Below are positions 1-64,000 of a stretch of DNA of 64,000 nt, piece by piece. Positions within the stretch are counted from its first letter, which is position 1. The number at the start of each line of letters is the position of its first letter. The notes beneath the pieces are model-generated. The model ran no database searches. It was not told the DNA's origin and saw nothing but the letters and a program-made list of their open reading frames with translations. The position numbers were made by a program, and so were the translations under genes. The stretch is from Terriglobales bacterium. Its GTDB lineage: Bacteria > Acidobacteriota > Terriglobia > Terriglobales > Acidobacteriaceae. The stretch spans positions 62,001-126,000 of the forward strand of contig DASRFG010000025.1 of the NCBI GenBank assembly GCA_035651655.1, given 5' to 3'.

Positions 1-442
1 GCGAGGCAATTTGGCCTAGGTGCGGCTGCAGCCACGTCTTTCCCTTGGCGTTGCGTCCGGACTCATCCATGCAGCTCTGCCAGTAATCACCGATCTGGCG
101 CTCGCTCCCGGTCGCCTGCTTGTTAGCAGCAGCTGCCTCCAGCGCATTGCGCAGGATGGTCTGGTTGTACAGGAATAATGGCAGCTCGGTGCTGCTCACC
201 GGCATGTCCGACGAAATCGGATGCGCCGCCACCCACTTGGAGCACGTGTACTGGTAGAAATCTGTGCATGGATCCTTGCTGGCATCCAGCAGCGAACGAT
301 CAAACTTCTCCAGCTTAGGGAGCTCTGCTGCGCCATTAGTCTTCGCCACAGCAGCATTGTCCGAACCGGTTCCCGCACCTTGCGATAACGCGGCGCCTGC
401 GAAGCAAAAAATCAAGATAACGACTGTCAAATACCTGCGCAT
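1..442 (-). CDS. M13 family (neprilysin/PepO-like) zinc endopeptidase, N-terminal part
   Basis: The gene runs off the left edge; about 147 N-terminal codons are present of a family that normally has roughly 650-700 residues. The protein opens with an export signal (basic RR, a hydrophobic stretch LTVVILIFCFAGAA, then a likely signal peptidase I site before Q). The family hallmark DPCTDFYQYTC follows, with HPISSDMP further on, both typical of the start of M13 peptidases. The HExxH zinc motif would lie outside the window. Start: ATG preceded by AGAGGTG at good spacing. M13 enzymes cleave oligopeptides outside the cytoplasm. The gene diverges from the radical SAM gene on the right. Confidence 0.85.
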   Translation of the reverse strand, partial: MRRYLTVVILIFCFAGAALSQGAGTGSDNAAVAKTNGAAELPKLEKFDRSLLDASKDPCTDFYQYTCSKWVAAHPISSDMPVSSTELPLFLYNQTILRNALEAAAANKQATGSERQIGDYWQSCMDESGRNAKGKTWLQPHLGQIAS

Positions 443-774
443 GTTCACCTCTGGCAAAAAGAACTTACACTGTAATCCGTGCTTGACGCAAAATCTTCGG
501 CCCTGAATACCAGCGGCCTGTCACAACAAAATGTTATTTTCGTAAGGGAGTTCCAAATGTGAATACGGTCCTGGAGCACGGCCTTCAATTGCGAATCGCC
601 CTGTGGAAATATTGGTCCAAAACTAAACAAAAACACAGCTTATAGTGCTTCTGGTGTATTGCATACTAGCCGTGCAATTGACATAAAATAAACCGGTTTT
701 ACGCGCCGTAGCCCTAAATTGTTTGTGTTCCGCTGAGAGTCTTCGAGCATCACGTATTTCGGAGGTATCTCGCC
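443..774. other. Divergent intergenic region (M13 peptidase / radical SAM gene)
   Basis: This 332-base spacer separates two divergent genes and must hold both promoters. It is visibly more AT-rich than the flanking genes. A perfect 10-base palindrome AAACCGGTTT lies at 690-699, and a TTGACA hexamer at 678-683 has no good -10 partner 16-18 bases downstream. I see no small ORF with a credible ribosome site and no terminator. Confidence 0.4.
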
Positions 775-2157
775 ATGGCTTCCCCCGCCAAGTTTCGCAT
801 TGATGTTGCCATTCATGATCTCCTGATGAACTCAACTCCCACTCCGCCGTCGCCAGCCGCGGCGAAAGGAATGAGGCTTCCGGATCCGGTCTTTCCGCGA
901 TTCCCGGAGCGACTGAGTGATCCCGGCCCCGATACTCCTCCTGAGCGGCGCACATGGGACGCAAAACGAATCTATGGCGCTGCTCGTGGGTGGTTATTGC
1001 CCTATGTGCGGTCGCGGGTGTTGCCCGGGGACTTCCACCCGATTACTTCGTACCTCTTTCTCGAGTACAAGTGCAACCTGGATTGCTGGTATTGCTGGGC
1101 ATTCGACAACAAAGTGAAAGGCATGACCGAAGATGTGGCGCGCCGCTCCATTGATTGGCTCCATGATCATGGCTGCCGCGTTCTTGCGTTGATGGGTGGG
1201 GAGCCTCTGCTGCGACCGCAATTCGCCCACAAGGTTGTTTACTACGCGGCAAAGAAGGGCTTCTGGGTGTATATCGGGACAAATGGCCGCCTACTCCGTC
1301 CCGATGTCACCGATCGCTTAGGCGACGCCGGGGTTGCGGTTTTCAACTTCGCCATGGACTCATGGGACCTTAAACCCAGCCTCCCGAAGGCCCTTGTTCC
1401 GGCGCAAAAGAACCTCGAGTACGTGCTGCGCAAGCAATATGTCTATGAGTACCTGGTGTTCTTTAATATGAACATCTGTCGCAATAACACCGAAGACATA
1501 CGCATGCTCACGGAATACGCCCACGACCACCGAGTAGCCACCGACTACCACATCAACGAGACCCCGATGCTCGAACAGGATGATCATTTCAAGCATCTTT
1601 CCGACAATCCCACCTACATCCGTCCGGAGGACTGGCGCGACATAGATGCTCTGGTGGATTGGCTAATCGAGAAAAACAAGTCCGGCTACCAGATGGTGAA
1701 CTCCGTGCAGCGACTTCAGGAAATCAAGGCCTTCATGCGCATGTCTTCCGGCGTTGACTTAGAAAAGTATGGCTGGAATGGCGACGGCAGCAACAGTAAT
1801 GGCCATGGCAAACAAGTGCTTGCTTCCATGCCGGGCATCGTGCAAGACGCCGACGGTGAGCTGCATTTCGCGGAGTGGAACTGCCGTGCCGGCCAGAACA
1901 ACGTGATCATCCGCACTGACGGCACAGTCGCGCCTTGCTTTCCCATGTATGCCTCCACCTTCGACTGGGGAAACATTGACCGGCCGAAGTTCGATCGCGG
2001 TCAGCTGACCGACATGAAAAGCACCTGCCAGCGGCACTGTTTTTCTACGCTGAATCATAATCTGGCGTACTGCTACAACGATGCTCGTGTCATTAAATGG
2101 CTTTGGAAGCAAGCCAAGAACGGTTTCCAGGATGGAGCCCGCAGCTTCGACGACTAA
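775..2157 (+). CDS. Radical SAM protein with SPASM-like C-terminal cysteines, substrate unknown
   Basis: A 460-residue radical SAM enzyme. Residues 100-107 carry the C-x3-C-x2-C motif (CNLDCWYC) that binds the [4Fe-4S] cluster which cleaves S-adenosylmethionine, and GGEP at 141-144 is the usual SAM-contact motif. After the barrel, the last 90 residues contain five cysteines (WNCRAG, VAPCFP, STCQRHC and AYC), resembling the auxiliary-cluster SPASM/twitch region. The extended N-terminus of about 90 residues has no recognisable domain. Start: ATG with GGAGGT 9 bases upstream. No peptide precursor gene or other maturase is adjacent, so a RiPP role is not supported. The next gene is a transporter-like protein 41 bases away. 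Substrate cannot be named. Confidence 0.8.
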   Translation: MASPAKFRIDVAIHDLLMNSTPTPPSPAAAKGMRLPDPVFPRFPERLSDPGPDTPPERRTWDAKRIYGAARGWLLPYVRSRVLPGDFHPITSYLFLEYKCNLDCWYCWAFDNKVKGMTEDVARRSIDWLHDHGCRVLALMGGEPLLRPQFAHKVVYYAAKKGFWVYIGTNGRLLRPDVTDRLGDAGVAVFNFAMDSWDLKPSLPKALVPAQKNLEYVLRKQYVYEYLVFFNMNICRNNTEDIRMLTEYAHDHRVATDYHINETPMLEQDDHFKHLSDNPTYIRPEDWRDIDALVDWLIEKNKSGYQMVNSVQRLQEIKAFMRMSSGVDLEKYGWNGDGSNSNGHGKQVLASMPGIVQDADGELHFAEWNCRAGQNNVIIRTDGTVAPCFPMYASTFDWGNIDRPKFDRGQLTDMKSTCQRHCFSTLNHNLAYCYNDARVIKWLWKQAKNGFQDGARSFDD

Positions 2158-2198
2158 CGGTATTGCTGTCATCAGCCAGCCCTGAATTATCATCAGGC

Positions 2199-2825
2199 AT
2201 GGCTGATGATGCGATATCCAGCAGAGAAACCTCGGCCAGACGTGGTCAGTTCCTGGAATACTTCACGCTTGCCTGGAACAGTGTTGAAGGGTTGATAGCA
2301 GTCACGGCAGGTGCGCTCGCCGGCAGCATATCCCTGATCGGGTTCGGAATTGACAGCTTCATCGAAGTGACTTCGGGTGTTGTGCTGCTGTGGCGCATGT
2401 CCGTGGACGCGGATGAAGAACGGCGCGAACACAATGAACGTCTCGCCTTGCGCAGTGTCGGTGTTTGCTTCCTTGTGCTGGCGGTTTACATCGCCTATGA
2501 ATCTACCCGCGACCTCTTAGGCCGACGTGCTGCCGAGCACAGTATCGCTGGTATTGTTCTGGCCTGTATTTCTCTTCTAATCATGCCCTTGCTCGCCCGC
2601 GCTAAGCGACAGGTCGGCACCTCTCTTAACAGCCTAGCCATGCGCGCAGACGCCAAGCAGGCTGAATTCTGCGCCTATCTCTCGGCGATTCTTCTCGTGG
2701 GTTTGGTGCTCAACGCCGCTTTCGGATTGTGGTGGGCAGACCCTCTTGGCGGATTGCTGATGGTCCCGCTAATTGCGCGCGAAGGTGTTCAAGGCCTCAA
2801 GGCCCAAACGTGCTGTTCTGGTTAA
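2199..2825 (+). CDS. CDF-like cation transporter, membrane domain only, altered metal site
   Basis: A 208-residue integral membrane protein matching the transmembrane domain of cation diffusion facilitators, but without the cytoplasmic C-terminal domain, so shorter than the usual ~300 residues. TM2 reads GIDSFIEV, where zinc exporters such as YiiP have D-x3-D. TM5 reads RADAKQAEFC, where YiiP has RADMLHYQSD, so the His and Asp ligands align with Gln and Cys. Zn2+ transport by the textbook site is therefore unlikely. An in-frame ATG overlapping the radical SAM gene at 2097 exists, but the ATG at 2199 places the first helix correctly. Membrane topology is confident; substrate is not. Confidence 0.7.
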   Translation: MADDAISSRETSARRGQFLEYFTLAWNSVEGLIAVTAGALAGSISLIGFGIDSFIEVTSGVVLLWRMSVDADEERREHNERLALRSVGVCFLVLAVYIAYESTRDLLGRRAAEHSIAGIVLACISLLIMPLLARAKRQVGTSLNSLAMRADAKQAEFCAYLSAILLVGLVLNAAFGLWWADPLGGLLMVPLIAREGVQGLKAQTCCSG

Positions 2826-2826
2826 A

Positions 2827-2851
2827 TGCTGGGCTCATAGCTCACCCAGCA
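2827..2851 (+). terminator. Hairpin after the CDF-like gene, possible weak terminator
   Basis: A perfect 7-bp stem (TGCTGGG / CCCAGCA) with an 11-base loop directly follows the stop codon at 2825. There is no T-tract after it, so it is at best a factor-dependent or weak terminator. Confidence 0.3.
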
Positions 2852-2930
2852 ATTGGGCATGCCGTTACCCTAGTTATCTAACCCTTTCCTCCCCGACTAC
2901 CTAAAATCCCTGCGGGTACAGGCTCGTTTC

Positions 2931-4169
2931 ATGTTCAAACGCCTCTTATTTTTCGGGACGCTTCTGGCGCTGGCCGCCGCACTACCGTCATCGGCGCAAA
3001 GCGCTGCCGACTGGCAGAGCCGCGTTCGTGAGCGTGTCGAAAAGCACGATCTAACCGCTGCTGCTGGGATTGTGGATCAGCGTCTCAAAGACGCTCCCCA
3101 CGATCTTGAGGCCGTAGGGTGGCGCGCACGATTGCACGCCTGGAACGGCGATTGGCACGCCGCCGAATCCGAATACAAGCTGGTGCTTCAGAGTTCGCCG
3201 GATGACGTGGAAATCCTGATTGGCCTTTCAGACGTTCTGGCATGGCAGCAGCGTTCCGCGGAGGCGCTGCCGTTACTCAATCACGCTTGTTCTTTGGAGC
3301 CTTCAAACCCTGACGTTCTCGTTCACCGCGCTCGCGTGTTGCGGTCACTAGGGCGGCCGTCCGAAGCTCGACAAGACTTTCGCGCCGCATTGCGATTGGA
3401 TCAGCAGAATAAAGATGCTGCCACAGGTCTGGCTAGCCTAAGCTCAGAACTACGCCACGAGCTGCGCATAGGTAACGACACCGACTTCTTCAATTACACG
3501 GACACGGCGCAGGCACAGACGGTTAGTCTGCGTTCTCAGTGGACATCTCGTTGGGCGACTAGCTTCTCCGGCAGTTCGTATCAGCGTTATGGCGAGGATG
3601 CTGGCAAGTTCATGGTCAGCGTTACGCGCCGGCTTCCCGGCGCCAACGCGCTCACTGTAGGCGGCGCCATCGCTCATGACCAGACGGTGATACCGCGCTG
3701 CGAAGCCTTTTTCGACTTCGGCCACGGCTGGAAACTGGGAAGGAATTCGATGATTCGTGCGGTTGAAACCAGCTATGGCCAGCACTGGTACTGGTTTTCC
3801 GGCGCTCGCGTATTGGTGTTTTCGCCCACAGCGATGCTGTACCTTCCGGGGAACACTACCTGGTCATTCGCCGTTTCTCCGGCCCGGTCTCATTTTTCAA
3901 ATAGCGCCGCTGGCTGGCAGGTGTCCGGTGCGTCGCGCTTCAGTTTTCCCCTCCAGTCGCGGCTTACCGCGAATCTCTTCTACGCCGTGGGCAGCGAGAA
4001 TTTCGCCCAGGCGGACCAGATCGGTCGCTTTGCCGCACGTACCATCGGCGGCGGTAGCCGTTTGCAGCTCACCAGCCATCAGGACATCACGGGCTTCGTA
4101 GCCAGCCAGGACCGTTCCCAGGCGCGCTCCGCCATCAGCATCGGATTCAGCTACGGAATTCGTTTCTAG
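2931..4169 (+). CDS. TPR protein with YaiO-like outer-membrane beta-barrel
   Basis: 412 residues. A cleavable signal peptide (residues 1-23, ...ALPSSAQS) is followed by TPR-like helical repeats to about residue 175 (alternating W/A/L/Y pattern, P-x-N/D at turns), then a C-terminal half rich in alternating polar/aromatic strands that ends in Phe (GFSYGIRF), the usual outer-membrane barrel signal. This order matches YaiO-family barrels and parallels PgaA, the TPR-barrel exporter of poly-N-acetylglucosamine. It lies upstream, same strand, of a HEAT-repeat membrane protein and a processive GT2. The inferred role is an outer-membrane port for a polysaccharide; the polymer is unknown. The Shine-Dalgarno sequence is weak. 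Confidence 0.72.
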   Translation: MFKRLLFFGTLLALAAALPSSAQSAADWQSRVRERVEKHDLTAAAGIVDQRLKDAPHDLEAVGWRARLHAWNGDWHAAESEYKLVLQSSPDDVEILIGLSDVLAWQQRSAEALPLLNHACSLEPSNPDVLVHRARVLRSLGRPSEARQDFRAALRLDQQNKDAATGLASLSSELRHELRIGNDTDFFNYTDTAQAQTVSLRSQWTSRWATSFSGSSYQRYGEDAGKFMVSVTRRLPGANALTVGGAIAHDQTVIPRCEAFFDFGHGWKLGRNSMIRAVETSYGQHWYWFSGARVLVFSPTAMLYLPGNTTWSFAVSPARSHFSNSAAGWQVSGASRFSFPLQSRLTANLFYAVGSENFAQADQIGRFAARTIGGGSRLQLTSHQDITGFVASQDRSQARSAISIGFSYGIRF

Positions 4170-4266
4170 CGGCAAAGTTACCTCCTAACTTACAGGTTAC
4201 AAAGGGGTCTTGAATTACCTTGGTTACCTTACTGGCGTGCACACTTGACCCTACGATCAGCGTAGG

Positions 4267-5502
4267 ATGCCAGCTCTGCCTTTAGCCATCGAAGTATTTT
4301 TTCGCTGGATTGACCGCCTTGGCCCCGCCGGGCTGGTGGTCAGAGCGATTGTGGCCTCGCTCTGGGCAATTGCCGCCCTGCTTGTCTATATCTGTTTAAG
4401 GCGGCTCTACCGCGCTCTATTTTTTCGGATCCGCAATGCTCGCGCTTTAGTCATTCGTAATAAATGGCCGCAGATTGTTTCGGGTGTGGTTCCGCCTCGG
4501 ACGTGGCTCTTCAAATATCTCGACCGCAAAATCGTTGAACAAATTCTGCTCGATACCCTTGATGCTACCTCCGACGACCAGGCGGCGCCGCTGATCTCCT
4601 GCCTGCGTTCCTCCGGACTTCTGGAAATGCGCATTCATGAATCGCGCACTCGCAAAGGCTGGGAGAGACGCGAGGCGCTCACCACTTTGGGGCGTACGCG
4701 CGCTCCCGAGGCGATTGCTGCTCTGGCTGAAGCTTTACGCGATCCCAATGCCGAAAATCGCCTGGCGGCAGTGCGCGGACTGGGGCAGATTGGTCTTCCT
4801 GAAGCCGTGGATTATCTGCTCACTGGTGCGGTTGAACCCGATGGCACACTGACGGTCCCCGAAATCCCGTTGCAGAATGCCTTATTGCGGTGCTCCCGCA
4901 GTAAGCTTTCAGTCCTGCTGCCGCCCCTTCGCCGGGCCCAGGGTAAGCCTCGCGAAATACTAGCGCGCGTAGTTTCCGAGTTGGCCACCCCCGAAATCGG
5001 TGACGATCTTCTGATGTTGGCCTGCGATCCTCTCCCTGAGGTACGTGCATCCGCCGCTCGCGCTCTGGCCAGCGCCGATCCTGCATCTGCTTTTCCTGTG
5101 TTGTCCGTGCTCTCCGCCGATCCCGAATGGGAGGTACGCTTGCGCGCAGTCGCCGCGCTCAGCGCAATTCAGGATTCACGTGCCATTCCGGCCCTGGTCC
5201 GCTGTCTCTGCGACCGCAACCGCAGCATACGCGTACGGGCCGCGGCTGCCTTGGTGAAGTTTGAAGCGGAGCTGGATTACATCCTTCACAATGTGATCGC
5301 AACCCAGGACCAATATGCCCTGCAGGCGATGATTTCCGAATTGGAACGATCGGACATTTACGAAAAACTGCTTGTCGAATTGCGGCACTCCACTACGGCG
5401 CACCGGGCAAACGAAATGCTGGTCGAAGCGCTTCGCACCGGCGCCGAGAAGCTCAAGAAGAATTTGCGCTGGCAAAAGCTCGAGGAAGTAGTGTCGCAAT
5501 GA
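4267..5502 (+). CDS. Membrane-anchored HEAT-repeat protein
   Basis: 411 residues. One strong transmembrane helix lies near residues 20-48 (LVVRAIVASLWAIAALLVYI), followed by a basic segment and then, from about residue 120 to 370, repeated helical pairs of the HEAT/PBS-lyase type (PEAIAALAEALRDPNAENRLAA, SRAIPALVRCLCDRNRSIRVRAAAAL). Such repeats are protein-protein scaffolds. Its stop overlaps the start of the GT2 synthase (ATGA), so the two are translationally coupled and probably form one complex at the inner membrane. I infer that it couples or regulates the synthase; no enzymatic motif is seen. Confidence 0.75.
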   Translation: MPALPLAIEVFFRWIDRLGPAGLVVRAIVASLWAIAALLVYICLRRLYRALFFRIRNARALVIRNKWPQIVSGVVPPRTWLFKYLDRKIVEQILLDTLDATSDDQAAPLISCLRSSGLLEMRIHESRTRKGWERREALTTLGRTRAPEAIAALAEALRDPNAENRLAAVRGLGQIGLPEAVDYLLTGAVEPDGTLTVPEIPLQNALLRCSRSKLSVLLPPLRRAQGKPREILARVVSELATPEIGDDLLMLACDPLPEVRASAARALASADPASAFPVLSVLSADPEWEVRLRAVAALSAIQDSRAIPALVRCLCDRNRSIRVRAAAALVKFEAELDYILHNVIATQDQYALQAMISELERSDIYEKLLVELRHSTTAHRANEMLVEALRTGAEKLKKNLRWQKLEEVVSQ

Positions 5503-6956
5503 TTGCCTTGTTGAACGCCATCAACCTGGCGCTGTTCTGCTATTACTTGTTTACAAACCTCACCTATTTATTCCTGCTGGTCAGTGCCATCAGCGCCAAC
5601 ATCATGCATCAACGTCGTCTGGCCAGCCTCAAGCTCGAACACGTAGACCGTTCTCCCTTCACTCCGCCCATCGCTCTTCTGGTGCCTGCGCGCAACGAGG
5701 AAGGGTGCGTAGTTGAATCCATTCGCTCGCTGCTGGGAATTGATTACCCAGAGCTTGAAATAGTCTTAATCAACGATGGCTCGACCGATGGCACGTTGAA
5801 GCAGGTGCAAGAACATTTCAAGTTGAGGAAGGCGAACCTCTTATACGTTCCGGAGGTGCGTTGCGCGGAAGTTCATGCCCTCTACATCAGTACCGTAGAC
5901 CGTCGTCTGCTCGTGGTTGACAAAAAATCCGGCGGGAACAAAGCCGATGCGGTCAATGCCGGTCTGAACGCCACCTCGAGTCCTTATGTATGCGTAGTGG
6001 ACGCCGACTCTTTGCTGGAAAAGGATGCGTTGCTGCGCATGATGGGCGGCGTCTTCTCTCGCCCCAGCCAGATTGCTGCCGTGGGCGGCGTCGTCCGGGT
6101 GCTGAACGGCTCGTTAGTTGAGCGCGGCCGACTGACGACGGTGCAACTCCCGCGACGGCCCTTGGAAATTCTGCAAGTCATTGAGTACCTGCGTGCTTTC
6201 CTGATTGGCCGCGAGGGCTGGGCCCTCTACAACATGATGACCGTCATCTCCGGTGCGTTCGGGGTTTTTCGGCGCGATTTTATCGTCGAAATGGGCGGTT
6301 ATCGGCACAGCGCGATCGGAGAGGACATTGACCTTGTGGTTCGCCTTCACCGCCTGATGCGCGATCAGGGCGTGGACTATAAAATTCCCTTCGTTCCCGA
6401 TCCGGTTTGCTGGACCGAGGTTCCTGCGGACATTAGATCTCTGGCTCGGCAACGCGCCCGGTGGCATAAGGGCCTGTATGACGTGCTCTTACAAAACCGC
6501 GACATGCTATTTCGCAAGCGTTTTGGCAGGCTGGGCTGGATCGCCATGCCCTACCAATGGCTCTTTGAATTGGCCGCTCCTATTATTGAGTTGGTCGGCT
6601 ATGCCAGCATGCTGACAGCAGCGTTGCTTGGAGTCATGAGCATCCATTTTTTTCTGCAATTTCTGATCTTTGGTTATACCTTCGGCTCGCTGATATCTGT
6701 GGGCGCGGTATTGCAGGAAGAAATTACCTATCGTCGGTACAACCGCAAGCGGGACGTCGCTCTGCTGATAATGTTTTGTTTTCTCGAATACTTCCCGTAC
6801 CGGCAGCTGCAGATGTTCTGGCGTATGCAAGGTCTGTGGCAGTATTGGCGAGGAGATGTGGTGTGGAAGCAGGTCAGGCGTGTCGGCTTTGGCGAGACCG
6901 GCTCCGCCAGAGCTCAGTCCCACGAGGCAGAGGCAAGTACGGTTGTTCCTCAATAA
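5499..6956 (+). CDS. Processive family 2 glycosyltransferase (polysaccharide synthase)
   Basis: 485 residues. A TM helix at the N-terminus is followed by a GT-A domain: PARNEEGCVVESI and INDGSTDGT (nucleotide binding), VVDADS (DxD metal site), GEDID (catalytic base region) and RQRARW, the Q-x-x-R-W signature of processive synthases (cellulose, hyaluronan, PgaC). At least three C-terminal TM helices (about residues 350-430) would form the translocation channel. Catalysis is thus at the cytoplasmic face with transfer across the inner membrane. It is coupled to the HEAT gene by a 4-base overlap and follows the TPR-barrel gene, suggesting a three-part synthesis/export machine. Sugar specificity cannot be read from sequence. 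Confidence 0.85.
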   Translation: MIALLNAINLALFCYYLFTNLTYLFLLVSAISANIMHQRRLASLKLEHVDRSPFTPPIALLVPARNEEGCVVESIRSLLGIDYPELEIVLINDGSTDGTLKQVQEHFKLRKANLLYVPEVRCAEVHALYISTVDRRLLVVDKKSGGNKADAVNAGLNATSSPYVCVVDADSLLEKDALLRMMGGVFSRPSQIAAVGGVVRVLNGSLVERGRLTTVQLPRRPLEILQVIEYLRAFLIGREGWALYNMMTVISGAFGVFRRDFIVEMGGYRHSAIGEDIDLVVRLHRLMRDQGVDYKIPFVPDPVCWTEVPADIRSLARQRARWHKGLYDVLLQNRDMLFRKRFGRLGWIAMPYQWLFELAAPIIELVGYASMLTAALLGVMSIHFFLQFLIFGYTFGSLISVGAVLQEEITYRRYNRKRDVALLIMFCFLEYFPYRQLQMFWRMQGLWQYWRGDVVWKQVRRVGFGETGSARAQSHEAEASTVVPQ

Positions 6957-7149
6957 GAGGGTAGCGCACCACCGTGGAGGCAGCGGGCTGTCGGTTTTGT
7001 TAATTTGGCAGAATATGGCGCAACGCGCGGTTGCACGCTCGACAGTAATCTGCAGAGCGCTGCCCTGGCCCCGGCCTGAAGCGAGGCCAGCAGTGTCCCT
7101 TTGAAGCGCTTCCAGCTCGATCTACTTTATAAGTTTTGAGGTGAACTGC

Positions 7150-7941
7150 ATGATGGCTTTTCCTCGTATCTCCAGGCTGTGCGCGTTCGCATTGGTCGTG
7201 TTCTTCCTGACCTCGGCCGCCGCAGAAGAGATCACGGTTGCCGCCGCGGCCGACCTGCAGTTCGCATTCAAAGACATCGCCGCCAGGTTCGAAAAGGACA
7301 CCGGAAACTCTATAAAGCTGGTCTTCGGTTCTTCCGGGAACTTCACCAATCAAATTAAAAATGGCGCCCCTTTCGATATGTTTTTCTCTGCCGACATCGG
7401 TTATCCCCGGCAGCTCGAAACTGATGGCCTGGTCGAGCCGGGGACGCTCTATCACTACGCCAATGGCAATATTGTGCTCTGGGCACGGAAAGGTTCCAAT
7501 GTTGCTGTGGACCATGGTCTAAAGCTGGTTCTGGAGCGCGCGATTTCCAAAATCGCCATAGCTAATCCTCAACATGCGCCGTACGGTCGAGCCGCCGTAG
7601 CTGCGCTACGCCACGAAGGCATTTACGAACAGGTCCAGCGCAAGCTGGTGCTGGGTGAGAACATTTCCCAAGCGGCTCAATTCGTCGAAACGGGTAACGC
7701 GGACGTTGGGATCGTCGCCCTCTCATTGGTCCTGGCGCCGGCAATGCAGGGAAAAGGGAAGTACTGGCTCATTCCCGAGTCATGGTATCCGGCGATCGAA
7801 CAGGTATGCGTGACTCTGAAGTCCTCGCACCATAAGGAAGTAGCGCAGCAGTTTCTCGCTTATTTGAAGAAACCGGAGATTGCAAGACTAATGCAGGTGT
7901 ATGGATTTGTAGTGCCAAAGGCCGGAACAGTGGCCAATTGA
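7150..7941 (+). CDS. modA: Molybdate ABC transporter substrate-binding protein ModA
   Basis: 263 residues with a signal peptide (residues 1-24, ...FLTSAAA-EE), then the ModA fold: ITVAAAADLQFAFKDIA, FGSSGNFTNQIKNGAPFDMFFSAD and a C-terminal VPKAGTVAN. These segments carry the oxyanion-contacting Ser residues. Start: AGGTGA precedes the tandem ATG codons at 7150/7153; an upstream GTG at 7141 is inside that ribosome site. No modB, modC or ModE-like gene lies in the window, so it would need a membrane partner elsewhere. Converges with the alcohol dehydrogenase gene across a shared hairpin. Confidence 0.85.
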   Translation: MMAFPRISRLCAFALVVFFLTSAAAEEITVAAAADLQFAFKDIAARFEKDTGNSIKLVFGSSGNFTNQIKNGAPFDMFFSADIGYPRQLETDGLVEPGTLYHYANGNIVLWARKGSNVAVDHGLKLVLERAISKIAIANPQHAPYGRAAVAALRHEGIYEQVQRKLVLGENISQAAQFVETGNADVGIVALSLVLAPAMQGKGKYWLIPESWYPAIEQVCVTLKSSHHKEVAQQFLAYLKKPEIARLMQVYGFVVPKAGTVAN

Positions 7942-7957
7942 CCCGTTCCGGCCTTTT
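7917..7957 (+). terminator. Rho-independent terminator after modA
   Basis: A perfect stem AAAGGCCGGAAC / GTTCCGGCCTTT spans the end of modA and is followed by T residues (GGCCTTTTC). The left arm overlaps the last modA codons. The A-run before the stem means the minus strand also ends in Ts, so it may serve the convergent dehydrogenase gene as well. Confidence 0.8.
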
Positions 7958-7977
7958 CACTTTCTCAACATCTACCT

Positions 7978-9081
7978 TCAAAGCGACGGCCGCACTGCCA
8001 CTTTGATCACCCCATCTTGGCGGTCCCCAAAGAAGCTGTAGGCTTCAACAACCTGGTCGAGGGAGAAAACATGAGTCAGCAGTGGGCTCAAGTCAACCCT
8101 GTGGTGTCTCACAATTTCCATCAAGCGACGCATCCGCTCTTTGCCCCCCGGGCACAAGGTGGTGACGATCTTCTGGTCGCCAATGCCGGCGTGAAAGGCA
8201 TCCACCGGAAGTGAGAGCTTGCCGGAATAGACGCCAAGGCTGGAAAGAACTCCTCCAGGTTTCAACACCCTGAGAGCGCTTTCGAAGGTTTGTTGTGTAC
8301 CGAGCGCTTCGATAGCCACATCCACGCCTCCGCCGGTCAGCTTCTTGATTTGGCTCACCACATCCACTTCAAGGAAATTGAGCACGAAGTCAGCTCCCAT
8401 GCGCCGAGACATCTGAATTCGGGTGGGATCCGACTCCACCGCAATGATGGTGCTGGCGCCTCTAAGCCGTGCTCCGGCCGTAGCACATAGCCCGATCGGG
8501 CCCTGGGCAAAAACCGCCACCGTGTCGCCTATCTTCACATCCCCGGTTTCTGCGGCCGAAAATCCCGTGGATGCTATATCGGCCAGCAGAACCACTTCCT
8601 CGTCGCTCAGCTCGTCGGGAATTTTGGCGAGATTCGCCTGGGCATGGGGAACCAGCAGAAATTCGGCCTGAGCACCGTTGATGGTATTGCCAAACTTCCA
8701 CCCGCCCAGAGGTCCGCCGCATTGCGACCATTTGCCGCTCAGGCAGAAATTGCACTGCCCGCATGGTGTGATTGCTCCCACCAGCACGCGGTCGCCGACT
8801 TCGTAGCCACTCACGCCGGGCCCCAGTTCATGGATAATGCCTACCGGCTCGTGGCCCAGCACCAAGCCCGGCTTTACCGGATACTCGCCTCGAAGAATAT
8901 GAAGATCAGTGCCGCAAATCGTGGTCAGGGTCACGCGAATTACTGCTTCGCCATAACCCGCTCGTGGAATGGGTACTTCTTCCAACCCAATCTGATTGGC
9001 TGCCCGGAATACCAATGCTTTCATGGTTGAACCACTTTTAGGAGTGCGCGGTAAGAAAGATGGTGCCGTAAGTGTTGCCAT
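7978..9081 (-). CDS. Zinc-dependent medium-chain alcohol dehydrogenase
   Basis: 367 residues of the MDR family. TICGTDLHILRGEYP supplies the catalytic zinc Cys; LGHEPVGII supplies the His/Glu pair; CGQCNFCLSGKWSQC supplies the four Cys of the structural zinc; a Rossmann segment (VAVFAQGPIGLCATAGARL, an unusual GPIGL glycine pattern) binds NAD(P)H. It resembles the secondary-alcohol/isopropanol type. Start: ATG at 9081 has GGGAGGA seven bases upstream, better supported than the Met at residue 20 where many homologues begin, so the first 19 residues may be lineage specific. It follows a 74-residue gene by 26 bases, probably one transcript, with a CRP-like box further upstream. Confidence 0.88.
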   Translation of the reverse strand: MATLTAPSFLPRTPKSGSTMKALVFRAANQIGLEEVPIPRAGYGEAVIRVTLTTICGTDLHILRGEYPVKPGLVLGHEPVGIIHELGPGVSGYEVGDRVLVGAITPCGQCNFCLSGKWSQCGGPLGGWKFGNTINGAQAEFLLVPHAQANLAKIPDELSDEEVVLLADIASTGFSAAETGDVKIGDTVAVFAQGPIGLCATAGARLRGASTIIAVESDPTRIQMSRRMGADFVLNFLEVDVVSQIKKLTGGGVDVAIEALGTQQTFESALRVLKPGGVLSSLGVYSGKLSLPVDAFHAGIGDQKIVTTLCPGGKERMRRLMEIVRHHRVDLSPLLTHVFSLDQVVEAYSFFGDRQDGVIKVAVRPSL

Positions 9082-9107
9082 TGTCTGTCCTCCCTTCGGT
9101 TGGCGTT

Positions 9108-9332
9108 TTAAGAAGCTGCAGCACGGTCATCACTTTGTTTGTACATTTCTATGCTGTAGACATGAGTGATGATGCCGTTTTCGGGATTCATATCGGCGAG
9201 GATTCGGTAAGTTTCGCGACGCGCGACGTAGCCCTTGTCCTCCAGGCTTATGACCCGCTTATGAAACACGTCTGCATCCAGTTCGCGGACGATAATCGCC
9301 TCTGTCTTCTTTGATGTTCCCTCGCTCGACAT
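9108..9332 (-). CDS. Small conserved-looking cytoplasmic protein, function unknown
   Basis: 74 residues beginning MSSEGTSKKTEAIIVRELD, with no Cys, no membrane segment and a mixed alpha/beta composition. The chosen ATG is preceded by AGAGGTGAG with 4-bp spacing; a further upstream in-frame ATG at 9356 lacks such a site. It is the first gene of a two-gene minus-strand unit with the zinc alcohol dehydrogenase, and the CRP-like palindrome at 9407-9424 is 75 bases upstream of its start. I recognise no family. Being co-transcribed with the dehydrogenase under a likely redox/stress regulator suggests an accessory role. Confidence 0.65.
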   Translation of the reverse strand: MSSEGTSKKTEAIIVRELDADVFHKRVISLEDKGYVARRETYRILADMNPENGIITHVYSIEMYKQSDDRAAAS

Positions 9333-9406
9333 TCGCTCACCTCTGTCTTCAGTCATGATTCTTGCTCGCGCATAACAGGAAGCACCGTGGGGGGTATCAC
9401 CCGGGG

Positions 9407-9424
9407 TTGTGACCCCCGTCACAA
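9407..9424. promoter_or_regulatory. CRP/FNR-family operator, perfect palindrome
   Basis: TTGTGACCCCCGTCACAA is a perfect dyad with 7-base arms and fits the CRP-type consensus TGTGA-N6-TCACA. It lies between the minus-strand small protein/dehydrogenase unit (75 bases from the start codon) and the plus-strand Crp/Fnr regulator gene (about 180 bases upstream of it). A second site of the same spacing is at 11401-11416. Binding by the adjacent regulator is inferred. Confidence 0.7.
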
Positions 9425-9602
9425 AGAGATTCGGGGAAGGTAGCCTCTTGGGAAACCCTTATGTGCCGGCTATTCGCATCACAAGCAGCACAAAGGCGGC
9501 AACCAGAGATACGGGGTACACAAGCTACAACTCCACTAAATTCAGATATTTGCGTGTACCTTGCCTAAATGGAAGAAGGGTATATTATGGGGCGACAGAC
9601 AT

Positions 9603-10325
9603 ATGCCCGCGGAATCGCCCTACGGACTGCCCATCATTGATAGTTGCGTGACCTGCAAATCGAGAGAAGACTTTCTTTTTTGTAGTCTTTCGCGCACCGC
9701 ACTGGAGAACCTGCAAAAAATTAAGTCGAGCGCAACCTATCCCAAAGGGGCAGTTCTGTTCGTAGAAGGCCAGAACGCCCGGGGCATCTTTATTCTTTGT
9801 AGCGGCCGCGCCAAACTTTCCACATCGGCAGCGGATGGCCGCAGCCTCATCCTCAGGATTGCGGAGCCCGGCGAGGTGCTTGGACTGAGTGCAAGCGTTT
9901 CGGGACGCCCCTATGAGGTTACCGCTGAGACCTTGGGGCCGGCACAAGCCAATTTTGTGGAACGCAATAATTTTCTTCATTTCCTTAAGGAGAATGGCGA
10001 GGTAGCCCTGCGGGTGGCGCAGGAACTCAGCAACAACTATTACTCTGCATATACTGAAATTCGCTCTCTTGGCCTATCTCATACCTCCTCGGAGAAGCTG
10101 GCCAAGTTGCTCCTGGAATGGTCAGAGAACGCGGAAACCAAGGGTCTGGAGCAGCGTGTGAAAGTCACGCTAACCCATGAAGAGATTGCGCAATTGATAG
10201 GTTCCTCACGTGAAACCGTGACCCGCAGCTTCACTGAACTCAAGAAGAAGCAATTGATTCAGTTAAAGGGCTCCACTCTGGTTATTCGCAACCGCGCGGC
10301 GCTTGAGAAGCTGGTAAATTCGTAG
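9603..10325 (+). CDS. Crp/Fnr family transcriptional regulator with N-terminal Cys triad
   Basis: 240 residues. An N-terminal cluster of cysteines (CVTC...FFC pattern, here DSCVTCKSREDFLFCSLS) precedes a cyclic-nucleotide-binding-type beta-roll (YPKGAVLFVEGQ, GIFILCSGRAKLS, PGEVLG). A long dimer helix follows, then a winged helix-turn-helix (LTHEEIAQLIGSSRETVTRSFTELKKK) whose recognition helix SSRETVTR carries the usual R/E contacts. The Cys spacing (C-x2-C-x8-C) suggests redox or metal sensing as in FNR-like proteins, but the cluster type is not established. Start: ATG at 9603 chosen over an in-frame TTG at 9561. Neighbours on both sides have CRP-like boxes, so it is probably their local regulator. 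Confidence 0.88.
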   Translation: MPAESPYGLPIIDSCVTCKSREDFLFCSLSRTALENLQKIKSSATYPKGAVLFVEGQNARGIFILCSGRAKLSTSAADGRSLILRIAEPGEVLGLSASVSGRPYEVTAETLGPAQANFVERNNFLHFLKENGEVALRVAQELSNNYYSAYTEIRSLGLSHTSSEKLAKLLLEWSENAETKGLEQRVKVTLTHEEIAQLIGSSRETVTRSFTELKKKQLIQLKGSTLVIRNRAALEKLVNS

Positions 10326-10355
10326 GGCGTGAACATCGGAACATTCACGCCCTTT
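10325..10355 (+). terminator. Rho-independent terminator of the Crp/Fnr gene
   Basis: A perfect 9-bp stem GGGCGTGAA / TTCACGCCC with a 10-base loop starts at the last base of the stop codon and is followed by TTT. It separates the regulator from the convergent universal stress protein gene. Confidence 0.75.
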
Positions 10356-10387
10356 CGGTAACCACTCAGATCCCACAACACCAAGCT

Positions 10388-11329
10388 TCAGCCGCGGATC
10401 GTCAGCACCGGACAATTGGCCAGCGAGACCACCCGGTGAGCTATCGCCCAGGGAAGGTGGGTCCCAGCTCCATTCAATCCGGTAGCCGGCCGCACTCCCA
10501 TTACGATGAGGTCCGCCCCACGATCAGCGGCGGTCTCCAAAATGCAATCCGCCGCCGCACCAAATTTCACCATCGGAATTGGGGTACACCATAAACCCGC
10601 TTCTTCTGAGACCAGATCAGTGAGCCTGTTTACAGTTCGTTCAATCACGGCTGGTCGAGGTCCAGCCACTTTGTAGTCCAATACGTGCAGCAAAGTGAGG
10701 CGCGCCCCGAATTCCTGGGCCAGCGAAACTGCATAAGGTGCCGCGGCCAGTGAGTGCGGAGAAAAATCCGTCGCAAACACAATTTGGCGAAACTCAATAT
10801 CAATCGGCGAACAATCCCCACCGGTTCCGCAGATCACGCGCGATTTGGAGCGTCCCGAAATCTTTGGGCCAACCGTCAGTACGGGGCAGCGCGCGTGCCG
10901 GAAGATGTCCTCCGCAATTGAGCCCATCACAATCTTCTCGACTCCTGTGCGCCCGTGCGTACCCACTACTACCAAATCAATATTGTTGGCTCTAGCGGTC
11001 TCCGCGAGCACTTCCCAGACGTCCCCGATCCCAAGGTGAAGACGATGCGGAACGCCGGATAAGTGGGAACCCAAACGCTTCATTTCCTTTTCGGCCCTCA
11101 GGCGCGCACTCTCATACATGCTGTCAATCACCTGTGGGTCGGTCACTTCTGGTGCGACAAACAGTGCCTGCGGAAACATCACGTGTTCCGCGTGCAGCAT
11201 GCTCTCGTAATGCTGACATATCGCGATTGCATAGGGTAACGCCGCGCTGGACGCGGCCGAAAAATCGGTGGCAAAAAGGACGTTTTTTATCGCGACGCTG
11301 CTGCTCGTTTTTTGTTCCAAAAGCTCCAC
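10388..11329 (-). CDS. Tandem-domain universal stress protein (UspA family)
   Basis: 313 residues with two UspA folds. Domain 1 (about residues 12-145) starts KNVLFATDFS and carries the ATP-binding G-x2-G-x9-G-S signature in GTHGRTGVEKIVMGS. Domain 2 (about 168-312) starts RQIVFATDFS, but its nucleotide loop (GVRPATGLNGAGTH) is degenerate, so it may not bind ATP. Start: GTG with AGGAGGTG just upstream; the longer reading frame to 11377 lacks a ribosome site. Tandem Usp proteins are induced by hypoxia or stasis in several bacteria. A CRP-like box lies 72 bases upstream of the start, matching the arrangement in front of the dehydrogenase unit. Confidence 0.88.
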   Translation of the reverse strand: MELLEQKTSSSVAIKNVLFATDFSAASSAALPYAIAICQHYESMLHAEHVMFPQALFVAPEVTDPQVIDSMYESARLRAEKEMKRLGSHLSGVPHRLHLGIGDVWEVLAETARANNIDLVVVGTHGRTGVEKIVMGSIAEDIFRHARCPVLTVGPKISGRSKSRVICGTGGDCSPIDIEFRQIVFATDFSPHSLAAAPYAVSLAQEFGARLTLLHVLDYKVAGPRPAVIERTVNRLTDLVSEEAGLWCTPIPMVKFGAAADCILETAADRGADLIVMGVRPATGLNGAGTHLPWAIAHRVVSLANCPVLTIRG

Positions 11330-11400
11330 GGAGCACCTCCTGATCGCGTCTAGCCTCGCATGTTGTTCATTCCGCAACGGTGCGAGCTGTCACCGCGCGC

Positions 11401-11416
11401 CGTGATATCCATCACA
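11401..11416. promoter_or_regulatory. CRP/FNR-family operator, second copy
   Basis: CGTGATATCCATCACA contains GTGA-N6-TCAC, the same half-sites and spacing as the site at 9407-9424. It lies in the divergent spacer between the universal stress protein gene (72 bases from its start) and the plus-strand 132-residue gene (start 48 bases away), so it could act on either. Confidence 0.55.
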
Positions 11417-11463
11417 ACCAGATTGTTCGCTCTGGAATAGGCTGAAGTCGTCCGAGGTGCGTC

Positions 11464-11862
11464 ATGAATAATAGCCAGAAGCAAGTATTAGATATGCTGA
11501 AGTTCGAGCTGCGCTTTCTAGAAGACGGAGGCTACGGCCGCTCCACGCGGACACCTTGGAGGCCCACCGTAACTTTCGTGGATTCGCCGATCTGCCTGAA
11601 TTTTAACGACCCGTCTCGACCGCATCCTTGCAACGAGTGCACGTTGATGCACTTCGTCCCTGCTGAGCACCGCGCGGAATCCCGTCCCTGCCATTTCATT
11701 CCGCTGAATGATCGTGGGCAGACCGTGGACTCGCTTCACGCCTGGGGCACGCAGGCAGAGCTGGAAGAGAACCTGCGAGAGTGGCTGCGAAACTCTATTA
11801 AGCGGCTTGAAGAGGAAGACTCACCCGCCGCGTCCCAATGCCAATCAGTTGCGCGAGCCTGA
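11464..11862 (+). CDS. Cys/His-rich small protein, function unknown
   Basis: 132 residues, predicted cytoplasmic. Its central part carries four cysteines plus histidines in an ordered pattern (PICLNF, HPCNECTLMHF, RPCHFIPL), which looks like a metal site, followed by an acidic amphipathic C-terminal helix (TQAELEENLREWLRNSIKRLEEE). No family is recognised. It is divergent from the universal stress protein gene with a CRP-like operator between them, so it may belong to the same stress regulon. Start ATG; the preceding GAGGTGCGTC can serve as ribosome site. Confidence 0.65.
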   Translation: MNNSQKQVLDMLKFELRFLEDGGYGRSTRTPWRPTVTFVDSPICLNFNDPSRPHPCNECTLMHFVPAEHRAESRPCHFIPLNDRGQTVDSLHAWGTQAELEENLREWLRNSIKRLEEEDSPAASQCQSVARA

Positions 11863-12021
11863 TTGAGCACCACGAGTTCTTTAAAGGCGGCGCGCCGGAT
11901 TTTTGCCCCACAAACCGGATGCCTGAGTTGTTGGCGATCACTCACCGATCCACAGCAACCTTCTTTCAGCTGGCATCTACTGCTACTCCACAACATCTAA
12001 GGGGAAGTCTAAATTTGTTCC

Positions 12022-13653
12022 ATGGGATTTCCCAACACCAATGCGTCTCCGCAATCCAGCCGGTCAGGGTATATATCTTTGGTCCCAAGGTCATCCCGTC
12101 GAACCCGCACAAAAACCTGGCTCTTGATATTCGCAGGCGCCCTCATGGCAGTTGTTGCTGTCTCGACTATCACGCTCAGCCAAAAGTGGCCCTTTACTCG
12201 CAAACGAGTAGTAAAAGATCTTGCGCATGCAACCGCGAGCAGGGTAGAGATCAGGAGTTTTCAACAAACATTTTTTCCGCATCCCGGATGCATCGCCGAA
12301 GGGTTGACCTTTCGGCGCAGTCTAGACCCTCAAACTCCGCCGCTGATTACCATCCGGCGACTCGTTGTCCAGGGAACTTACACTGGCCTTCTTACTCATT
12401 ACATATCGGTTCTTCGCGCCGAAGGAATGCGCATAATTGTGCCACCCCTGGGAAGCAGCAGCTCCCGACCTCAAGCGACCAGCGCCGCACAGCAGAGCTC
12501 AAACAATAAATTGGAGATCGGGCAGATGCTCACCAATGACGCGCTGCTGGATTTCACGTCTCACAATCCCAATAAGCCGCCAATAAGGTTCGCGATTCAC
12601 CAATTTAGTATGCAGAACTGGGGCACCGGTCGAGCCATGCCCTTCTCGACTTCCCTACTGATCCCCACCCCGCCCGGGGAAGTGGTTGCCCGCGGCAATT
12701 TAGGACCTTGGATAGGGAATCCTGCACAGGCTCCGGTTACGGGTGAGTATTCATTCAAGCGCGCCGACCTGGGCGTCTTCAAGGGCATAGCCGGCGTGCT
12801 TTCCTCCAACGGCAAGTTTCAAGGAACCATGAGAAATTTAGGTGTTCAAGGCGCCACCGACGTACCCGCCTTCGAGCTGACCCGCAATCACCATCGTGTG
12901 CGGCTAACCACGCAATTTCGTGCCTCAGTGAATGCCACCAACGGGGACGTGATACTTCAGGATGTGAATGCGCATTTTTGGAATACGGACGTTATCTCCC
13001 ATGGCAATATCGAGGGTCGCCCCGGCGAAAAAGGAAAGACTGCGTCACTCAACTTGATGGTTCGCGAAGGGAGAATACAAGATCTTCTGTTTCTGATCGT
13101 CAGATCGCCTAAGCCGCCATTGTCTGGTGTGGTCAGCCTCAAGGCCGATGCTACGATTCCTCCTGGACAAAAGCCGTTTCTCAGAAAGTTGCAATTACAA
13201 GGCGACTTCGGGGTTGACGACGCGCGCTTCACTAAACCGGCAACTCAACAGCAAATGGATCAACTCAGCGAACGGGCGCGCGGACACGCCGAGGTGGAAG
13301 ATCCCGCCGATGTCGTCTCCGACCTCAAGGGCCATGTCGTGGTGAATGATGGGGTTGCAAAACTTACGAACTTGTCCTTCAAGGTTCCCGGTGCGGATGC
13401 GGAGATGCACGGCACCTATGACTTGCTCAGTCAGCGCGTAAATCTGCACGGGATTCTGCGAATGCAGGCCAAATTGTCCCAGGCTACCTCTGGTGTTAAA
13501 TCTTTTCTGGTGAAAGCGCTCGACCCATTCCTCAACAACAACCGTCCCGGCGCTCCCTTCCCCATCAGCATTACCGGCACCTACCATCACCCTTCGTATC
13601 ATGTCTCTTCTACTCCTCAGAAAGAAAAGCGGGCCTCTTCCCACGAGCCATAG
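12022..13653 (+). CDS. AsmA-like membrane-anchored protein
   Basis: 543 residues. A single N-terminal TM helix (about residues 37-55, LLIFAGALMAVVAVSTITL) is followed by a long beta-rich periplasmic region. The pattern of the first part (HPGCIAEGLTF, ITIRRLVVQGTYTGLL) and the AsmA-type C-terminal region (LKGHVVVNDGVAKLTNLSFKVPGADAEMHGTYDLLSQRVNLHGIL) matches AsmA/TamB-like proteins, which are implicated in lipid transport between membranes and in envelope assembly. A low-complexity Ser/Gln stretch interrupts it near residue 150. Stands alone, with 160-180 base spacers on both sides. Confidence 0.75.
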   Translation: MGFPNTNASPQSSRSGYISLVPRSSRRTRTKTWLLIFAGALMAVVAVSTITLSQKWPFTRKRVVKDLAHATASRVEIRSFQQTFFPHPGCIAEGLTFRRSLDPQTPPLITIRRLVVQGTYTGLLTHYISVLRAEGMRIIVPPLGSSSSRPQATSAAQQSSNNKLEIGQMLTNDALLDFTSHNPNKPPIRFAIHQFSMQNWGTGRAMPFSTSLLIPTPPGEVVARGNLGPWIGNPAQAPVTGEYSFKRADLGVFKGIAGVLSSNGKFQGTMRNLGVQGATDVPAFELTRNHHRVRLTTQFRASVNATNGDVILQDVNAHFWNTDVISHGNIEGRPGEKGKTASLNLMVREGRIQDLLFLIVRSPKPPLSGVVSLKADATIPPGQKPFLRKLQLQGDFGVDDARFTKPATQQQMDQLSERARGHAEVEDPADVVSDLKGHVVVNDGVAKLTNLSFKVPGADAEMHGTYDLLSQRVNLHGILRMQAKLSQATSGVKSFLVKALDPFLNNNRPGAPFPISITGTYHHPSYHVSSTPQKEKRASSHEP

Positions 13654-13837
13654 CCATGCCTGCTACCCGGATTGCAAACTCCGGAAGCGCAGCTGGCCAA
13701 CTCGTGGAGCTTCTTGCGATGGGCAGGTTGGTCACCTACCCTGCTGCCACTCATATCCCGGACTAAAAGTAATATGCGCCGAGCTGCGCTAAAATTATCT
13801 CCCTTGCGACAGAGTTAATAGAGAGAAGGAGCCTTTT

Positions 13838-14893
13838 ATGGCGCTCGACATGGATAAGCTCAATGCATTTGTGGGGCGGTTCGTCACCGACCTCGGTGCC
13901 GCGGTACATACCGGCATGGTGGTTATCGGGGAGAAGCTGGGACTTTACAAAGCCCTGGCTGGCCATCCCATGACATCTGCTGAACTTGCGGCGAAAACCA
14001 AAACTGATGAGCGCTACGTGCGCGAATGGCTGGCTTCGCAAGCGGCAGGCGGCTACGTCACTTACGACGAGAAAACTGACAAGTTCAGTCTCAGCGAGGA
14101 ACAGGCCTTCGCCCTGGCAAAGGAAGACAGCCCGGCATATCTGCCCGGCGCATTCCAGTTGGCTCTGGGTTCTCTCGCAGCCGTTCCACGAATCGCCGAG
14201 TCGTTTCGCACCGGAGCAGGCATGGGCTGGCACGAGCATCATGACGATGTGTTTCATGGGTGCGAGAAGTTCTTCCGGCCCGGCTACGCCGCCAACCTGG
14301 TGAACAGTTGGATCCCAGCGCTCCAAGACGTTAAGAAGAAGCTGGAAGCCGGCGCGCGAGTGGCCGATGTGGGTTGCGGAAAAGGTGCTTCCACGATCCT
14401 GATGGCTAAGGCATTTCCCAAGTCGCAATTCGTGGGATTCGATTACCACGACAAGTCAATTGAAGGCGCGCGCGAGTCCGCCAAGCGCGAAGGGGTTGCC
14501 GACCGGGTCAAATTTGAAGTGGCCAAAGCGAAAGACTATCCCGGAAAAGACTTCGATTTCGTCGCGGTTTTCGACTGCCTGCACGACATGGGAGACCCGA
14601 AAGGCGCAGCCGCCCACGTTCGCAAGTCGTTAAAGAGTGATGGCACCTGGATGATCGTGGAACCATTCGCAAACGACAACTTAAAAGACAATCTGACTCC
14701 TGTGGGCAGGGTTTACTACTCATTCTCCACGCTGCTGTGCACACCCTCTTCGCGATCGCAGGAGGTGGGCCTCTGCCTGGGGGCGCAATCTGGAGAGGCG
14801 CGCATCCGGGATGTCGTAACCTCAGCCGGTTTCAGTCGTTTTCGCCGCGCGACGGAAACGCCCTTTAATATTGTTTACGAAGCTCGGCCCTGA
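13838..14893 (+). CDS. Class I SAM-dependent methyltransferase with winged-helix N-terminus
   Basis: 351 residues. The N-terminal part (TSAELAAKTKTDERYVREWLASQAAGGYVTY) is the dimerisation/winged-helix domain of O-methyltransferase-like proteins. The Rossmann domain has motif I VADVGCGKGAS, an acidic ribose contact at VGFDYHDKSI, and motif IV FDFVAVFDCLHDMGDP. The best parallel is the Rv2258c-like group, whose substrates are largely unknown. Start: ATG with AGAAGGAG eight bases upstream. It is not visibly linked to its neighbours; the convergent ABC genes end 23 bases away. Cytoplasmic. Confidence 0.82.
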   Translation: MALDMDKLNAFVGRFVTDLGAAVHTGMVVIGEKLGLYKALAGHPMTSAELAAKTKTDERYVREWLASQAAGGYVTYDEKTDKFSLSEEQAFALAKEDSPAYLPGAFQLALGSLAAVPRIAESFRTGAGMGWHEHHDDVFHGCEKFFRPGYAANLVNSWIPALQDVKKKLEAGARVADVGCGKGASTILMAKAFPKSQFVGFDYHDKSIEGARESAKREGVADRVKFEVAKAKDYPGKDFDFVAVFDCLHDMGDPKGAAAHVRKSLKSDGTWMIVEPFANDNLKDNLTPVGRVYYSFSTLLCTPSSRSQEVGLCLGAQSGEARIRDVVTSAGFSRFRRATETPFNIVYEARP

Positions 14894-14916
14894 AAGGGCT
14901 TCAACGCGACTGAAAA

Positions 14917-15852
14917 TCAGATCGGTCCCTGATAGCGGCGCAACCGCACCCCTGCAGCGAGGAATGCAGCGGTCACTGCGAGGCCAATCCACAGTCCTGG
15001 GCTGCTCAGGAAATGAGCCGGCATGATATGCGTCATTGGATCTGTGGGGAAGACATTCGTCGGTGTGTAGCCAGTAGGTGGCTCGGCGCCGATCAATCTG
15101 GATCCCACCAGAGCAGCGAAGTGCGAACTGTGGAAGGCAATCCCCTCGACGCCGGCGATCGCGATCAGCGGTAACGCAGCCCATAAAAATGTTGCTCGCC
15201 GTGCCCACCCTGAGACCAGCAGCAGCCACCCGTAGATTGGCGCAGGCCAGAGCGTATGGGCGGTAAAAATGTGGTAGAGCAGCAGCAGTGACATCTGCAA
15301 GAACGAAACTTGCGTCCACAGCGTCGCGACACTCTGACCGCTCCCCAGCACTACAGCGCTGCTCAGCAGCAGCATGATCCAGTACATGCCGACCGCAACC
15401 GCAGACGTGAGCAGTGGGACAACTACAAGTGGAATGCTCGCCTTCGCGAGCACCGTGGTGCGGTCGGATACGGGCAGCGACTTCCAGAACAAAATGCTGC
15501 GATCGCGACGCTCGCCATGTAGCGCATCGAGGCAATAAAACACACTCACGATGATGCCGGTGAGCATCATCAGACCGGCCGCGATGTCGTACGGCCTTGC
15601 GATCGCTTCCCTCTGGTGTGCTGGGTCGAGAGCCGACAGGCCACGCATCTTGGCCGGCAGTTGAATCAGGCTAATCAGAAACCCGACTAGAAACGCCGAA
15701 GCGACGCCCAGCGGCGCGAGATAGATGGAACGGTTCTCCCACAGTTCGCGTCGCACCGACCAGTACAACGGCCGAGTGGCTGATACAACCGCGGGCGCGG
15801 TCCTCTGCGACTCGATCGCAGACTCCTGCAGGGCGTTCGATTGAGTAGTCAT
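14917..15852 (-). CDS. ABC-2 type transporter permease
   Basis: 311 residues with about six hydrophobic helices (IYLAPLGVASAFLVGFLISLI, AAGLMMLTGIIVSVFYCL, ASIPLVVVPLLTSAVAVGMYWIML and others), and the cytoplasmic HGERRDRSILFWKSLPVSD segment between TM2 and TM3 that is typical of ABC-2 permeases. Its start overlaps the stop of the ATPase gene by ATGA, giving translational coupling. With the upstream GntR gene it forms a YtrA-like GntR-ATPase-permease operon. Substrate unknown; such systems often answer cell-envelope stress. Confidence 0.82.
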   Translation of the reverse strand: MTTQSNALQESAIESQRTAPAVVSATRPLYWSVRRELWENRSIYLAPLGVASAFLVGFLISLIQLPAKMRGLSALDPAHQREAIARPYDIAAGLMMLTGIIVSVFYCLDALHGERRDRSILFWKSLPVSDRTTVLAKASIPLVVVPLLTSAVAVGMYWIMLLLSSAVVLGSGQSVATLWTQVSFLQMSLLLLYHIFTAHTLWPAPIYGWLLLVSGWARRATFLWAALPLIAIAGVEGIAFHSSHFAALVGSRLIGAEPPTGYTPTNVFPTDPMTHIMPAHFLSSPGLWIGLAVTAAFLAAGVRLRRYQGPI

Positions 15853-16724
15853 CTTGCGGCTCCTTGTGCCTGGCCGGCCTGATTACCCATCACGGCAACG
15901 AACAAGTCGGCGATGCTGGGTGTCCGTACGTCCCCGAGAGCAGCCAGTTGCTGACGATCCAGACCATCGAACATCAGAATGCTGCGGCCCAGCGCCTGGC
16001 GCTCATACATGGGATGGAGCGCTCTGGCAGCGGCGACCTGCTCGGGGTTCACTGCCACTTCCGAGTAGCGCGACTCCACTTCTTCCATGCTGCGATCGAA
16101 GACGATGCGGCCGCGATCAATGAACATGAGGTCGGTGAGCACGTGCTCGATCTCTTCCACCTGATGGGTTGCTACCACCACCGTGCGGCTGCGGTCGAAG
16201 TAGTCGTTCAACAGTGAATCGTAGAACTGCTTGCGAAAGAGAATATCGAGACCAAGCGTCGGCTCATCGAGGACCAGCAAGCGCGCGTCAATGGCCATCA
16301 CCAAAGCGAGGTGCAGTTGGGTCACCATGCCCTTCGACAATTCCCGGACTTTGCGGTCTCGCCCGATGGTCGTCCTTGCCAGAAGGCTTTCCGCCTTGGC
16401 GCGATCGAAGCGGGGATGCACGCCGGCAACGTACTCGAGCAGCTGGGCCACCCGTGCCCAGCGTGGCAGCACGGCGACATCGGCGATAAAGCAGACATCG
16501 CGCATGAGCTGATCGCGCTCCATCCAGGGATCGCGTCCGAGCACTCTCAGCTCTCCCTCATACGCCGTCAGGCCAAGGATGGCGTTCAGCGCGGTGGTTT
16601 TGCCGGCGCCGTTCGGACCGATCAGCCCGAGGATGCGTCCCTCCTCGACCCGCAAATTGACGCCGTCCAGCGCAATGGTCGCGCCGAAGGCCTTTCGCAG
16701 ACCGCGAGCTTCTATGTATGCCAT
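15849..16724 (-). CDS. ABC transporter ATP-binding protein
   Basis: 291 residues. Walker A GPNGAGKTT, Walker B LLVLDEPTLGLD and the H-loop VVVATHQVEE are all present; the ABC signature is the divergent ELSKGM. The chosen ATG (MAYIEARGLRKAFG) follows GAGGAGGAGCG, and the reading frame's earlier Met falls inside the GntR gene. It lies 4 bases after the GntR gene and overlaps the permease. It would power the ABC-2 permease. The C-terminal 70 residues after the switch region are family-variable. Confidence 0.88.
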   Translation of the reverse strand: MAYIEARGLRKAFGATIALDGVNLRVEEGRILGLIGPNGAGKTTALNAILGLTAYEGELRVLGRDPWMERDQLMRDVCFIADVAVLPRWARVAQLLEYVAGVHPRFDRAKAESLLARTTIGRDRKVRELSKGMVTQLHLALVMAIDARLLVLDEPTLGLDILFRKQFYDSLLNDYFDRSRTVVVATHQVEEIEHVLTDLMFIDRGRIVFDRSMEEVESRYSEVAVNPEQVAAARALHPMYERQALGRSILMFDGLDRQQLAALGDVRTPSIADLFVAVMGNQAGQAQGAAR

Positions 16725-16728
16725 GGCT

Positions 16729-17121
16729 TCAGCGCTCCTCCTCTTTGGCTTTTGATTTCGCTTTGCGGCTGGAACTTCCATTCAGCAGTTCTTCCGCTTT
16801 CAGGCCGAGCCGCTGAATGGTTGCGTCGATTCGGGGCCATTCTTCAGTGAGAAATTTCTGGCGTTCTGTCTGCAGCAGCAAACCGCGCGCCCCGGCGTTG
16901 ATAAACATGCCCAGGCCTCGCCTAGTTTCGACCAGGCCCTCGTCCACCAGTTGCTGATAACCCTTGAGAACCGTGAGCGGATTCACCCGATATTCAACCG
17001 CGACGTTGCGCACCGAGGGCAGCGGATCGCCTTCCTTGAGCACGCCCTCCAGGATCATCGCCACCACGCGGTCGCGCAGCTGGCGATAGATCGGTTGATT
17101 GCTGTTCCACTCACGGTCCAT
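16729..17121 (-). CDS. GntR family regulator, YtrA-like
   Basis: 130 residues. Residues 1-75 form a GntR winged helix (QPIYRQLRDRVVAMILEGVLKEGDPLPSVRNVAVEYRVNPLTVLKGYQQLVDEGLVETRRGLGMFI). The short C-terminal part is helical and Lys/Glu-rich with no effector domain, as in the YtrA subfamily, which usually represses its own ABC operon. Start: ATG with GGAAG upstream. The ATPase gene follows after 4 bases, and the lipocalin-like gene lies 18 bases upstream on the same strand, so all four may be one transcript. A candidate operator dyad is at 17876-17902. Confidence 0.85.
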   Translation of the reverse strand: MDREWNSNQPIYRQLRDRVVAMILEGVLKEGDPLPSVRNVAVEYRVNPLTVLKGYQQLVDEGLVETRRGLGMFINAGARGLLLQTERQKFLTEEWPRIDATIQRLGLKAEELLNGSSSRKAKSKAKEEER

Positions 17122-17139
17122 CAATTCTTCCAGGTCGTC

Positions 17140-17769
17140 TCAGTTACCAGATGTGCTGCTTCCAGCATTTGTCCGCTGCAGGTCGAAGTGCGCGTGGATA
17201 GGCTTGTCTCCTGGCGTCATGTAAGTCCAGTCCTCAATGTGGTGGTTGTTGTCAATAATTGTGAACACTGCATGATGCATGTGTCCATACTGTGTGCCGC
17301 CGGCAACGTCGAGAAAATCAAATTCCACTTTCTTCCCCTGGGACGACGTCCTGGCAACCATCCGCGGTCGGTTTCCAGCATCGCAATAGTGGGTCAGGAG
17401 CAGGCGAGCACCGTCCAGGTAGAGCATGGTAACCGGATGGTCATAACTCTTAGCATCGAGCGGCGTTCCTGATTCCTGCATCTCGTGTACGAGCGCGTTT
17501 CCCCGAGAGGTCACGCGTAGCGAAACAGCCATAGGCTTATCATCGCTCATCTCAGGCTGTGGCGGGACGACGGTCACCGGGCCTATCCAGGAACCGGCGA
17601 GGGTCTTCAGTTCTTCGAAGGACTTTTGAGCTTCGGACTTTGGAGGGGCAGACTTCTGCGCCTCCGAGGGCGCGGGTTTGTCAGAGGACATGTGCGCGTC
17701 GGACTGCGCTAAAGCCACGGTCGAGAGCGAGATCAGAACCACGAACAGCATAAAACGCGGGGATTTCAT
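17140..17769 (-). CDS. Secreted lipocalin-like beta-barrel protein, function unknown
   Basis: 209 residues. A signal peptide (residues 1-20, ...LSTVALAQ-SD) is followed by a low-complexity linker rich in Ser, Glu, Lys and Pro (about 22-50), then a beta-rich domain starting LAGSWIG. The W-x-G opening and the VTRGNALVHEM, GARLLLTHYCDAGNRPRM and DWTYMTPG strands recall small ligand-binding barrels (lipocalin/THAP4-like or DUF1579-like), without certainty. Start: ATG preceded by AAGGAG with 7-base spacing; the ATG six bases earlier is too close to it. It is upstream of and close to the GntR-ABC genes. Confidence 0.65.
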   Translation of the reverse strand: MKSPRFMLFVVLISLSTVALAQSDAHMSSDKPAPSEAQKSAPPKSEAQKSFEELKTLAGSWIGPVTVVPPQPEMSDDKPMAVSLRVTSRGNALVHEMQESGTPLDAKSYDHPVTMLYLDGARLLLTHYCDAGNRPRMVARTSSQGKKVEFDFLDVAGGTQYGHMHHAVFTIIDNNHHIEDWTYMTPGDKPIHAHFDLQRTNAGSSTSGN

Positions 17770-17875
17770 ATGCATTCTCCTTAAAATTTCATTTTTCCGG
17801 GTCAGGGTTAAGGGCTGGCGTACGCAGGTGCGAACAGGCAGCGCAGATAACCTCGGCACGTCATCTAGTGATATA

Positions 17876-17902
17876 GTCAACTACAACACTATGATAGTTG
17901 TC
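17876..17902. promoter_or_regulatory. Imperfect dyad upstream of the GntR-ABC region, candidate operator
   Basis: Outer arms GTCAACTA and TAGTTGTC are inverted repeats with one mismatch pair, 11 bases apart, in an AT-rich patch about 107 bases upstream of the lipocalin-like gene start. It is a plausible autoregulatory site for the GntR protein. No consensus for this subfamily can be checked here. Confidence 0.4.
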
Positions 17903-18177
17903 AAGAAGTTTTTTGATTTGCCGGGGCGGGGCGCCCGCTCGTGCGGGCGACCAACTTCAAAATGCACCCCAAATAAAATAGACGAGCTCACCCGTCCATC
18001 GATGATGACGCAAGGTTTGGTTGCGGGGGCCTGCAACCATCCGAATTGTTTAGTCCTGCCGTTCAGCATGGAACTGATTCGTCTCGCCGCATAGCTCGCA
18101 TGCACGCTCTGTAATTCTGGCTTGCTTCCGAATTGCGACCGATTTGGAAAAACTCGATCAATCGATAGGCGCGGGTG
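17903..18177. other. Intergenic region with one GC-rich hairpin
   Basis: The stretch between the dyad and the CPBP gene end holds a perfect 7-bp hairpin CGCCCGC-TCGT-GCGGGCG at 17932-17949. It has no T-tract on either strand in the right orientation, so it is not a standard terminator. Nothing else is recognised. Confidence 0.35.
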
Positions 18178-19050
18178 TCAGCGGGACGTGACGCCCTTTA
18201 CGAGGCTTAGGAAGAAAGTCAAATTGCCAAAAGTGTGGCCGAGTAAGCCCGGCCAGGTATTTCTTGTGTGTTGTGCAACGAAGGAAAGCGCGACACCTGT
18301 GACCGCCATGCGTACTGTGTCCCAAAGGGTCGGCTGCATGAATAGGTGGAAGGCTGACCAAAAGATGCCGTGGACTACCCATGCAGTCCTCCCAAATGCC
18401 AGTTCCTGTCGTGGCAACACATAACCGCGCCACCACAGTTCCTCGCCGCCGATGTTGCACACCAGCATTACAACTGCGTAGTAGACGAGAATCCACCAGG
18501 CCCCCTTCAAGTGAACGCCCATGAAGTCCTGTGGGCCGAAATGGCTGAAGAACGCGCGGTGGAACCCAGAAGGGTCAAAGAATCTTACAGACTGCAGAGT
18601 CGGTTGCAAGAGACCAACGTTACGCTTGACGAGCATGGCTGCCAGAATCGCAACGAATGCCCACCATCGGCTTGTTTTCTCTTTCCACAGGGCGAGCGAG
18701 GATGCCGCGACAGCCACGAGATCCGCCCAATTCCCCCCAAACATAAACCCGGAGAGAGCGGCTGCCCATAGCCAGGCGGTCCCTCTTGGTGCGGAGAGCC
18801 GCAACCGTTGCCTCAGGCTTCTCACGGAGACGGAGGGAAGATCAAGAGCCGCGCCCACTAGCGCGGCAACCAACATCAACGCAAGCGGCAGGATTAGCAA
18901 CAAGTGGAAAATGTGCCACCAGGAAGTCCCATGACGCCAAAGATCCGGCCCTAGCCGATGAAAGAGGAGAGCGAAAACCAATGTCGGACCGCCGAATAGA
19001 AGCGCCGTCGCCAACCAACCTGCTGGCTTAATTGCTGCTGCAGATAGCAC
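18178..19050 (-). CDS. CPBP family intramembrane metalloprotease (CAAX/Abi)
   Basis: 290 residues with about eight hydrophobic helices. The catalytic motif EELWWRG (E-E-x3-R) lies near residue 200, followed by the HGIFWSAFHLF helix and GLLGHTFGNL, which supply the usual His/Asn residues of CPBP glutamic-type intramembrane peptidases. Bacterial members act in bacteriocin immunity or membrane-protein processing; the target here is unknown. Start: a GTG without a visible ribosome site, so the N-terminus is uncertain. Monocistronic. Confidence 0.75.
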   Translation of the reverse strand: MLSAAAIKPAGWLATALLFGGPTLVFALLFHRLGPDLWRHGTSWWHIFHLLLILPLALMLVAALVGAALDLPSVSVRSLRQRLRLSAPRGTAWLWAAALSGFMFGGNWADLVAVAASSLALWKEKTSRWWAFVAILAAMLVKRNVGLLQPTLQSVRFFDPSGFHRAFFSHFGPQDFMGVHLKGAWWILVYYAVVMLVCNIGGEELWWRGYVLPRQELAFGRTAWVVHGIFWSAFHLFMQPTLWDTVRMAVTGVALSFVAQHTRNTWPGLLGHTFGNLTFFLSLVKGVTSR

Positions 19051-19377
19051 CAGGTGAGTGTACCTGACGCGAACACATTAAAGGTGAACCGTGCTAGCGC
19101 GACGTTAGGTCAACAGTGAGCAGGCTTTGGACGCAGATCAGGGTATGCAGTTCTCAGCATGCTCTAGCGCCGCGCGGCAGTCGATTGGGGTGGAGCGCTT
19201 TCGTCAATTCGTCAGAGTTTGCGACCCAGCCGAAGAACAGTTCGGCGAGGACGAGCGAGGAGTCGCGACTACTTCCCGGCACACTGTGGCCGAGCGTCGG
19301 TTGACCGAAATAAAGAAACTGCGTCCGTGGTTGCTGCGCAACCGTTTAGGTTTCTGCGGTTTATAATCGCACATATC
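19051..19377. other. Intergenic region upstream of the Ser/Thr kinase
   Basis: This 327-base spacer lies between divergent genes (the CPBP gene reads leftward, the kinase rightward). TATAAT at 19362-19367 lies 10 bases before the kinase GTG start and would give a nearly leaderless transcript; no matching -35 is visible. No RNA gene or repeat is recognised in the rest. Confidence 0.4.
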
Positions 19378-22032
19378 GTGCCTCTCACTTCAGGAACGAA
19401 ACTCGGGCCTTATGAGATTCAGGCGCCCCTCGGGGTGGGTGGGATGGGCGAGGTGTATCGGGCAAGGGATACCCGGTTAGGACGAGACGTCGCTATCAAG
19501 ATTTTGCCCCCGCAGTTTTCTTCCGATTCAACCCGAAAGCAGCGCTTCGAACACGAAGCCAAGGCTGTTTCCAATCTGAATCATCCACACATTTGCGTAC
19601 TTCACGATGTTGGACACCAGGATGGCGTCGATTACCTGGTGATGGAGTGTGTGGAGGGAGAGACGCTGGCCAAACGCCTGGATAAAGGGCCGTTGCCGCT
19701 CGAGCAAGTCGTGAAGTATGGCGCGCAAATCGCCGACGCGCTCGATAAGGCACACCACAAGGGAATTGTGCACCGCGATTTGAAGCCGGGAAACATCATG
19801 CTTACGAAATCCGGAGCGAAGCTGCTGGATTTTGGCTTGGCTAAGCCAGCGGCCTCGCTAGGGGACCTGGCTACACAGACAGCCCCGAAGCAGCAGGTGC
19901 CGGTGACGGAGCAGGGGACGATTGTCGGAACCTTCCAGTACATGTCGCCTGAACAGGTTGAAGGCAAAGAACTGGATGGCCGGAGTGATATTTTTTCGCT
20001 TGGCGCTGTGCTGTACGAAATGTTGACGGGGCAGCGGGCTTTTGAAGGGAAGAGCCAGTTGAGCGTCGCCTCCGCGATTCTAGAAAAAGAGCCAGCACCG
20101 ATCACCACGCTGCAGCCGATGACACCGCCGCCGCTGGACCACGTGGTGAAGAAATGCCTGGCAAAAAACCCCGATGAACGGTGGCAATCCGCGGGTGATC
20201 TGGCGAGCGAGCTGAAGTGGATTAGCGACAGTGGTACGCAAACGCTTGGCGCATTACTCCCGAGGGCGAGAAGCAAATCCAGAGAAACACTAGCTTGGCT
20301 TCTCGTTGGTGGTTTGGCCGTCGCGCTGATCGTTACGCTTATTTGGTGGCGAAACTCAAAGCCCGCCGAACAAACGATGCATTTTCATGCGCCGTTTCCG
20401 TTTCCCGCGCGGGATATCGCTATAGCTCCCAACGGACACACCCTCGCTGTGGTCGGGTACTCGGAAACGGCGCGCAAAAATGTGATCTGGATTTATGAGC
20501 TGGGATCGTCAGACGGGAACCACCTCGTCGATACCGAAGGTGCAACCTATCCGTTCTGGTCCGCTGACGGCCGATCCCTGGCCTTCTTTGCCGAGGGAAA
20601 ATTAAAGAAGCTGGAGGTACCCGGAGGCCCGGTGCAGGTTCTCTGCGATGCCCCTGCCGGCCGTGGTGGTACTTGGAACAAAGACGGCGTGATTATTTTC
20701 ACCCCAGACGCTATTACGGGGCCAATTGGCGGCAGCATGTATCGAGTCTCTGGTTCGGGTGGAACGCCGACACCGATCAGCAGGCCGGATCCGAGTCGCG
20801 GGGAGCAAAGCCATCGCTGGCCGATGTTTTTGCCCGATGGAAGGCATTACCTCTACATGACAGCCAATTTCGCTGGAAGGAAGGAGGTAGATGCTATCTA
20901 CGTGGGTTCGCTGGATTCGAACGAGAAGCACTTCGTCGTAAAAGCATCCGGCAACGCGGCGTATGCCGCTCCTGGCTACCTGCTGTTTCCCCAAGAGAAG
21001 ACCTTGTTCGCCCAGCGATTCGATTTAAAACGGTTCGCATTGCTAGGAGAATCGAAGGCCATTCTGACCGACATTCAGTACCAGCCGCAAGTCAAGAGGG
21101 CCGTGTTTGCAGTCTCCGATAATGATCTGCTGCTGGCCCAGACTGGTGGAGGGTTCGCGCTCTCACAACCACTCTGGTTTGACCGCAAGGGCAATGAAGC
21201 GGGGGCGGTGGGCAAGCCCGAGGTGTATGGCAACGTGTTCCTGGCTCCGAATGGAAGATCAGTCGCTGTGGACAAGACTGACATGGCAAGCTTGAACACC
21301 GACGTATGGACGTATGAATTGCAGCGCGAGAGGGCAAAGCGTCTTACCTTCGATCCCGGCTTTGACGTGGTGCCCATTTGGAGTCCGGACGGCTCCCGAT
21401 TGGTATTTAGCTCAAACCGCGTACTCGATGTCGATTTATATATGAAGAATTCTGACGGGGCACAAGAAGAGAAGGTCATCGTGCACGATGACTTTCACAA
21501 GATTCCCAATGACTGGTTCAGGAACGGAGAGTACATCCTGTACACGCGAGGCCCAGATCTGTGGTTCCTAACTCTCCCGGGGCTTAGGAGCAATTTGTTT
21601 CTCAAGGCGGTATCCATCGTCCGCAATGGCCAATTCTCGCCGGACGGGAAATGGGTCGCCTACGCCTCCAATGAGACTGGCAAGTGGGAAATTTATGTGA
21701 CCTCATTTCCGGATGCACGCGGCAAGTGGCAAGTTTCGGCGGGGGGCGGAGAACAGCCTCGGTGGAGGGGCGATGGCAAGGAACTGTTCTATGTTTCTTC
21801 GGACAGCAAGATGATGGCCGTGCCAGTGACGACCGGGGTCAATTTCGATGCCGGCCTGCCCGTAGTACTTTTCCAGGCCACTCCTCGGCAACCAGTATCC
21901 ACGAATGACCAACTCGCCTACGACGTCAGCCGGGACGGCCAGCGATTTCTGATTCTCACGCAATTAAGGCAGGCGGAGTCCGAACCCATGTCCATCATTC
22001 TCAACTGGCCTGCGAAGCTGAAAGAGAAATAA
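19378..22032 (+). CDS. Ser/Thr protein kinase with C-terminal PD40/TolB-like propeller
   Basis: 884 residues. The PknB-type kinase domain (about 10-275) has GVGGMGEV (P-loop), VAIKIL (catalytic Lys), VHRDLKPGNIML (catalytic loop) and DFGLAK. A single TM helix at about 305-322 (LLVGGLAVALIVTLIWW) leads to an extracytoplasmic half of repeated beta-propeller blades with the PD40 pattern (FWSADGRSLAF, WSPDGSRLVFSS, FSPDGKWVAYASNE). This architecture is abundant in Acidobacteriota and fits a sensor kinase that reads an envelope ligand. Start: GTG giving MPLTSGTKLGPYEI, the usual beginning of these kinases; the longer upstream frame is low-quality sequence. Confidence 0.88.
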   Translation: MPLTSGTKLGPYEIQAPLGVGGMGEVYRARDTRLGRDVAIKILPPQFSSDSTRKQRFEHEAKAVSNLNHPHICVLHDVGHQDGVDYLVMECVEGETLAKRLDKGPLPLEQVVKYGAQIADALDKAHHKGIVHRDLKPGNIMLTKSGAKLLDFGLAKPAASLGDLATQTAPKQQVPVTEQGTIVGTFQYMSPEQVEGKELDGRSDIFSLGAVLYEMLTGQRAFEGKSQLSVASAILEKEPAPITTLQPMTPPPLDHVVKKCLAKNPDERWQSAGDLASELKWISDSGTQTLGALLPRARSKSRETLAWLLVGGLAVALIVTLIWWRNSKPAEQTMHFHAPFPFPARDIAIAPNGHTLAVVGYSETARKNVIWIYELGSSDGNHLVDTEGATYPFWSADGRSLAFFAEGKLKKLEVPGGPVQVLCDAPAGRGGTWNKDGVIIFTPDAITGPIGGSMYRVSGSGGTPTPISRPDPSRGEQSHRWPMFLPDGRHYLYMTANFAGRKEVDAIYVGSLDSNEKHFVVKASGNAAYAAPGYLLFPQEKTLFAQRFDLKRFALLGESKAILTDIQYQPQVKRAVFAVSDNDLLLAQTGGGFALSQPLWFDRKGNEAGAVGKPEVYGNVFLAPNGRSVAVDKTDMASLNTDVWTYELQRERAKRLTFDPGFDVVPIWSPDGSRLVFSSNRVLDVDLYMKNSDGAQEEKVIVHDDFHKIPNDWFRNGEYILYTRGPDLWFLTLPGLRSNLFLKAVSIVRNGQFSPDGKWVAYASNETGKWEIYVTSFPDARGKWQVSAGGGEQPRWRGDGKELFYVSSDSKMMAVPVTTGVNFDAGLPVVLFQATPRQPVSTNDQLAYDVSRDGQRFLILTQLRQAESEPMSIILNWPAKLKEK

Positions 22033-22049
22033 GCCCGCTGCTTGAGGGT

Positions 22050-22126
<77 letters not shown>

Positions 22127-22343
22127 AATTGATGATAACAACCACCGCTGGCACGGTCAAACCGTGAGACCCCCTCCATAGTCCGCCATCAGCCCCGTTC
22201 ATCAACTTAGTGAGCCCCACGATAATGGCCGGCGATAATCTTGCTCCAACTTCGTTCTCTCCGAATCCGACCAGAACTAAGCTCAATCCGGCACACAATT
22301 CGCCGCTCGCTTAGAATTGCTGTCGCACTCGCCGGAGGACCAG

Positions 22344-23354
22344 ATGCAACTCGGAATGATCGGGCTGGGAAGAATGGGAGCCAATATGGTGCGTCGCCTG
22401 CTGCGCGGTGGCCATCAATGCGTGGTCTACGACCGCACCGCGGACGCCGTACAGGCGATGGTCAAAGAAGGCGCCGTCGGCAGCTCATCGCTCGATGATT
22501 TTGTTGCCAAGCTCAAGCCTCCCCGCGCCGCGTGGCTGATGATTCCCGCCGCCATCGTAGACCGTACTCTGACTGATCTGGCGCCGCGCCTCTCCAAAGA
22601 CGACGCCGTCATTGACGGTGGCAACTCCTATTACATTGACGACATTCGGCGCGCCCACGAACTCGCCGCCAGGGGTCTCCATTATGTGGACGCGGGCACC
22701 AGCGGCGGGGTGTGGGGACTGGAACGCGGCTATTGCCTGATGATTGGCGGCCCCAAACCCGTCGTCGAGCGCCTGGATCCCATCTTTCGGACATTGGCTC
22801 CGGGACGTGCCTCCACCGCGCCCACGCCTGGCCGCGAGAAGAGCGCCGGCACCGCCGAAGAAGGTTACCTCTATTGTGGTCCCTCCGGTGCCGGACATTT
22901 TGTGAAAATGGTACACAACGGAATTGAATATGGTCTGATGGGCGCCTACGCCGAAGGTTTTAATATTCTGAAACACGCAAATGTCGGCAAGCAGGATCGC
23001 TCGACAGATGCCGAGACCACCCCCCTCCGTGAGCCCACGCATTATCAATTTGATTTCAACCTCGGCGATATCGCCGAGGTTTGGCGGCGCGGCAGCGTGA
23101 TCGCATCGTGGCTCCTCGATCTCACCGCCATCGCCTTGAGCAAGTCGCCCGATCTCGCAAAGTTCTCAGGCCGGGTTTCGGACTCCGGGGAAGGACGCTG
23201 GACCATTGCCGCCGCCATTGATGAAGGCGCGCCCGTGCCGGTGCTGAGTTCCGCGCTGTTTCAGCGCTTCAGTTCACGCGGCGAGGCCGATTTTGCCGAT
23301 CGGCTGCTTTCGGCCATGCGTTTCGAATTCGGCGGCCACGTGGAAACCAAGTAA
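22344..23354 (+). CDS. gnd: 6-phosphogluconate dehydrogenase, decarboxylating (short type)
   Basis: 336 residues, the short GndA/YqeC-like form. The Rossmann start is [20 protein letters not shown]; substrate motifs are [30 protein letters not shown] and [14 protein letters not shown] with the catalytic Lys. It oxidises and decarboxylates 6-phosphogluconate to ribulose-5-phosphate. An internal segment (about residues 150-175, rich in Ala/Thr/Pro) is a loop insertion seen in some members. Start: ATG after GGAGGAC. RpiA is encoded 3.4 kb downstream, giving two pentose phosphate steps locally. Confidence 0.9.
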
Positions 23355-23399
23355 TCGGCGGCCATCGGCCCAGTGCGTAATCGGAGCAACCAGATTTTT

Positions 23400-24101
23400 A
23401 TGCGTAAAACCGTCGTCTTCCTCTTCGACGTTGACAACACGCTTCTCGACAACGACCGCATCGCCGCCGACCTCAGACGCCACCTGGAGCGGGAAGTCGG
23501 CCACGAGCGCCAGCAACGCTACTGGGCGATCTTTGAAGAGCTGCGTACGGAGATGGGGTACGCCGATTATCTCGGCGCTCTGCAACGCTACCGTGCCGAG
23601 TATCCGCGCGACCCGCATTTGATGACAGTGTCGGATTTTCTGCTCGAATACCCTTTTGCCAATCGGCTCTTTCCTAATTCGATAGACGCCCTTGAGTATG
23701 TAAAGCAGTTCGGACGTCCGGTGATTCTCTCTGACGGGGACGTCGTCTTTCAGCCGCGTAAGGTCCGGCGCTCAGGATTGTGGGAGGCCGTGGATGGCAG
23801 TGTGCTGATTTACGTCCATAAGGAACGAGAACTCGACGATGTTGCCGAGCGCTTTCCCGCTGATCACTACGTTTTCATTGACGACAAGCTGCGCATTCTG
23901 ACGGAGGTGAAAAAGATCTGGAAAACTCGCGTCACAACCGTTTTTCCACGCCAGGGACACTACGCCAACGATCCCGAAATTCTGGCCAGTAATCCGCCTG
24001 CGGACCTTAGCATTGGCCGCATCGGCGAACTCGTAGACCTTGATCTTCGCGGCATGCTCGAGCGGGGTGGCAACAGCCGCAAGCCTCGGGCGCGCGCCTG
24101 A
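23400..24101 (+). CDS. HAD-superfamily hydrolase
   Basis: 233 residues. Motif I FDVDNTLLDND supplies the two catalytic Asp, motif II is VILSDGD, and motif IV is YVFIDDK. The cap is helical and small. Substrate unknown; probably a small phosphometabolite. The start ATG at 23400 follows GGAGCAACC. It lies 45 bases after the 6-phosphogluconate dehydrogenase gene on the same strand, so co-transcription is likely. Cytoplasmic. Confidence 0.8.
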   Translation: MRKTVVFLFDVDNTLLDNDRIAADLRRHLEREVGHERQQRYWAIFEELRTEMGYADYLGALQRYRAEYPRDPHLMTVSDFLLEYPFANRLFPNSIDALEYVKQFGRPVILSDGDVVFQPRKVRRSGLWEAVDGSVLIYVHKERELDDVAERFPADHYVFIDDKLRILTEVKKIWKTRVTTVFPRQGHYANDPEILASNPPADLSIGRIGELVDLDLRGMLERGGNSRKPRARA

Positions 24102-24307
24102 ACCAGCTCGCTGATAGGCTTGCCAGCCTCCCTTTGCAATTTCTTGTCCAAAAATCGCAGAAAGCTTCTTCGTGATACCGCATCCGGCAGCCCTTTTCTG
24201 AACAGGATTTGTGACTAGCCCTGCATCCTCCGCATCTAAGACTGTTGCGGTGCGACCCGTTCGAGGTTTGTACGGGAACTGAAAGGGAACCCACTTCAGG
24301 AGGCCGA

Positions 24308-25669
24308 ATGCCTACTGCGCAGAAGCAAGTCGCCATCCGCCACGAACTCCTCGATCGCCTGGCGGATGCTCGCTTCCGCACCGATGAACTTTTCGATATC
24401 GTGCGCCCCGACTTCCTATATGAGCGCCCGATTCCGGAAAGACATCGCATCATCTTTTATCTCGGTCATCTCGAAGCCTTTGACTGGAACCTTCTCCGCG
24501 ATCGGCTGCTGAGCGCCAACCCAATTAATCCTCAATTTGACCGGCTGTTCGCTTTCGGCATTGATCCGGTCGGCGGTGGCCTGCCCACCGACCAGCCCGC
24601 AGACTGGCCTTCGCTGGCCGAGGTACGGAATTATGTCGCTCATGTTCGGCAGATTCTGGACAGGGCACTCGAAAACGCGGATCTTTTTTCTGCGAGCGCT
24701 TCTGCGAACTCTTCTGCGGATTCACTTGCATCACACGAGTTTTCAGCTTCGGTGTTGCTCAATGTCGCCATCGAGCATCGGCTGATGCACGCCGAAACCC
24801 TGACATACATGCTGCACCAGTTGCCCCTTAACCAAAAAGTCGAGAAGCCGCGAATGCCGAAAATGCCGATCCCATTCGGCATCCCAGAAATGATCAAGAT
24901 TCCTGCCGGCATTGCGACCCTCGGACTCCCGCGTAAAGATCAGACTTTTGGTTGGGACAACGAATTTGAAGCGCACGCCGTTTCTGTTCCCGCGTTTGCT
25001 ATTGATAAATACAAAGTCACCAACGCGCAGTACCTCGAGTTCATCAAGCAGGGCGGTTACGAAAATCGCGAGTTGTGGCAGGATGCCGATTGGAACTGGA
25101 AAAACCGGCACAGCATTTCTCACCCCATCTTCTGGAATCTGCAGGACGGTCATTGGCATTACCGCACCATGTTTGAAGAAGTACCGCTGCCGCTCGAGTG
25201 GCCAGTTTATGTAAGCCACGCCGAGGCCAGCGCGTACGCGCGTTGGACAGGGAAGTCGTTGCCGACCGAAGCGCAGTGGCACCGCGCCGCCTATGGAACA
25301 TCGGAGGGCGCTGAACGTGCCTACCCCTGGGGTTCTGAACCGCCATCCGCGAAATTAGGGAACCTCGACTTTCATAGCTGGGACCCGGCTCCAGTCGCCG
25401 CTTTCCCCGAAGGCGAGAGCGCATTCGGCGTCGCCGGTTTACTCGGCAATGGATGGGAGTGGACTTCTACCATCTTCGCGCCCTTTGCCGGCTTCCAGCC
25501 ATTTCCGTTCTATCTGGGATACTCAGCCGATTTTTTCGATGGCAAGCACTACGTTATGAAAGGCGGGTCGGCGCGCACCGCCGCCTGCATGTTGCGACGT
25601 TCTTTCCGCAACTGGTTCCAGTCGCATTACCAGTACGTCTATTCAGGATTTCGCTGCGTCATTAATTGA
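24308..25669 (+). CDS. egtB: Ergothioneine sulfoxide synthase EgtB
   Basis: 453 residues. An N-terminal DinB-like domain supplies the non-heme iron ligands: H54 in GHLEAFDW, and H157 and H161 in EHRLMHAE. A C-terminal FGE-sulfatase domain (from about residue 210) has TNAQYLEFI, LPTEAQWHRAAYG, NGWEWTSTIF and a terminal SGFRCVIN. The enzyme joins trimethylhistidine to a thiol donor and oxidises it with O2. No EgtA or EgtC is present, which fits acidobacterial type enzymes that accept cysteine directly (inferred). A Ser/Ala-rich insertion lies at about 128-142. Start: ATG after AGGAGG. EgtD follows after 15 bases. Confidence 0.92.
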   Translation: MPTAQKQVAIRHELLDRLADARFRTDELFDIVRPDFLYERPIPERHRIIFYLGHLEAFDWNLLRDRLLSANPINPQFDRLFAFGIDPVGGGLPTDQPADWPSLAEVRNYVAHVRQILDRALENADLFSASASANSSADSLASHEFSASVLLNVAIEHRLMHAETLTYMLHQLPLNQKVEKPRMPKMPIPFGIPEMIKIPAGIATLGLPRKDQTFGWDNEFEAHAVSVPAFAIDKYKVTNAQYLEFIKQGGYENRELWQDADWNWKNRHSISHPIFWNLQDGHWHYRTMFEEVPLPLEWPVYVSHAEASAYARWTGKSLPTEAQWHRAAYGTSEGAERAYPWGSEPPSAKLGNLDFHSWDPAPVAAFPEGESAFGVAGLLGNGWEWTSTIFAPFAGFQPFPFYLGYSADFFDGKHYVMKGGSARTAACMLRRSFRNWFQSHYQYVYSGFRCVIN

Positions 25670-25684
25670 GGCCCACGGGACACC

Positions 25685-26653
25685 ATGCTGGTACATGCGA
25701 TTACCCCCGAACCGGTTTATGAATTCGCGGCCGACGTGCGCGAAGGATTGTCCAAGCCCGGACAGAAAGAACTTCTTTCCAAGTATCTCTATGACGATGT
25801 CGGTTCAGCGCTGTTCGAGGTGATTAGCCTGCTTCCCGAGTATGGCCTTACACGCGCCGATCAGCGGCTACTGCGGCGCAACGCCTACGACATCGTCTCC
25901 CGTCTTCCCGCGCGCGTCACCGTGGCCGAACTCGGTAGCGGAAGCGGCAAAAAGACGCGCTGGATCCTGAAGGCCCTCTCCCGGAATCAGCACACATCTT
26001 ATTGTCCGATTGAGATTTCGCCCGCCGCCCTTGCCATGTGCAAGCGTGAGCTGGGCGACATCGATTCCATCAGCATTGTTGGTTTTGAGCGCGAATATCT
26101 GGATGGTTTACGTGAAGTGGCGGAGCGCCGCAAAAATGGCGAGCACCTGCTGGTGCTGTTCCTGGGAAGCACCATTGGCAATTTTGACCGGCCCGCAGGC
26201 GCCCGCTTCCTGGCTGAAGTGCGGAAAATTCTGCAACCCGGCGACGCGCTCCTGCTGGGCACTGATCTAATGAAACCCAGACCCCAATTGCTCGATGCCT
26301 ACGATGACGCCACCGGTGTGACCGCCGCCTTCAATTTGAATCTGCTCGCCCGCATCAATCGCGAGCTCGACGCGGACTTTGATTTAGAGCAATTCGAGCA
26401 CGTTGCCAAGTTCAATAGTCAGGCCCGCAGCGTGGAAATGCATCTCCGCTCTCTGCGGAAGCAAACCGTCAATATTCCGAAATCCGAGCTCTCAGTCACC
26501 TTTCTTAAGGGCGAAACCATTTGGACGGAAAGTAGTCACAAGTATTTTCGCGAAGAGGTGCCAGAGATCGCCGCTGCTGCCGGCTTCCGCTGTGACGCCC
26601 AGTGGATCGACCACGAGTGGCCCTTCGCCGAAAACCTGTTGATCGCCGAGTGA
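25685..26653 (+). CDS. egtD: L-histidine N-alpha-methyltransferase EgtD
   Basis: 322 residues. Family hallmarks: KYLYDDVGSALFEVISLLPEYGLTRAD near the N-terminus, SAM-binding VAELGSGSGKKT, FLGSTIGNFD, and the C-terminal EMHLRSLRKQTVNI and WTESSHKYF blocks that shape the histidine pocket. It makes N-alpha-trimethylhistidine from histidine using three SAM, the first step of ergothioneine synthesis. It lies directly downstream of egtB, forming a two-gene pathway; the final C-S lyase (EgtE) is not in the window and may be a general PLP lyase. Confidence 0.93.
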   Translation: MLVHAITPEPVYEFAADVREGLSKPGQKELLSKYLYDDVGSALFEVISLLPEYGLTRADQRLLRRNAYDIVSRLPARVTVAELGSGSGKKTRWILKALSRNQHTSYCPIEISPAALAMCKRELGDIDSISIVGFEREYLDGLREVAERRKNGEHLLVLFLGSTIGNFDRPAGARFLAEVRKILQPGDALLLGTDLMKPRPQLLDAYDDATGVTAAFNLNLLARINRELDADFDLEQFEHVAKFNSQARSVEMHLRSLRKQTVNIPKSELSVTFLKGETIWTESSHKYFREEVPEIAAAAGFRCDAQWIDHEWPFAENLLIAE

Positions 26654-26759
26654 GGCCCCCCTTGCTCGGCGATTTCAGTCATCTCTGGGCGACGCTGCTG
26701 CCCTTGGGTGGGGCGGCGCTTTAGCGCTGCGATAAACCGTTGTAAACTCTTCCTGACCA

Positions 26760-27509
26760 ATGACCCTCCCCACTCTCCAAAAAACCAAAGAACAACTGGA
26801 CCAGGAAAAACAGACTGTCGCTCGCGCCGCTGTCGGATGGGTCAAGAGCGGCATGCGGCTCGGACTCGGCACCGGCTCCACCGCCAATTACTTCATCACT
26901 TTTCTCGGCGAGCGCGTGCGCAGCGAGGGACTACGCATCGAAGCCATCGCCTCCTCAAACGAAAGTGAGACCCGGGCCAGGAAAGAGGGCATTCCATTGA
27001 TTAAGCCCAGGCGCGGGCTGCAGCTCGACCTTGGGGTGGACGGTGCGGACGAAATCGCTCCCGATCTGAGTTTAATAAAGGGCGGAGGGGGAGCCCTGCT
27101 GCGGGAGAAAGTGGTCGCTCGCGCATGCCGTTATTTCCTGGTCATCGCCGACTCTTCCAAACGCGTGGAGCGGCTGGGCGCGTTTCCGCTGCCCGTCGAG
27201 GTCGTGCCCTTTGCATTGCCCTGGGTGATGGATCAGATTGCAGAACTGGGCGCTGAGCCGATCCAGAGAATGACGGCGAACCAACCATTCCTAACCGATC
27301 AGCAGAACTGCGTACTCGATTGCCATTTCCGCGTGATCAGAGATCCAGTCAGCCTGGCTGCCCGGCTAAAAGACATTCCTGGAATTGCGGAACACGGCTT
27401 GTTTGTCGGGTACGCACGCGCCGCCCTGGTCGGCGACGGCAAAGATGTTCTTGTCCTGCGTGCCGGCCAGCCGCCGCGCCCGGCCTCGGATTTCAACGAC
27501 TTGCCTTGA
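26760..27509 (+). CDS. rpiA: Ribose-5-phosphate isomerase A
   Basis: 249 residues. Motifs of RpiA in order: LGTGSTANYFI (phosphate loop), DLGVDGADEI, LIKGGGGALLREKVVA (active-site Asp/Lys/Glu region) and VEVVPFA. It interconverts ribose-5-phosphate and ribulose-5-phosphate in the pentose phosphate pathway. The N-terminal start ATG has no obvious ribosome site, but the next Met candidates would remove the first helix. With the 6-phosphogluconate dehydrogenase upstream it supports nucleotide and NADPH supply. Confidence 0.93.
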   Translation: MTLPTLQKTKEQLDQEKQTVARAAVGWVKSGMRLGLGTGSTANYFITFLGERVRSEGLRIEAIASSNESETRARKEGIPLIKPRRGLQLDLGVDGADEIAPDLSLIKGGGGALLREKVVARACRYFLVIADSSKRVERLGAFPLPVEVVPFALPWVMDQIAELGAEPIQRMTANQPFLTDQQNCVLDCHFRVIRDPVSLAARLKDIPGIAEHGLFVGYARAALVGDGKDVLVLRAGQPPRPASDFNDLP

Positions 27510-27625
27510 CGCCGAACCTAGCTGACCGGTTGCGGCGATTCCTGTATCCTTAAGCTTCGTGTCATAGGGCCGACCATGCTGCAATCCGGCCTGCCGTCGC
27601 ACACATACCCGGAGGTAGAGCAGAA

Positions 27626-29020
27626 ATGGCGATTGCCAGCATCAATCCCGCAACCGGTGAAGTTCTGAAGACCTTCGAGCCGCTCTCCGATTCGCAACTC
27701 GACGCCAAGATCGCTCTCGCGGCTGAAACCTTTCGCAATTATCGTAAGGTTCCTTTCGCGCAGCGCTCTCGCTGGATGATCAAAGCAGCCGAAATCATCG
27801 AGGCCGAAAAAGAAGCGTTGGGCCGGCTGATGACCTGGGAGATGGGAAAGACGCTGCGCTCCGCCATTGATGAAGCCGCCAAGTGCGCCTGGGTCTGCCG
27901 CTACTACGCAGAGAATGCGGAACGCTTCCTCGCCGATGAGATCGTGGAGACCACCGCCAGCCGCAGCTACGTGCGTTACCAGCCGCTGGGGCCGGTGTTG
28001 GCGGTCATGCCGTGGAATTTTCCTTTCTGGCAGGTATTTCGCTTTGCCGCTCCCAGCTTGATGGTCGGCAACGTCGGCCTGCTGAAGCACGCCTCGAACG
28101 TCCCGCAGTGCGCGCTCGCCATCGCCGACATTTTCCATAGGGCGGGTTTTCCGGAAGGCGCCTTCCAAACTCTCCTCATTCCCGCCAAGCAAGTGGATAG
28201 AGTCCTCGCCGACCCGCGGATCGTCGCGGCCACCCTCACCGGCAGCGTGGAAGCAGGTGTCCAGGTGGCGACCGGTGCCGGCAAGAGAATCAAGAAAGTG
28301 GTGCTGGAACTCGGAGGCAGCGATCCTTTTATTGTTATGCCCAGTGCCGACCTGGACGACGCGGTTTCGACGGCTGTCAAGGCCCGAATCATCAACAACG
28401 GCCAGTCCTGCATCGCAGCCAAGCGCTTCATCGTTGCCCAGCCTATTGCGGAGCAGTTCGAGCGCGAGTTCGTGAAGAAGATGGAAGCGCTGAATATCGG
28501 CGACCCGCTCCACGAGCAAACTGAGCTGGGACCTCTTGCTACCCCGGACGGGGTCACCGACCTTGAACGGGACGTGAAGAAGTCAATTGAAGCCGGAGCC
28601 CGGCTTCTCACTGGAGGGAAGCGCCGCCCCGGAAAAGGAAACTTCTACGAGCCCACGGTGCTCACCAATATTCCCAAGAACTCGCCGGCCTATAACGAAG
28701 AGCTGTTCGGCCCGGTGGCGTCCATCTTTCACGCCAAAGATGTGGATGACGCGATTCGTATTGCCAATGACAGCCGCTTCGGCCTGGGCGCCAGCGCGTG
28801 GACCAATGACGCAGGCGAGCGTGAACGCTTCATCAACGAACTCGAGGCCGGCATGGTCTTCATCAACAAAATGGTGGCCTCCGATCCGCGTCTCCCATTT
28901 GGGGGCATCAAAGAGTCCGGATACGGCCGCGAGCTAGGAGTGCATGGCATCCGCGAGTTCACGCTCATCAAGACCATCTGGATACAGGAAGCCGCCAAGA
29001 AGACGCAGGTGGCTGCCTAG
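27626..29020 (+). CDS. Aldehyde dehydrogenase, succinate-semialdehyde type
   Basis: 464 residues of the ALDH superfamily. PWNFPFWQVFR is the usual NAD(P)-entry segment, VLELGGSDPFIV has the catalytic Glu region, and NNGQSCIAAKRF has the nucleophile Cys. The short N-terminus (MAIASINPATGEVLKTFEPLSD) and the C-terminal PFGGIKESGYGRELG match bacterial SSADHs (YneI/GabD2 type). Reaction: succinate semialdehyde to succinate with NAD(P)+. Start: ATG after GGAGGTAG. No GABA transaminase is nearby, so the physiological aldehyde is not fixed. Confidence 0.87.
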   Translation: MAIASINPATGEVLKTFEPLSDSQLDAKIALAAETFRNYRKVPFAQRSRWMIKAAEIIEAEKEALGRLMTWEMGKTLRSAIDEAAKCAWVCRYYAENAERFLADEIVETTASRSYVRYQPLGPVLAVMPWNFPFWQVFRFAAPSLMVGNVGLLKHASNVPQCALAIADIFHRAGFPEGAFQTLLIPAKQVDRVLADPRIVAATLTGSVEAGVQVATGAGKRIKKVVLELGGSDPFIVMPSADLDDAVSTAVKARIINNGQSCIAAKRFIVAQPIAEQFEREFVKKMEALNIGDPLHEQTELGPLATPDGVTDLERDVKKSIEAGARLLTGGKRRPGKGNFYEPTVLTNIPKNSPAYNEELFGPVASIFHAKDVDDAIRIANDSRFGLGASAWTNDAGERERFINELEAGMVFINKMVASDPRLPFGGIKESGYGRELGVHGIREFTLIKTIWIQEAAKKTQVAA

Positions 29021-29044
29021 CTTGCTGACGCGCTGTCGAGATTA

Positions 29045-30538
29045 GTGGAACAACTCACGACTTCCGCGCCGACCCCCGCTCCAGCCACACTTTGCGGGAC
29101 CGTTAACCCCCGTCACAACGCTCGCGCAGGGTTCATCGTAGTGGTTGTTTTTGTTTCCTATGCTTACTTCTATGCTGGCACCAGCGCGAATTCCAATTCG
29201 CGTTTTGATCTGGTGCGGGCCATCGTCGAGCAGCACACGCTCTGCATTGATAGTTACCAGCAAAACACCGGCGACAAAGCGCTCTGGAATGGCCACTATT
29301 ATTCCGACAAAGCTCCCGGTCAGGCGCTCGCTGCCGTGCCGGTTGTGGCGGCTGCGCGTGCCGTCCTCATTGCCGCCGGCGCAAACCCCACATCGCGCCG
29401 CTCGCTCTGGTTTTTGAACTACCTTGCCACGCTCACCACCGTCGTCGTTCCTGGTGCCCTCGCAGCGGGCTGCTTGTATTTCATCTGCCTTTGGCTTGGG
29501 TGTTCGGCCAACGGCGCTTTCTTTGCGGCTCTCTGCTATGCGCTTGCCACTCCCATGTGGGCTTACGGAACGGGGTTCTTGAGCCACGCTTTCACGGCTT
29601 CTTGTCTGGTGTTCGCGTTCGCTGCCGCAGTTGCACTCCGAAGGTTCCGCAGCCCGCGTCACGACATTTGGCTCGGATCGGCAGTCGGATTTTTCGCCGG
29701 ATGGGCTACGATCAGCGAGTTTCCCGCGGCAATACCAGCGGTGATCCTGGCGGTTCTTGCCGCCGTGCACGCGCGGGCCGGCGGAGCAGATCGTCTCCGC
29801 CGTGTGGTCCTGGCGGTAACCGGCGCGGCCTCCCTGTGTTTTGCCGTGCTTTGGGCTTATCAGGTGGCGGCTTTTGGATCGCTCTTCAACCTGGGCTACA
29901 GCCACCATGCTACTTTTTCCCAGACCGTGCACACCGGTTTTTTCGGAGTGACTTACCCCAAACTTAATGTATTACTTCACCTGTTGATCGGCACCCGCCG
30001 CGGGCTGCTGCCCCTGGCGCCGGTGCTTATCCTGGCTCCTTTTGGCTTCGTCACCCTTTGGAAGCAGCGGGAAGCGCGCAGCAGCACTCTCGCCGCCGCG
30101 GCGATTGCTCTCTACTTTCTCCTTTTCAACGCTTCGTTTCTGGATTGGTACGCCGGATGGATCTATGGTCCCCGCTACCTCTCGCCGGGACTGCCATTCA
30201 TCTGCCTCGGCCTGGCGCCCTTCTGGATGACGGCGCGCCCGTGGCTGCGTGGCGTGCTGCTCGGATTCGCCCTGATCGGCGCTGCACAATCTCTGATTGC
30301 TGTCAGCACCACCATCAGTCCACCGGACGCCATCAAATATCCGGTTCGCGACTATCTCTGGCCAGCCTTCCGCAGTGGCCGCATCCCGCTCAACGAGAAT
30401 GGATTCAATTTAGGAACGCTAGTTGGACTGCGCGGCCTAACGAGTCTGGTACCGTTATTGGCCGGGTGGGCGGTATTACTTTTGCTTGGGGTGGCTCTCA
30501 ATAAACCACAGAGGGCACAGAGGAGGAATACTGATTGA
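29045..30538 (+). CDS. Polytopic GT-C-like membrane protein
   Basis: 497 residues with about 11-12 hydrophobic helices. The first extracytoplasmic loop has acidic residues (FDLVRAIVEQ) and the motif YYSDKAPGQ, typical of bacterial GT-C/mannosyltransferase-like proteins that use polyprenyl-phosphate sugars; a later loop FLDWYAGWIYGPRYLSPGLP is also common to the group. Function inferred only at that level. Start: GTG at 29045, with no clear ribosome site. The last codons (NKPQRAQRRNTD) are made from the left arm of an inverted repeat, so the natural C-terminus may have been extended by repeat insertion. Confidence 0.7.
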   Translation: MEQLTTSAPTPAPATLCGTVNPRHNARAGFIVVVVFVSYAYFYAGTSANSNSRFDLVRAIVEQHTLCIDSYQQNTGDKALWNGHYYSDKAPGQALAAVPVVAAARAVLIAAGANPTSRRSLWFLNYLATLTTVVVPGALAAGCLYFICLWLGCSANGAFFAALCYALATPMWAYGTGFLSHAFTASCLVFAFAAAVALRRFRSPRHDIWLGSAVGFFAGWATISEFPAAIPAVILAVLAAVHARAGGADRLRRVVLAVTGAASLCFAVLWAYQVAAFGSLFNLGYSHHATFSQTVHTGFFGVTYPKLNVLLHLLIGTRRGLLPLAPVLILAPFGFVTLWKQREARSSTLAAAAIALYFLLFNASFLDWYAGWIYGPRYLSPGLPFICLGLAPFWMTARPWLRGVLLGFALIGAAQSLIAVSTTISPPDAIKYPVRDYLWPAFRSGRIPLNENGFNLGTLVGLRGLTSLVPLLAGWAVLLLLGVALNKPQRAQRRNTD

Positions 30539-30614
30539 AGCTCCAGCGTTTTAGAGCTGTTGGTGTCGCTTTAGAAAGCCTGGCCCCTCTGTGGACTCTG
30601 TGCTCTCTGTGGTT
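30504..30614. repeat. Inverted repeat element spanning the end of the GT-C-like gene
   Basis: Left arm AACCACAGAGGGCACAGAG (30504-30522) and right arm CTCTGTGCTCTCTGTGGTT (30596-30614) are complementary with one mismatch, 73 bases apart. This is a REP-like dispersed element of a type common in environmental bacteria. The left arm lies inside the coding end of the upstream gene; a related single-arm fragment (CGTGTCCTTTGTGGTG) is at about 63688-63703. It could also act as a strong terminator structure between convergent genes. Confidence 0.7.
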
Positions 30615-30649
30615 AAAGCCTTGTGTCCTTTGTAATGAAGATCTGAAAA

Positions 30650-31756
30650 CTAATTCGACCCATCCACCGACAGTTGGTAGATAAAATCCGGCCGGGCCAT
30701 ACCACGGAATTCGAATACGTGAACAAAGAACGTGGTCGGGGCCCCCAACGCGCCCGGGACCCGCAGAAGTATTCGCGAGTCGCGGGTTGACCCGCCAATC
30801 TGCACGTCATCGTTGATGCATTGGTCGAAGAATCCCCCAACCAGCTTGGGTGGAACAAGAGGCGCGGTGGCCGCATCCAGCGCCGGATCGTCACAGGTCT
30901 GCAGGCGTTGCCCATTCGAGTCCACTAGTTCTATGACGGTATCCATCTGCGAGGGTGTAGGTATCAGTCTGTCGGCAAATGATTCAATGGTGTAGGTTGC
31001 CCCGCCCACAGTGTTCACAGCATAAAAATCAGAATCGGCAGGCGCAAGCAAGCCGGTGCTGGCGTCAAATCCGGGGCTGAGGGAGGCAGTAAATTTCCCC
31101 CGCGTAATCGGCGTTGCGTGGGCGATATCGTCATTGCGCGCCGCCGAGGAAACCACGTTTAAGGTGAGCGCCTGGGTGGCGATAGTGCCAATGCTATCAG
31201 GCACGCTAACGGTAAAGGAGAAAGACCCTGTCACGGTTGGTGTGCCGGTCACAATTCCCAGCGCACTGAACCCCATGCCAGTGGGCAAAGAACCACTGAG
31301 TGTCCAGAATCCAGGGCCGGCAGTCCCGAGGGTCGCCAACTGAACTTCATAGAAGTGGTTCACCACGGCATCGGGCAAGCTCGTGGTCGTGATGGCGAAT
31401 GGCGCCGCCGTGACATTCAGATGAACTGTGCCCGTCCCGGTTCCTGTCCCAGAATCGGTGACGTTCACCGTAAAATGCGCTGCCCCAGCGGCCGCCGGAA
31501 TTCCGCTGATCGCACCGTTCTTATCCATCGTGAGCCCCAGTGGCAGTAGCGTACCCGAGCTGAATTTATAAGGAGGCGCACCGCCACTGGCATGCAGTTG
31601 CTGCTGGTAGATCACTCCCACCTGTCCAGCTGCCACGTTCGATGTCACAGTAAGGTGCGCTGGGGGTGGTGGTGGTGGCGGAGCCGAGCCTCCCCCGCCA
31701 CACGCGACCATACCTGCTACTACGCACACCATGATGAAAAGAGATGCGCTCTTCAT
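30650..31756 (-). CDS. Lipoprotein with Ig-like (He_PIG) repeats and PPC-like domain
   Basis: 368 residues. The signal peptide ends in VACGGGG; the Cys is a lipobox residue, followed by a Gly/Pro-rich tether. Two putative-Ig repeats follow (LPLGLTMDKNGAISGIPAAAG and LPTGMGFSALGIVTGTPTVTG, each ending G-T/I-P), then from about residue 230 a pre-peptidase C-terminal-like beta-sandwich (DSDFYAVNTVGGATYTIESFA, MDTVIELVDSNGQRL). Predicted surface or periplasmic. It is the last gene of a three-gene operon and overlaps the matrixin gene by ATGA. The fold suggests a binding or docking partner for the protease. Confidence 0.78.
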   Translation of the reverse strand: MKSASLFIMVCVVAGMVACGGGGSAPPPPPPPAHLTVTSNVAAGQVGVIYQQQLHASGGAPPYKFSSGTLLPLGLTMDKNGAISGIPAAAGAAHFTVNVTDSGTGTGTGTVHLNVTAAPFAITTTSLPDAVVNHFYEVQLATLGTAGPGFWTLSGSLPTGMGFSALGIVTGTPTVTGSFSFTVSVPDSIGTIATQALTLNVVSSAARNDDIAHATPITRGKFTASLSPGFDASTGLLAPADSDFYAVNTVGGATYTIESFADRLIPTPSQMDTVIELVDSNGQRLQTCDDPALDAATAPLVPPKLVGGFFDQCINDDVQIGGSTRDSRILLRVPGALGAPTTFFVHVFEFRGMARPDFIYQLSVDGSN

Positions 31757-33108
31757 AGGCCGCGCTCCTGGTTCACGCTGCCATGGATCGCCCGCAAATC
31801 ATCGGGAATCAAGAGCAACGAGCCTTCAAAGCCATCCAGAATCTGCGGGGTATTGCTGAGCGTGAGATCCACTGCCGGCCCGGTTGTTCCCGCGGTTACG
31901 GAAAACGGGGAACTGGTGGCTGCGGAGCCGGGTATCGGGATTGGCGGATCCAGCGGCCCCACGCTCGAACCAGCCGTAAATGCACCGAACACAGATTCCG
32001 CCTCTATCGTGTACTGGTTGCCCCCAGGCACAGGCATCTGGTAAGAACCCAACATTCCGGGGGCGCGTCCACCGAAGACGTCGCCACCCGTGTTGTCATC
32101 AAGAAAACCACGAGGTGGACATTGGCTCGCCGGTGCGCATTGCAGATAGTTGCTGGTGATTGACTGGCCCAGGTTGCCCGTGAATTGGTACCCCGAGACC
32201 GACGAAACCGCCACCGCTCTAGGATTGCCGACCTGGCGTGCAATTACATTCGCACCTTGCACCGGCGTCTTACCATCGGAAAAAAAGATGGTTCCGGTGA
32301 CGATCCCATACACCGAGCTGAAGGCAGTTTTTCCCCCACCCGTCGTGGCCACGGGGTAGAGAAAGGATATCCACGCCATGTCATCGGGAGACAGTGGACT
32401 AGGCCGAGTCTGGCAATGGGCGAAGGGGAACATCAAGGGCAAGCCGGCCACGTCGGTGGGGGAGCAATGATCCTGAGGCTGGAACAACACATCAAAGTTG
32501 ATTTGCGAGTGTCCCAGCCCCGAAAGATGACCAATTTCATGCGTGATCGCCTCATCGAACTGGCTGTTCGATAACTCGCCGTTGCTGGGATCCAAGTCCT
32601 GCCACTCGCCACCCATCAGCAACATGGCTGAAAGAATCGTTCCAGCGCTGGGATCCACCGCGCAGAGAGAACTAAACCCAATTACCCCGCTCCGCGCGCC
32701 AAAAAGTCCGGTGAGTATGCTTCCATTGGCGTCAAAAACTACCGGGTTCTGTTGTCTGTGGGAGCAGGAGCTGAATAATGTGTTCAGGTCGCCCACCGTC
32801 TTGGCGTCTCCCCCCGCCACCCCAAGAAGCGGACCCGCATTCGCATAGCTGATGGCGGCTGTCGGAACATTGGACCAGTTGGCGAACATGCTGTTAACGC
32901 GGGCTACGCCCTGCGCGTGTGTAATTTTCACCTTACCCGACTTGTCGATAGACATCGGCCCGCTGTCCACCCGATAACTGACGGGGAATGTTCTCCAGAC
33001 CAGAGGCGCGCCGGAACTGCTCAGCATCAGAGGTCCGCCGGCAAAGGCCGCGCAACAGGCAGCCAATACAAACGCAAATAGGAGGAGGTGCCTGCCACGA
33101 ATGTTCAT
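31753..33108 (-). CDS. Secreted matrixin-like zinc metalloprotease
   Basis: 451 residues. The signal peptide contains LAAC at about residues 15-18, which could be a lipobox, or cleavage could follow AFAG. The protease domain has HEIGHLSGLGH, the H-E-x2-H-x2-G-x2-H zinc motif of metzincins, and a Met-turn at LPLMFPF, then DDMAWISFLYP as in matrixins. A C-terminal carboxypeptidase-regulatory-like beta domain starts near VTGTIFFSDGKTPVQGANV. It is translationally coupled on both sides by 4-base overlaps. Target unknown; extracytoplasmic proteolysis is clear. Confidence 0.83.
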   Translation of the reverse strand: MNIRGRHLLLFAFVLAACCAAFAGGPLMLSSSGAPLVWRTFPVSYRVDSGPMSIDKSGKVKITHAQGVARVNSMFANWSNVPTAAISYANAGPLLGVAGGDAKTVGDLNTLFSSCSHRQQNPVVFDANGSILTGLFGARSGVIGFSSLCAVDPSAGTILSAMLLMGGEWQDLDPSNGELSNSQFDEAITHEIGHLSGLGHSQINFDVLFQPQDHCSPTDVAGLPLMFPFAHCQTRPSPLSPDDMAWISFLYPVATTGGGKTAFSSVYGIVTGTIFFSDGKTPVQGANVIARQVGNPRAVAVSSVSGYQFTGNLGQSITSNYLQCAPASQCPPRGFLDDNTGGDVFGGRAPGMLGSYQMPVPGGNQYTIEAESVFGAFTAGSSVGPLDPPIPIPGSAATSSPFSVTAGTTGPAVDLTLSNTPQILDGFEGSLLLIPDDLRAIHGSVNQERGL

Positions 33109-33695
33109 CGGTTGCTCCTGGCTAAGTCGGCTACCAGTTGCTTCATGTCGTTCAGCGGCAATGGCCCGGCCTGCGCCGTCAGCGCCCGCACCGACCGCTC
33201 GGAAAGTGACACTCCCCGCATTGCTGCGTCCCGCTGCACCCCGGCAAGCAAGCCGATGTTGCCGCGACCGTTCTCAGCTACCAGGCGACCTGATAATTGG
33301 GATATCCGGAAGCGGCCTTGCTCCATGCCCACCGGCGCCGACAAGCCGTATTCGCTGGGAGTAGTCAGCATGAGCACTAATTCCTCCCCTTTGCGATAGC
33401 CCCCGGCATTCAAACGGTCGCGAATGTCCCAGAGAAACTGCCGAAAAGTGAAGGTCTTGTCGGCTTGTCCCTTCATCACTTCGTCCACCTTCATGGTGAC
33501 TACCACCGTAGGTAGGTTCTGGAACTGGGGATGCGGCTCAACCCGCGCAAAAAGAACGTGCCCATGAACGATTGTCCCGGCGTTGCTAACCAGGGCAGAC
33601 AGATTTTGCGGCGCAGTGACGGCGCCGTGTTGCGCCCAGCCCGAAACCGCCAGGCATACGGTAAGCACGAAGCAGAGAGCTCGGAGGAATTGCAT
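33105..33695 (-). CDS. Secreted protein of unknown function, first gene of matrixin operon
   Basis: 196 residues with a clear signal peptide (MQFLRALCFVLTVCLAVSGWAQ). The mature part is beta-rich at first (AGTIVHGHVLFARVEPHPQF, TVVVTMKVDEVMKGQADKTFTFRQFLWD) and reads like a small extracellular binding domain, with a helical tail. It has no Cys pairs and no catalytic motif that I recognise. Start: ATG after GGGAG; an upstream frame to 33761 lacks a ribosome site. The stop overlaps the matrixin start (ATGA), implying stoichiometric production; possible roles are propeptide-like inhibitor or chaperone of the protease, which is inference. Confidence 0.65.
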   Translation of the reverse strand: MQFLRALCFVLTVCLAVSGWAQHGAVTAPQNLSALVSNAGTIVHGHVLFARVEPHPQFQNLPTVVVTMKVDEVMKGQADKTFTFRQFLWDIRDRLNAGGYRKGEELVLMLTTPSEYGLSAPVGMEQGRFRISQLSGRLVAENGRGNIGLLAGVQRDAAMRGVSLSERSVRALTAQAGPLPLNDMKQLVADLARSNR

Positions 33696-34173
33696 CGAAA
33701 ACTCCCGGTGGGGTGAGATGGCGGTGGCGTGACTTCGGGAAATACGGTACATATAACCCACAAATAGTCTTAAAACCTAAAGCGCCGAACTGCGGTGCCT
33801 AAAGTGGAGGGGTATGTTAGCAGAGATGGCACCGAATGCAACCCCCTAATTCGCATTTTCCGATTTTGCGAACAGAGAAAATACACGTCCTCCGAAGCTG
33901 CCAGCATCTTTAGTTCCAGAGTTGCTCCATTCTTAAGTTGGAATGCGCAAAACGCTCTTATCCCTTGAAGGATCAACAGGAATGAACCGATGAACTCAAG
34001 TCGGGCATAGTTATCTCCGCCACACACTGCTGAGCACAATTTCCACTATCGTAGGAAGCAAACTTCCATTTTTAATTATTGGAACACACTGTGGAGGATT
34101 GACCCGACAGATGAACGAACCGTTACATGCCTCCTATCTGGTGTCCATTCGGTGAGCCTCGATCTCTCGTGGC
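33696..34173. other. Divergent intergenic region, AT-rich, no gene recognised
   Basis: About 480 bases between the matrixin operon (leftward) and the Qng1-like operon (rightward). It is clearly less GC-rich than its surroundings. A possible 89-codon minus-strand frame at 33770-34039 has no ribosome site and an unconvincing composition. No RNA fold or repeat is obvious. The rightward promoter follows at its right end. Confidence 0.4.
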
Positions 34174-34203
34174 TTGACACCGCCTGGGGTTTAATCGTTT
34201 AAT
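34174..34203 (+). promoter_or_regulatory. Sigma70-type promoter of the Qng1-like operon
   Basis: TTGACA at 34174-34179 (perfect -35) and TTTAAT at 34198-34203 (5 of 6 -10 bases) are 18 bases apart. Transcription would begin near 34210, leaving a leader of about 11 bases before the ATG at 34221. This is the best housekeeping promoter visible in the window. Confidence 0.6.
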
Positions 34204-34220
34204 TCCACCGCCTTCCCAAC

Positions 34221-35384
34221 ATGCAGCGGACCGGACCCACGGAAGATGCGAGCGGTCGTCCAGATCGCCGTGACTTTTTGAAAAAGATGGGAGGGAGTGT
34301 GGTCGCTCTGCCGCTTGCGCGCAGCTTGGCCCCTATAAAACAACCCCGCTCAGTCCCTGGGACTGACAATCGCAACGCCGCCTCCCAGCTGCGCTGGCCC
34401 CAACCCATCGGCAGCCCCGTCCTGGACAGCCTCCGTCCAGTCATTGAGAACTCCCGCGACGTCCACACCAATGTCGCCAAAATTGGGGAGCACGCCGGTT
34501 GGATGGCCTATGAAGAGCTGCCTCTGCCCGAGTTCGGCCTACCCTTCGGGATCGGCGACAATCCCCGGCAGGCGATTGATTTCATCCTGGTGGCTGACGC
34601 CATTGACTTCGCCTTCACCGACTTCAGCACCAATATCAAGTTCCAGGTGGACTTCGCCGGCAAGCATTGGTCGGATTCGGACGCGATGTTTGGCTGCCTC
34701 AAGCGTGCCCTCGACGAGAACATCCCAATTCTGGATGGCAAGTTCCTCAGCCGGGTGACCCGTGCCGAGCTCGAGCGCATTTTCCGGGGCAACATCGAGA
34801 TGCCCATGCTGGACGAGCGCGTCGCCATCTTTCACGAAGTGGGCGGCGTCCTGGCGTCGCGCTATGACGGGCACTTTTACAATTTCGTCAAATCGGCATC
34901 GCCGCGGGTTTATGACAACGGAAGGGGACTGGTGGACAAACTCGTCGCCGAGTTTCCTCGCTTCAATGATGTGAGCACCTACGACGGCAAACAGATAAAG
35001 ATCTACAAGCTTCCGCAGCTCGGTGTCTGGATGCTTTACAGTGCGTTACATGCCAAAGGCGGCTTCCAGCTGCAAGATCCCGAAAAGATGACCGCCTTTG
35101 CCGACTACATTGTTCCGGCGGCGTTACGCGTGATGGACATCCTGCAATATTCGCCGGGGCTGGAAGAAACCATCAACCAGCACCGCATGGTGCCGCGCGA
35201 CAGCACCCAGGAAATCGAAATTCGCGCGCACACGCTCTATGCCACGGCGCTGCTGCGGGAAGAGGTCAACAAGCGGCGTCCATCAGACATGCAAGTGATT
35301 ATTCCGCAGATTGACGCTCGCTTATGGACGCATTACCACACGACATTCTGGCCGCACCATCTCACTCGCACCATCATGTATTGA
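34221..35384 (+). CDS. Queuosine-salvage glycosylase (Qng1/DUF2419) homologue with Tat-like signal
   Basis: 387 residues. Residues 15-38 contain DRRDFLKK followed by a weakly hydrophobic segment (MGGSVVALPLARSLA), a twin-arginine signal pattern. The rest matches the eukaryotic and bacterial queuosine-salvage family: ADAIDFAFTDFS, LKRALDENIPI, MPMLDERVAIFHEVG, AEFPRFNDVSTYDGKQIKIYKLPQL, FADYIVPAALRVMDILQYS and QEIEIRAHTLYA. Family members hydrolyse queuosine 5'-phosphate to queuine. The conserved ADY (294-296) is kept, but the following Arg of the usual ADYRVPQ is Ile. Known members are cytosolic, so export would be new. A strong promoter lies upstream and a secreted nucleoside hydrolase is 24 bases downstream. 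Confidence 0.8.
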   Translation: MQRTGPTEDASGRPDRRDFLKKMGGSVVALPLARSLAPIKQPRSVPGTDNRNAASQLRWPQPIGSPVLDSLRPVIENSRDVHTNVAKIGEHAGWMAYEELPLPEFGLPFGIGDNPRQAIDFILVADAIDFAFTDFSTNIKFQVDFAGKHWSDSDAMFGCLKRALDENIPILDGKFLSRVTRAELERIFRGNIEMPMLDERVAIFHEVGGVLASRYDGHFYNFVKSASPRVYDNGRGLVDKLVAEFPRFNDVSTYDGKQIKIYKLPQLGVWMLYSALHAKGGFQLQDPEKMTAFADYIVPAALRVMDILQYSPGLEETINQHRMVPRDSTQEIEIRAHTLYATALLREEVNKRRPSDMQVIIPQIDARLWTHYHTTFWPHHLTRTIMY

Positions 35385-35408
35385 TAGCGGCCACTTGAGG
35401 AAAAACGA

Positions 35409-36536
35409 ATGCCCGTATCTACCCGATGTCTGCGGTTCGCCGTCATCTCTGCAGCCCTGTTACTTTCTATTCAGACCGCCTACCCGCAAGCCGGAAACCG
35501 CCGCAAAGTCATCATTGATCAGGACTGTCGTGGGCCAGCCACCACCGACCATCAAGCCATCCTCGTATTTGTCCAATCTCCCGAGGTCGAGACCCTGGGC
35601 ATCACCGTCGTAAGTGGCGACCAGTGGCGCGACGAAGAGGTTGCGCACACGCTGCGCATGTTGGAGATCATCGGTCGCACCGACATTCCGGTTGTCCCCG
35701 GCGCAATTTTTCCTCTGATCAACAATAAGGAAGAGATCACCCGCTGGGAAAAATTGTACGGCAAGGTTCCCTACAAAGGCGCATGGAACGAACGCAAGCT
35801 GGGGAATTACACCGGCGCCTGGAACCAGGACTACCACGGGCCATTCGTGGTGCCGACGCTCCCCGAAGGCAATCCCACTACCAAGCCGGCCAACGAGGAT
35901 GCCGCTCACTTCCTGGTCCGCATGGTTCGCCAATATCCGCACGAGGTCACCATCTACGCCGGCGGGCCTTTAACTAACCTGGCGCTGGCCATCGCACTCG
36001 ACCACGAGTTTCCCAGTCTGGCTAAAGAATTAGTAGTGATGGGCGGCAGCTTGAATCCCGCGCCCGAAGATGCCGAATTTGCCAGCAACCCGCGCCGCGA
36101 ATTTAATTTCTGGTGGGACCCTGAGGCCACGCACATGGTGCTGCGCGCGCCCTGGCCGAAGATTACGGTCACGACGGTCGATATTTCTATCAAAACTCGG
36201 CTGAAGAAACCTATGATCGCGCAGATCGCCGCCGCCAATACTCCGGCTGCGCAGTATCTGGCCAAGTGGGCGGACGAGGAATACATGTGGGACGAGCTTG
36301 CCGCTGCCGCCTGGCTCGATCCTTCGATCATTACCAAGCAGCGCAAGGTCTACCTGGACATTGATATTGACCACGGTGCCAGTTACGGAAACACTCTGAG
36401 CTGGGCTGAGGGCCAGAACCCCGGTTTGGGCGAGCAACTAGCCATCGTGCAGGAAGACCTGAACAAAGATAAGTTTTATTCCATGTTCATAGATTTGATG
36501 AAGCGTCCGACGCCGCCGGCGAGGGCAGGGCGCTAG
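35409..36536 (+). CDS. Secreted nucleoside hydrolase (IU-NH family), variant metal motif
   Basis: 375 residues. A signal peptide (CLRFAVISAALLLSIQTAYPQ) is followed by the nucleoside hydrolase fold: TVVSGDQWRDE, the VPVVPGA segment, DAAHFLVRMVRQYPHEVTIYAGGPLTNLALAIALDHEFPSLAKELVVMGGS and FNFWWDPEA. The signature D-x-D-P-G-x-D-D reads D37-Q-D39 ... T-D47-H48, four residues longer with the last Asp replaced by His, so the Ca2+ site is altered. The family cleaves ribonucleosides to base and ribose. ATG after GAGGA. It lies between the Qng1-like and PfkB genes and would act outside the cytoplasm. Confidence 0.85.
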   Translation: MPVSTRCLRFAVISAALLLSIQTAYPQAGNRRKVIIDQDCRGPATTDHQAILVFVQSPEVETLGITVVSGDQWRDEEVAHTLRMLEIIGRTDIPVVPGAIFPLINNKEEITRWEKLYGKVPYKGAWNERKLGNYTGAWNQDYHGPFVVPTLPEGNPTTKPANEDAAHFLVRMVRQYPHEVTIYAGGPLTNLALAIALDHEFPSLAKELVVMGGSLNPAPEDAEFASNPRREFNFWWDPEATHMVLRAPWPKITVTTVDISIKTRLKKPMIAQIAAANTPAAQYLAKWADEEYMWDELAAAAWLDPSIITKQRKVYLDIDIDHGASYGNTLSWAEGQNPGLGEQLAIVQEDLNKDKFYSMFIDLMKRPTPPARAGR

Positions 36537-36577
36537 AAGATCAGTTCATTATTAAAGCGTTACTTTAAGGAGTATTT

Positions 36578-37546
36578 ATGGCGACGAAGATGGATGTGAT
36601 CGGGCTTGGCAGTTGCACGGTTGACTTCTTCGCCATCGTGCCCAAGCTGATCGGCGCGGACGAGAAGGTCAACGCTACCCGTCTTGAAGTGCACGCAGGC
36701 GGGGTCACCGCCAACAACCTCACGCAGGTCGCCCGCTTGGGCGCAAAGACCGGCTGGATCGGCTTCATCGGCGACGACGAAAACGGCCGCATTATCACTA
36801 AGGCTTTTGAGGACGACGGTATGGACTTGTCCGGCGTCGAAGTGCGGAAAGGAGAGCTCTCCTCGCTCACCTGGATTCCGGTAGATTCCGAAGGCGAGCG
36901 CTGCATCTATATGTTTCCCAATATCACCGCCAGGATTACACCGAAAGATATCCAATCGCGCTTCGCCAAGGACATCCGCGATTCGCGACACTTCCATACC
37001 GAAGCTTCTCAGTTGCCGCTGGCGCCCGTGCTCGAAGCCATTCGCGTGGCCCGCAGCGCCGGAGTGAAGACGATCTTCGATCTCGATGTCGCCCCCTCGT
37101 ATGTAGTCACGTCTGGCCTCGGCAGCGAAGCGGAGCTGACGGGCATTCTGCGCACCATTGACGTGCTGAAGCCTTGCAAGGCTGCCGCCCGAGAGCTGAC
37201 CGGTGAAACCGACTACGACCGCATCGCAAAAAAGATGCTCGCTTTGGGGCCGAAGTTGGTGGCCATCACCATGGGCGCGGAAGGGTGCATGGTTGCCGCC
37301 GGCGATCGCAGCAGCCACATCCCGTCTTTCAAGGTCAAGGTGGTGGACACAACCGGCGCCGGTGACGCCTTTATGGGCGGACTATCTTATGGTCTGCTTC
37401 AGGGCTGGGACCACGAACGCGTCGGTCAGTTCGCCAATGCCTGCGCCGCCCTGTGCTGCACCAAAGTTGGCGCTCGCGCCATGGCCAGCCTCGGAGAGGT
37501 CAATGCGCTGGTCGCTTCCAGGGCTGAGGGCGCAGTGGCGGTGTAG
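36578..37546 (+). CDS. PfkB family carbohydrate (ribokinase-like) kinase
   Basis: 322 residues. Family N-terminal block GLGSCTVDFF, the substrate-side GGVTANNLTQVARLGAKTGWIGFIGDDENG, and the second signature DTTGAGDAFMGGLSYGLLQG with the catalytic Asp and anion hole. Members phosphorylate ribose, nucleosides or related sugars; the specificity cannot be read off. Start: ATG after AAGGAG. It is 41 bases downstream of the nucleoside hydrolase gene; the natural inference is capture of the released ribose, or of a nucleoside, as its phosphate. A dispersed repeat follows the stop codon. Confidence 0.88.
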   Translation: MATKMDVIGLGSCTVDFFAIVPKLIGADEKVNATRLEVHAGGVTANNLTQVARLGAKTGWIGFIGDDENGRIITKAFEDDGMDLSGVEVRKGELSSLTWIPVDSEGERCIYMFPNITARITPKDIQSRFAKDIRDSRHFHTEASQLPLAPVLEAIRVARSAGVKTIFDLDVAPSYVVTSGLGSEAELTGILRTIDVLKPCKAAARELTGETDYDRIAKKMLALGPKLVAITMGAEGCMVAAGDRSSHIPSFKVKVVDTTGAGDAFMGGLSYGLLQGWDHERVGQFANACAALCCTKVGARAMASLGEVNALVASRAEGAVAV

Positions 37547-37561
37547 CAGAAAATTCGTGTT

Positions 37562-37580
37562 GTCATTCCGAGCGCAGCGG
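37562..37580 (+). repeat. Short dispersed intergenic repeat, copy 1
   Basis: GTCATTCCGAGCGCAGCGG belongs to a small family also seen at 45288-45339 (inverted, two degenerate copies), 55517-55536 and 58334-58358. All copies lie in gaps between genes. Confidence 0.6.
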
Positions 37581-37627
37581 TGATGCTACGCTAGTCCCGC
37601 GCCCACCCGCTGCTTTACACTTAAAGT

Positions 37628-39268
37628 GTGAAGATTGCCCTGGGGCAAATCAACACCACCATCGGTGATTTCAGCGGCAATGCCGCGAAGATCATTGATT
37701 TTTCTCGGCGTGCGCAAGCCGCCGGCGCCGGCCTCATTCTTTTTCCTGAGCTGGCCATTTGCGGCTACCCGCCGCGCGATCTGGTGGAGCGCCCCAATTT
37801 CATCGCCCACAATCAGGAGGCGCTCGAGCGCATTGCCAAAGAGACACGCGGTATCGCGGTCATCTGCGGGGTGGCCACTCCGGCGCAAGCCGAAACCGGC
37901 AAGCGAGTGATGAACTCCGGAGCGTTGCTGCGCGACGGTGAGGTCGCCCTCGTGCAGTCGAAAATGCTCCTGCCCACCTACGACGTTTTCGACGAAATGC
38001 GCAACTTCGCTCCCGCGCAGAAACAAGAAATATTCCAATTTTGCGGCAAACAAATGGCGCTCACCATATGCGAAGACGCATGGAATGACAAACACTTCTG
38101 GGACCGCCGCCTCTATGGTTTCGATCCCATCGAGGCGCTGATCACCGGCGGTGGCAATTTCGTGCTTAACATCTCCGCCTCGCCCTTTTGGATGGGCAAA
38201 CGTGAATTGCGGCGCAAGATGCTCGCCTCCATCGCCACCAACAACCGCGTACCTGTCGTTATGGTCAATCTGGTCGGCGGAAACGACAGCCTGGTCTTCG
38301 ATGGTGCCAGTGTGGTGATCGCTCCCGACGGCCGCGTCGTCGCCCAGGGAAAATCCTTTGAGGAAGACCTGATCTACTTCGATCCCGACGCGCTCACCGG
38401 CGAAATGCACCAGCAAATAGAAGAGGGCGAGGCCAGCGTGTATGCCGCGCTGGTGCTCGGCACCCGCGATTACTGCCGCAAGTGCGGTTTCGACCGGGTC
38501 ACCATCGGCCTCAGCGGCGGCATCGATTCCTCACTCACTGCCACGATCGCGGTCAACGCTCTGGGTCCGGAGAACGTTCTGGGTGTGACCATGCCCAGTC
38601 CCTATTCTTCCCAGAGCAGCATCGCGGATTCTCAAGCTCTCGCCGATAATCTCGGCATTCGTTTTGAGACCATCCCGATTAGCGGACTATTCGCCAGCTA
38701 TCGTCAGGCGCTCGATCCGATCTTTGCCGGGCTGCCTCCGGATGTGACGGAAGAGAACATCCAGTCACGCATCCGCGGTAACCTGCTGATGGCACTCTCC
38801 AACAAGTTTGGCGGCATCGTGCTCAGCACCGGGAACAAGTCGGAGCTCGCAGTCGGCTACTGCACTCTCTACGGCGACATGGCCGGTGGCTTGGCAGTCA
38901 TCTCCGATGTTCCTAAGATACTGGTATACCGTTTGGCGAAGTACGTAAATTCACGCCGTACTGTCATTCCCGAGTCCATCTTCGAGAAACCGCCCTCCGC
39001 CGAATTGCGCCCCCACCAAAAAGATACCGACACTTTACCGCCCTACGATGTTCTCGATCGCATTCTCGAAGACTATGTTGAAGACCTGAAGACAGCGGAA
39101 CAGATCGCCCGCGAGCGCAAATTCGATTTGGCGCTGGTCCGGCGGGTGATCTGCATGATTGATCGCTCCGAGTACAAGCGCCAGCAGGCGGCGCCGGGAA
39201 TCAAGATTTCCGAGAAGGCCTTCGGTATCGGCCGTCGTTTCCCGATTGCCGCAAAATATGAGTATTAA
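37628..39268 (+). CDS. nadE: Glutamine-dependent NAD+ synthetase
   Basis: 546 residues, two domains. The N-terminal nitrilase-type amidohydrolase (1-250) has the Glu-Lys-Cys triad in FPELAICGYPPRDL, QSKMLLPTYDVFDE and ALTICEDAWND; it releases ammonia from glutamine. The C-terminal synthetase has the PP-loop SGGIDSSLTATIAV, SNKFGGIVLSTGNKSELAVGY and PPSAELRPHQKDTDTLPPYD. It amidates nicotinate adenine dinucleotide. Start: GTG. DsbA-like gene begins 12 bases after it. Being close to the nucleoside-salvage genes may or may not be functional. Confidence 0.94.
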   Translation: MKIALGQINTTIGDFSGNAAKIIDFSRRAQAAGAGLILFPELAICGYPPRDLVERPNFIAHNQEALERIAKETRGIAVICGVATPAQAETGKRVMNSGALLRDGEVALVQSKMLLPTYDVFDEMRNFAPAQKQEIFQFCGKQMALTICEDAWNDKHFWDRRLYGFDPIEALITGGGNFVLNISASPFWMGKRELRRKMLASIATNNRVPVVMVNLVGGNDSLVFDGASVVIAPDGRVVAQGKSFEEDLIYFDPDALTGEMHQQIEEGEASVYAALVLGTRDYCRKCGFDRVTIGLSGGIDSSLTATIAVNALGPENVLGVTMPSPYSSQSSIADSQALADNLGIRFETIPISGLFASYRQALDPIFAGLPPDVTEENIQSRIRGNLLMALSNKFGGIVLSTGNKSELAVGYCTLYGDMAGGLAVISDVPKILVYRLAKYVNSRRTVIPESIFEKPPSAELRPHQKDTDTLPPYDVLDRILEDYVEDLKTAEQIARERKFDLALVRRVICMIDRSEYKRQQAAPGIKISEKAFGIGRRFPIAAKYEY

Positions 39269-39280
39269 CGAAAGGAATCA

Positions 39281-40195
39281 ATGCACCGCTACTGCTCTTA
39301 TCTGGTTCTTACAATCTTGATCGTCAGCCTGGCCGCCGCCCAGCACAAGCCTGCGCCGTCCAAACCTCATCCCGCTGCGGCTAACGCTCCGGTGAAGGCG
39401 GATGCGCCCGGCACATTGCCTTCGGAAGATACGGTCAACGCCTTCATGAAAAGCATGTTCGGGCATGATCCGTCGGTCACCTGGAAGATCGACTCCATCC
39501 GGCCGTCGCACGACCCTACCATCGCCGAGGTGTCGGTATTGATGAGCAACGCGCAAGGGCAGCAGATGGCCACCTTCTTCGTCACTCCCGGCCAGCACTA
39601 TGCCGTCACCGGCGAGATGATCCCTTTCGGCGCCGATCCGTTCGCGCCCGCGCGAGCCGAGTTGGAAAAAGCTGCCCGCGGTCCGGCGCGTGGTCCGGCG
39701 AACGCTCCCGTCCTGCTGGTGGAATTCAGCGATCTACAGTGCCCGCACTGCAAAGACGCGCAGCCCACCATTGACCGGTTGCTGAGCGAAGAACCCAACG
39801 TCCGTTTTGTCTTCCAGAATTTTCCTCTTCCCATGCACAACTGGGCCTACAAAGCCGCGGCCTTCGCCGACTGCGTTGCCCAGCAGAACAACGACGCCTT
39901 TTGGAAATTCATAAAGGCGGTGTACGACGATCAGCAGAACATCACCGAGTCCAACGCCGAAGAGAAGCTCACCGCAGCAGCCACCGCCGCCGGCGCCAAT
40001 GGCCAAACCGCCTCCACCTGCGCCGCCTCCGCCAATGCTCGTGCTCGGGTGGAGCAGTCTCTCCAATTGGGCAAAGTAGTGGACGTGAACAGCACTCCAA
40101 CCCTCTTCATCAACGGTCGAAAGATGGGAATCGGTGGCGTGCCTTACGAACTGCTGAAAAGCATGGTGGACTACCAGGCGAAACCGGCGAAGTAG
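39281..40195 (+). CDS. DsbA-family thiol-disulfide oxidoreductase, exported
   Basis: 304 residues. A signal peptide (LVLTILIVSLAAAQ) and an Ala/Pro-rich linker precede a small N-terminal domain (about 45-115, ending ATFFVTPGQHYAVTGEMIPFG). A thioredoxin fold with inserted helices follows: VLLVEFSDLQCPHCKDAQP (CPHC active site), the NDAFWKFIKAVYDDQQNI helix, and cis-Pro VNSTPTLFINGRKM. This is the DsbA/BdbD-DsbG type; the N-terminal domain recalls the dimerisation part of DsbC/DsbG. Acts in the periplasm. Start: AAGGA before ATG; 12 bases from nadE. Confidence 0.87.
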   Translation: MHRYCSYLVLTILIVSLAAAQHKPAPSKPHPAAANAPVKADAPGTLPSEDTVNAFMKSMFGHDPSVTWKIDSIRPSHDPTIAEVSVLMSNAQGQQMATFFVTPGQHYAVTGEMIPFGADPFAPARAELEKAARGPARGPANAPVLLVEFSDLQCPHCKDAQPTIDRLLSEEPNVRFVFQNFPLPMHNWAYKAAAFADCVAQQNNDAFWKFIKAVYDDQQNITESNAEEKLTAAATAAGANGQTASTCAASANARARVEQSLQLGKVVDVNSTPTLFINGRKMGIGGVPYELLKSMVDYQAKPAK

Positions 40196-40216
40196 GTCGA
40201 CCGCCGATCAGGCTTA

Positions 40217-42037
40217 CTACGGCAACCACACCTCGGTGCTCTCCGAGGTGGGCGTGCTCAACACGTGGGGGGTAATCACCACCAGCAGTTCGTTGTCGTC
40301 CTGCTGGTTCTGGTTCGATCCTGTGATCTTGTTTATTCCCGGCACCTGCGCAACTAACGGTAGGCCTTGCAGGCTCTTGATCTCCTGGTTGGAAATTGTG
40401 CCTGCCACCACGGCCGGCTCTCCGTTTTTCACCATGATCATGCCCTTATATTCGCGGGTATTGATGATGGGCACGCCATTAATGCTCTGTCCGCCGAGTG
40501 CCCGCAGCTGAAGTTCCAGGTTCAGGGTCACACTGGAACTGCCGTGAATCGCCGGCTTGGCCTTCAACGTTAGCCCCAAGTCCTCGTAATTAAAGGACGG
40601 GAAGGGCGCGGTGAAGCTGCCATTCTGAATTACGTTCGCAATCGCAGGCGTATTGAACACGGGGGCAAAGCTGGCATTCAAAATCGGAAACCGTGTTCCA
40701 GCGCGAAAGGTCGCAGAATCGCCCTGAGCAGCATGCAGGGTCACGTGGTCGAGGGTGGTCGCCCAGGACTCATTCAAGGAGAGGGTGGCGGTCACTTGCG
40801 GAATGGAAATTCCCGTCAAGGTTTTGCCGCCTCCGAAGGTGGCCAGGGGCTGAGAAAAAATCGAATTACTCTGCTGGTTCTGAAGTTGTGCCAAGAGCGC
40901 CGAAAGCTTGGTGGTATCGGCCTGGTTGATTCCGCCGCTCGAGATCAGCTGATTGATGAGCTGCTGAATGTTCTGTCCCCCGAGCAACGCCAGTGCGCCC
41001 GCGGGAATATTGAAGATGCTGAACTGTGCCGGTGCATTGATTCCCATATTCCGCGTGAAGGTGTGGCTCACTTCGAACAATTGCACATCCAGCAGCACCT
41101 GCGGACGAGACTCGTCGAGATTTTCGAGCAGCCGGGTGGCCGCCTCCAGAACCTGCTGCGGAGCGCGGACCGTAATGGTGGAGCTGGCCACCTGTTGGCT
41201 CACGAAGCGCACCTCAAAAAGCGTGCGCAGCATGTTGACCACATCATTTAGTTGCTGCGGTGAGGTGACCGCTGGAATGTAAATGGTGCGCATCGCCATG
41301 CGGTCAAATTGCCGATGGTTCTGTTGCGTGTCAGCCGCGATCATCAGTTGCTTTTCGTCGAGTGGCGCCCAAAAAGTTTTGGTCACCAGGCAGGCCTGCC
41401 GCATGGCGGTAAAAAAATTCACGTTGGTGACGTCGAATTTCACCCGCCGCGGCTGCACCGACTCATCCATTATGGCGGTAAGGCCGTAGGTTTTCACGAC
41501 CTGCTGCAACAGCTCTCTTGAATCGCCGGTAAAGTGGAAGTCGGCCACAACCTCTTGGGGCCGGACCTGAATCTCACCCGCCTCGGCGAGGACGCGTGTC
41601 TGCGCCGGCCTGGCACCAGGCGTCCACTCGCCCAGCGCGTCGCGCATACGTTGCCTGGCAAATTCGTTGCTAGGGTCGAGTTGCGAGGCCGCACGAAATT
41701 CCGCTTGCGCCTCCACCTGTTTTTTCGCCAGAAGACTCGCGTTGCCACGTTGCAAATGCTCAAACACAACTTGTTGACGCGTGATCTCCTGCGCGCTCAG
41801 ATAGTCGGTGTTTTCCGGGACCAGCCGGGCCGCATGCTCAAACGATTCGAACGCCTCCCGATTCTTCCCCGAGCGCCGCAGCTTCACTCCGCGCTCGAAG
41901 GCCTCGCGTGCCTGCTTCAGGTCATCCTTGGAGTGCGAGCACTTTGCCGCGCCCGGTTGGCAGGAAGTTGCGGGCGGGAGGTCTCCGGCCCCAGCCGCAG
42001 CACCCACCATGGCTAAAATGGCCACCAGAATTCTCAT
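40217..42037 (-). CDS. TPR-containing secretin (GspD/PilQ family)
   Basis: 606 residues. A signal peptide is followed by TPR helices (about 38-125, DDLKQAREAFERGVKLRRSGKNREAFESFEHAARL), secretin N-domains (FHFTGDSRELLQQVVKTYGL, then YIPAVTSPQQLNDVVNMLRTLF), and the secretin core (about 330-590) ending NINTREYKG-like, VVAGTISNQEIKS, GLPLVAQVPGI and NELLVVITPHVL. It forms an outer-membrane ring for type II secretion or type IV pili. No pilus or secretion ATPase gene is nearby, so it is an orphan here, a common acidobacterial situation. The middle Q/N-rich stretch (about 350-400) is unusual. Confidence 0.87.
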   Translation of the reverse strand: MRILVAILAMVGAAAGAGDLPPATSCQPGAAKCSHSKDDLKQAREAFERGVKLRRSGKNREAFESFEHAARLVPENTDYLSAQEITRQQVVFEHLQRGNASLLAKKQVEAQAEFRAASQLDPSNEFARQRMRDALGEWTPGARPAQTRVLAEAGEIQVRPQEVVADFHFTGDSRELLQQVVKTYGLTAIMDESVQPRRVKFDVTNVNFFTAMRQACLVTKTFWAPLDEKQLMIAADTQQNHRQFDRMAMRTIYIPAVTSPQQLNDVVNMLRTLFEVRFVSQQVASSTITVRAPQQVLEAATRLLENLDESRPQVLLDVQLFEVSHTFTRNMGINAPAQFSIFNIPAGALALLGGQNIQQLINQLISSGGINQADTTKLSALLAQLQNQQSNSIFSQPLATFGGGKTLTGISIPQVTATLSLNESWATTLDHVTLHAAQGDSATFRAGTRFPILNASFAPVFNTPAIANVIQNGSFTAPFPSFNYEDLGLTLKAKPAIHGSSSVTLNLELQLRALGGQSINGVPIINTREYKGMIMVKNGEPAVVAGTISNQEIKSLQGLPLVAQVPGINKITGSNQNQQDDNELLVVITPHVLSTPTSESTEVWLP

Positions 42038-42127
42038 TCGTACCCCGATTTTACCCGTCCATGGCCGAATTGCAGCGCTTTAATCAGAGGATTGTTTCCG
42101 GCTCCATACAACAGGGAACGGCAAAGC

Positions 42128-42841
42128 TCACGCCAGTTGCAGCAGATCGGTGCAGCAGGTTACGCAGGTATCAGGGCCATGCGACAACAGTTCTTCCTGG
42201 CTGAACATGCCCGTCGCCACGGAGATCACGGGCACTTGCAGTTGGCGGGCCGCTTGGATGTCCGAAGGCGTGTCGCCCACAATGCAGACCTGCGCCCCCT
42301 CCCCCAATTGCCGCCGGGCCTCGCCAATCCCCTGCCGGAAGATATCGGCCCGCAATTCGTTCGGCCCGCTGAAAGAACCAAAAGCAAAGAACTGCCGTAG
42401 TTCCGCTGCTTGCAATTTCAACCAGCCAATGGGTTCCAGATTTCCCGAGACCACTCCGAGCAATTTTCCTGCGGTCTGCAACCTCAAAAGCATTTCTACC
42501 ACCGAGGGGCAGACCTGTGGCGCCATCTTGCCCGCATTGCGCCTGGCTTCCTCGCACATAATGTCAATCGCCGCCGGCAGCTTGGCTAGAAAATCAGCCT
42601 CTGAGATGCCGCCGTTCAGAGTCACCGCCCGCAGAATTCCCAGGTCGGTATTACCATGTACCGGCACGCTATCAATTTTTGTCGTCAGCCCGTACACCTT
42701 CTGCAACGCAACGTGAAAGGCGTTGTAGTGCACACCGTCGCGCGAATTGACCAGTGTGCCGTCAATATCAAACAGGTAGGCGTCGGCGCTCATCCACCGG
42801 AAAGAATGGTTGCTGCTGAGGGGTTTGGTCTGCGCAGACAT
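42128..42841 (-). CDS. HAD-superfamily phosphatase, phosphoglycolate-phosphatase-like
   Basis: 237 residues. LFDIDGTLVNSRDG (motif I with both catalytic Asp), GVVSGNLE (motif II Ser), and VCIVGDTPSDIQAARQ (motif IV Asp pair). A helical cap lies between motifs I and II. The fold and cap fit phosphoglycolate phosphatase/PGMB-like enzymes; substrate not fixed. Start is either ATG 42841 or the Met 16 codons in, which has GGTGG just upstream. The YmdB-like gene ends 24 bases upstream on the same strand. Confidence 0.82.
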   Translation of the reverse strand: MSAQTKPLSSNHSFRWMSADAYLFDIDGTLVNSRDGVHYNAFHVALQKVYGLTTKIDSVPVHGNTDLGILRAVTLNGGISEADFLAKLPAAIDIMCEEARRNAGKMAPQVCPSVVEMLLRLQTAGKLLGVVSGNLEPIGWLKLQAAELRQFFAFGSFSGPNELRADIFRQGIGEARRQLGEGAQVCIVGDTPSDIQAARQLQVPVISVATGMFSQEELLSHGPDTCVTCCTDLLQLA

Positions 42842-42865
42842 GAAATCAATTTCGGAAATGCCGGC

Positions 42866-43657
42866 TTACTCGCGGATCATCACCCGCTCAATCGCGCTGG
42901 CTCGGCCGGTTGCGGCATCGCACTCCACCACCACTCCGCAGAGCTTCACATCACCGGTCGCCGGTTCAAAGCGCACCGGCATGTTGTTCAGAAAACGCGC
43001 GATGATCTGCTCCTTTTGCACCCCAATGACGCCGTCGAAAGGCCCGGTCATTCCCACGTCGGTCAGATACGCCGTCCCTTTGGGCAGGATGCGCTCGTCC
43101 GCGGTAGGCACGTGGGTATGCGTTCCCACCAACGCCGTAACCTTTCCATCCAGGTACCAGCCCAGGGCGATTTTTTCCGAGGTGGCTTCGGCGTGGAAAT
43201 CCACAAAGATTACCTTGGCCTTGATCTGCGACAGCAATTCGTCGGCTTTCCGAAAGGGATCGTCATTGGCGCTCATGAACACCCGGCCCTGCAGATTCAT
43301 CACCGCGTAGGCCTCGCCCTGGCGGGTCTTACCCTCAAAAACTCCCCACCCTGGCAGGCTCGCGGGATAATTCGCCGGGCGCAGCAGACGCCGCGCCGGC
43401 CCGCTGCCGTTCGCCGACTCGTAGTAGGCGATGATTTCTTTCTTGTCCCAGACGTGGTTGCCGGTGGTGATTACTTCGATCCCACAGTCGAACAACTCCT
43501 CCGCCAGCGGCGGAGTAATGCCGAAGCCGGCGGCCGCGTTCTCGCCGTTGGCGATGATCAGATCGGCGCGCTTCTCCTTGGCCAGACTGGCAAGCCTCTG
43601 GCGGACGATGGTACGTCCCGGTTTGCCGAAAATATCGCCAATAAAGAGGATGCGCAC
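42866..43657 (-). CDS. YmdB-like metallophosphoesterase
   Basis: 263 residues. Dinuclear metallophosphoesterase motifs: LFIGDIFGKPGR (D), IIANGENAAAGFG (N-E), TTGNHVWDKKE (G-N-H), FVDFHAEATSEK, and ALVGTHTHVPTADE (H-x-H). This is the YmdB/TIGR00282 group, reported to act on 2',3'-cyclic nucleotides and to affect RNA levels in Bacillus. The GTG at 43657 gives the normal family start MRILFIGD after GGAG; a longer frame to 43702 adds non-conserved residues. Cytoplasmic. Confidence 0.87.
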   Translation of the reverse strand: MRILFIGDIFGKPGRTIVRQRLASLAKEKRADLIIANGENAAAGFGITPPLAEELFDCGIEVITTGNHVWDKKEIIAYYESANGSGPARRLLRPANYPASLPGWGVFEGKTRQGEAYAVMNLQGRVFMSANDDPFRKADELLSQIKAKVIFVDFHAEATSEKIALGWYLDGKVTALVGTHTHVPTADERILPKGTAYLTDVGMTGPFDGVIGVQKEQIIARFLNNMPVRFEPATGDVKLCGVVVECDAATGRASAIERVMIRE

Positions 43658-43725
43658 GGCGCGAAGCTCCAGCTTCAACCAACTTTCGATGGTAACACGC
43701 ACCGTCGCGTGCCTGGCTGAGGTAC

Positions 43726-45246
43726 TCAGTTCGCCAATTCCGCACTGCGCAGAAAGTCGTAATTGCCCGCCGGATTCAGCTCCAGATTCCTGACCCGTCG
43801 CGTGTGCACCAGCACGTTGTCCAAATACCAGAGATTGATGTAGGGCAAGTCGTTGGCCAGAATTTGCTGGATGCGGCGGTAGAGGTGCTTGCGCCGCTGC
43901 TGGTCGGATTCGCGCCGCGCCCGGTCAATCAGCGCATCCACCTGCGGGTTCGAGTAGTAGCTGCGATTGGCGCCATGCGGCGGAAATTTGTCGGAATGGA
44001 AGACGTATTCGAAGATGTCCGGGTCCTGATTGCCGCCGATCCAGCGCAGCGAGTACATCTGGAAGGCGCCCTTGGTCACATCTGAGAAGAAGGTTGCGAA
44101 CTCGAAGGTCCGGATGTCGAGCGCGATGCCGATCTCGCGCAATTGCTGTTGCAGCACGGCTGCAATCAGGCGCGTGCTCTCCTCGGTTGAGGTCTTCATG
44201 GTCAGGTGAAAACGCACTCCTTTGGTCGCCGGATATCCCGCCTCATCGAGCAACCGCCGCGCTCGCTCGGGGTCGTATGCGTAATCGGGGAGGCTGGGAT
44301 CGTAAGCCCAGCTCTCTGGCGGAAGCGGACTTTTGGCAGGGCGCGCCAGATCTCGCCACAGGTAGTGCATGAACGGCCGGCGATCTATCGAGTAAGCGAT
44401 TGCCTGGCGCACGCGTGCGTCCTTCACAATGGGATCGCGGGCGTTGAACGCCAGGTAGGCGTAAATCGTTCCCGGACCGTCCAGGATTTCGAGCGACCGG
44501 TCGCGGCGTATGGCCACGATCATGTCAGAGGTGAGCGCGTTGATGGCAAGGTCGGCGCTCCCCTTGCGCAGTTCGAGAGCGCGCGTGGTGGTGTCCGGCA
44601 CCACCGCGAAGCGCACGCGCTTCAGCCTCGCCTTTGCGCCCCAGTAATCGTCGTTGCGTTCGATGATGACTTCCTTGTCCAGTTGCGCCGAAACAAAGCG
44701 ATACGGCCCCGAACCGATGGGATGGAGCGCAATCTCCGGTCCGCTGCCATAGGGCACGATGCCGATCGCACCCCCTGATACGTTCCACGGCAGGGTCGCG
44801 AACGGCTCTTTTAAATGAAATACAACCGTGTAATCGTCAGGCGCTTCCACCCGGTCAACAAAACGATAGGCGGCAGACTTGGTGCTGCGAATCTTGCCTT
44901 GGAGCAGCGAGTCGAAGGTCCACTTCACATCGCGCGACGTGAGCGGGCGGCCATCGTGAAAGCGCACGCCGTGGTGGAGATGAAAAACGTAGGTGAGCGC
45001 ATCCGGCATCTCCCAGCGCTCCGCCAGCCAGGGCTGCACGTTCATGTGCTCGTCCCGGGTGAGCAGGTCGTCGAAGATCAGGCCGCCGATGCGCTCCGAT
45101 TGTGCGTCCAGGCCAACGCGCGGATCAAGGTTCGTGGGGCTGCTCTCGATGATCATCACCAGCGTGTTGGGATCGGGGCCATGTGTGCAGGAGAGTGTGG
45201 CGAGGAGGAGGGAGAGAAGGAAAAGCAAGCGAGGGGTGAATTGCAA
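43726..45246 (-). CDS. Peptide ABC transporter substrate-binding lipoprotein (family 5)
   Basis: 506 residues. The export signal LLFLLSLLLATLSC ends in Cys, suggesting a lipoprotein, followed by the SBP family 5 fold: ESSPTNLDPRVGLDAQSERI, YVFHLHHGVRFHDGRPLTSRDVKWTF, PIGSGPYRFVS, DARVRQAIAYSIDRRPF and a terminal QQILANDLPYINLWY. The start codon is uncertain: TTG at 45246 after GGGAG is preferred because the upstream frame runs through dispersed repeats and the end of anmK. Coming after nagZ and anmK it may bind murein peptides as MppA/OppA do; that is inference. No permease genes follow. Confidence 0.78.
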   Translation of the reverse strand: MQFTPRLLFLLSLLLATLSCTHGPDPNTLVMIIESSPTNLDPRVGLDAQSERIGGLIFDDLLTRDEHMNVQPWLAERWEMPDALTYVFHLHHGVRFHDGRPLTSRDVKWTFDSLLQGKIRSTKSAAYRFVDRVEAPDDYTVVFHLKEPFATLPWNVSGGAIGIVPYGSGPEIALHPIGSGPYRFVSAQLDKEVIIERNDDYWGAKARLKRVRFAVVPDTTTRALELRKGSADLAINALTSDMIVAIRRDRSLEILDGPGTIYAYLAFNARDPIVKDARVRQAIAYSIDRRPFMHYLWRDLARPAKSPLPPESWAYDPSLPDYAYDPERARRLLDEAGYPATKGVRFHLTMKTSTEESTRLIAAVLQQQLREIGIALDIRTFEFATFFSDVTKGAFQMYSLRWIGGNQDPDIFEYVFHSDKFPPHGANRSYYSNPQVDALIDRARRESDQQRRKHLYRRIQQILANDLPYINLWYLDNVLVHTRRVRNLELNPAGNYDFLRSAELAN

Positions 45247-45287
45247 AACCAAGCTCCCTCGGCTCGGGCCTCGACTTTTCAGTCGGC

Positions 45288-45339
45288 CCTCGCTCGGGAT
45301 GACAGTGTGATGGAGCAGTCGATCCTCGCCTGGGATGAC
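45288..45339 (-). repeat. Two degenerate copies of the short dispersed repeat
   Basis: Inverse-orientation copies: CCCTCGCTCGGGATGAC at 45288-45303 and GATCCTCGCCTGGGATGAC at 45321-45339. They resemble the complement of the copies at 37562, 55517 and 58334. They lie between the anmK stop (45365) and the peptide-binding lipoprotein start. Confidence 0.5.
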
Positions 45340-45364
45340 AATCGGGTGCGCGGTGCGGCTGAAG

Positions 45365-46561
45365 TTAGCCGGCATAAGAAACCTTGCCCAGGATTGCCGG
45401 ACGCTTCGCGCCTGTGGCTGAGGGAATGTTCGAGGGCAGCCGCCGCCAGGTCTGGTAGGCGAGCAGCGCAAAGGCCGCGGCCTCCTTGGCTTCGGCGGGT
45501 AATCCAAACTCATCAGTCCGGCGCACCTTCAAACCCAGCGGCTTGAGTTTGTCGCCGAGCATGCCCATCAGCGTGGGATTGCGGGCGCCGCCCCCAGAGA
45601 CGATGAAATCGCGGAAGGCTCCCGAGTTTGAGCCCCCCGGGCGCGCTCCACGCAGCACAAAATCGCGGATCGCCTGCGTAATCGAGCGCGAGGTCAGCGC
45701 GGTGGCCGTGGCCACAACATCCTGCTTCGGGGCCTTTCCGCAGCGCCGCAGAAAATCGCGCACGAACTCGCGGCCGAATTCCTCGCGTCCCGCGGTCTTC
45801 GGCGGCTGCCTTAGGAAGAACGGCTGCCGCAACAGGGAAGTGACCACCTTCTCCATAACCCTTCCGCCAGCGGCGATGCGGCCATCGCGGTCGTAATTCT
45901 TGCCGAAAAGTTTTGAGACGACCGCGTCCATCACCATGTTCCCCGGCCCGGTATCGAAGGCAATCACCTGCTCAGGAGTGGCGGCCGCCGGAAGCGCGCT
46001 CAGATTGGCGATGCCGCCGATGTTTTGCACGATACGGCCTGCCCGCGCATCGCGGTACAGCAAATAATCGAGAAAGGGAACCAGCGGCGCGCCCTTGCCC
46101 CCGGCGGCCATGTCGGCCGGCCGAAAATCGGACACCACCGGCACACCCAGGCGGGCAGCGATGATCGCCGCCTCGCCCGTCTGCCAGGTAGTGCTCACTT
46201 TCCGGCCGAGGAAGACCGCCGGCTCGCCCTGGTGATAGAGCGTCTGCCCATGGCAGCCCACAAGTTCAAGTATTACTTTAACGGTGCCCCGGTTGAGTTT
46301 TTCCAGTGTATTGCGCACCCCCTCCGCGTAAAGCTCACCCAGAAGAAAATTAAGCCGCGCCAGGTCGGCGACGCTCGCCTGCTCGGCGTTCATGGTGGCC
46401 AGAATTTTCTGCCTCACCGGGCGCGGAAAGGGATACTCGGCGTGAGCCAGCAGCTCAAATTTCGGAAGACTCTGCTGGCTGCCGCCAGAATCGCCGACCC
46501 GCAAAACCGCCACGTTGATGCCATCGGCGGATGTGCCGCTCATCACCCCGGCGACGATCAC
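45365..46561 (-). CDS. anmK: Anhydro-N-acetylmuramic acid kinase
   Basis: 398 residues. MSGTSADGINVAV (phosphate loop), LVGCHGQTLYHQG, TWQTGEAAIIAARLGVPVVSDFRPADMAAGGKGAPLVP, GGIANLS, AFDTGPGNMVMDA and the C-terminal FIVSGGGARNPTLMGML match AnmK throughout. It phosphorylates and opens 1,6-anhydroMurNAc released from peptidoglycan. Its start overlaps the stop of nagZ (ATGA), so the two recycling steps are coupled. The C-terminal tail includes an extra Pro/Ala-rich end. Confidence 0.93.
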   Translation of the reverse strand: MIVAGVMSGTSADGINVAVLRVGDSGGSQQSLPKFELLAHAEYPFPRPVRQKILATMNAEQASVADLARLNFLLGELYAEGVRNTLEKLNRGTVKVILELVGCHGQTLYHQGEPAVFLGRKVSTTWQTGEAAIIAARLGVPVVSDFRPADMAAGGKGAPLVPFLDYLLYRDARAGRIVQNIGGIANLSALPAAATPEQVIAFDTGPGNMVMDAVVSKLFGKNYDRDGRIAAGGRVMEKVVTSLLRQPFFLRQPPKTAGREEFGREFVRDFLRRCGKAPKQDVVATATALTSRSITQAIRDFVLRGARPGGSNSGAFRDFIVSGGGARNPTLMGMLGDKLKPLGLKVRRTDEFGLPAEAKEAAAFALLAYQTWRRLPSNIPSATGAKRPAILGKVSYAG

Positions 46562-47679
46562 GCCGACTCCTCACCGCGATTGCCGGGGCGATTAATTCCT
46601 TCGATGCGCACCTGCTCACCCAGCTCCCAAAGCTCGCGGCCAAGCCGCTCAATCACCGCCGGCCAAGGCGCCGCTTGCCGGCGGCGCGGCAGGGCCCTGC
46701 GCTTGAACTTCAGCACCCGCTGGCTGGCGGCGCGTACCTGCTTGGCGAACTTGCGGTCGCGCTCCGTCTCCCGCACCACTGCCTCCCAGGCGGGCAGCAC
46801 GTTTTCTTGTTTCTGGCAGAGAAGAAAAATATCGCACCCGGCGCGCAGACTGGCCACCGCTGCCTCCGCGACCGAGCGTCCCGCCAGCGCCCCGCCCATG
46901 TCGAGATCGTCGGAAAGCACCAGCCCTCGATACCCGATCTTTTTTCGCAACACCTCACCAATGAGTTTTTTGGAGAGCGATGCTGGCGTGTGGTCTCGCG
47001 TTATCGCCGGATACGCAGCATGTCCGACAATCACAAGAGGGAAGTCGCTTCTGAGTTTGCGGTAAGGCAGCAAGTCCTCCGCCCACAATTTCTTCCAACT
47101 TTTCTCGATTACCGGCTGGTCGTAGTGACTGTCCAGCGTGCCTTCACCCAGGCCGGGGAAATGCTTCCCGCAGCTCAGAACGCGAGCCTTTCGCAGCCCG
47201 GCCAGAAACTCACGTGCATAGGTGATGACCTGCTTCGGATCGGCCGAAACCGCCCGCGACGCCAATGCCGACCGCGAAGCCTCAAAGGCCAGGTCCACCA
47301 CCGGGGCAAAATCCGTATTAAACCCAAAGGCGCTTACCGCCTCCCCGATAATTTGCCCGTGCTTGCGAAATAGTTTCTTGTCGCCGGTAGCAAACACATC
47401 GGCGGCCGAAGGTGACGGCGCCAGCGCGTTGCGCAAGCGGTCCACCTTGCCGCCCTCCATGTCCACGCAGGCGAGGAGCGGTGTCGAAACCTGCGCCGCG
47501 CAATCGTCCAAGAGTTCCCAGGTCTGTTGTGGAGTCTGAATATTATGGGCAAACAGGATCACGCCAGCGGGCTGGATCTCGCGCAGCAGGCCGCGCAGGC
47601 TCGACGACATCTGCGCGCCCGAAAAGCCCATGATGAGGGTTTGGCCCGCCGCAGCGCGGAGATCGGTGGTTTTCGCCAT
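46558..47679 (-). CDS. nagZ: Beta-N-acetylhexosaminidase NagZ (GH3)
   Basis: 373 residues. GH3 NagZ motifs: LLACVDMEGGKVDRL, SCGKHFPGLGEGTLDSHYDQPVI (catalytic His loop), LPLVIVGHAAYP-like VIVGHAAYPAI and LVLSDDLDMGGA with the nucleophile Asp. No signal peptide, so cytoplasmic, cutting GlcNAc from anhydromuropeptides. The usual VDQEGG reads VDMEGG. A basic C-terminal extension (about 310-373) is longer than in E. coli. It is coupled to anmK by a 4-base overlap. Confidence 0.9.
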   Translation of the reverse strand: MAKTTDLRAAAGQTLIMGFSGAQMSSSLRGLLREIQPAGVILFAHNIQTPQQTWELLDDCAAQVSTPLLACVDMEGGKVDRLRNALAPSPSAADVFATGDKKLFRKHGQIIGEAVSAFGFNTDFAPVVDLAFEASRSALASRAVSADPKQVITYAREFLAGLRKARVLSCGKHFPGLGEGTLDSHYDQPVIEKSWKKLWAEDLLPYRKLRSDFPLVIVGHAAYPAITRDHTPASLSKKLIGEVLRKKIGYRGLVLSDDLDMGGALAGRSVAEAAVASLRAGCDIFLLCQKQENVLPAWEAVVRETERDRKFAKQVRAASQRVLKFKRRALPRRRQAAPWPAVIERLGRELWELGEQVRIEGINRPGNRGEESA

Positions 47680-47738
47680 CAGATCAAAACCTGCTCAGCG
47701 CCGAGCTGGCGAGAACGCCGATTGGAAGGGAAAGATCT

Positions 47739-50414
47739 TCAACCAGCCACCTGCTTCTTCAGCTCCGCCAGCAGATTCATGGCTTCGAGGGGCGTCAGCC
47801 GATCCAGGTCGGCGGCCCGCAGCTGCTCCAGGATTTTTTCCGAGAGCGGCGTGAACATGGTGAGCTGCACCGTGGATCGCGCGGCCTCATCCCCTGCCAG
47901 CTCGCCCGTGAGCCGATGCTCTGCGCTCTCGTGCTCCGCCAATACTTCCCGCGCCCGATGGATCACCTCCAGCGGCAATCCCGCCAACTTGGCGACCTCG
48001 ATTCCGTAGCTGCGGTCAGCCGGTCCCGGCTCAACCTTGCGCAGGAAGACAATCCCGCCGCCGGTTTCCTTCACGGAAACGTGATAGTTCTTCACGCCCG
48101 AGAGCTTTTCCGCCAGCTCGGTCAGCTCGTGGTAGTGGGTCGCGAAGAGGGTCTTTGCCCGGGTTCGCGCTTGCAAATATTCAATGGCCGCCCAGGCAAT
48201 GGCCAATCCATCGTAAGTCGCCGTGCCGCGACCGACCTCATCGAGCAGCACCAACGAACGTGGCGTCGCGGTGTGCAGGATGGCGGCGGTTTCCGTCATC
48301 TCCACCATAAACGTCGAGCGCCCGCGGGCTAGGTTGTCGCTGGCGCCGATGCGGGTAAATACCCGGTCAATTACGCCCAGCCGTGCCGCCCGCGCCGGCA
48401 CAAACGATCCCATCTGCGCCAGGATCACGATCAGCGCCGCCTGCCGCAGGTAGGTTGACTTGCCGCCCATGTTGGGCCCGGTGAGGATGAGGATGGTGTC
48501 CGTGGTCGGGTTGAGATACAGATCGTTGGCTATAAAGCGCTCGCTGCTCGTAGTCAGCTCAGGCTGCTCGATCACCGGGTGGCGACCTTCGACAATCTCA
48601 ATGTCGCCGCCATCGTCAAACTTCGGCCGGCAATAGTTCCGCACCGCGGCCACATGCGCGAAAGCAGCCAGCAGGTCGGCCTCGGCAATGGCCAGCGCGG
48701 TTTGCCGAATCCGTCGCGCCTCGGTGGCGATGGCCCCCCGCAGCTCGGTAAACAGCCGTCGCTCGATCTCGACGATCTTTTCCTGGGCGTCGAGGATCTT
48801 GGCTTCGTACTCTTTCAGCTCGGGCGTGGTGAAACGCTCGGCATTCACCAGCGTCTGTTTGCGCTCGTAGTCCTGCGGCGCCAGGTGCTGGTTGGCCTTC
48901 GAAATCTCCAGGTAGTAGCCGAAGACAGAGTTAAACTTTACCTTTAAGGAAGCGATTCCCGTGCGCTGCCGCTCGCGCTGCTCCACCTGCGCCAGATATT
49001 GCTTGCTGTTGCGGCTCAGGTCGCGCAACTCGTCGAGCGCGGCGTCCACACCGCTGCGAATCACGCCGCCATCGGCAAAGCTCAGCGGCGGCTCGGGCAC
49101 GATGGTGGTATCAATGCGGTGCCGCAGGTTCGCCAGTTCATCCAAAGCCGCATGTAGGCTGCGCAGCCGCTCCGCCGAGAGCTGTCCCAGCGCCGCCTTC
49201 ACCGCCGGAATTTTCGCCAGCGACGCAGCCAACGCCAGCACGTCGCGCGGGTTTGCGGTTTCAAGGGTCACCCGGCTCAACAGTCGCTCCAGGTCGAGAA
49301 TTCCCTGCAGCGCCCGGCGCATGTCTTCCCGGGCGACCGTGTCCTTCACCGCGGCTTCCACGGCGTCCAGCCGGCCATTGATCTCGGATACATCAACCGA
49401 GGGCCGTAGCATCCAGGCGCGCAGCAGGCGCTTGCCCATGGGCGTGACCGTCGCATCCACGGCGCGGAACAGAGTTACGCCATCCGCCGCGCCCGCGAAC
49501 AACGGCTCCGTCAGCTCCAGGTTGCGCACCGTCACCGCGTCCAGCACCAGGCAATTCTGGCGCTCATAAAACCCGATGCGATCAATGTGGTCGAGCGTGC
49601 CGCGCTGGGTGCTGCGGGCGTAGTGCAGGATGGCGCCTGCCGCGGTCGCCGCCGCCGGCTTCCCGGCCAGGCCAAAGCCCTCGAGCGAGAGCACTCCAAA
49701 ATGATTTTCTACTAACGGAATGGCATGATCGGGCGCGAAGATCCAGTCATCCAGCGGCGTCTCCGCCCAGCTGACGATGCCATCGCCCGCCATGCGGGGC
49801 AGAGAAGCGGGCGCAGTCTTTTGCCGCGCTTGAGGGTTTCCATTCCTGACTGGCGACACCTCAAACAGCGGCGCCGAGGACCCAAACAGCAGCTCGCGCG
49901 GGCGCAACTGCTGCAGCTCGTCCCGGATGCGGCGCTCGGCGTCGGCGCCCTGAAACTCGGTTGCCCGGAACTCGCCGGTTGAGAGGTCGAGCGCGGCAAA
50001 ACCCACCGCATTCCCCACCTTGGCCAGCGCGGCCAGAAAATTGTTTTCTTCGGAACCAAGTGACGAATCGGCCGCCGTTCCCGGCGTGACCACCCGCGTC
50101 ACCTCGCGCCGTACTAGCTTTTTGGCCAGGCGCGCGTCTTCCATCTGGTCGCAAATTGCTACCTTGAAGCCCTTGCGGATCAGCTTGGAGATGTACCCCT
50201 CGGCGCTGTGGTAAGGCACACCGCACATGGGCACCGCATTGCCCTTTTCCTTATTGCGCGCCGTCAGCGTGATCTGCAGCTCGCGGGCCGCCACAACGGC
50301 GTCTTCGAAGAACAGCTCGTAAAAATCGCCCAGCCGGAAGAAAAGCAACGCCTGCGGGTGCTCTTTTTTTATGGCGGTGTACTGCCGCATCAACGGCGTG
50401 GAAGGCTCGGTCAT
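47739..50414 (-). CDS. mutS: DNA mismatch repair protein MutS
   Basis: 891 residues, full length. [31 protein letters not shown] has the mismatch-reading F-x-E (FYE); the connector, lever and clamp domains follow; the ATPase has [13 protein letters not shown] (Walker A), [22 protein letters not shown] (Walker B/D-loop) and [12 protein letters not shown]. The C-terminal ends in a short AELKKQVAG helix. Start ATG at 50414 gives [12 protein letters not shown], the expected N-terminus, with GGTG upstream. mutL is not in the window. Confidence 0.95.
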
Positions 50415-50530
50415 CTGCACCGGAGTAGGTGGCCGGATTATAACAAAGCCAGCTGTGGGAACTCGCCACACTTTGGTAGCTGCCAACCCCGCGGTTGACT
50501 CTAGCTCGCGGCGGTGGTTTCCTACAGTGC

Positions 50531-51523
50531 ATGGAACTGCGCAAGGACCCCATCACTCGCTCCTGGGTGATCACCGGAGACGCTCCCGATGCGCCCCGCC
50601 GCGAGGAGCGCTTCTGCCGCTTCTGTCCCGATGCGCCCTCGCAGCCGCAAGTAGTTTCCTCCATGCCTTCACTCGACGGCGGCCCCTGGTCGGCGCGCGC
50701 CGTGGTGCATCCCGCGCCGCTCTACCGGGTGGAGGGAGATCCGCAACGGCGCGGAGAGGGCATCTACGACCGCATGTCTTCGGTGGGGGCCCATGAGGTG
50801 CTAGTGGAGAACGTTCGTCATGATCGCCATTTGTGGCGGGCCAGCGATGCCGAAATCGAGCGCTTCCTGGTCCTGGCCGGACAACGCATCCAGGACCTAA
50901 AACGCGACCAGCGTTTCAAATACGTCAGCATCTTCAAGGATTACGGCAATGTTGCCGGCCAGGAGTTCGAGCACCCCACCTCGCAACTCACCGGCACCAC
51001 CTTCGTTCCCCGCCGTGTGCTCTACGAGCTGCGCGCCAGCCGCGACTATTACGGCCAAAAAGAGCGTTGCGTCTTCTGCGACATCCTGGCGCAGGAGGAG
51101 CGGCAAGGGGTGCGCATCATCGAAACTCGCGGCGACTACACCGCTCTTTGTCCTTACGCCCCGCGTGTTCCCTATGAAACCTGGATCGTGCCCCGCTTCC
51201 ACGAAGCCGCCTTCGAGCGCGCGGCCCTGGTTCGGCCAGGGGCGTTGCTCGATCTTGCCACCCTCTTGCGCCGGACCTTGGACCGCATTCGCTCCATCAC
51301 CGAGGACTTCCATCTGGTCCTGCACACATCGCCCAATAGTTTGCATGAGTCCAGCAGCTTGGAGTATTGGAAGACCATCGACGAGGACTACCACTGGCAC
51401 ATCGAGATCATGCCCATCATCGCCAGCAAGGCCAAGTCCTACACCTTCAAAGAGGTGTATTACAGCCCGCTGAGCTCGGAAACCGCCGCCCAGCGCCTGC
51501 GCGAAGCTTCTGCGGGAGCCTGA
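50531..51523 (+). CDS. GalT-family (HIT-type) uridylyltransferase-like protein, nucleophile position altered
   Basis: 330 residues with two HIT-like halves. [15 protein letters not shown], the zinc pairs CRFC and CVFC, and YHWHIEIMP in the second half are typical of galactose-1-phosphate uridylyltransferase family proteins. However the active-site motif, H-P-H-x-Q with the second His as uridylyl acceptor, here reads EHPTSQ, with Thr at that place. So the canonical covalent mechanism is doubtful; it may use another nucleotide sugar reaction such as a phosphorylase. No other galactose genes are nearby. Divergent from mutS; a small gene follows 5 bases after. Confidence 0.78.
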
Positions 51524-51528
51524 CTTCA

Positions 51529-51903
51529 ATGAACTCCATCGGCAACCCTCGCCGCATGAAGACCTACACCGGGCAGATGGGATACGTTTACCAGTACTAC
51601 TTTGTCGGCAAGCGTCCCGCTCTGGCCGATGCTCCCGAAGCGCCCGCCACGGAATACATCTTCGACGTCACTCCCGATCGCAAGACCACTTACGCGGTGA
51701 GCATTTTCCTGCGCGACGCTGCCCTCGAATCCTGGCGTGCCGCCCACGGCCGCAATTTAAGCGACACCGAGCAATACGCCGCCGCCAAGATGCGCCTGCT
51801 GCGCGGCTTCGACGAGATCGAAAACTTGAAAAAAGATAGCCGTCGCTTGTCCGTGGACGCCACGAACATCGACGAGCTGCTGGCAGACTTGCGCCTGGAA
51901 TGA
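51529..51903 (+). CDS. Small cytoplasmic protein, function unknown
   Basis: 124 residues, MNSIGNPRRMKTYTGQMGYVYQYYFVGKRPAL at the start, then EYIFDVTPDRKTTYAVSIFLRDAALESWRAAHGR, and a helical acidic C-terminus. No Cys and no membrane helix. The aromatic MGYVYQYYF segment is striking. Start ATG lies 5 bases after the GalT-like stop, with GGGAG inside that gene's end as ribosome site; an internal Met at codon 11 is an alternative start. Co-transcription with the GalT-like gene is likely. No family recognised. Confidence 0.65.
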   Translation: MNSIGNPRRMKTYTGQMGYVYQYYFVGKRPALADAPEAPATEYIFDVTPDRKTTYAVSIFLRDAALESWRAAHGRNLSDTEQYAAAKMRLLRGFDEIENLKKDSRRLSVDATNIDELLADLRLE

Positions 51904-52360
51904 AACCTTCTTTTGTCATTCCTGTGAGAGCGCTGACTGAAAACTCGAAGCGCTAACGAATGGACCTTTTGACTTGCACACCGCCTTGAGCCCAGCGGAC
52001 GGTCTTAACTTTTCTTGCTCGCTGCGCAGGCGCGCGCGAGATGGCGAGCCCACGCTATCTCGCCGGCGACACGCCTGCCACGGGAGGTCTGAATGAGCTG
52101 TCGGGAGACAGTCAGCAGGTCCCGGCTGGTGTCCAGCAGAAGGCGGGACTTCACCACCCTGGTTAACGGCTTCCAGTTCAAGGCCAGCATGTCAGATAGG
52201 ATGCTACAGCTGGAACCTATGATAGTCCTCTCTCCCGTACTATCCAACCCTGCCGCAGTCCTGAAACCGACCTTCCCAGCACCTGAGGCTGCTTAAACTC
52301 TCGTTTCCCCTGGGCGGGCAGAATATAATCGCTACTGCACAAAAATAGAGACACCTGCCC
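51904..52360. other. Long intergenic region before the heme operon
   Basis: About 457 bases without a convincing gene. A dyad GCGAGAT / ATCTCGC occupies 52036-52063. TATAAT at 52324-52329 lies 31 bases before the hemX GTG and is a plausible -10, but no matching -35 is seen. A minus-strand frame at 52005-52247 lacks a ribosome site. A structured leader RNA for the heme genes is possible but unproven. Confidence 0.4.
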
Positions 52361-53215
52361 GTGACTCAAATAGGCGGGCTTGGACGTGCGGCTCCTGGTA
52401 TGCCTCTTCTCTGGTTGCGAGTAGCGGTGGTTTTCTACGCCATGGGAATGGTGTACGCGCTCCTTCTGCTGACCCGGCGCAGCGACCTGCTGGCTCGCCT
52501 CGCGCTGCCCGCCGTGGCGCTCGGCATGGTCTTCCACTTCGTCTCCCTCACCGAGACCGCCCTCCTCGAGCGCCAGCTCACCTTGGCATCGCTGCACAAT
52601 TCCGAGTCGCTGTTGGCCTTTGTCATCATTCTGTTCTTCATGATCGTCTACGCCCGCTACCGCACCAGCACACCCGGAATTGTGGTCTTTCCCCTGGTGT
52701 TCCTCCTCACCTTTGCCGCGGCCATGAGCCAGCAGGAGATCCTGCTCTCCACCCCGTTCGTGCGCAGCGGCTGGATCTTCCTCCACATCGCACTTATCTT
52801 TATTGGCTACGCCGCGCTCTTCCTCAGTTTTGCCGCCAGCCTGCTCTATCTGATTCAGGAGCGCACCCTCAAGGCCAAGCAGCCCAGCGGCATCCTGGGG
52901 CGTCTGCCGGCCCTGCAGACCATCGACGAGATCGGCTATCGCTCGCTGCTTCTGGGATTCCCGTTTATGACCTTGGGCCTGATGGCGGGCTCCGTGGTCG
53001 CCCAATCGAAATATGGCGCCATGTATTTCCACGATCCCAAAATTGTTCTGTCCCTTCTGATGTGGGCGGTGTACGTGGTCCTGCTCTATACCCGCTGGAG
53101 TTCCGGATGGCGCGGCCGCCGCGCCGCCTATCTCGCCACCTGCGCCTTTGCCGCCGCCGTGATTGCCTGGGCAGCAAATTACTTCAGCGCGGTGCATGGG
53201 TTCGTCTCGCCATGA
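52361..53215 (+). CDS. hemX: HemX/CcsA-like integral membrane protein
   Basis: 284 residues with about eight TM helices (LLWLRVAVVFYAMGMVYALLL, LLAFVIILFFMIVYA, GIVVFPLVFLLTFAAAM, SGWIFLHIALIFIGYAALFLSFAASLLYL and others). It matches the CcsA/HemX cytochrome-assembly fold; HemX in Bacillus modulates HemA. It is directly upstream of hemA and overlaps it by ATGA, which supports the HemX assignment. Start: GTG at 52361 with no clear ribosome site; Met at 52400 is possible. A cytochrome c assembly role is the alternative. Confidence 0.8.
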   Translation: MTQIGGLGRAAPGMPLLWLRVAVVFYAMGMVYALLLLTRRSDLLARLALPAVALGMVFHFVSLTETALLERQLTLASLHNSESLLAFVIILFFMIVYARYRTSTPGIVVFPLVFLLTFAAAMSQQEILLSTPFVRSGWIFLHIALIFIGYAALFLSFAASLLYLIQERTLKAKQPSGILGRLPALQTIDEIGYRSLLLGFPFMTLGLMAGSVVAQSKYGAMYFHDPKIVLSLLMWAVYVVLLYTRWSSGWRGRRAAYLATCAFAAAVIAWAANYFSAVHGFVSP

Positions 53216-54534
53216 GCTTCCTTCTGCTCGGCGTCAACCACAACACCGCACCGGTGGAGGTACGGGAGCGGCTGGCTGTTCCCGAATCACGACTGCCGGA
53301 GGCCATGCGGCGGCTCGCCCACTCTCCCGGCGTCGAAGAGGGCCTGGTCCTTTCCACCTGCAATCGTGTCGAGCTGCTGGTCAGCGCCAAAAACGGCAGC
53401 ACCGACTTGCGTGCCTTCCTGCGCGAATTCTTTGAGCTTGATCCTGCGGTTTATGCCAGCCACCTTTACGAACTCCGCGAAGGTGAGGCCATTCGCCATC
53501 TCTTCCGCGTAGCTTCCAGTCTGGATTCCATGGTGGTGGGCGAGCCGCAGATCCTCGGCCAAGTGAAGGAAGCCTATGCCATGGCCCGGGCGGTGGGCGC
53601 CATTCACTCGCATCTGGATGCGCTGCTGACGCGCTCCTTTGCGGTTGCCAAGCGCGTGCGCAGCGAAACTGCCGTGGGCTCGTCGGCGGTTTCAGTGGCC
53701 TCGGTCGCCGTGGAGCTGGCAAAAAAAATCTTCGGCTCGCTGCACGGGCGCGCAGTTTATCTGGTGGGCGCCGGCAAGATGAGCGAACTGGCGGCGCGAC
53801 ACCTGGTGGCGCACGGCGCTGCCAGCATCTTCGTCGCCAACCGCACCTACCAGCACGCCCAGGAGCTGGCAGCCAAGTTCGGCGGGCAGGTGATGCTTTT
53901 TGAGCAACTCTATGAGACCGCGGATCGCGCTGACATCGTCATCACCTCTACCGGCGCGCCCCACGCCATCTTCCGCCGCGAGCATGGCGAGCTCTTCCTC
54001 ATGCGCCGCCGCAACCGGCCGATGTTCTTTATTGATATCGCCGTGCCTCGGGACGTGGACCCCGAAATCAACAAACTCGACGGCATCTTCGTTTATGACA
54101 TTGACGATCTGCAGTCGGCCGTAGCCTCGCATGTCGCCGACCGGCGCAAAGAGGCCGAGCGCGCCGAAGCCATCGTCGATGCCGAAGTCGAGCGTTTCCA
54201 GGCGCGCCTGAAGACCGTTGATGTGGTTCCCACCATCGTTTCTTTGCATGATCATCTCGAGACCATCCGGCAGGCAGAGATTGACCGCGTCCGCGGACGG
54301 CTCGGCCCGCTCAGCCCGGAACAGGAGATGGCCATCGAGACCCTCACTCGCGGCATCGTCAACAAAGTCCTGCACACTCCCATCAGCGCTCTGAAAACCG
54401 CCGCCCGCGACCCGCAGGCGACCACCCTCATCGAGTTGGTACGAAAGCTGTTTAATCTGCAGGAAGAGAGTCAGGCCCGCGCCACCGCGGCGAGCAGGTC
54501 GGAAACCAGCAAACGATCAGGGACGGATTCCTGA
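53212..54534 (+). CDS. hemA: Glutamyl-tRNA reductase
   Basis: 440 residues. FLLLGVNHNTAPVEVRERLAVPE, LVLSTCNRVELLVS (catalytic Cys), SLDSMVVGEPQILGQVKEAY, a Rossmann NADPH domain (VYLVGAGKMSELAARHLV), FIDIAVPRDVDPEI and the C-terminal dimerisation helices. It reduces glutamyl-tRNA to glutamate-1-semialdehyde, the C5 entry to heme. The start is fixed by the ATGA overlap with hemX and by the family's MSFLLLGVNH-type N-terminus; hemC starts on the base after its stop. Confidence 0.95.
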   Translation: MSFLLLGVNHNTAPVEVRERLAVPESRLPEAMRRLAHSPGVEEGLVLSTCNRVELLVSAKNGSTDLRAFLREFFELDPAVYASHLYELREGEAIRHLFRVASSLDSMVVGEPQILGQVKEAYAMARAVGAIHSHLDALLTRSFAVAKRVRSETAVGSSAVSVASVAVELAKKIFGSLHGRAVYLVGAGKMSELAARHLVAHGAASIFVANRTYQHAQELAAKFGGQVMLFEQLYETADRADIVITSTGAPHAIFRREHGELFLMRRRNRPMFFIDIAVPRDVDPEINKLDGIFVYDIDDLQSAVASHVADRRKEAERAEAIVDAEVERFQARLKTVDVVPTIVSLHDHLETIRQAEIDRVRGRLGPLSPEQEMAIETLTRGIVNKVLHTPISALKTAARDPQATTLIELVRKLFNLQEESQARATAASRSETSKRSGTDS

Positions 54535-55470
54535 ATGGCGACGCTGCGCATCGGGTCGCGCGGCTCGCAGCTCGCGCTCTGGCAGGCCAACCATGTCGCC
54601 GACCAGCTGCGCCAGCGCGGGCATCAGGTTGAGATCGAGGTCATCCATACTACCGGCGACAAAGTCATCGAGATTCCCCTGGTGAAAGTGGGCACCAAGG
54701 GCATGTTCACCAAGGAGATCGAACAAGCGTTGGTGGAAGGCCGAGTGGACCTGGCGGTGCACAGCCTGAAAGACCTGCCCACAGATTTGCTGCCAGGATT
54801 TGAGCTGGCGGCAATCACTCCTCGCGAGGACCCCCACGACGCGTTCGTCTCCCAGAAGTTCAACCGCTTCGCGGACTTGCCCAAAAATGCTCGCGTGGGC
54901 ACCAGCAGCCTGCGTCGTGAGGCGCAAGTCAGGGCTTTGCGCCGCGATCTCGAGGTTCGTCCTCTGCGCGGCAACGTTGACACTCGCTTGCGCAAGCTGC
55001 AATTCAGCGAATACGACGCCATTATTCTTGCCGCCGCAGGCTTGCGGCGGCTGGCCCACACCGGGATGTTGCGCGAAATATTCTCCGCCGAGGTGATGTG
55101 TCCGGCGGCCGGGCAGGGCGCGCTGGCCATCGAGGTCCGCGCCGGAGACGCTGCCGTGCGCGAACATCTCGTCTTCCTGGATGACCCCGCTGCCCGCGCC
55201 ACAACCTCTTGTGAACGGGCGCTGCTGCGACGACTCGGCGGCGGATGCCAGGTTCCCATTGGGGCCCTGGCGGAGATGCGCGGTAAGCAATTGCTCCTCC
55301 GTGCCGTGGTCGCGCGGCCGGATGGCTCCCGCATTCTTCGCGAGGCGCAGACCGGAAGTGACGCCGAGAAACTGGGCGACGCCGTCGCGCAGGCGCTTTT
55401 GCGCGCAGGGGCCGACGCCATCCTGCAGGAAATTTACGGCTTGGCCGCCGCGACCCCGCAACAACCGTGA
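54535..55470 (+). CDS. hemC: Porphobilinogen deaminase (hydroxymethylbilane synthase)
   Basis: 311 residues. [73 protein letters not shown] and [12 protein letters not shown], whose Cys carries the dipyrromethane cofactor. It polymerises four porphobilinogen units. Its ATG follows immediately after the hemA stop codon TGA, so the two are translated in close succession. hemD follows, after an 82-base gap that contains a dispersed repeat. Confidence 0.95.
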
Positions 55471-55516
55471 CCCAACTTTGTCTTCTGGAGCGCCAGCGAA
55501 GGACCTGCTTGTGAGT

Positions 55517-55536
55517 GTCATCCCGAGCGTAGCGAG
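55517..55536 (+). repeat. Short dispersed repeat inside the hem operon
   Basis: GTCATCCCGAGCGTAGCGAG, related to the copies at 37562 and 58334, occupies the gap between hemC and hemD. This is the only gap in an otherwise overlapping or abutting hemX-hemA-hemC series, suggesting the element entered the operon. Confidence 0.6.
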
Positions 55537-55552
55537 AGACGTAGGTCTTAAA

Positions 55553-56323
55553 ATGAACCATCTGCACGGCCGCCGAATTCTTGTCAGCCGGGCTCGCGAG
55601 CAGGCCAGTGAGCTCTCATCCAAACTGCGGGCTTTAGGCGCGGAAGTCCTGGAAATTCCATTCATCGAAATTCGGCCGCCGCGTTCCTTTCAAAAACTCG
55701 ACAACGCTCTGCGCCGAATCCAACAATACGACTGGCTCATCCTCACCAGCGTCAACGGTGTGAAGGCTCTATTTACAAGGCTGGAACAGCTTGCCATTGC
55801 GCCGCAGCAGATACGAGAGTTGCAGATTGCCGCCATCGGCCCGGCGACCAGGGCCGCGATCGAGCAGCAGGGGCTGAAAGTGACAGTTGTGCCGCAAGAA
55901 TATGTCGCTGAATCCGTGGTGCGCAGCCTGCGCGCAAAAGTTCGCGGCAAACGAGCCCTGCTGGTGCGGGCCAAAGTTGCTCGCGATGTGATCCCCCGGC
56001 GGCTACGCGAGGCCGGTGCAAAAGTTGACGTCGTCGAGGCCTACGAAACCATCGCCCCCAAGAAATCTGCCGCTGAACTCAAAAGAGTCCTGGCAGATCC
56101 CGCCCACGCCCCGCACGTGATCACCTTCACCAGTTCCTCCACTGCCAGGAATTTTCTGGCCCTGCTCGGCGCCCGAGCGAACCGGTCCGTCTTGGATGGA
56201 ATAAAGCTCGCCTCCATCGGTCCCGTCACCTCCGCTACTCTGCGCGATCTCGGCCTGCGTGTAGACATCGAGGCCCGCGAGTTCACGATGCAAGGACTGG
56301 TCAAGGCGATAGCCGCATCCTAG
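55553..56323 (+). CDS. hemD: Uroporphyrinogen-III synthase
   Basis: 256 residues with the two-domain HemD layout: GRRILVSRAREQASELSSKLRALGAEVLEIPFIEIRPP, DWLILTSVNGVKALF, IAAIGPATRAAIEQQGL, VVEAYETI, and ITFTSSSTARNFLALLG with IGPVTSATLRDLGL. It cyclises hydroxymethylbilane with ring-D inversion. The family is weakly conserved, but hemC-hemD order and these blocks make the call firm. Start ATG at 55553; a frame extending into the repeat and hemC is not used. The convergent S9 peptidase stop is 4 bases away. Confidence 0.9.
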   Translation: MNHLHGRRILVSRAREQASELSSKLRALGAEVLEIPFIEIRPPRSFQKLDNALRRIQQYDWLILTSVNGVKALFTRLEQLAIAPQQIRELQIAAIGPATRAAIEQQGLKVTVVPQEYVAESVVRSLRAKVRGKRALLVRAKVARDVIPRRLREAGAKVDVVEAYETIAPKKSAAELKRVLADPAHAPHVITFTSSSTARNFLALLGARANRSVLDGIKLASIGPVTSATLRDLGLRVDIEAREFTMQGLVKAIAAS

Positions 56324-56326
56324 TGG

Positions 56327-58297
56327 CTACTCCTTCAGTGTGCACCCGCAATCTGCCGGTGGAACATGCGCCTTCACAAAATCCCCAATGCGCTTCCACG
56401 AATCAATCTGATTTTCTACCCGCGAAAATCCGTGCCCCTCGTCTTCGTAGATCTTCAACTCCACCACGCCGCCGCGTTTCTTGATGGCATCCGCCACCTG
56501 CTGCGATTCCGATTTCGGACAGCGGGGATCGTGGCCCCCGGCCAGAATCAACAGCGGCGCTTTGATGCGGTCCACAAAATAAATCGGCGAGCGGTCTTGC
56601 CACAATGTCTTGTTCTTCACCGGATCACCCATCGTCGCCAGATCGTATTCACGCAGCACCGGGTCTTCGTTCTCCACTTCCGTAAAATAATTCACGAAAG
56701 GAACAATAGGCACGCCCGCCGCCCACACCTCGGGCGCCTTGGTCACCGCCATCATGCTCATGTACCCGCCGTAGCTGCCGCCCATCACAATCAGTTTCTT
56801 GGGATCGGGAAATCCGGTCTTCAAAATAAAGTCGGCGGCCGCCAGCACGTCCTGCAGATCGCCGCCTCCCATGTCGAAGAAATTGGCCTGCTGAAATTCC
56901 TTGCCGAAGCCGGTTGACCCGCGATAATTCGGCGCGATCACCAGATACCCCTGGTTCACCAGGTACTGCACCCCGCGGTTAAAGCCGTTCATGGTTTGCG
57001 ACGCCGGGCCGCCATGCACGTACACCACCGCCGCATTCTGCTTATTGCGCTGCGCATTGTAGGGGACATAAACCAAAGCCGAGATTTGCCACTTACCGTC
57101 GCGGCTTGGGTAGTGCACCAGAAATGGTGCAACCATGTCTTCGCTGCGCACCCCCGCCACCAGCGAGTGCGTCACCTGGTGGGATTGCCGCGAAGCCACG
57201 TCGTACACCCAGGCGTCTCCCGGCGCATCCGGCCCGTTATGGCTATATAGAAGACGCGATCCGTCGCGCGTGAACGCCGACTCTGCTCCGCCCAGCGAAT
57301 TGACTCCCTTCGGCAGTGGCAGGGCTTCTGTGCGTCCGGTGGCGAGATCGTGAAAATAAATATCGGTGTTGCCATCCACATTCGCAGTCCACGTGACGGT
57401 CTTTCCGTCCGGCGAAAAGGTTCCGCCCTCCAGTTCCCACTTGTCCTGCGTCAACCAGTCAATTTTTTTCGAAACGATATCGAGCAGCCCCACGTTCAGA
57501 TACCCGTTTCCGGCATCAGAGGTGATCAGCAACTTCTTGCCATCCGCCGACCAATCGCTCGCGGAGTAAAGATGCTCCCCCGTATGCGGCGTGCCCTTGG
57601 TGCTTTTTCCGGTCGCCACCTCGACCACGAAGATGTCCGAATCCGTCGGTTTGGCGTGCACCTGGGTGTACGCGATCCACTTCCCATCGCGCGACCACAC
57701 CGGGCTGACATTGCCGCGGTCTTTAGGCGTGTTCGTGGTTAAGTGCCGCACCTGCCGCGTGACCACGTCCATCACCTCAATCTCATAACTCGAGGAAGTC
57801 TTCGGCTTCACTATGTATGCCAGCTGCTGCCCGTCCGGCGACCACGTCGGGGACTCTTCAGCAATATCCGGCGTCTTGGTCAGGTTGATCACATCGCCGT
57901 TCAGCGGCGATACCACAAAAATGTCCCACTGCTCGTCGCCGTCGTAATCGGACATGTAGGCGATCCATTTTCCTGTAGGCGACCACGCCGGCGAAAACTG
58001 CCGCTGATTGCTTACAGTGAGCTGCACCGGCCAACCGCCTTCCGCCGGCACCGTCCAGATATTGCTTCGCCCGCTGATGTTGGTCACGAAAGCGATAGTT
58101 TTACCATCCGGCGACCAAGCCGTACCTACCAGGCTGCGGGTCATGAACAGCTTCTCCACCGAGAGTCTCTGCACGTCGGCTTTGGATTTGCTGGTGATCT
58201 GTAGCGGGTGGGCGATAGCCGCCGGGGTGGCGAGTTGCTGGGCGAGGGTAAGCGTGCTCATGAATATGACCATAACAAAGCTACACTTGATTCGCAT
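56327..58297 (-). CDS. Secreted S9 family prolyl oligopeptidase-like peptidase
   Basis: 656 residues. A signal peptide (FVMVIFMSTLTLAQQ) is followed by a seven-bladed-type propeller of PD40 repeats (WSPDGKTIAFVTN, WSPTGKWIAYMSD, WSPDGQQLAYIV) to about residue 400. The alpha/beta hydrolase domain has VMGGSYGGYMSMMAV (nucleophile Ser in G-x-S-x-G-G), AGGHDPRCP (Asp) and DEGHGF (His). It matches dipeptidyl/acylaminoacyl peptidases exported by Acidobacteriota. Function: extracytoplasmic oligopeptide digestion. Confidence 0.9.
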   Translation of the reverse strand: MRIKCSFVMVIFMSTLTLAQQLATPAAIAHPLQITSKSKADVQRLSVEKLFMTRSLVGTAWSPDGKTIAFVTNISGRSNIWTVPAEGGWPVQLTVSNQRQFSPAWSPTGKWIAYMSDYDGDEQWDIFVVSPLNGDVINLTKTPDIAEESPTWSPDGQQLAYIVKPKTSSSYEIEVMDVVTRQVRHLTTNTPKDRGNVSPVWSRDGKWIAYTQVHAKPTDSDIFVVEVATGKSTKGTPHTGEHLYSASDWSADGKKLLITSDAGNGYLNVGLLDIVSKKIDWLTQDKWELEGGTFSPDGKTVTWTANVDGNTDIYFHDLATGRTEALPLPKGVNSLGGAESAFTRDGSRLLYSHNGPDAPGDAWVYDVASRQSHQVTHSLVAGVRSEDMVAPFLVHYPSRDGKWQISALVYVPYNAQRNKQNAAVVYVHGGPASQTMNGFNRGVQYLVNQGYLVIAPNYRGSTGFGKEFQQANFFDMGGGDLQDVLAAADFILKTGFPDPKKLIVMGGSYGGYMSMMAVTKAPEVWAAGVPIVPFVNYFTEVENEDPVLREYDLATMGDPVKNKTLWQDRSPIYFVDRIKAPLLILAGGHDPRCPKSESQQVADAIKKRGGVVELKIYEDEGHGFSRVENQIDSWKRIGDFVKAHVPPADCGCTLKE

Positions 58298-58333
58298 GTT
58301 TGATTCTTCCAGTGAACTACGACTTGTAAGATT

Positions 58334-58358
58334 GTCATTCCGAGCGCAGCGAGGAATC
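58334..58358 (+). repeat. Short dispersed repeat, best-preserved copy
   Basis: GTCATTCCGAGCGCAGCGAG plus GAATC lies just upstream of the S9 peptidase gene, in the gap before endonuclease III. It is the longest copy and serves as reference for the family of copies at 37562, 45288, 45321 and 55517. Confidence 0.65.
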
Positions 58359-58421
58359 CCTAAGACTCCCGTACGCTCATGCTGCTATCGAGGTCCCTGG
58401 TTTCCCTATTCGACCCGCAGC

Positions 58422-59291
58422 TTACCTTGCCGCCTTATGGATCTCGACTGTTGACCAGGTCTTGTCGGCAGCGTGGCAGATATTTTCCAGCGGACAATCG
58501 GCACACTTGGGCTGGCGCGCCAGGCACAGCTTGCGGCCGTGCCAGATGAGCTGATGAGCAAACTGGATCCACTTCTCGCGCGGGATCACCTTCATCAGGT
58601 CCTGTTCGATCTTTTGCGGGTCATCGTTCCTGGTCAGCTCCAGGCGTCGCGCGATCCGGTGAACGTGCGTGTCAACCACCACGCCTTCAGCTTTGTCGAA
58701 CCACGTCCCCAAAACCACGTTCGCGGTCTTGCGGGCCACCCCCGGAATGGTGAGCAGCTTGTCCATCTCGTCTGGCACCTGGCCGCCGAAGTCTGCAATC
58801 AGTTTCTTAGCCGCGCCCACCACCGATTTGCTCTTGTTACGGAAAAAACCAGTTGAGCGAATATCGGGTTCGAGCTGCTCCGGCTTGAGCTGGGCAAAAG
58901 CCTGCGGCGTGGGATATTTGCGAAAGATCTCGGGGGTCACCATGTTCACCCGCACATCGGTGCACTGCGCCGAAAGAATCGTTGCTACCAGCAGCTCCCA
59001 GGCGCTCTTGTGATTCAGTGCACAAGTCACCCCGGGATAGGTCTGGTCCAGGCGTTTAAGAATCTCCTGCAGGCGCTCTGGCGCAACCGGATCGTAGCCA
59101 AACTTTTTCTGCCCTGATGGTTTTTGGTATTTTGCCGCTGCCGCTTGACCGGCAGCCGATTTGAACTGCACTGGGTTGTTTCCAGACTTAAAACTTCGTG
59201 CTTGAGGCGGCGTGCCTCGCGGTGTGGCCCGCTTCACTCCCGCCTGCCGTCCGCTTTTGGTCGGTTGACGGGGAACAATGCCACGCGCCAT
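58422..59291 (-). CDS. nth: Endonuclease III with basic N-terminal extension
   Basis: 289 residues, about 75 longer than E. coli Nth. Residues 1-75 are a low-complexity basic tail rich in Lys, Arg, Gln, Pro and Ala. The enzyme core has the helix-hairpin-helix LLTIPGVARKTANVVLGTWF with the catalytic Lys, VVVDTHVHRIARRL with the catalytic Asp, and a [4Fe-4S] loop C-x6-C-x2-C-x5-C (CLARQPKCADCPLENIC). It removes oxidised pyrimidines. Its ATG overlaps the HemQ stop by one base (TGATG), so the tail is genuine if that coupling is used. Confidence 0.88.
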   Translation of the reverse strand: MARGIVPRQPTKSGRQAGVKRATPRGTPPQARSFKSGNNPVQFKSAAGQAAAAKYQKPSGQKKFGYDPVAPERLQEILKRLDQTYPGVTCALNHKSAWELLVATILSAQCTDVRVNMVTPEIFRKYPTPQAFAQLKPEQLEPDIRSTGFFRNKSKSVVGAAKKLIADFGGQVPDEMDKLLTIPGVARKTANVVLGTWFDKAEGVVVDTHVHRIARRLELTRNDDPQKIEQDLMKVIPREKWIQFAHQLIWHGRKLCLARQPKCADCPLENICHAADKTWSTVEIHKAAR

Positions 59292-60031
59292 CAGCCCAAC
59301 CGCTCCAGCATTTCCTCTACCGACGTCTGCACGCAGGTCACTCGCGGGGTGTCCACTGCTGTGTATGCGCTGTTTTCCGTATCGCGCAACTGCTGCACCA
59401 TATCCAGGAAATCTTCCGGGTAGTCGCTCTCATACGCCAGCACATACTCCGGATCGTCAATTCCAAAAGAGTAGGCGATGTGGAAGCGCACCCGTGGAAA
59501 TTCGTCGATCACCTGAATGTACTCATTAATGATGCGCTGCCGCTCCTCCCACACCAGCTGGTACCAATCGCGCGTCTTCCGGAGCGGATACACAAATAGG
59601 TACTTCGCCTTTCCGGCTTTCACGAATCCGCGCTCGTCGTCGTGCTCGCGGCTGGACTTGATGGCGTACTGCATGCGCTTGGTCATCGCCAGGTAGGAAT
59701 ACTTGGTCTCGAGGTATCCTCCCAGCCGTGTCGCCAGCAACTCCCGCGACATGCTCTGCAGGCATTCGAGCGAGTAGCAGATGCGCCACAGCACCATGTC
59801 GCAGTCCGCGCGCATACCCACCGTCGAGTAGGTAAGCAACCGCAGTTCGCCGAAACTTGACCAGCGTCGCAGCACCTCGGCCGCTTCCCGACGATGCTCA
59901 TCTCGTTCCGCATGCGCCAGCCGGCGCCACTCGGGCATCACTTTATAAAATGAAAAACTTACCAATTGGCGGCGCGACTCCTGGCCACCCGGCATGCTGC
60001 TTTGCGGCTCCGACTTGATAGCCTGCGCCAT
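59291..60031 (-). CDS. hemQ: HemQ-type coproheme decarboxylase / chlorite dismutase family, altered proximal site
   Basis: 246 residues. LLTYSTVGMRADCDMVLWRI, GGYLETKYSYLAMTKRMQYAIK, KYLFVYPLRKTRDWY (catalytic Tyr and Lys), YSFGIDDPEYVLAYESDYPEDFLDMVQQLRDTE and DTPRVTCVQ match HemQ of the aerobic Gram-negative-like branch. It makes heme b from coproheme. In the helix that normally holds the proximal heme His (E-H in homologues I know), this protein reads NEYIQVIDEFP, with Tyr; the codon is TAC, one change from CAC. Its place near hemX-A-C-D supports a heme role. Start ATG 60031. Confidence 0.8.
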   Translation of the reverse strand: MAQAIKSEPQSSMPGGQESRRQLVSFSFYKVMPEWRRLAHAERDEHRREAAEVLRRWSSFGELRLLTYSTVGMRADCDMVLWRICYSLECLQSMSRELLATRLGGYLETKYSYLAMTKRMQYAIKSSREHDDERGFVKAGKAKYLFVYPLRKTRDWYQLVWEERQRIINEYIQVIDEFPRVRFHIAYSFGIDDPEYVLAYESDYPEDFLDMVQQLRDTENSAYTAVDTPRVTCVQTSVEEMLERLG

Positions 60032-60057
60032 TAATGCCCCCAGAAGAACGATAAATG

Positions 60058-60540
60058 TTAGCAGAAACTACTCTCCGGGTTAGATGCCCCGCGGACCGCG
60101 ACCAAACTCAGCTGCCCTGCGCTCTTGGGCGGTTTTAAAAGGGCGCGGCTTCCAGCTCTCCTTCCGCTGCACTCGATTGTCCTTGAAAGGGCGCCCGCTT
60201 TTAGCCGACGAGGCACGTGCCAGATGATAATTAGGAATGGATGTCGCGCAGCACTCCACACCAGCCCGGCAGGGCGGCACAGAATTTAGCCCAGCCCTCA
60301 GCGCTGGGAACGCGTCATAAAAAATACCAGAGCCCCGGCGGGGCGACACCTAACGACCGCAATTTGTCTTTGAAAGGGCGCGCCTTCCAGCCGCGCCGCT
60401 CGCTGCGAAACCTTACCCCACACCACGGCTTTAGCCGCTGAGGTAACCACTTCACCGCCCCAAGCGTTACCGGAACTGCACCTTCGTAACTCCTCCGCCA
60501 ATTGACCCCCGCTTGACCTGCGGCTAATCTGAATTGAGGA
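60058..60540. repeat. Repeat-rich intergenic region
   Basis: About 480 bases without a gene. It contains several related short units: TTAAAAGGGCGCGGCTTCCA (60135-60154), TTGAAAGGGCGCCCGCTTTT (60183-60202), TTGAAAGGGCGCGCCTTCCA (60370-60389), and CGGCTTTAGCCGCTGAGG (60426-60443), the last recurring exactly at 60853-60870. Each unit is partly self-complementary, so a cluster of small hairpins would form in RNA. Such mosaics are typical of acidobacterial intergenic space. Confidence 0.65.
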
Positions 60541-60548
60541 GTCACTCC

Positions 60549-60773
60549 ATGTCGGTGAAGTCCATCCAGTTGGGACAAGTTTGGCGTAACGATAGGAATG
60601 GAAAGAACTTCCTGGTCACCAAGCTCTACAACGAGGTGCTCGCCCAATACGCCATTCTGCGCCATGCCGACGGTAGCGCCACCACCAACGACAGCATCCG
60701 GGTCAAGGTCCAGAAGAACGGCGAGGGCGCCAGCCTCCCGGGATACACCTTCACCCAGGACGGCCAGTTCTAA
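60549..60773 (+). CDS. Small soluble protein, function unknown
   Basis: 74 residues, MSVKSIQLGQVWRNDRNGKNFLVTKLYN... ending LPGYTFTQDGQF. The composition (basic, aromatic, beta-rich) suggests a small barrel such as an SH3-like or DUF fold; nothing more can be claimed. Start: ATG after GAGGAG with 7-base spacing, a strong ribosome site that supports it being real. It lies between two repeat-bearing gaps and has no co-directional close neighbour. Confidence 0.7.
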   Translation: MSVKSIQLGQVWRNDRNGKNFLVTKLYNEVLAQYAILRHADGSATTNDSIRVKVQKNGEGASLPGYTFTQDGQF

Positions 60774-60850
60774 CCTCAATCCAGCTGAAAACAACCAGCT
60801 TCTCGAGTGGAGCTGCGCTCCAGCGCTGCGCAACATCGCTCCCAAGCCCG

Positions 60851-60870
60851 CGCGGCTTTAGCCGCTGAGG
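60851..60870 (+). repeat. Dispersed palindromic repeat copy
   Basis: CGCGGCTTTAGCCGCTGAGG repeats the 18-base core found at 60426-60443 exactly. Its CGGCTTTAGCCG part is a near-palindrome and could form a small hairpin. It lies 23 bases before the DedA gene. Confidence 0.6.
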
Positions 60871-60892
60871 GAACCCGTATAATCCAACCTCC

Positions 60893-61555
60893 ATGGTCTC
60901 CAAAATCATCACCGCGCTTAGCGGCTTCATCATCTCCGTGATCTCCGCCGGCGGATACCTGGGCATCGTCGCCCTCATGGCCATCGAGTCGGCCTGCATT
61001 CCATTGCCCTCGGAGATCATCATGCCGTTCTCCGGGTACCTGGTTTACGCCGGCCGCTTCAAGTTGCTCTGGGTCGCCGTCGCGGGGGCGCTGGGCTGCA
61101 ATCTCGGTTCCGCCATCGCTTACGCGGTCGGGTACTACGGCGGCCGCCCACTGGTCGAAAAGTACGGCTCCTATCTCCTGCTCAGCCGCCACGAACTCGA
61201 TTGGGCCGACCGCTTCTTCGCCCGCTACGGCAGCATCACCGTCTTCATCAGCCGTCTCTTGCCGGTGGTGCGCACATTCATCGCCCTGCCCGCGGGTGTC
61301 GCCCGCATGCCGCAGGGCCGCTTCCACCTCTACACTTTTGTGGGATCTTTTCCCTGGTGCCTCGGCCTGGCGTTTGTCGGGATGAAACTAGGCGAGCGTT
61401 GGGACACCGATCCCCGACTCAAAACCTGGTTCCATCGCTTCGATGCCATCATCCTCGCGGTGATTGTGGTTGGAATAATCCTCTTCGTCTGGTCGCGTTG
61501 GCGGGGAAGAATTCGTGCCGGAGAAGAAAAGTCACAGCAAACGCCGGTAGCCTAG
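60893..61555 (+). CDS. DedA family membrane protein
   Basis: 220 residues with about five TM segments. ESACIPLPSEIIMPFSGYL is the first re-entrant loop with the conserved acidic residue, GCNLGSAIAYAVGYYGGRPLVEKYG follows, and FISRLLPVVRTFIALPAGVARMPQGRF supplies the essential Arg cluster. DedA/VTT proteins flip membrane lipids (undecaprenyl phosphate or phosphatidylethanolamine) and support proton-motive force and envelope integrity. Start: ATG at 60893 with no strong ribosome site. Cytoplasmic basic tail. Confidence 0.87.
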   Translation: MVSKIITALSGFIISVISAGGYLGIVALMAIESACIPLPSEIIMPFSGYLVYAGRFKLLWVAVAGALGCNLGSAIAYAVGYYGGRPLVEKYGSYLLLSRHELDWADRFFARYGSITVFISRLLPVVRTFIALPAGVARMPQGRFHLYTFVGSFPWCLGLAFVGMKLGERWDTDPRLKTWFHRFDAIILAVIVVGIILFVWSRWRGRIRAGEEKSQQTPVA

Positions 61556-61573
61556 CGTGCGCCCGCGCCTCGC

Positions 61574-63582
<2,009 letters not shown>

Positions 63583-63799
63583 AAACGATTCCTATCACAA
63601 GATGCCTTGAGCACCGCGGCAGCTTCTCTATTTTGCGGGGATAGTTTCCCGCCCTGTGATTACGGAATCTGATTCTCCTTCGTGTACTTCGTGTCCTTTG
63701 TGGTGAGCTCTTCTGTCCACATTTGCAATTCCTCCCTCAATTCGAGAACATAGCTGGTTTGCTTTCCTAACAAAATTCTCATAAGGAAGTCTCGAACTC

Positions 63800-64000
63800 A
63801 TGGCCACACGGCAGAAGAGTGCATCCTCGCAGTCCCGCAACCCAGATTCGGTCAAGATAGCGCCCGCCAAAGGCAAACTCGGAGTCATGATTCCCGGCAT
63901 GGGCGCGGTGGCGACCACTTTCGTCGCCGGCGTAGAAGCCGTCCGTCGCAAGATTGCCGAGCCTATCGGTTCGCTGACTCAGGGCGGTACCATCCGTCTC
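63800..64000 (+). CDS. Inositol-3-phosphate synthase, N-terminal part
   Basis: 67 codons before the right edge. MATRQKSASSQSRNP is a variable tail; GKLGVMIPGMGAVATTFVAGVEAV is the NAD-binding Rossmann start, and AEPIGSLTQGGTIRL matches the next block of bacterial myo-inositol-1-phosphate synthases. The enzyme cyclises glucose-6-phosphate to inositol-3-phosphate. A GGAAG upstream can serve as ribosome site. The catalytic C-terminal part is outside the window. Confidence 0.82.
   Translation, partial: MATRQKSASSQSRNPDSVKIAPAKGKLGVMIPGMGAVATTFVAGVEAVRRKIAEPIGSLTQGGTIRL

Follow-up and report, generated by a model that had tools for sequence, protein, structure and literature searches.

Animals and plants recycle the micronutrient queuine inside their cells with Qng1, an enzyme generally taken to be cytosolic. 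What is a Qng1 homologue bearing a candidate export signal doing at the head of a bacterial operon, followed by a nucleoside hydrolase (NH) and a sugar kinase? We addressed this question for a 64,000-nucleotide stretch of a Terriglobales (Acidobacteriota) genome, referred to here as the window, by analysing the three proteins and the gene neighbourhoods of their relatives. The trio is probably the glycosidase half of a two-part periplasmic system for scavenging nucleosides and ribose, to which an exported Qng1 has been added.

The three-gene operon and its proteins

The operon comprises three co-directional, forward-strand genes separated by 24 and 41 bases, and the gene calls agree with the initial annotation on this layout. 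The first (34221-35384, 387 aa) encodes a predicted glycosidase of the Qng1/DUF2419 family (PF10343, Q_salvage; E 6e-62, 210 bits against a curated cut-off of 25), the second (35409-36536, 375 aa) a predicted secreted NH of a divergent subfamily (PF01156, IU_nuc_hydro; E 6e-57, 194 bits against a cut-off of 34.2) and the third (36578-37546, 322 aa) a predicted cytosolic PfkB-family sugar kinase (PF00294; E 1e-56), all three of the families first proposed lying far above their Pfam cut-offs. The promoter that had been suggested, TTGACA (34174)-N18-TTTAAT (34198), exists literally upstream of the operon, but a sigma-70 scan of the operon region reported 0 sites where shuffled sequences average 1.6, and we set it aside. 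Riboswitch control was rejected, as an Rfam search returned no RNA element (no match to E 0.5), and so was plasmid carriage, as tblastn gave 0 matches to Qng1 among 72,556 plasmids.

The first protein aligns with Sphaerobacter thermophilus Qng1 over the whole catalytic part (phmmer against the PDB, E 1e-46) and shares 32-33% identity with the solved Qng1 structures (Sphaerobacter 7u07/7u91, human 7ugk). Its AlphaFold model (mean pLDDT 85) superimposes on Sphaerobacter 7uk3 with Z 38.5 and an rmsd of 2.1 Å over 314 residues, and on human 7ugk with Z 36.5, which bears out the homology first proposed from the sequence. Four residues, K199, D231, D298 and W302 in Sphaerobacter numbering, correspond to K263, D295, D365 and W369 in the window protein and are invariant in an alignment of 22 Acidobacteriota sequences; K199 and D231 are altered in the mutants K199C and D231N named in PDB titles, whilst D298 and W302 are the active-site pair of the Sphaerobacter enzyme (PMC11592518). 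As judged from model and alignment, the window protein keeps the fold and active-site residues of the Qng1 enzymes, and it is unlike the Sphaerobacter and human proteins in its predicted N-terminal export signal and in its ribose-scavenging gene context. The catalytic domain begins at about residue 57, and residues 1-54, approximately the extent of a twin-arginine extension, almost all have pLDDT values below 50, which places this extension outside the confident fold.

This extension (34221-34382, forward strand; starting MQRTGPTEDASGRPDRRDFLKKMGGSVVALPLARSLAP) is a predicted Tat-type signal region whose RR motif recurs in relatives. The DRRDFLKK motif reported earlier is present at residues 21-28, and the window protein, with DRRDFLK, has a 12-residue mean hydropathy of 1.46. 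We gathered window-type Qng1s, with about 54-71% identity to the window protein, from 26 loci: a twin-arginine N-terminus is found in 20 of the 26, against none of the eight other Qng1s of the phylum (p 1.7e-4, Fisher, ignoring shared ancestry), the RR motif being followed by a weakly hydrophobic stretch and the remaining N-terminus being poorly conserved. Six window-type proteins have no RR motif. In one (L060) a different reading frame offers an arginine-rich start, and a frameshift in the assembly is possible; the N-termini of the other five (L013, L021, L025, L054, L055) look cytosolic. Two further N-termini, in L063 and L071, resemble Tat lipoproteins. RR-bearing proteins cluster on the Qng1 tree, but the label requires four changes, and the Tat signal has probably been gained or lost more than once. 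TatC was found in the window's genome. The NH begins with a Sec-like N-terminus (MPVSTRCLRFAVISAALLLSIQTAYPQA), as had been claimed, and NHs of this locus type begin with Sec-like signals generally. From these conserved signals we infer that Qng1 and NH are both exported, in support of the original proposal. Genomes with an RR-bearing Qng1 also carry a ureide permease (UPS) gene in 17 of 18 cases, against 2 of 6 genomes with an RR-less Qng1 (p 0.006, Fisher, ignoring shared ancestry).

The NH itself departs from its family at the catalytic site. Like RihA/RihC and IU-NH it belongs to PF01156 and keeps the EFN motif and the late aspartate (D242-type, in WDEL), but the canonical DxDPGxDD is replaced across its subfamily by DQDxxGPxxTD, with a three-residue insertion (DQDCRGPATTD in the window), and the protein is, by prediction, secreted. 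The calcium- and ribose-associated motif DxDxxxDD of IU-NH is thus not matched, the first aspartate of the DD pair being lost subfamily-wide, and because of this loss the enzyme may act on something other than ordinary ribonucleosides. Homologues of this altered-motif subfamily occur in about a quarter of the sampled genomes of the class (94 of 399), mostly without Qng1; window-type Qng1 and window-type NH co-occur, the NH being present in 14 of 19 genomes with the former and 80 of 380 others (p 3e-6, Fisher, ignoring shared ancestry).

The PfkB kinase scores 168 bits against the ribokinase model TIGR02152, under the cut-off of 299.65, and window-type PfkB proteins have no GGKGAN motif. Genes at the same position in relatives are 65-77% identical to it, and in other relatives its slot is occupied by a ribokinase: the kinases of L057 and L025 exceed the same cut-off, at 332 and 339 bits. 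Since the window protein falls below it, only gene position suggests the name ribose kinase.

Recurrence and the larger locus

The order Qng1-NH-PfkB recurs in six other Acidobacteriota genomes (L020, L060, L062, L063, L064, L066), a recurrence which argues that the arrangement is not chance and which the initial annotation had named as a check. Three further loci (L057, L083, L084) have the order Qng1-NH-ribokinase-type kinase-UPS, the ribokinase-type kinase replacing the window type. L020 holds a single run of a canonical secreted NH, a TonB-like barrel, Qng1, NH, PfkB, a ureide permease (PF07168) and a TPR protein. Its barrel combines PF25183 with CarboxypepD_reg and is of the outer-membrane, TonB-receptor-like kind; alongside the barrel lie FG-GAP/ASPIC and TPR proteins. 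The first reading of the window missed four components seen in relatives and elsewhere in the genome: the TonB-like barrel, the ureide permease, a second NH and ribokinase.

A second locus in the window's own genome (L077, contig C23, 600000-618000), with its genes all in one direction, contains a UPS, a ribokinase-like kinase, a canonical NH, a barrel 75% identical to that of L020, a TPR protein and an FG-GAP/ASPIC protein. In this genome the receptor, NH, ribokinase-like kinase and permease set is therefore found in L077, the window holding the trio without the full set. Elsewhere, receptor, NH, ribokinase and DMT permease stand together in L015 and L025, and with a non-ribokinase PfkB in L020 and L064. 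Some loci, L077 and L097 among them, hold parts of the barrel-NH-kinase-permease set and no Qng1, which marks Qng1 as an accessory. The eight loci of Qng1s not of the window type showed no NH, kinase or permease nearby, and one weak barrel match of 23% identity (L014).

We infer, by analogy with L020 and other loci, that the two halves on different contigs of the window's genome function together. Nucleosides or nucleotides released by RNA breakdown would pass the outer membrane via the TonB-receptor-like barrel, and two Sec-exported NHs, one canonical and one of the DQDxxGPxxTD variant, would split them in the periplasm. The Tat-exported Qng1-family glycosidase would take on substrates out of the NHs' reach, for which 7-deazaguanine (queuosine-type) nucleosides or nucleotides are the most plausible candidates. 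Ribose, base or both, once freed, would cross the inner membrane through the ureide-permease/DMT transporter, and the operon's PfkB kinase and a ribokinase would phosphorylate the sugar. The scheme starts from genes that are present and recur, and from a Qng1 that keeps its fold and catalytic residues; the export, the substrates, the transport and the direction in which material flows are putative. The initial annotation had the operon degrading nucleosides outside the cytoplasm and returning base and ribose, an outline which the gene signatures support and which is too narrow. The locus supplies genes with which nucleoside use can be tested directly in a soil phylum that is common and poorly cultured.

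Candidate substrates of the Qng1 homologue

Our tentative suggestion is that soil Acidobacteriota use the exported Qng1 to cleave, in the periplasm, queuosine-type nucleotides or nucleosides derived from the tRNA of dead cells, feeding deazapurine and ribose inward. Quaiyum et al. 2024 (PMC11130926) showed that a ureide permease (A0A2V9U0M9) adjacent to qng1 in an Acidobacteriota bacterium transports preQ0 and preQ1 in E. coli, the latter at a concentration as low as 5 nM, and this supports a deazapurine link for the locus. In the same study Q was not carried by this UPS, and queuine was transported only when very concentrated; ribose is not among the substrates named in the sections consulted. 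A partial literature search found no description of an extracytoplasmic queuosine-scavenging route, and with similar reserve we suggest that such a route would be new.

A somewhat unlikely alternative is that the exported protein has changed specificity and become a general catabolic glycosidase acting on ordinary or damaged purine nucleotides in place of queuosine. The ribose-scavenging context would fit such an enzyme, as would the observation that carrier genomes mostly make Q themselves, and one segment beyond the core residues does differ, FAFTDF in the window protein against FCFWGE in Sphaerobacter; however, the four residues that have been tested or named for catalysis or binding in Qng1 are all invariant, which counts against a change of specificity.

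We consider it unlikely that the purpose is micronutrient salvage, with exported Qng1 acting on tRNA fragments from the environment to free queuine or preQ1, UPS importing the deazapurine base for TGT and ribose use being a by-product. The retained catalytic residues and the preQ1 transport by the qng1-adjacent permease are in keeping with it, and nearly every carrier genome tested has tgt and queA; some carriers, G214 and G475 among them, have queA without a queC above the cut-off, from which the need for Q salvage may differ between carriers. The window's genome, however, has tgt, queA, queC and queG and should make Q itself without depending on scavenged queuine, so the absence of a de novo Q pathway that would mark obligate queuine salvage is not seen there. 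Of queC, queD, queE and queF, for which the initial annotation had proposed a check, the search, made family by family, covered queC, which is present. The failure of the tested UPS to carry Q, together with its poor transport of queuine, also weighs against salvage, as does a locus rich in ribokinase and in several NHs that exists without Qng1 as well.

Highly improbable, finally, is cytosolic nucleotide housekeeping, with a coincidental RR motif and with nadE pointing to nicotinamide nucleoside use: six window-type Qng1s are indeed RR-less, but the RR motif and hydrophobic stretch separate window-type from other Qng1s as described above, the NHs carry Sec-type signals, and nadE, a real gene downstream of the operon (37628-39268), has no homologue near any related Qng1 locus searched, for which reason we treat it as an unconserved neighbour and set the nicotinamide role aside.

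Should scavenging of queuosine-type nucleosides by the exported Qng1 prove true, an exported Qng1 clade within a scavenging locus would show that bacteria in the environment break down modified tRNA nucleosides extracellularly.

Comparison with known systems

The closest parallel in gene content and logic is the rus locus of Bacteroides thetaiotaomicron (BT2803-2809), which encodes a TonB-dependent receptor, SusD, NH, ribokinase and a DMT-type permease proposed as a ribose importer (PMC10434189, PMC12596196). A TonB-type receptor, NH, ribokinase and DMT-type permease would thus be common to both by analogy, whereas the gene list of rus in those papers includes SusD, which was not noticed here, and lacks Qng1; the Acidobacteriota system differs in its two NH types, its Tat-type Qng1 and its division between two loci in the window's genome. 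The ureide-permease family gave no match in a control Bacteroides genome (B. ihuae), and homology between the permease and RusT is therefore not supported by that control.

The statement that no described pathway has this make-up was accordingly too strong: rus works along the same lines although it has no Qng1, and a UPS beside qng1 in Acidobacteriota has been reported and tested (PMC11130926). In a partial literature search the export signals, the barrel, the variant NH and the kinases were not encountered, and the main text of PMC11130926 likewise makes no mention of export signals, TonB receptors or ribokinase. The A0A2V9U0M9 system comes from the same phylum and the same gene families, with a PF07168 permease within a few genes of qng1 when the two are compared by family. 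The UPS-qng1 adjacency reported there anticipates part of the neighbourhood described here, and the scavenging locus proposed here would, if real, offer a setting for a puzzling published observation, namely that an Acidobacteriota transporter linked to qng1 carries preQ1 but not Q.

A second locus in the same genome

Another contig (C23) of the same genome carries locus L077 (339-9995, corresponding to G000:C23:600338-609994), which probably partners the operon in the window; its genes are all on the minus strand and encode a ureide permease, a ribokinase-like kinase, a canonical secreted nucleoside hydrolase, a TonB-like barrel, and TPR and FG-GAP/ASPIC proteins.

Divergent neighbours and additional Qng1 copies

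Divergent to the window operon is a minus-strand gene pair (window 31753-33761), comprising a matrixin-like (M10) secreted protein, for which the Pfam match is sub-threshold, and a 218-aa protein with no Pfam family. Two window-type Qng1 copies apiece occur in genomes G538 and G514 (loci L071 314-1402 and, in G514, L057/L072). G633, of the same family as the window's organism, carries a different, very divergent Qng1 (34% identity, L069 7071-8039) on a long branch.

The variant nucleoside hydrolases

The window nucleoside hydrolase (35409-36536) belongs to a subfamily with the motif DQDxxGPxxTD, often present in several copies per genome, with four in G591. Genomes G538 and G444 encode two variant domains fused in tandem within a single 770-aa open frame (L083 6657-8966; L084 6453-8762). 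Among solved structures, the subfamily has distant relatives only (top phmmer E 3e-22).
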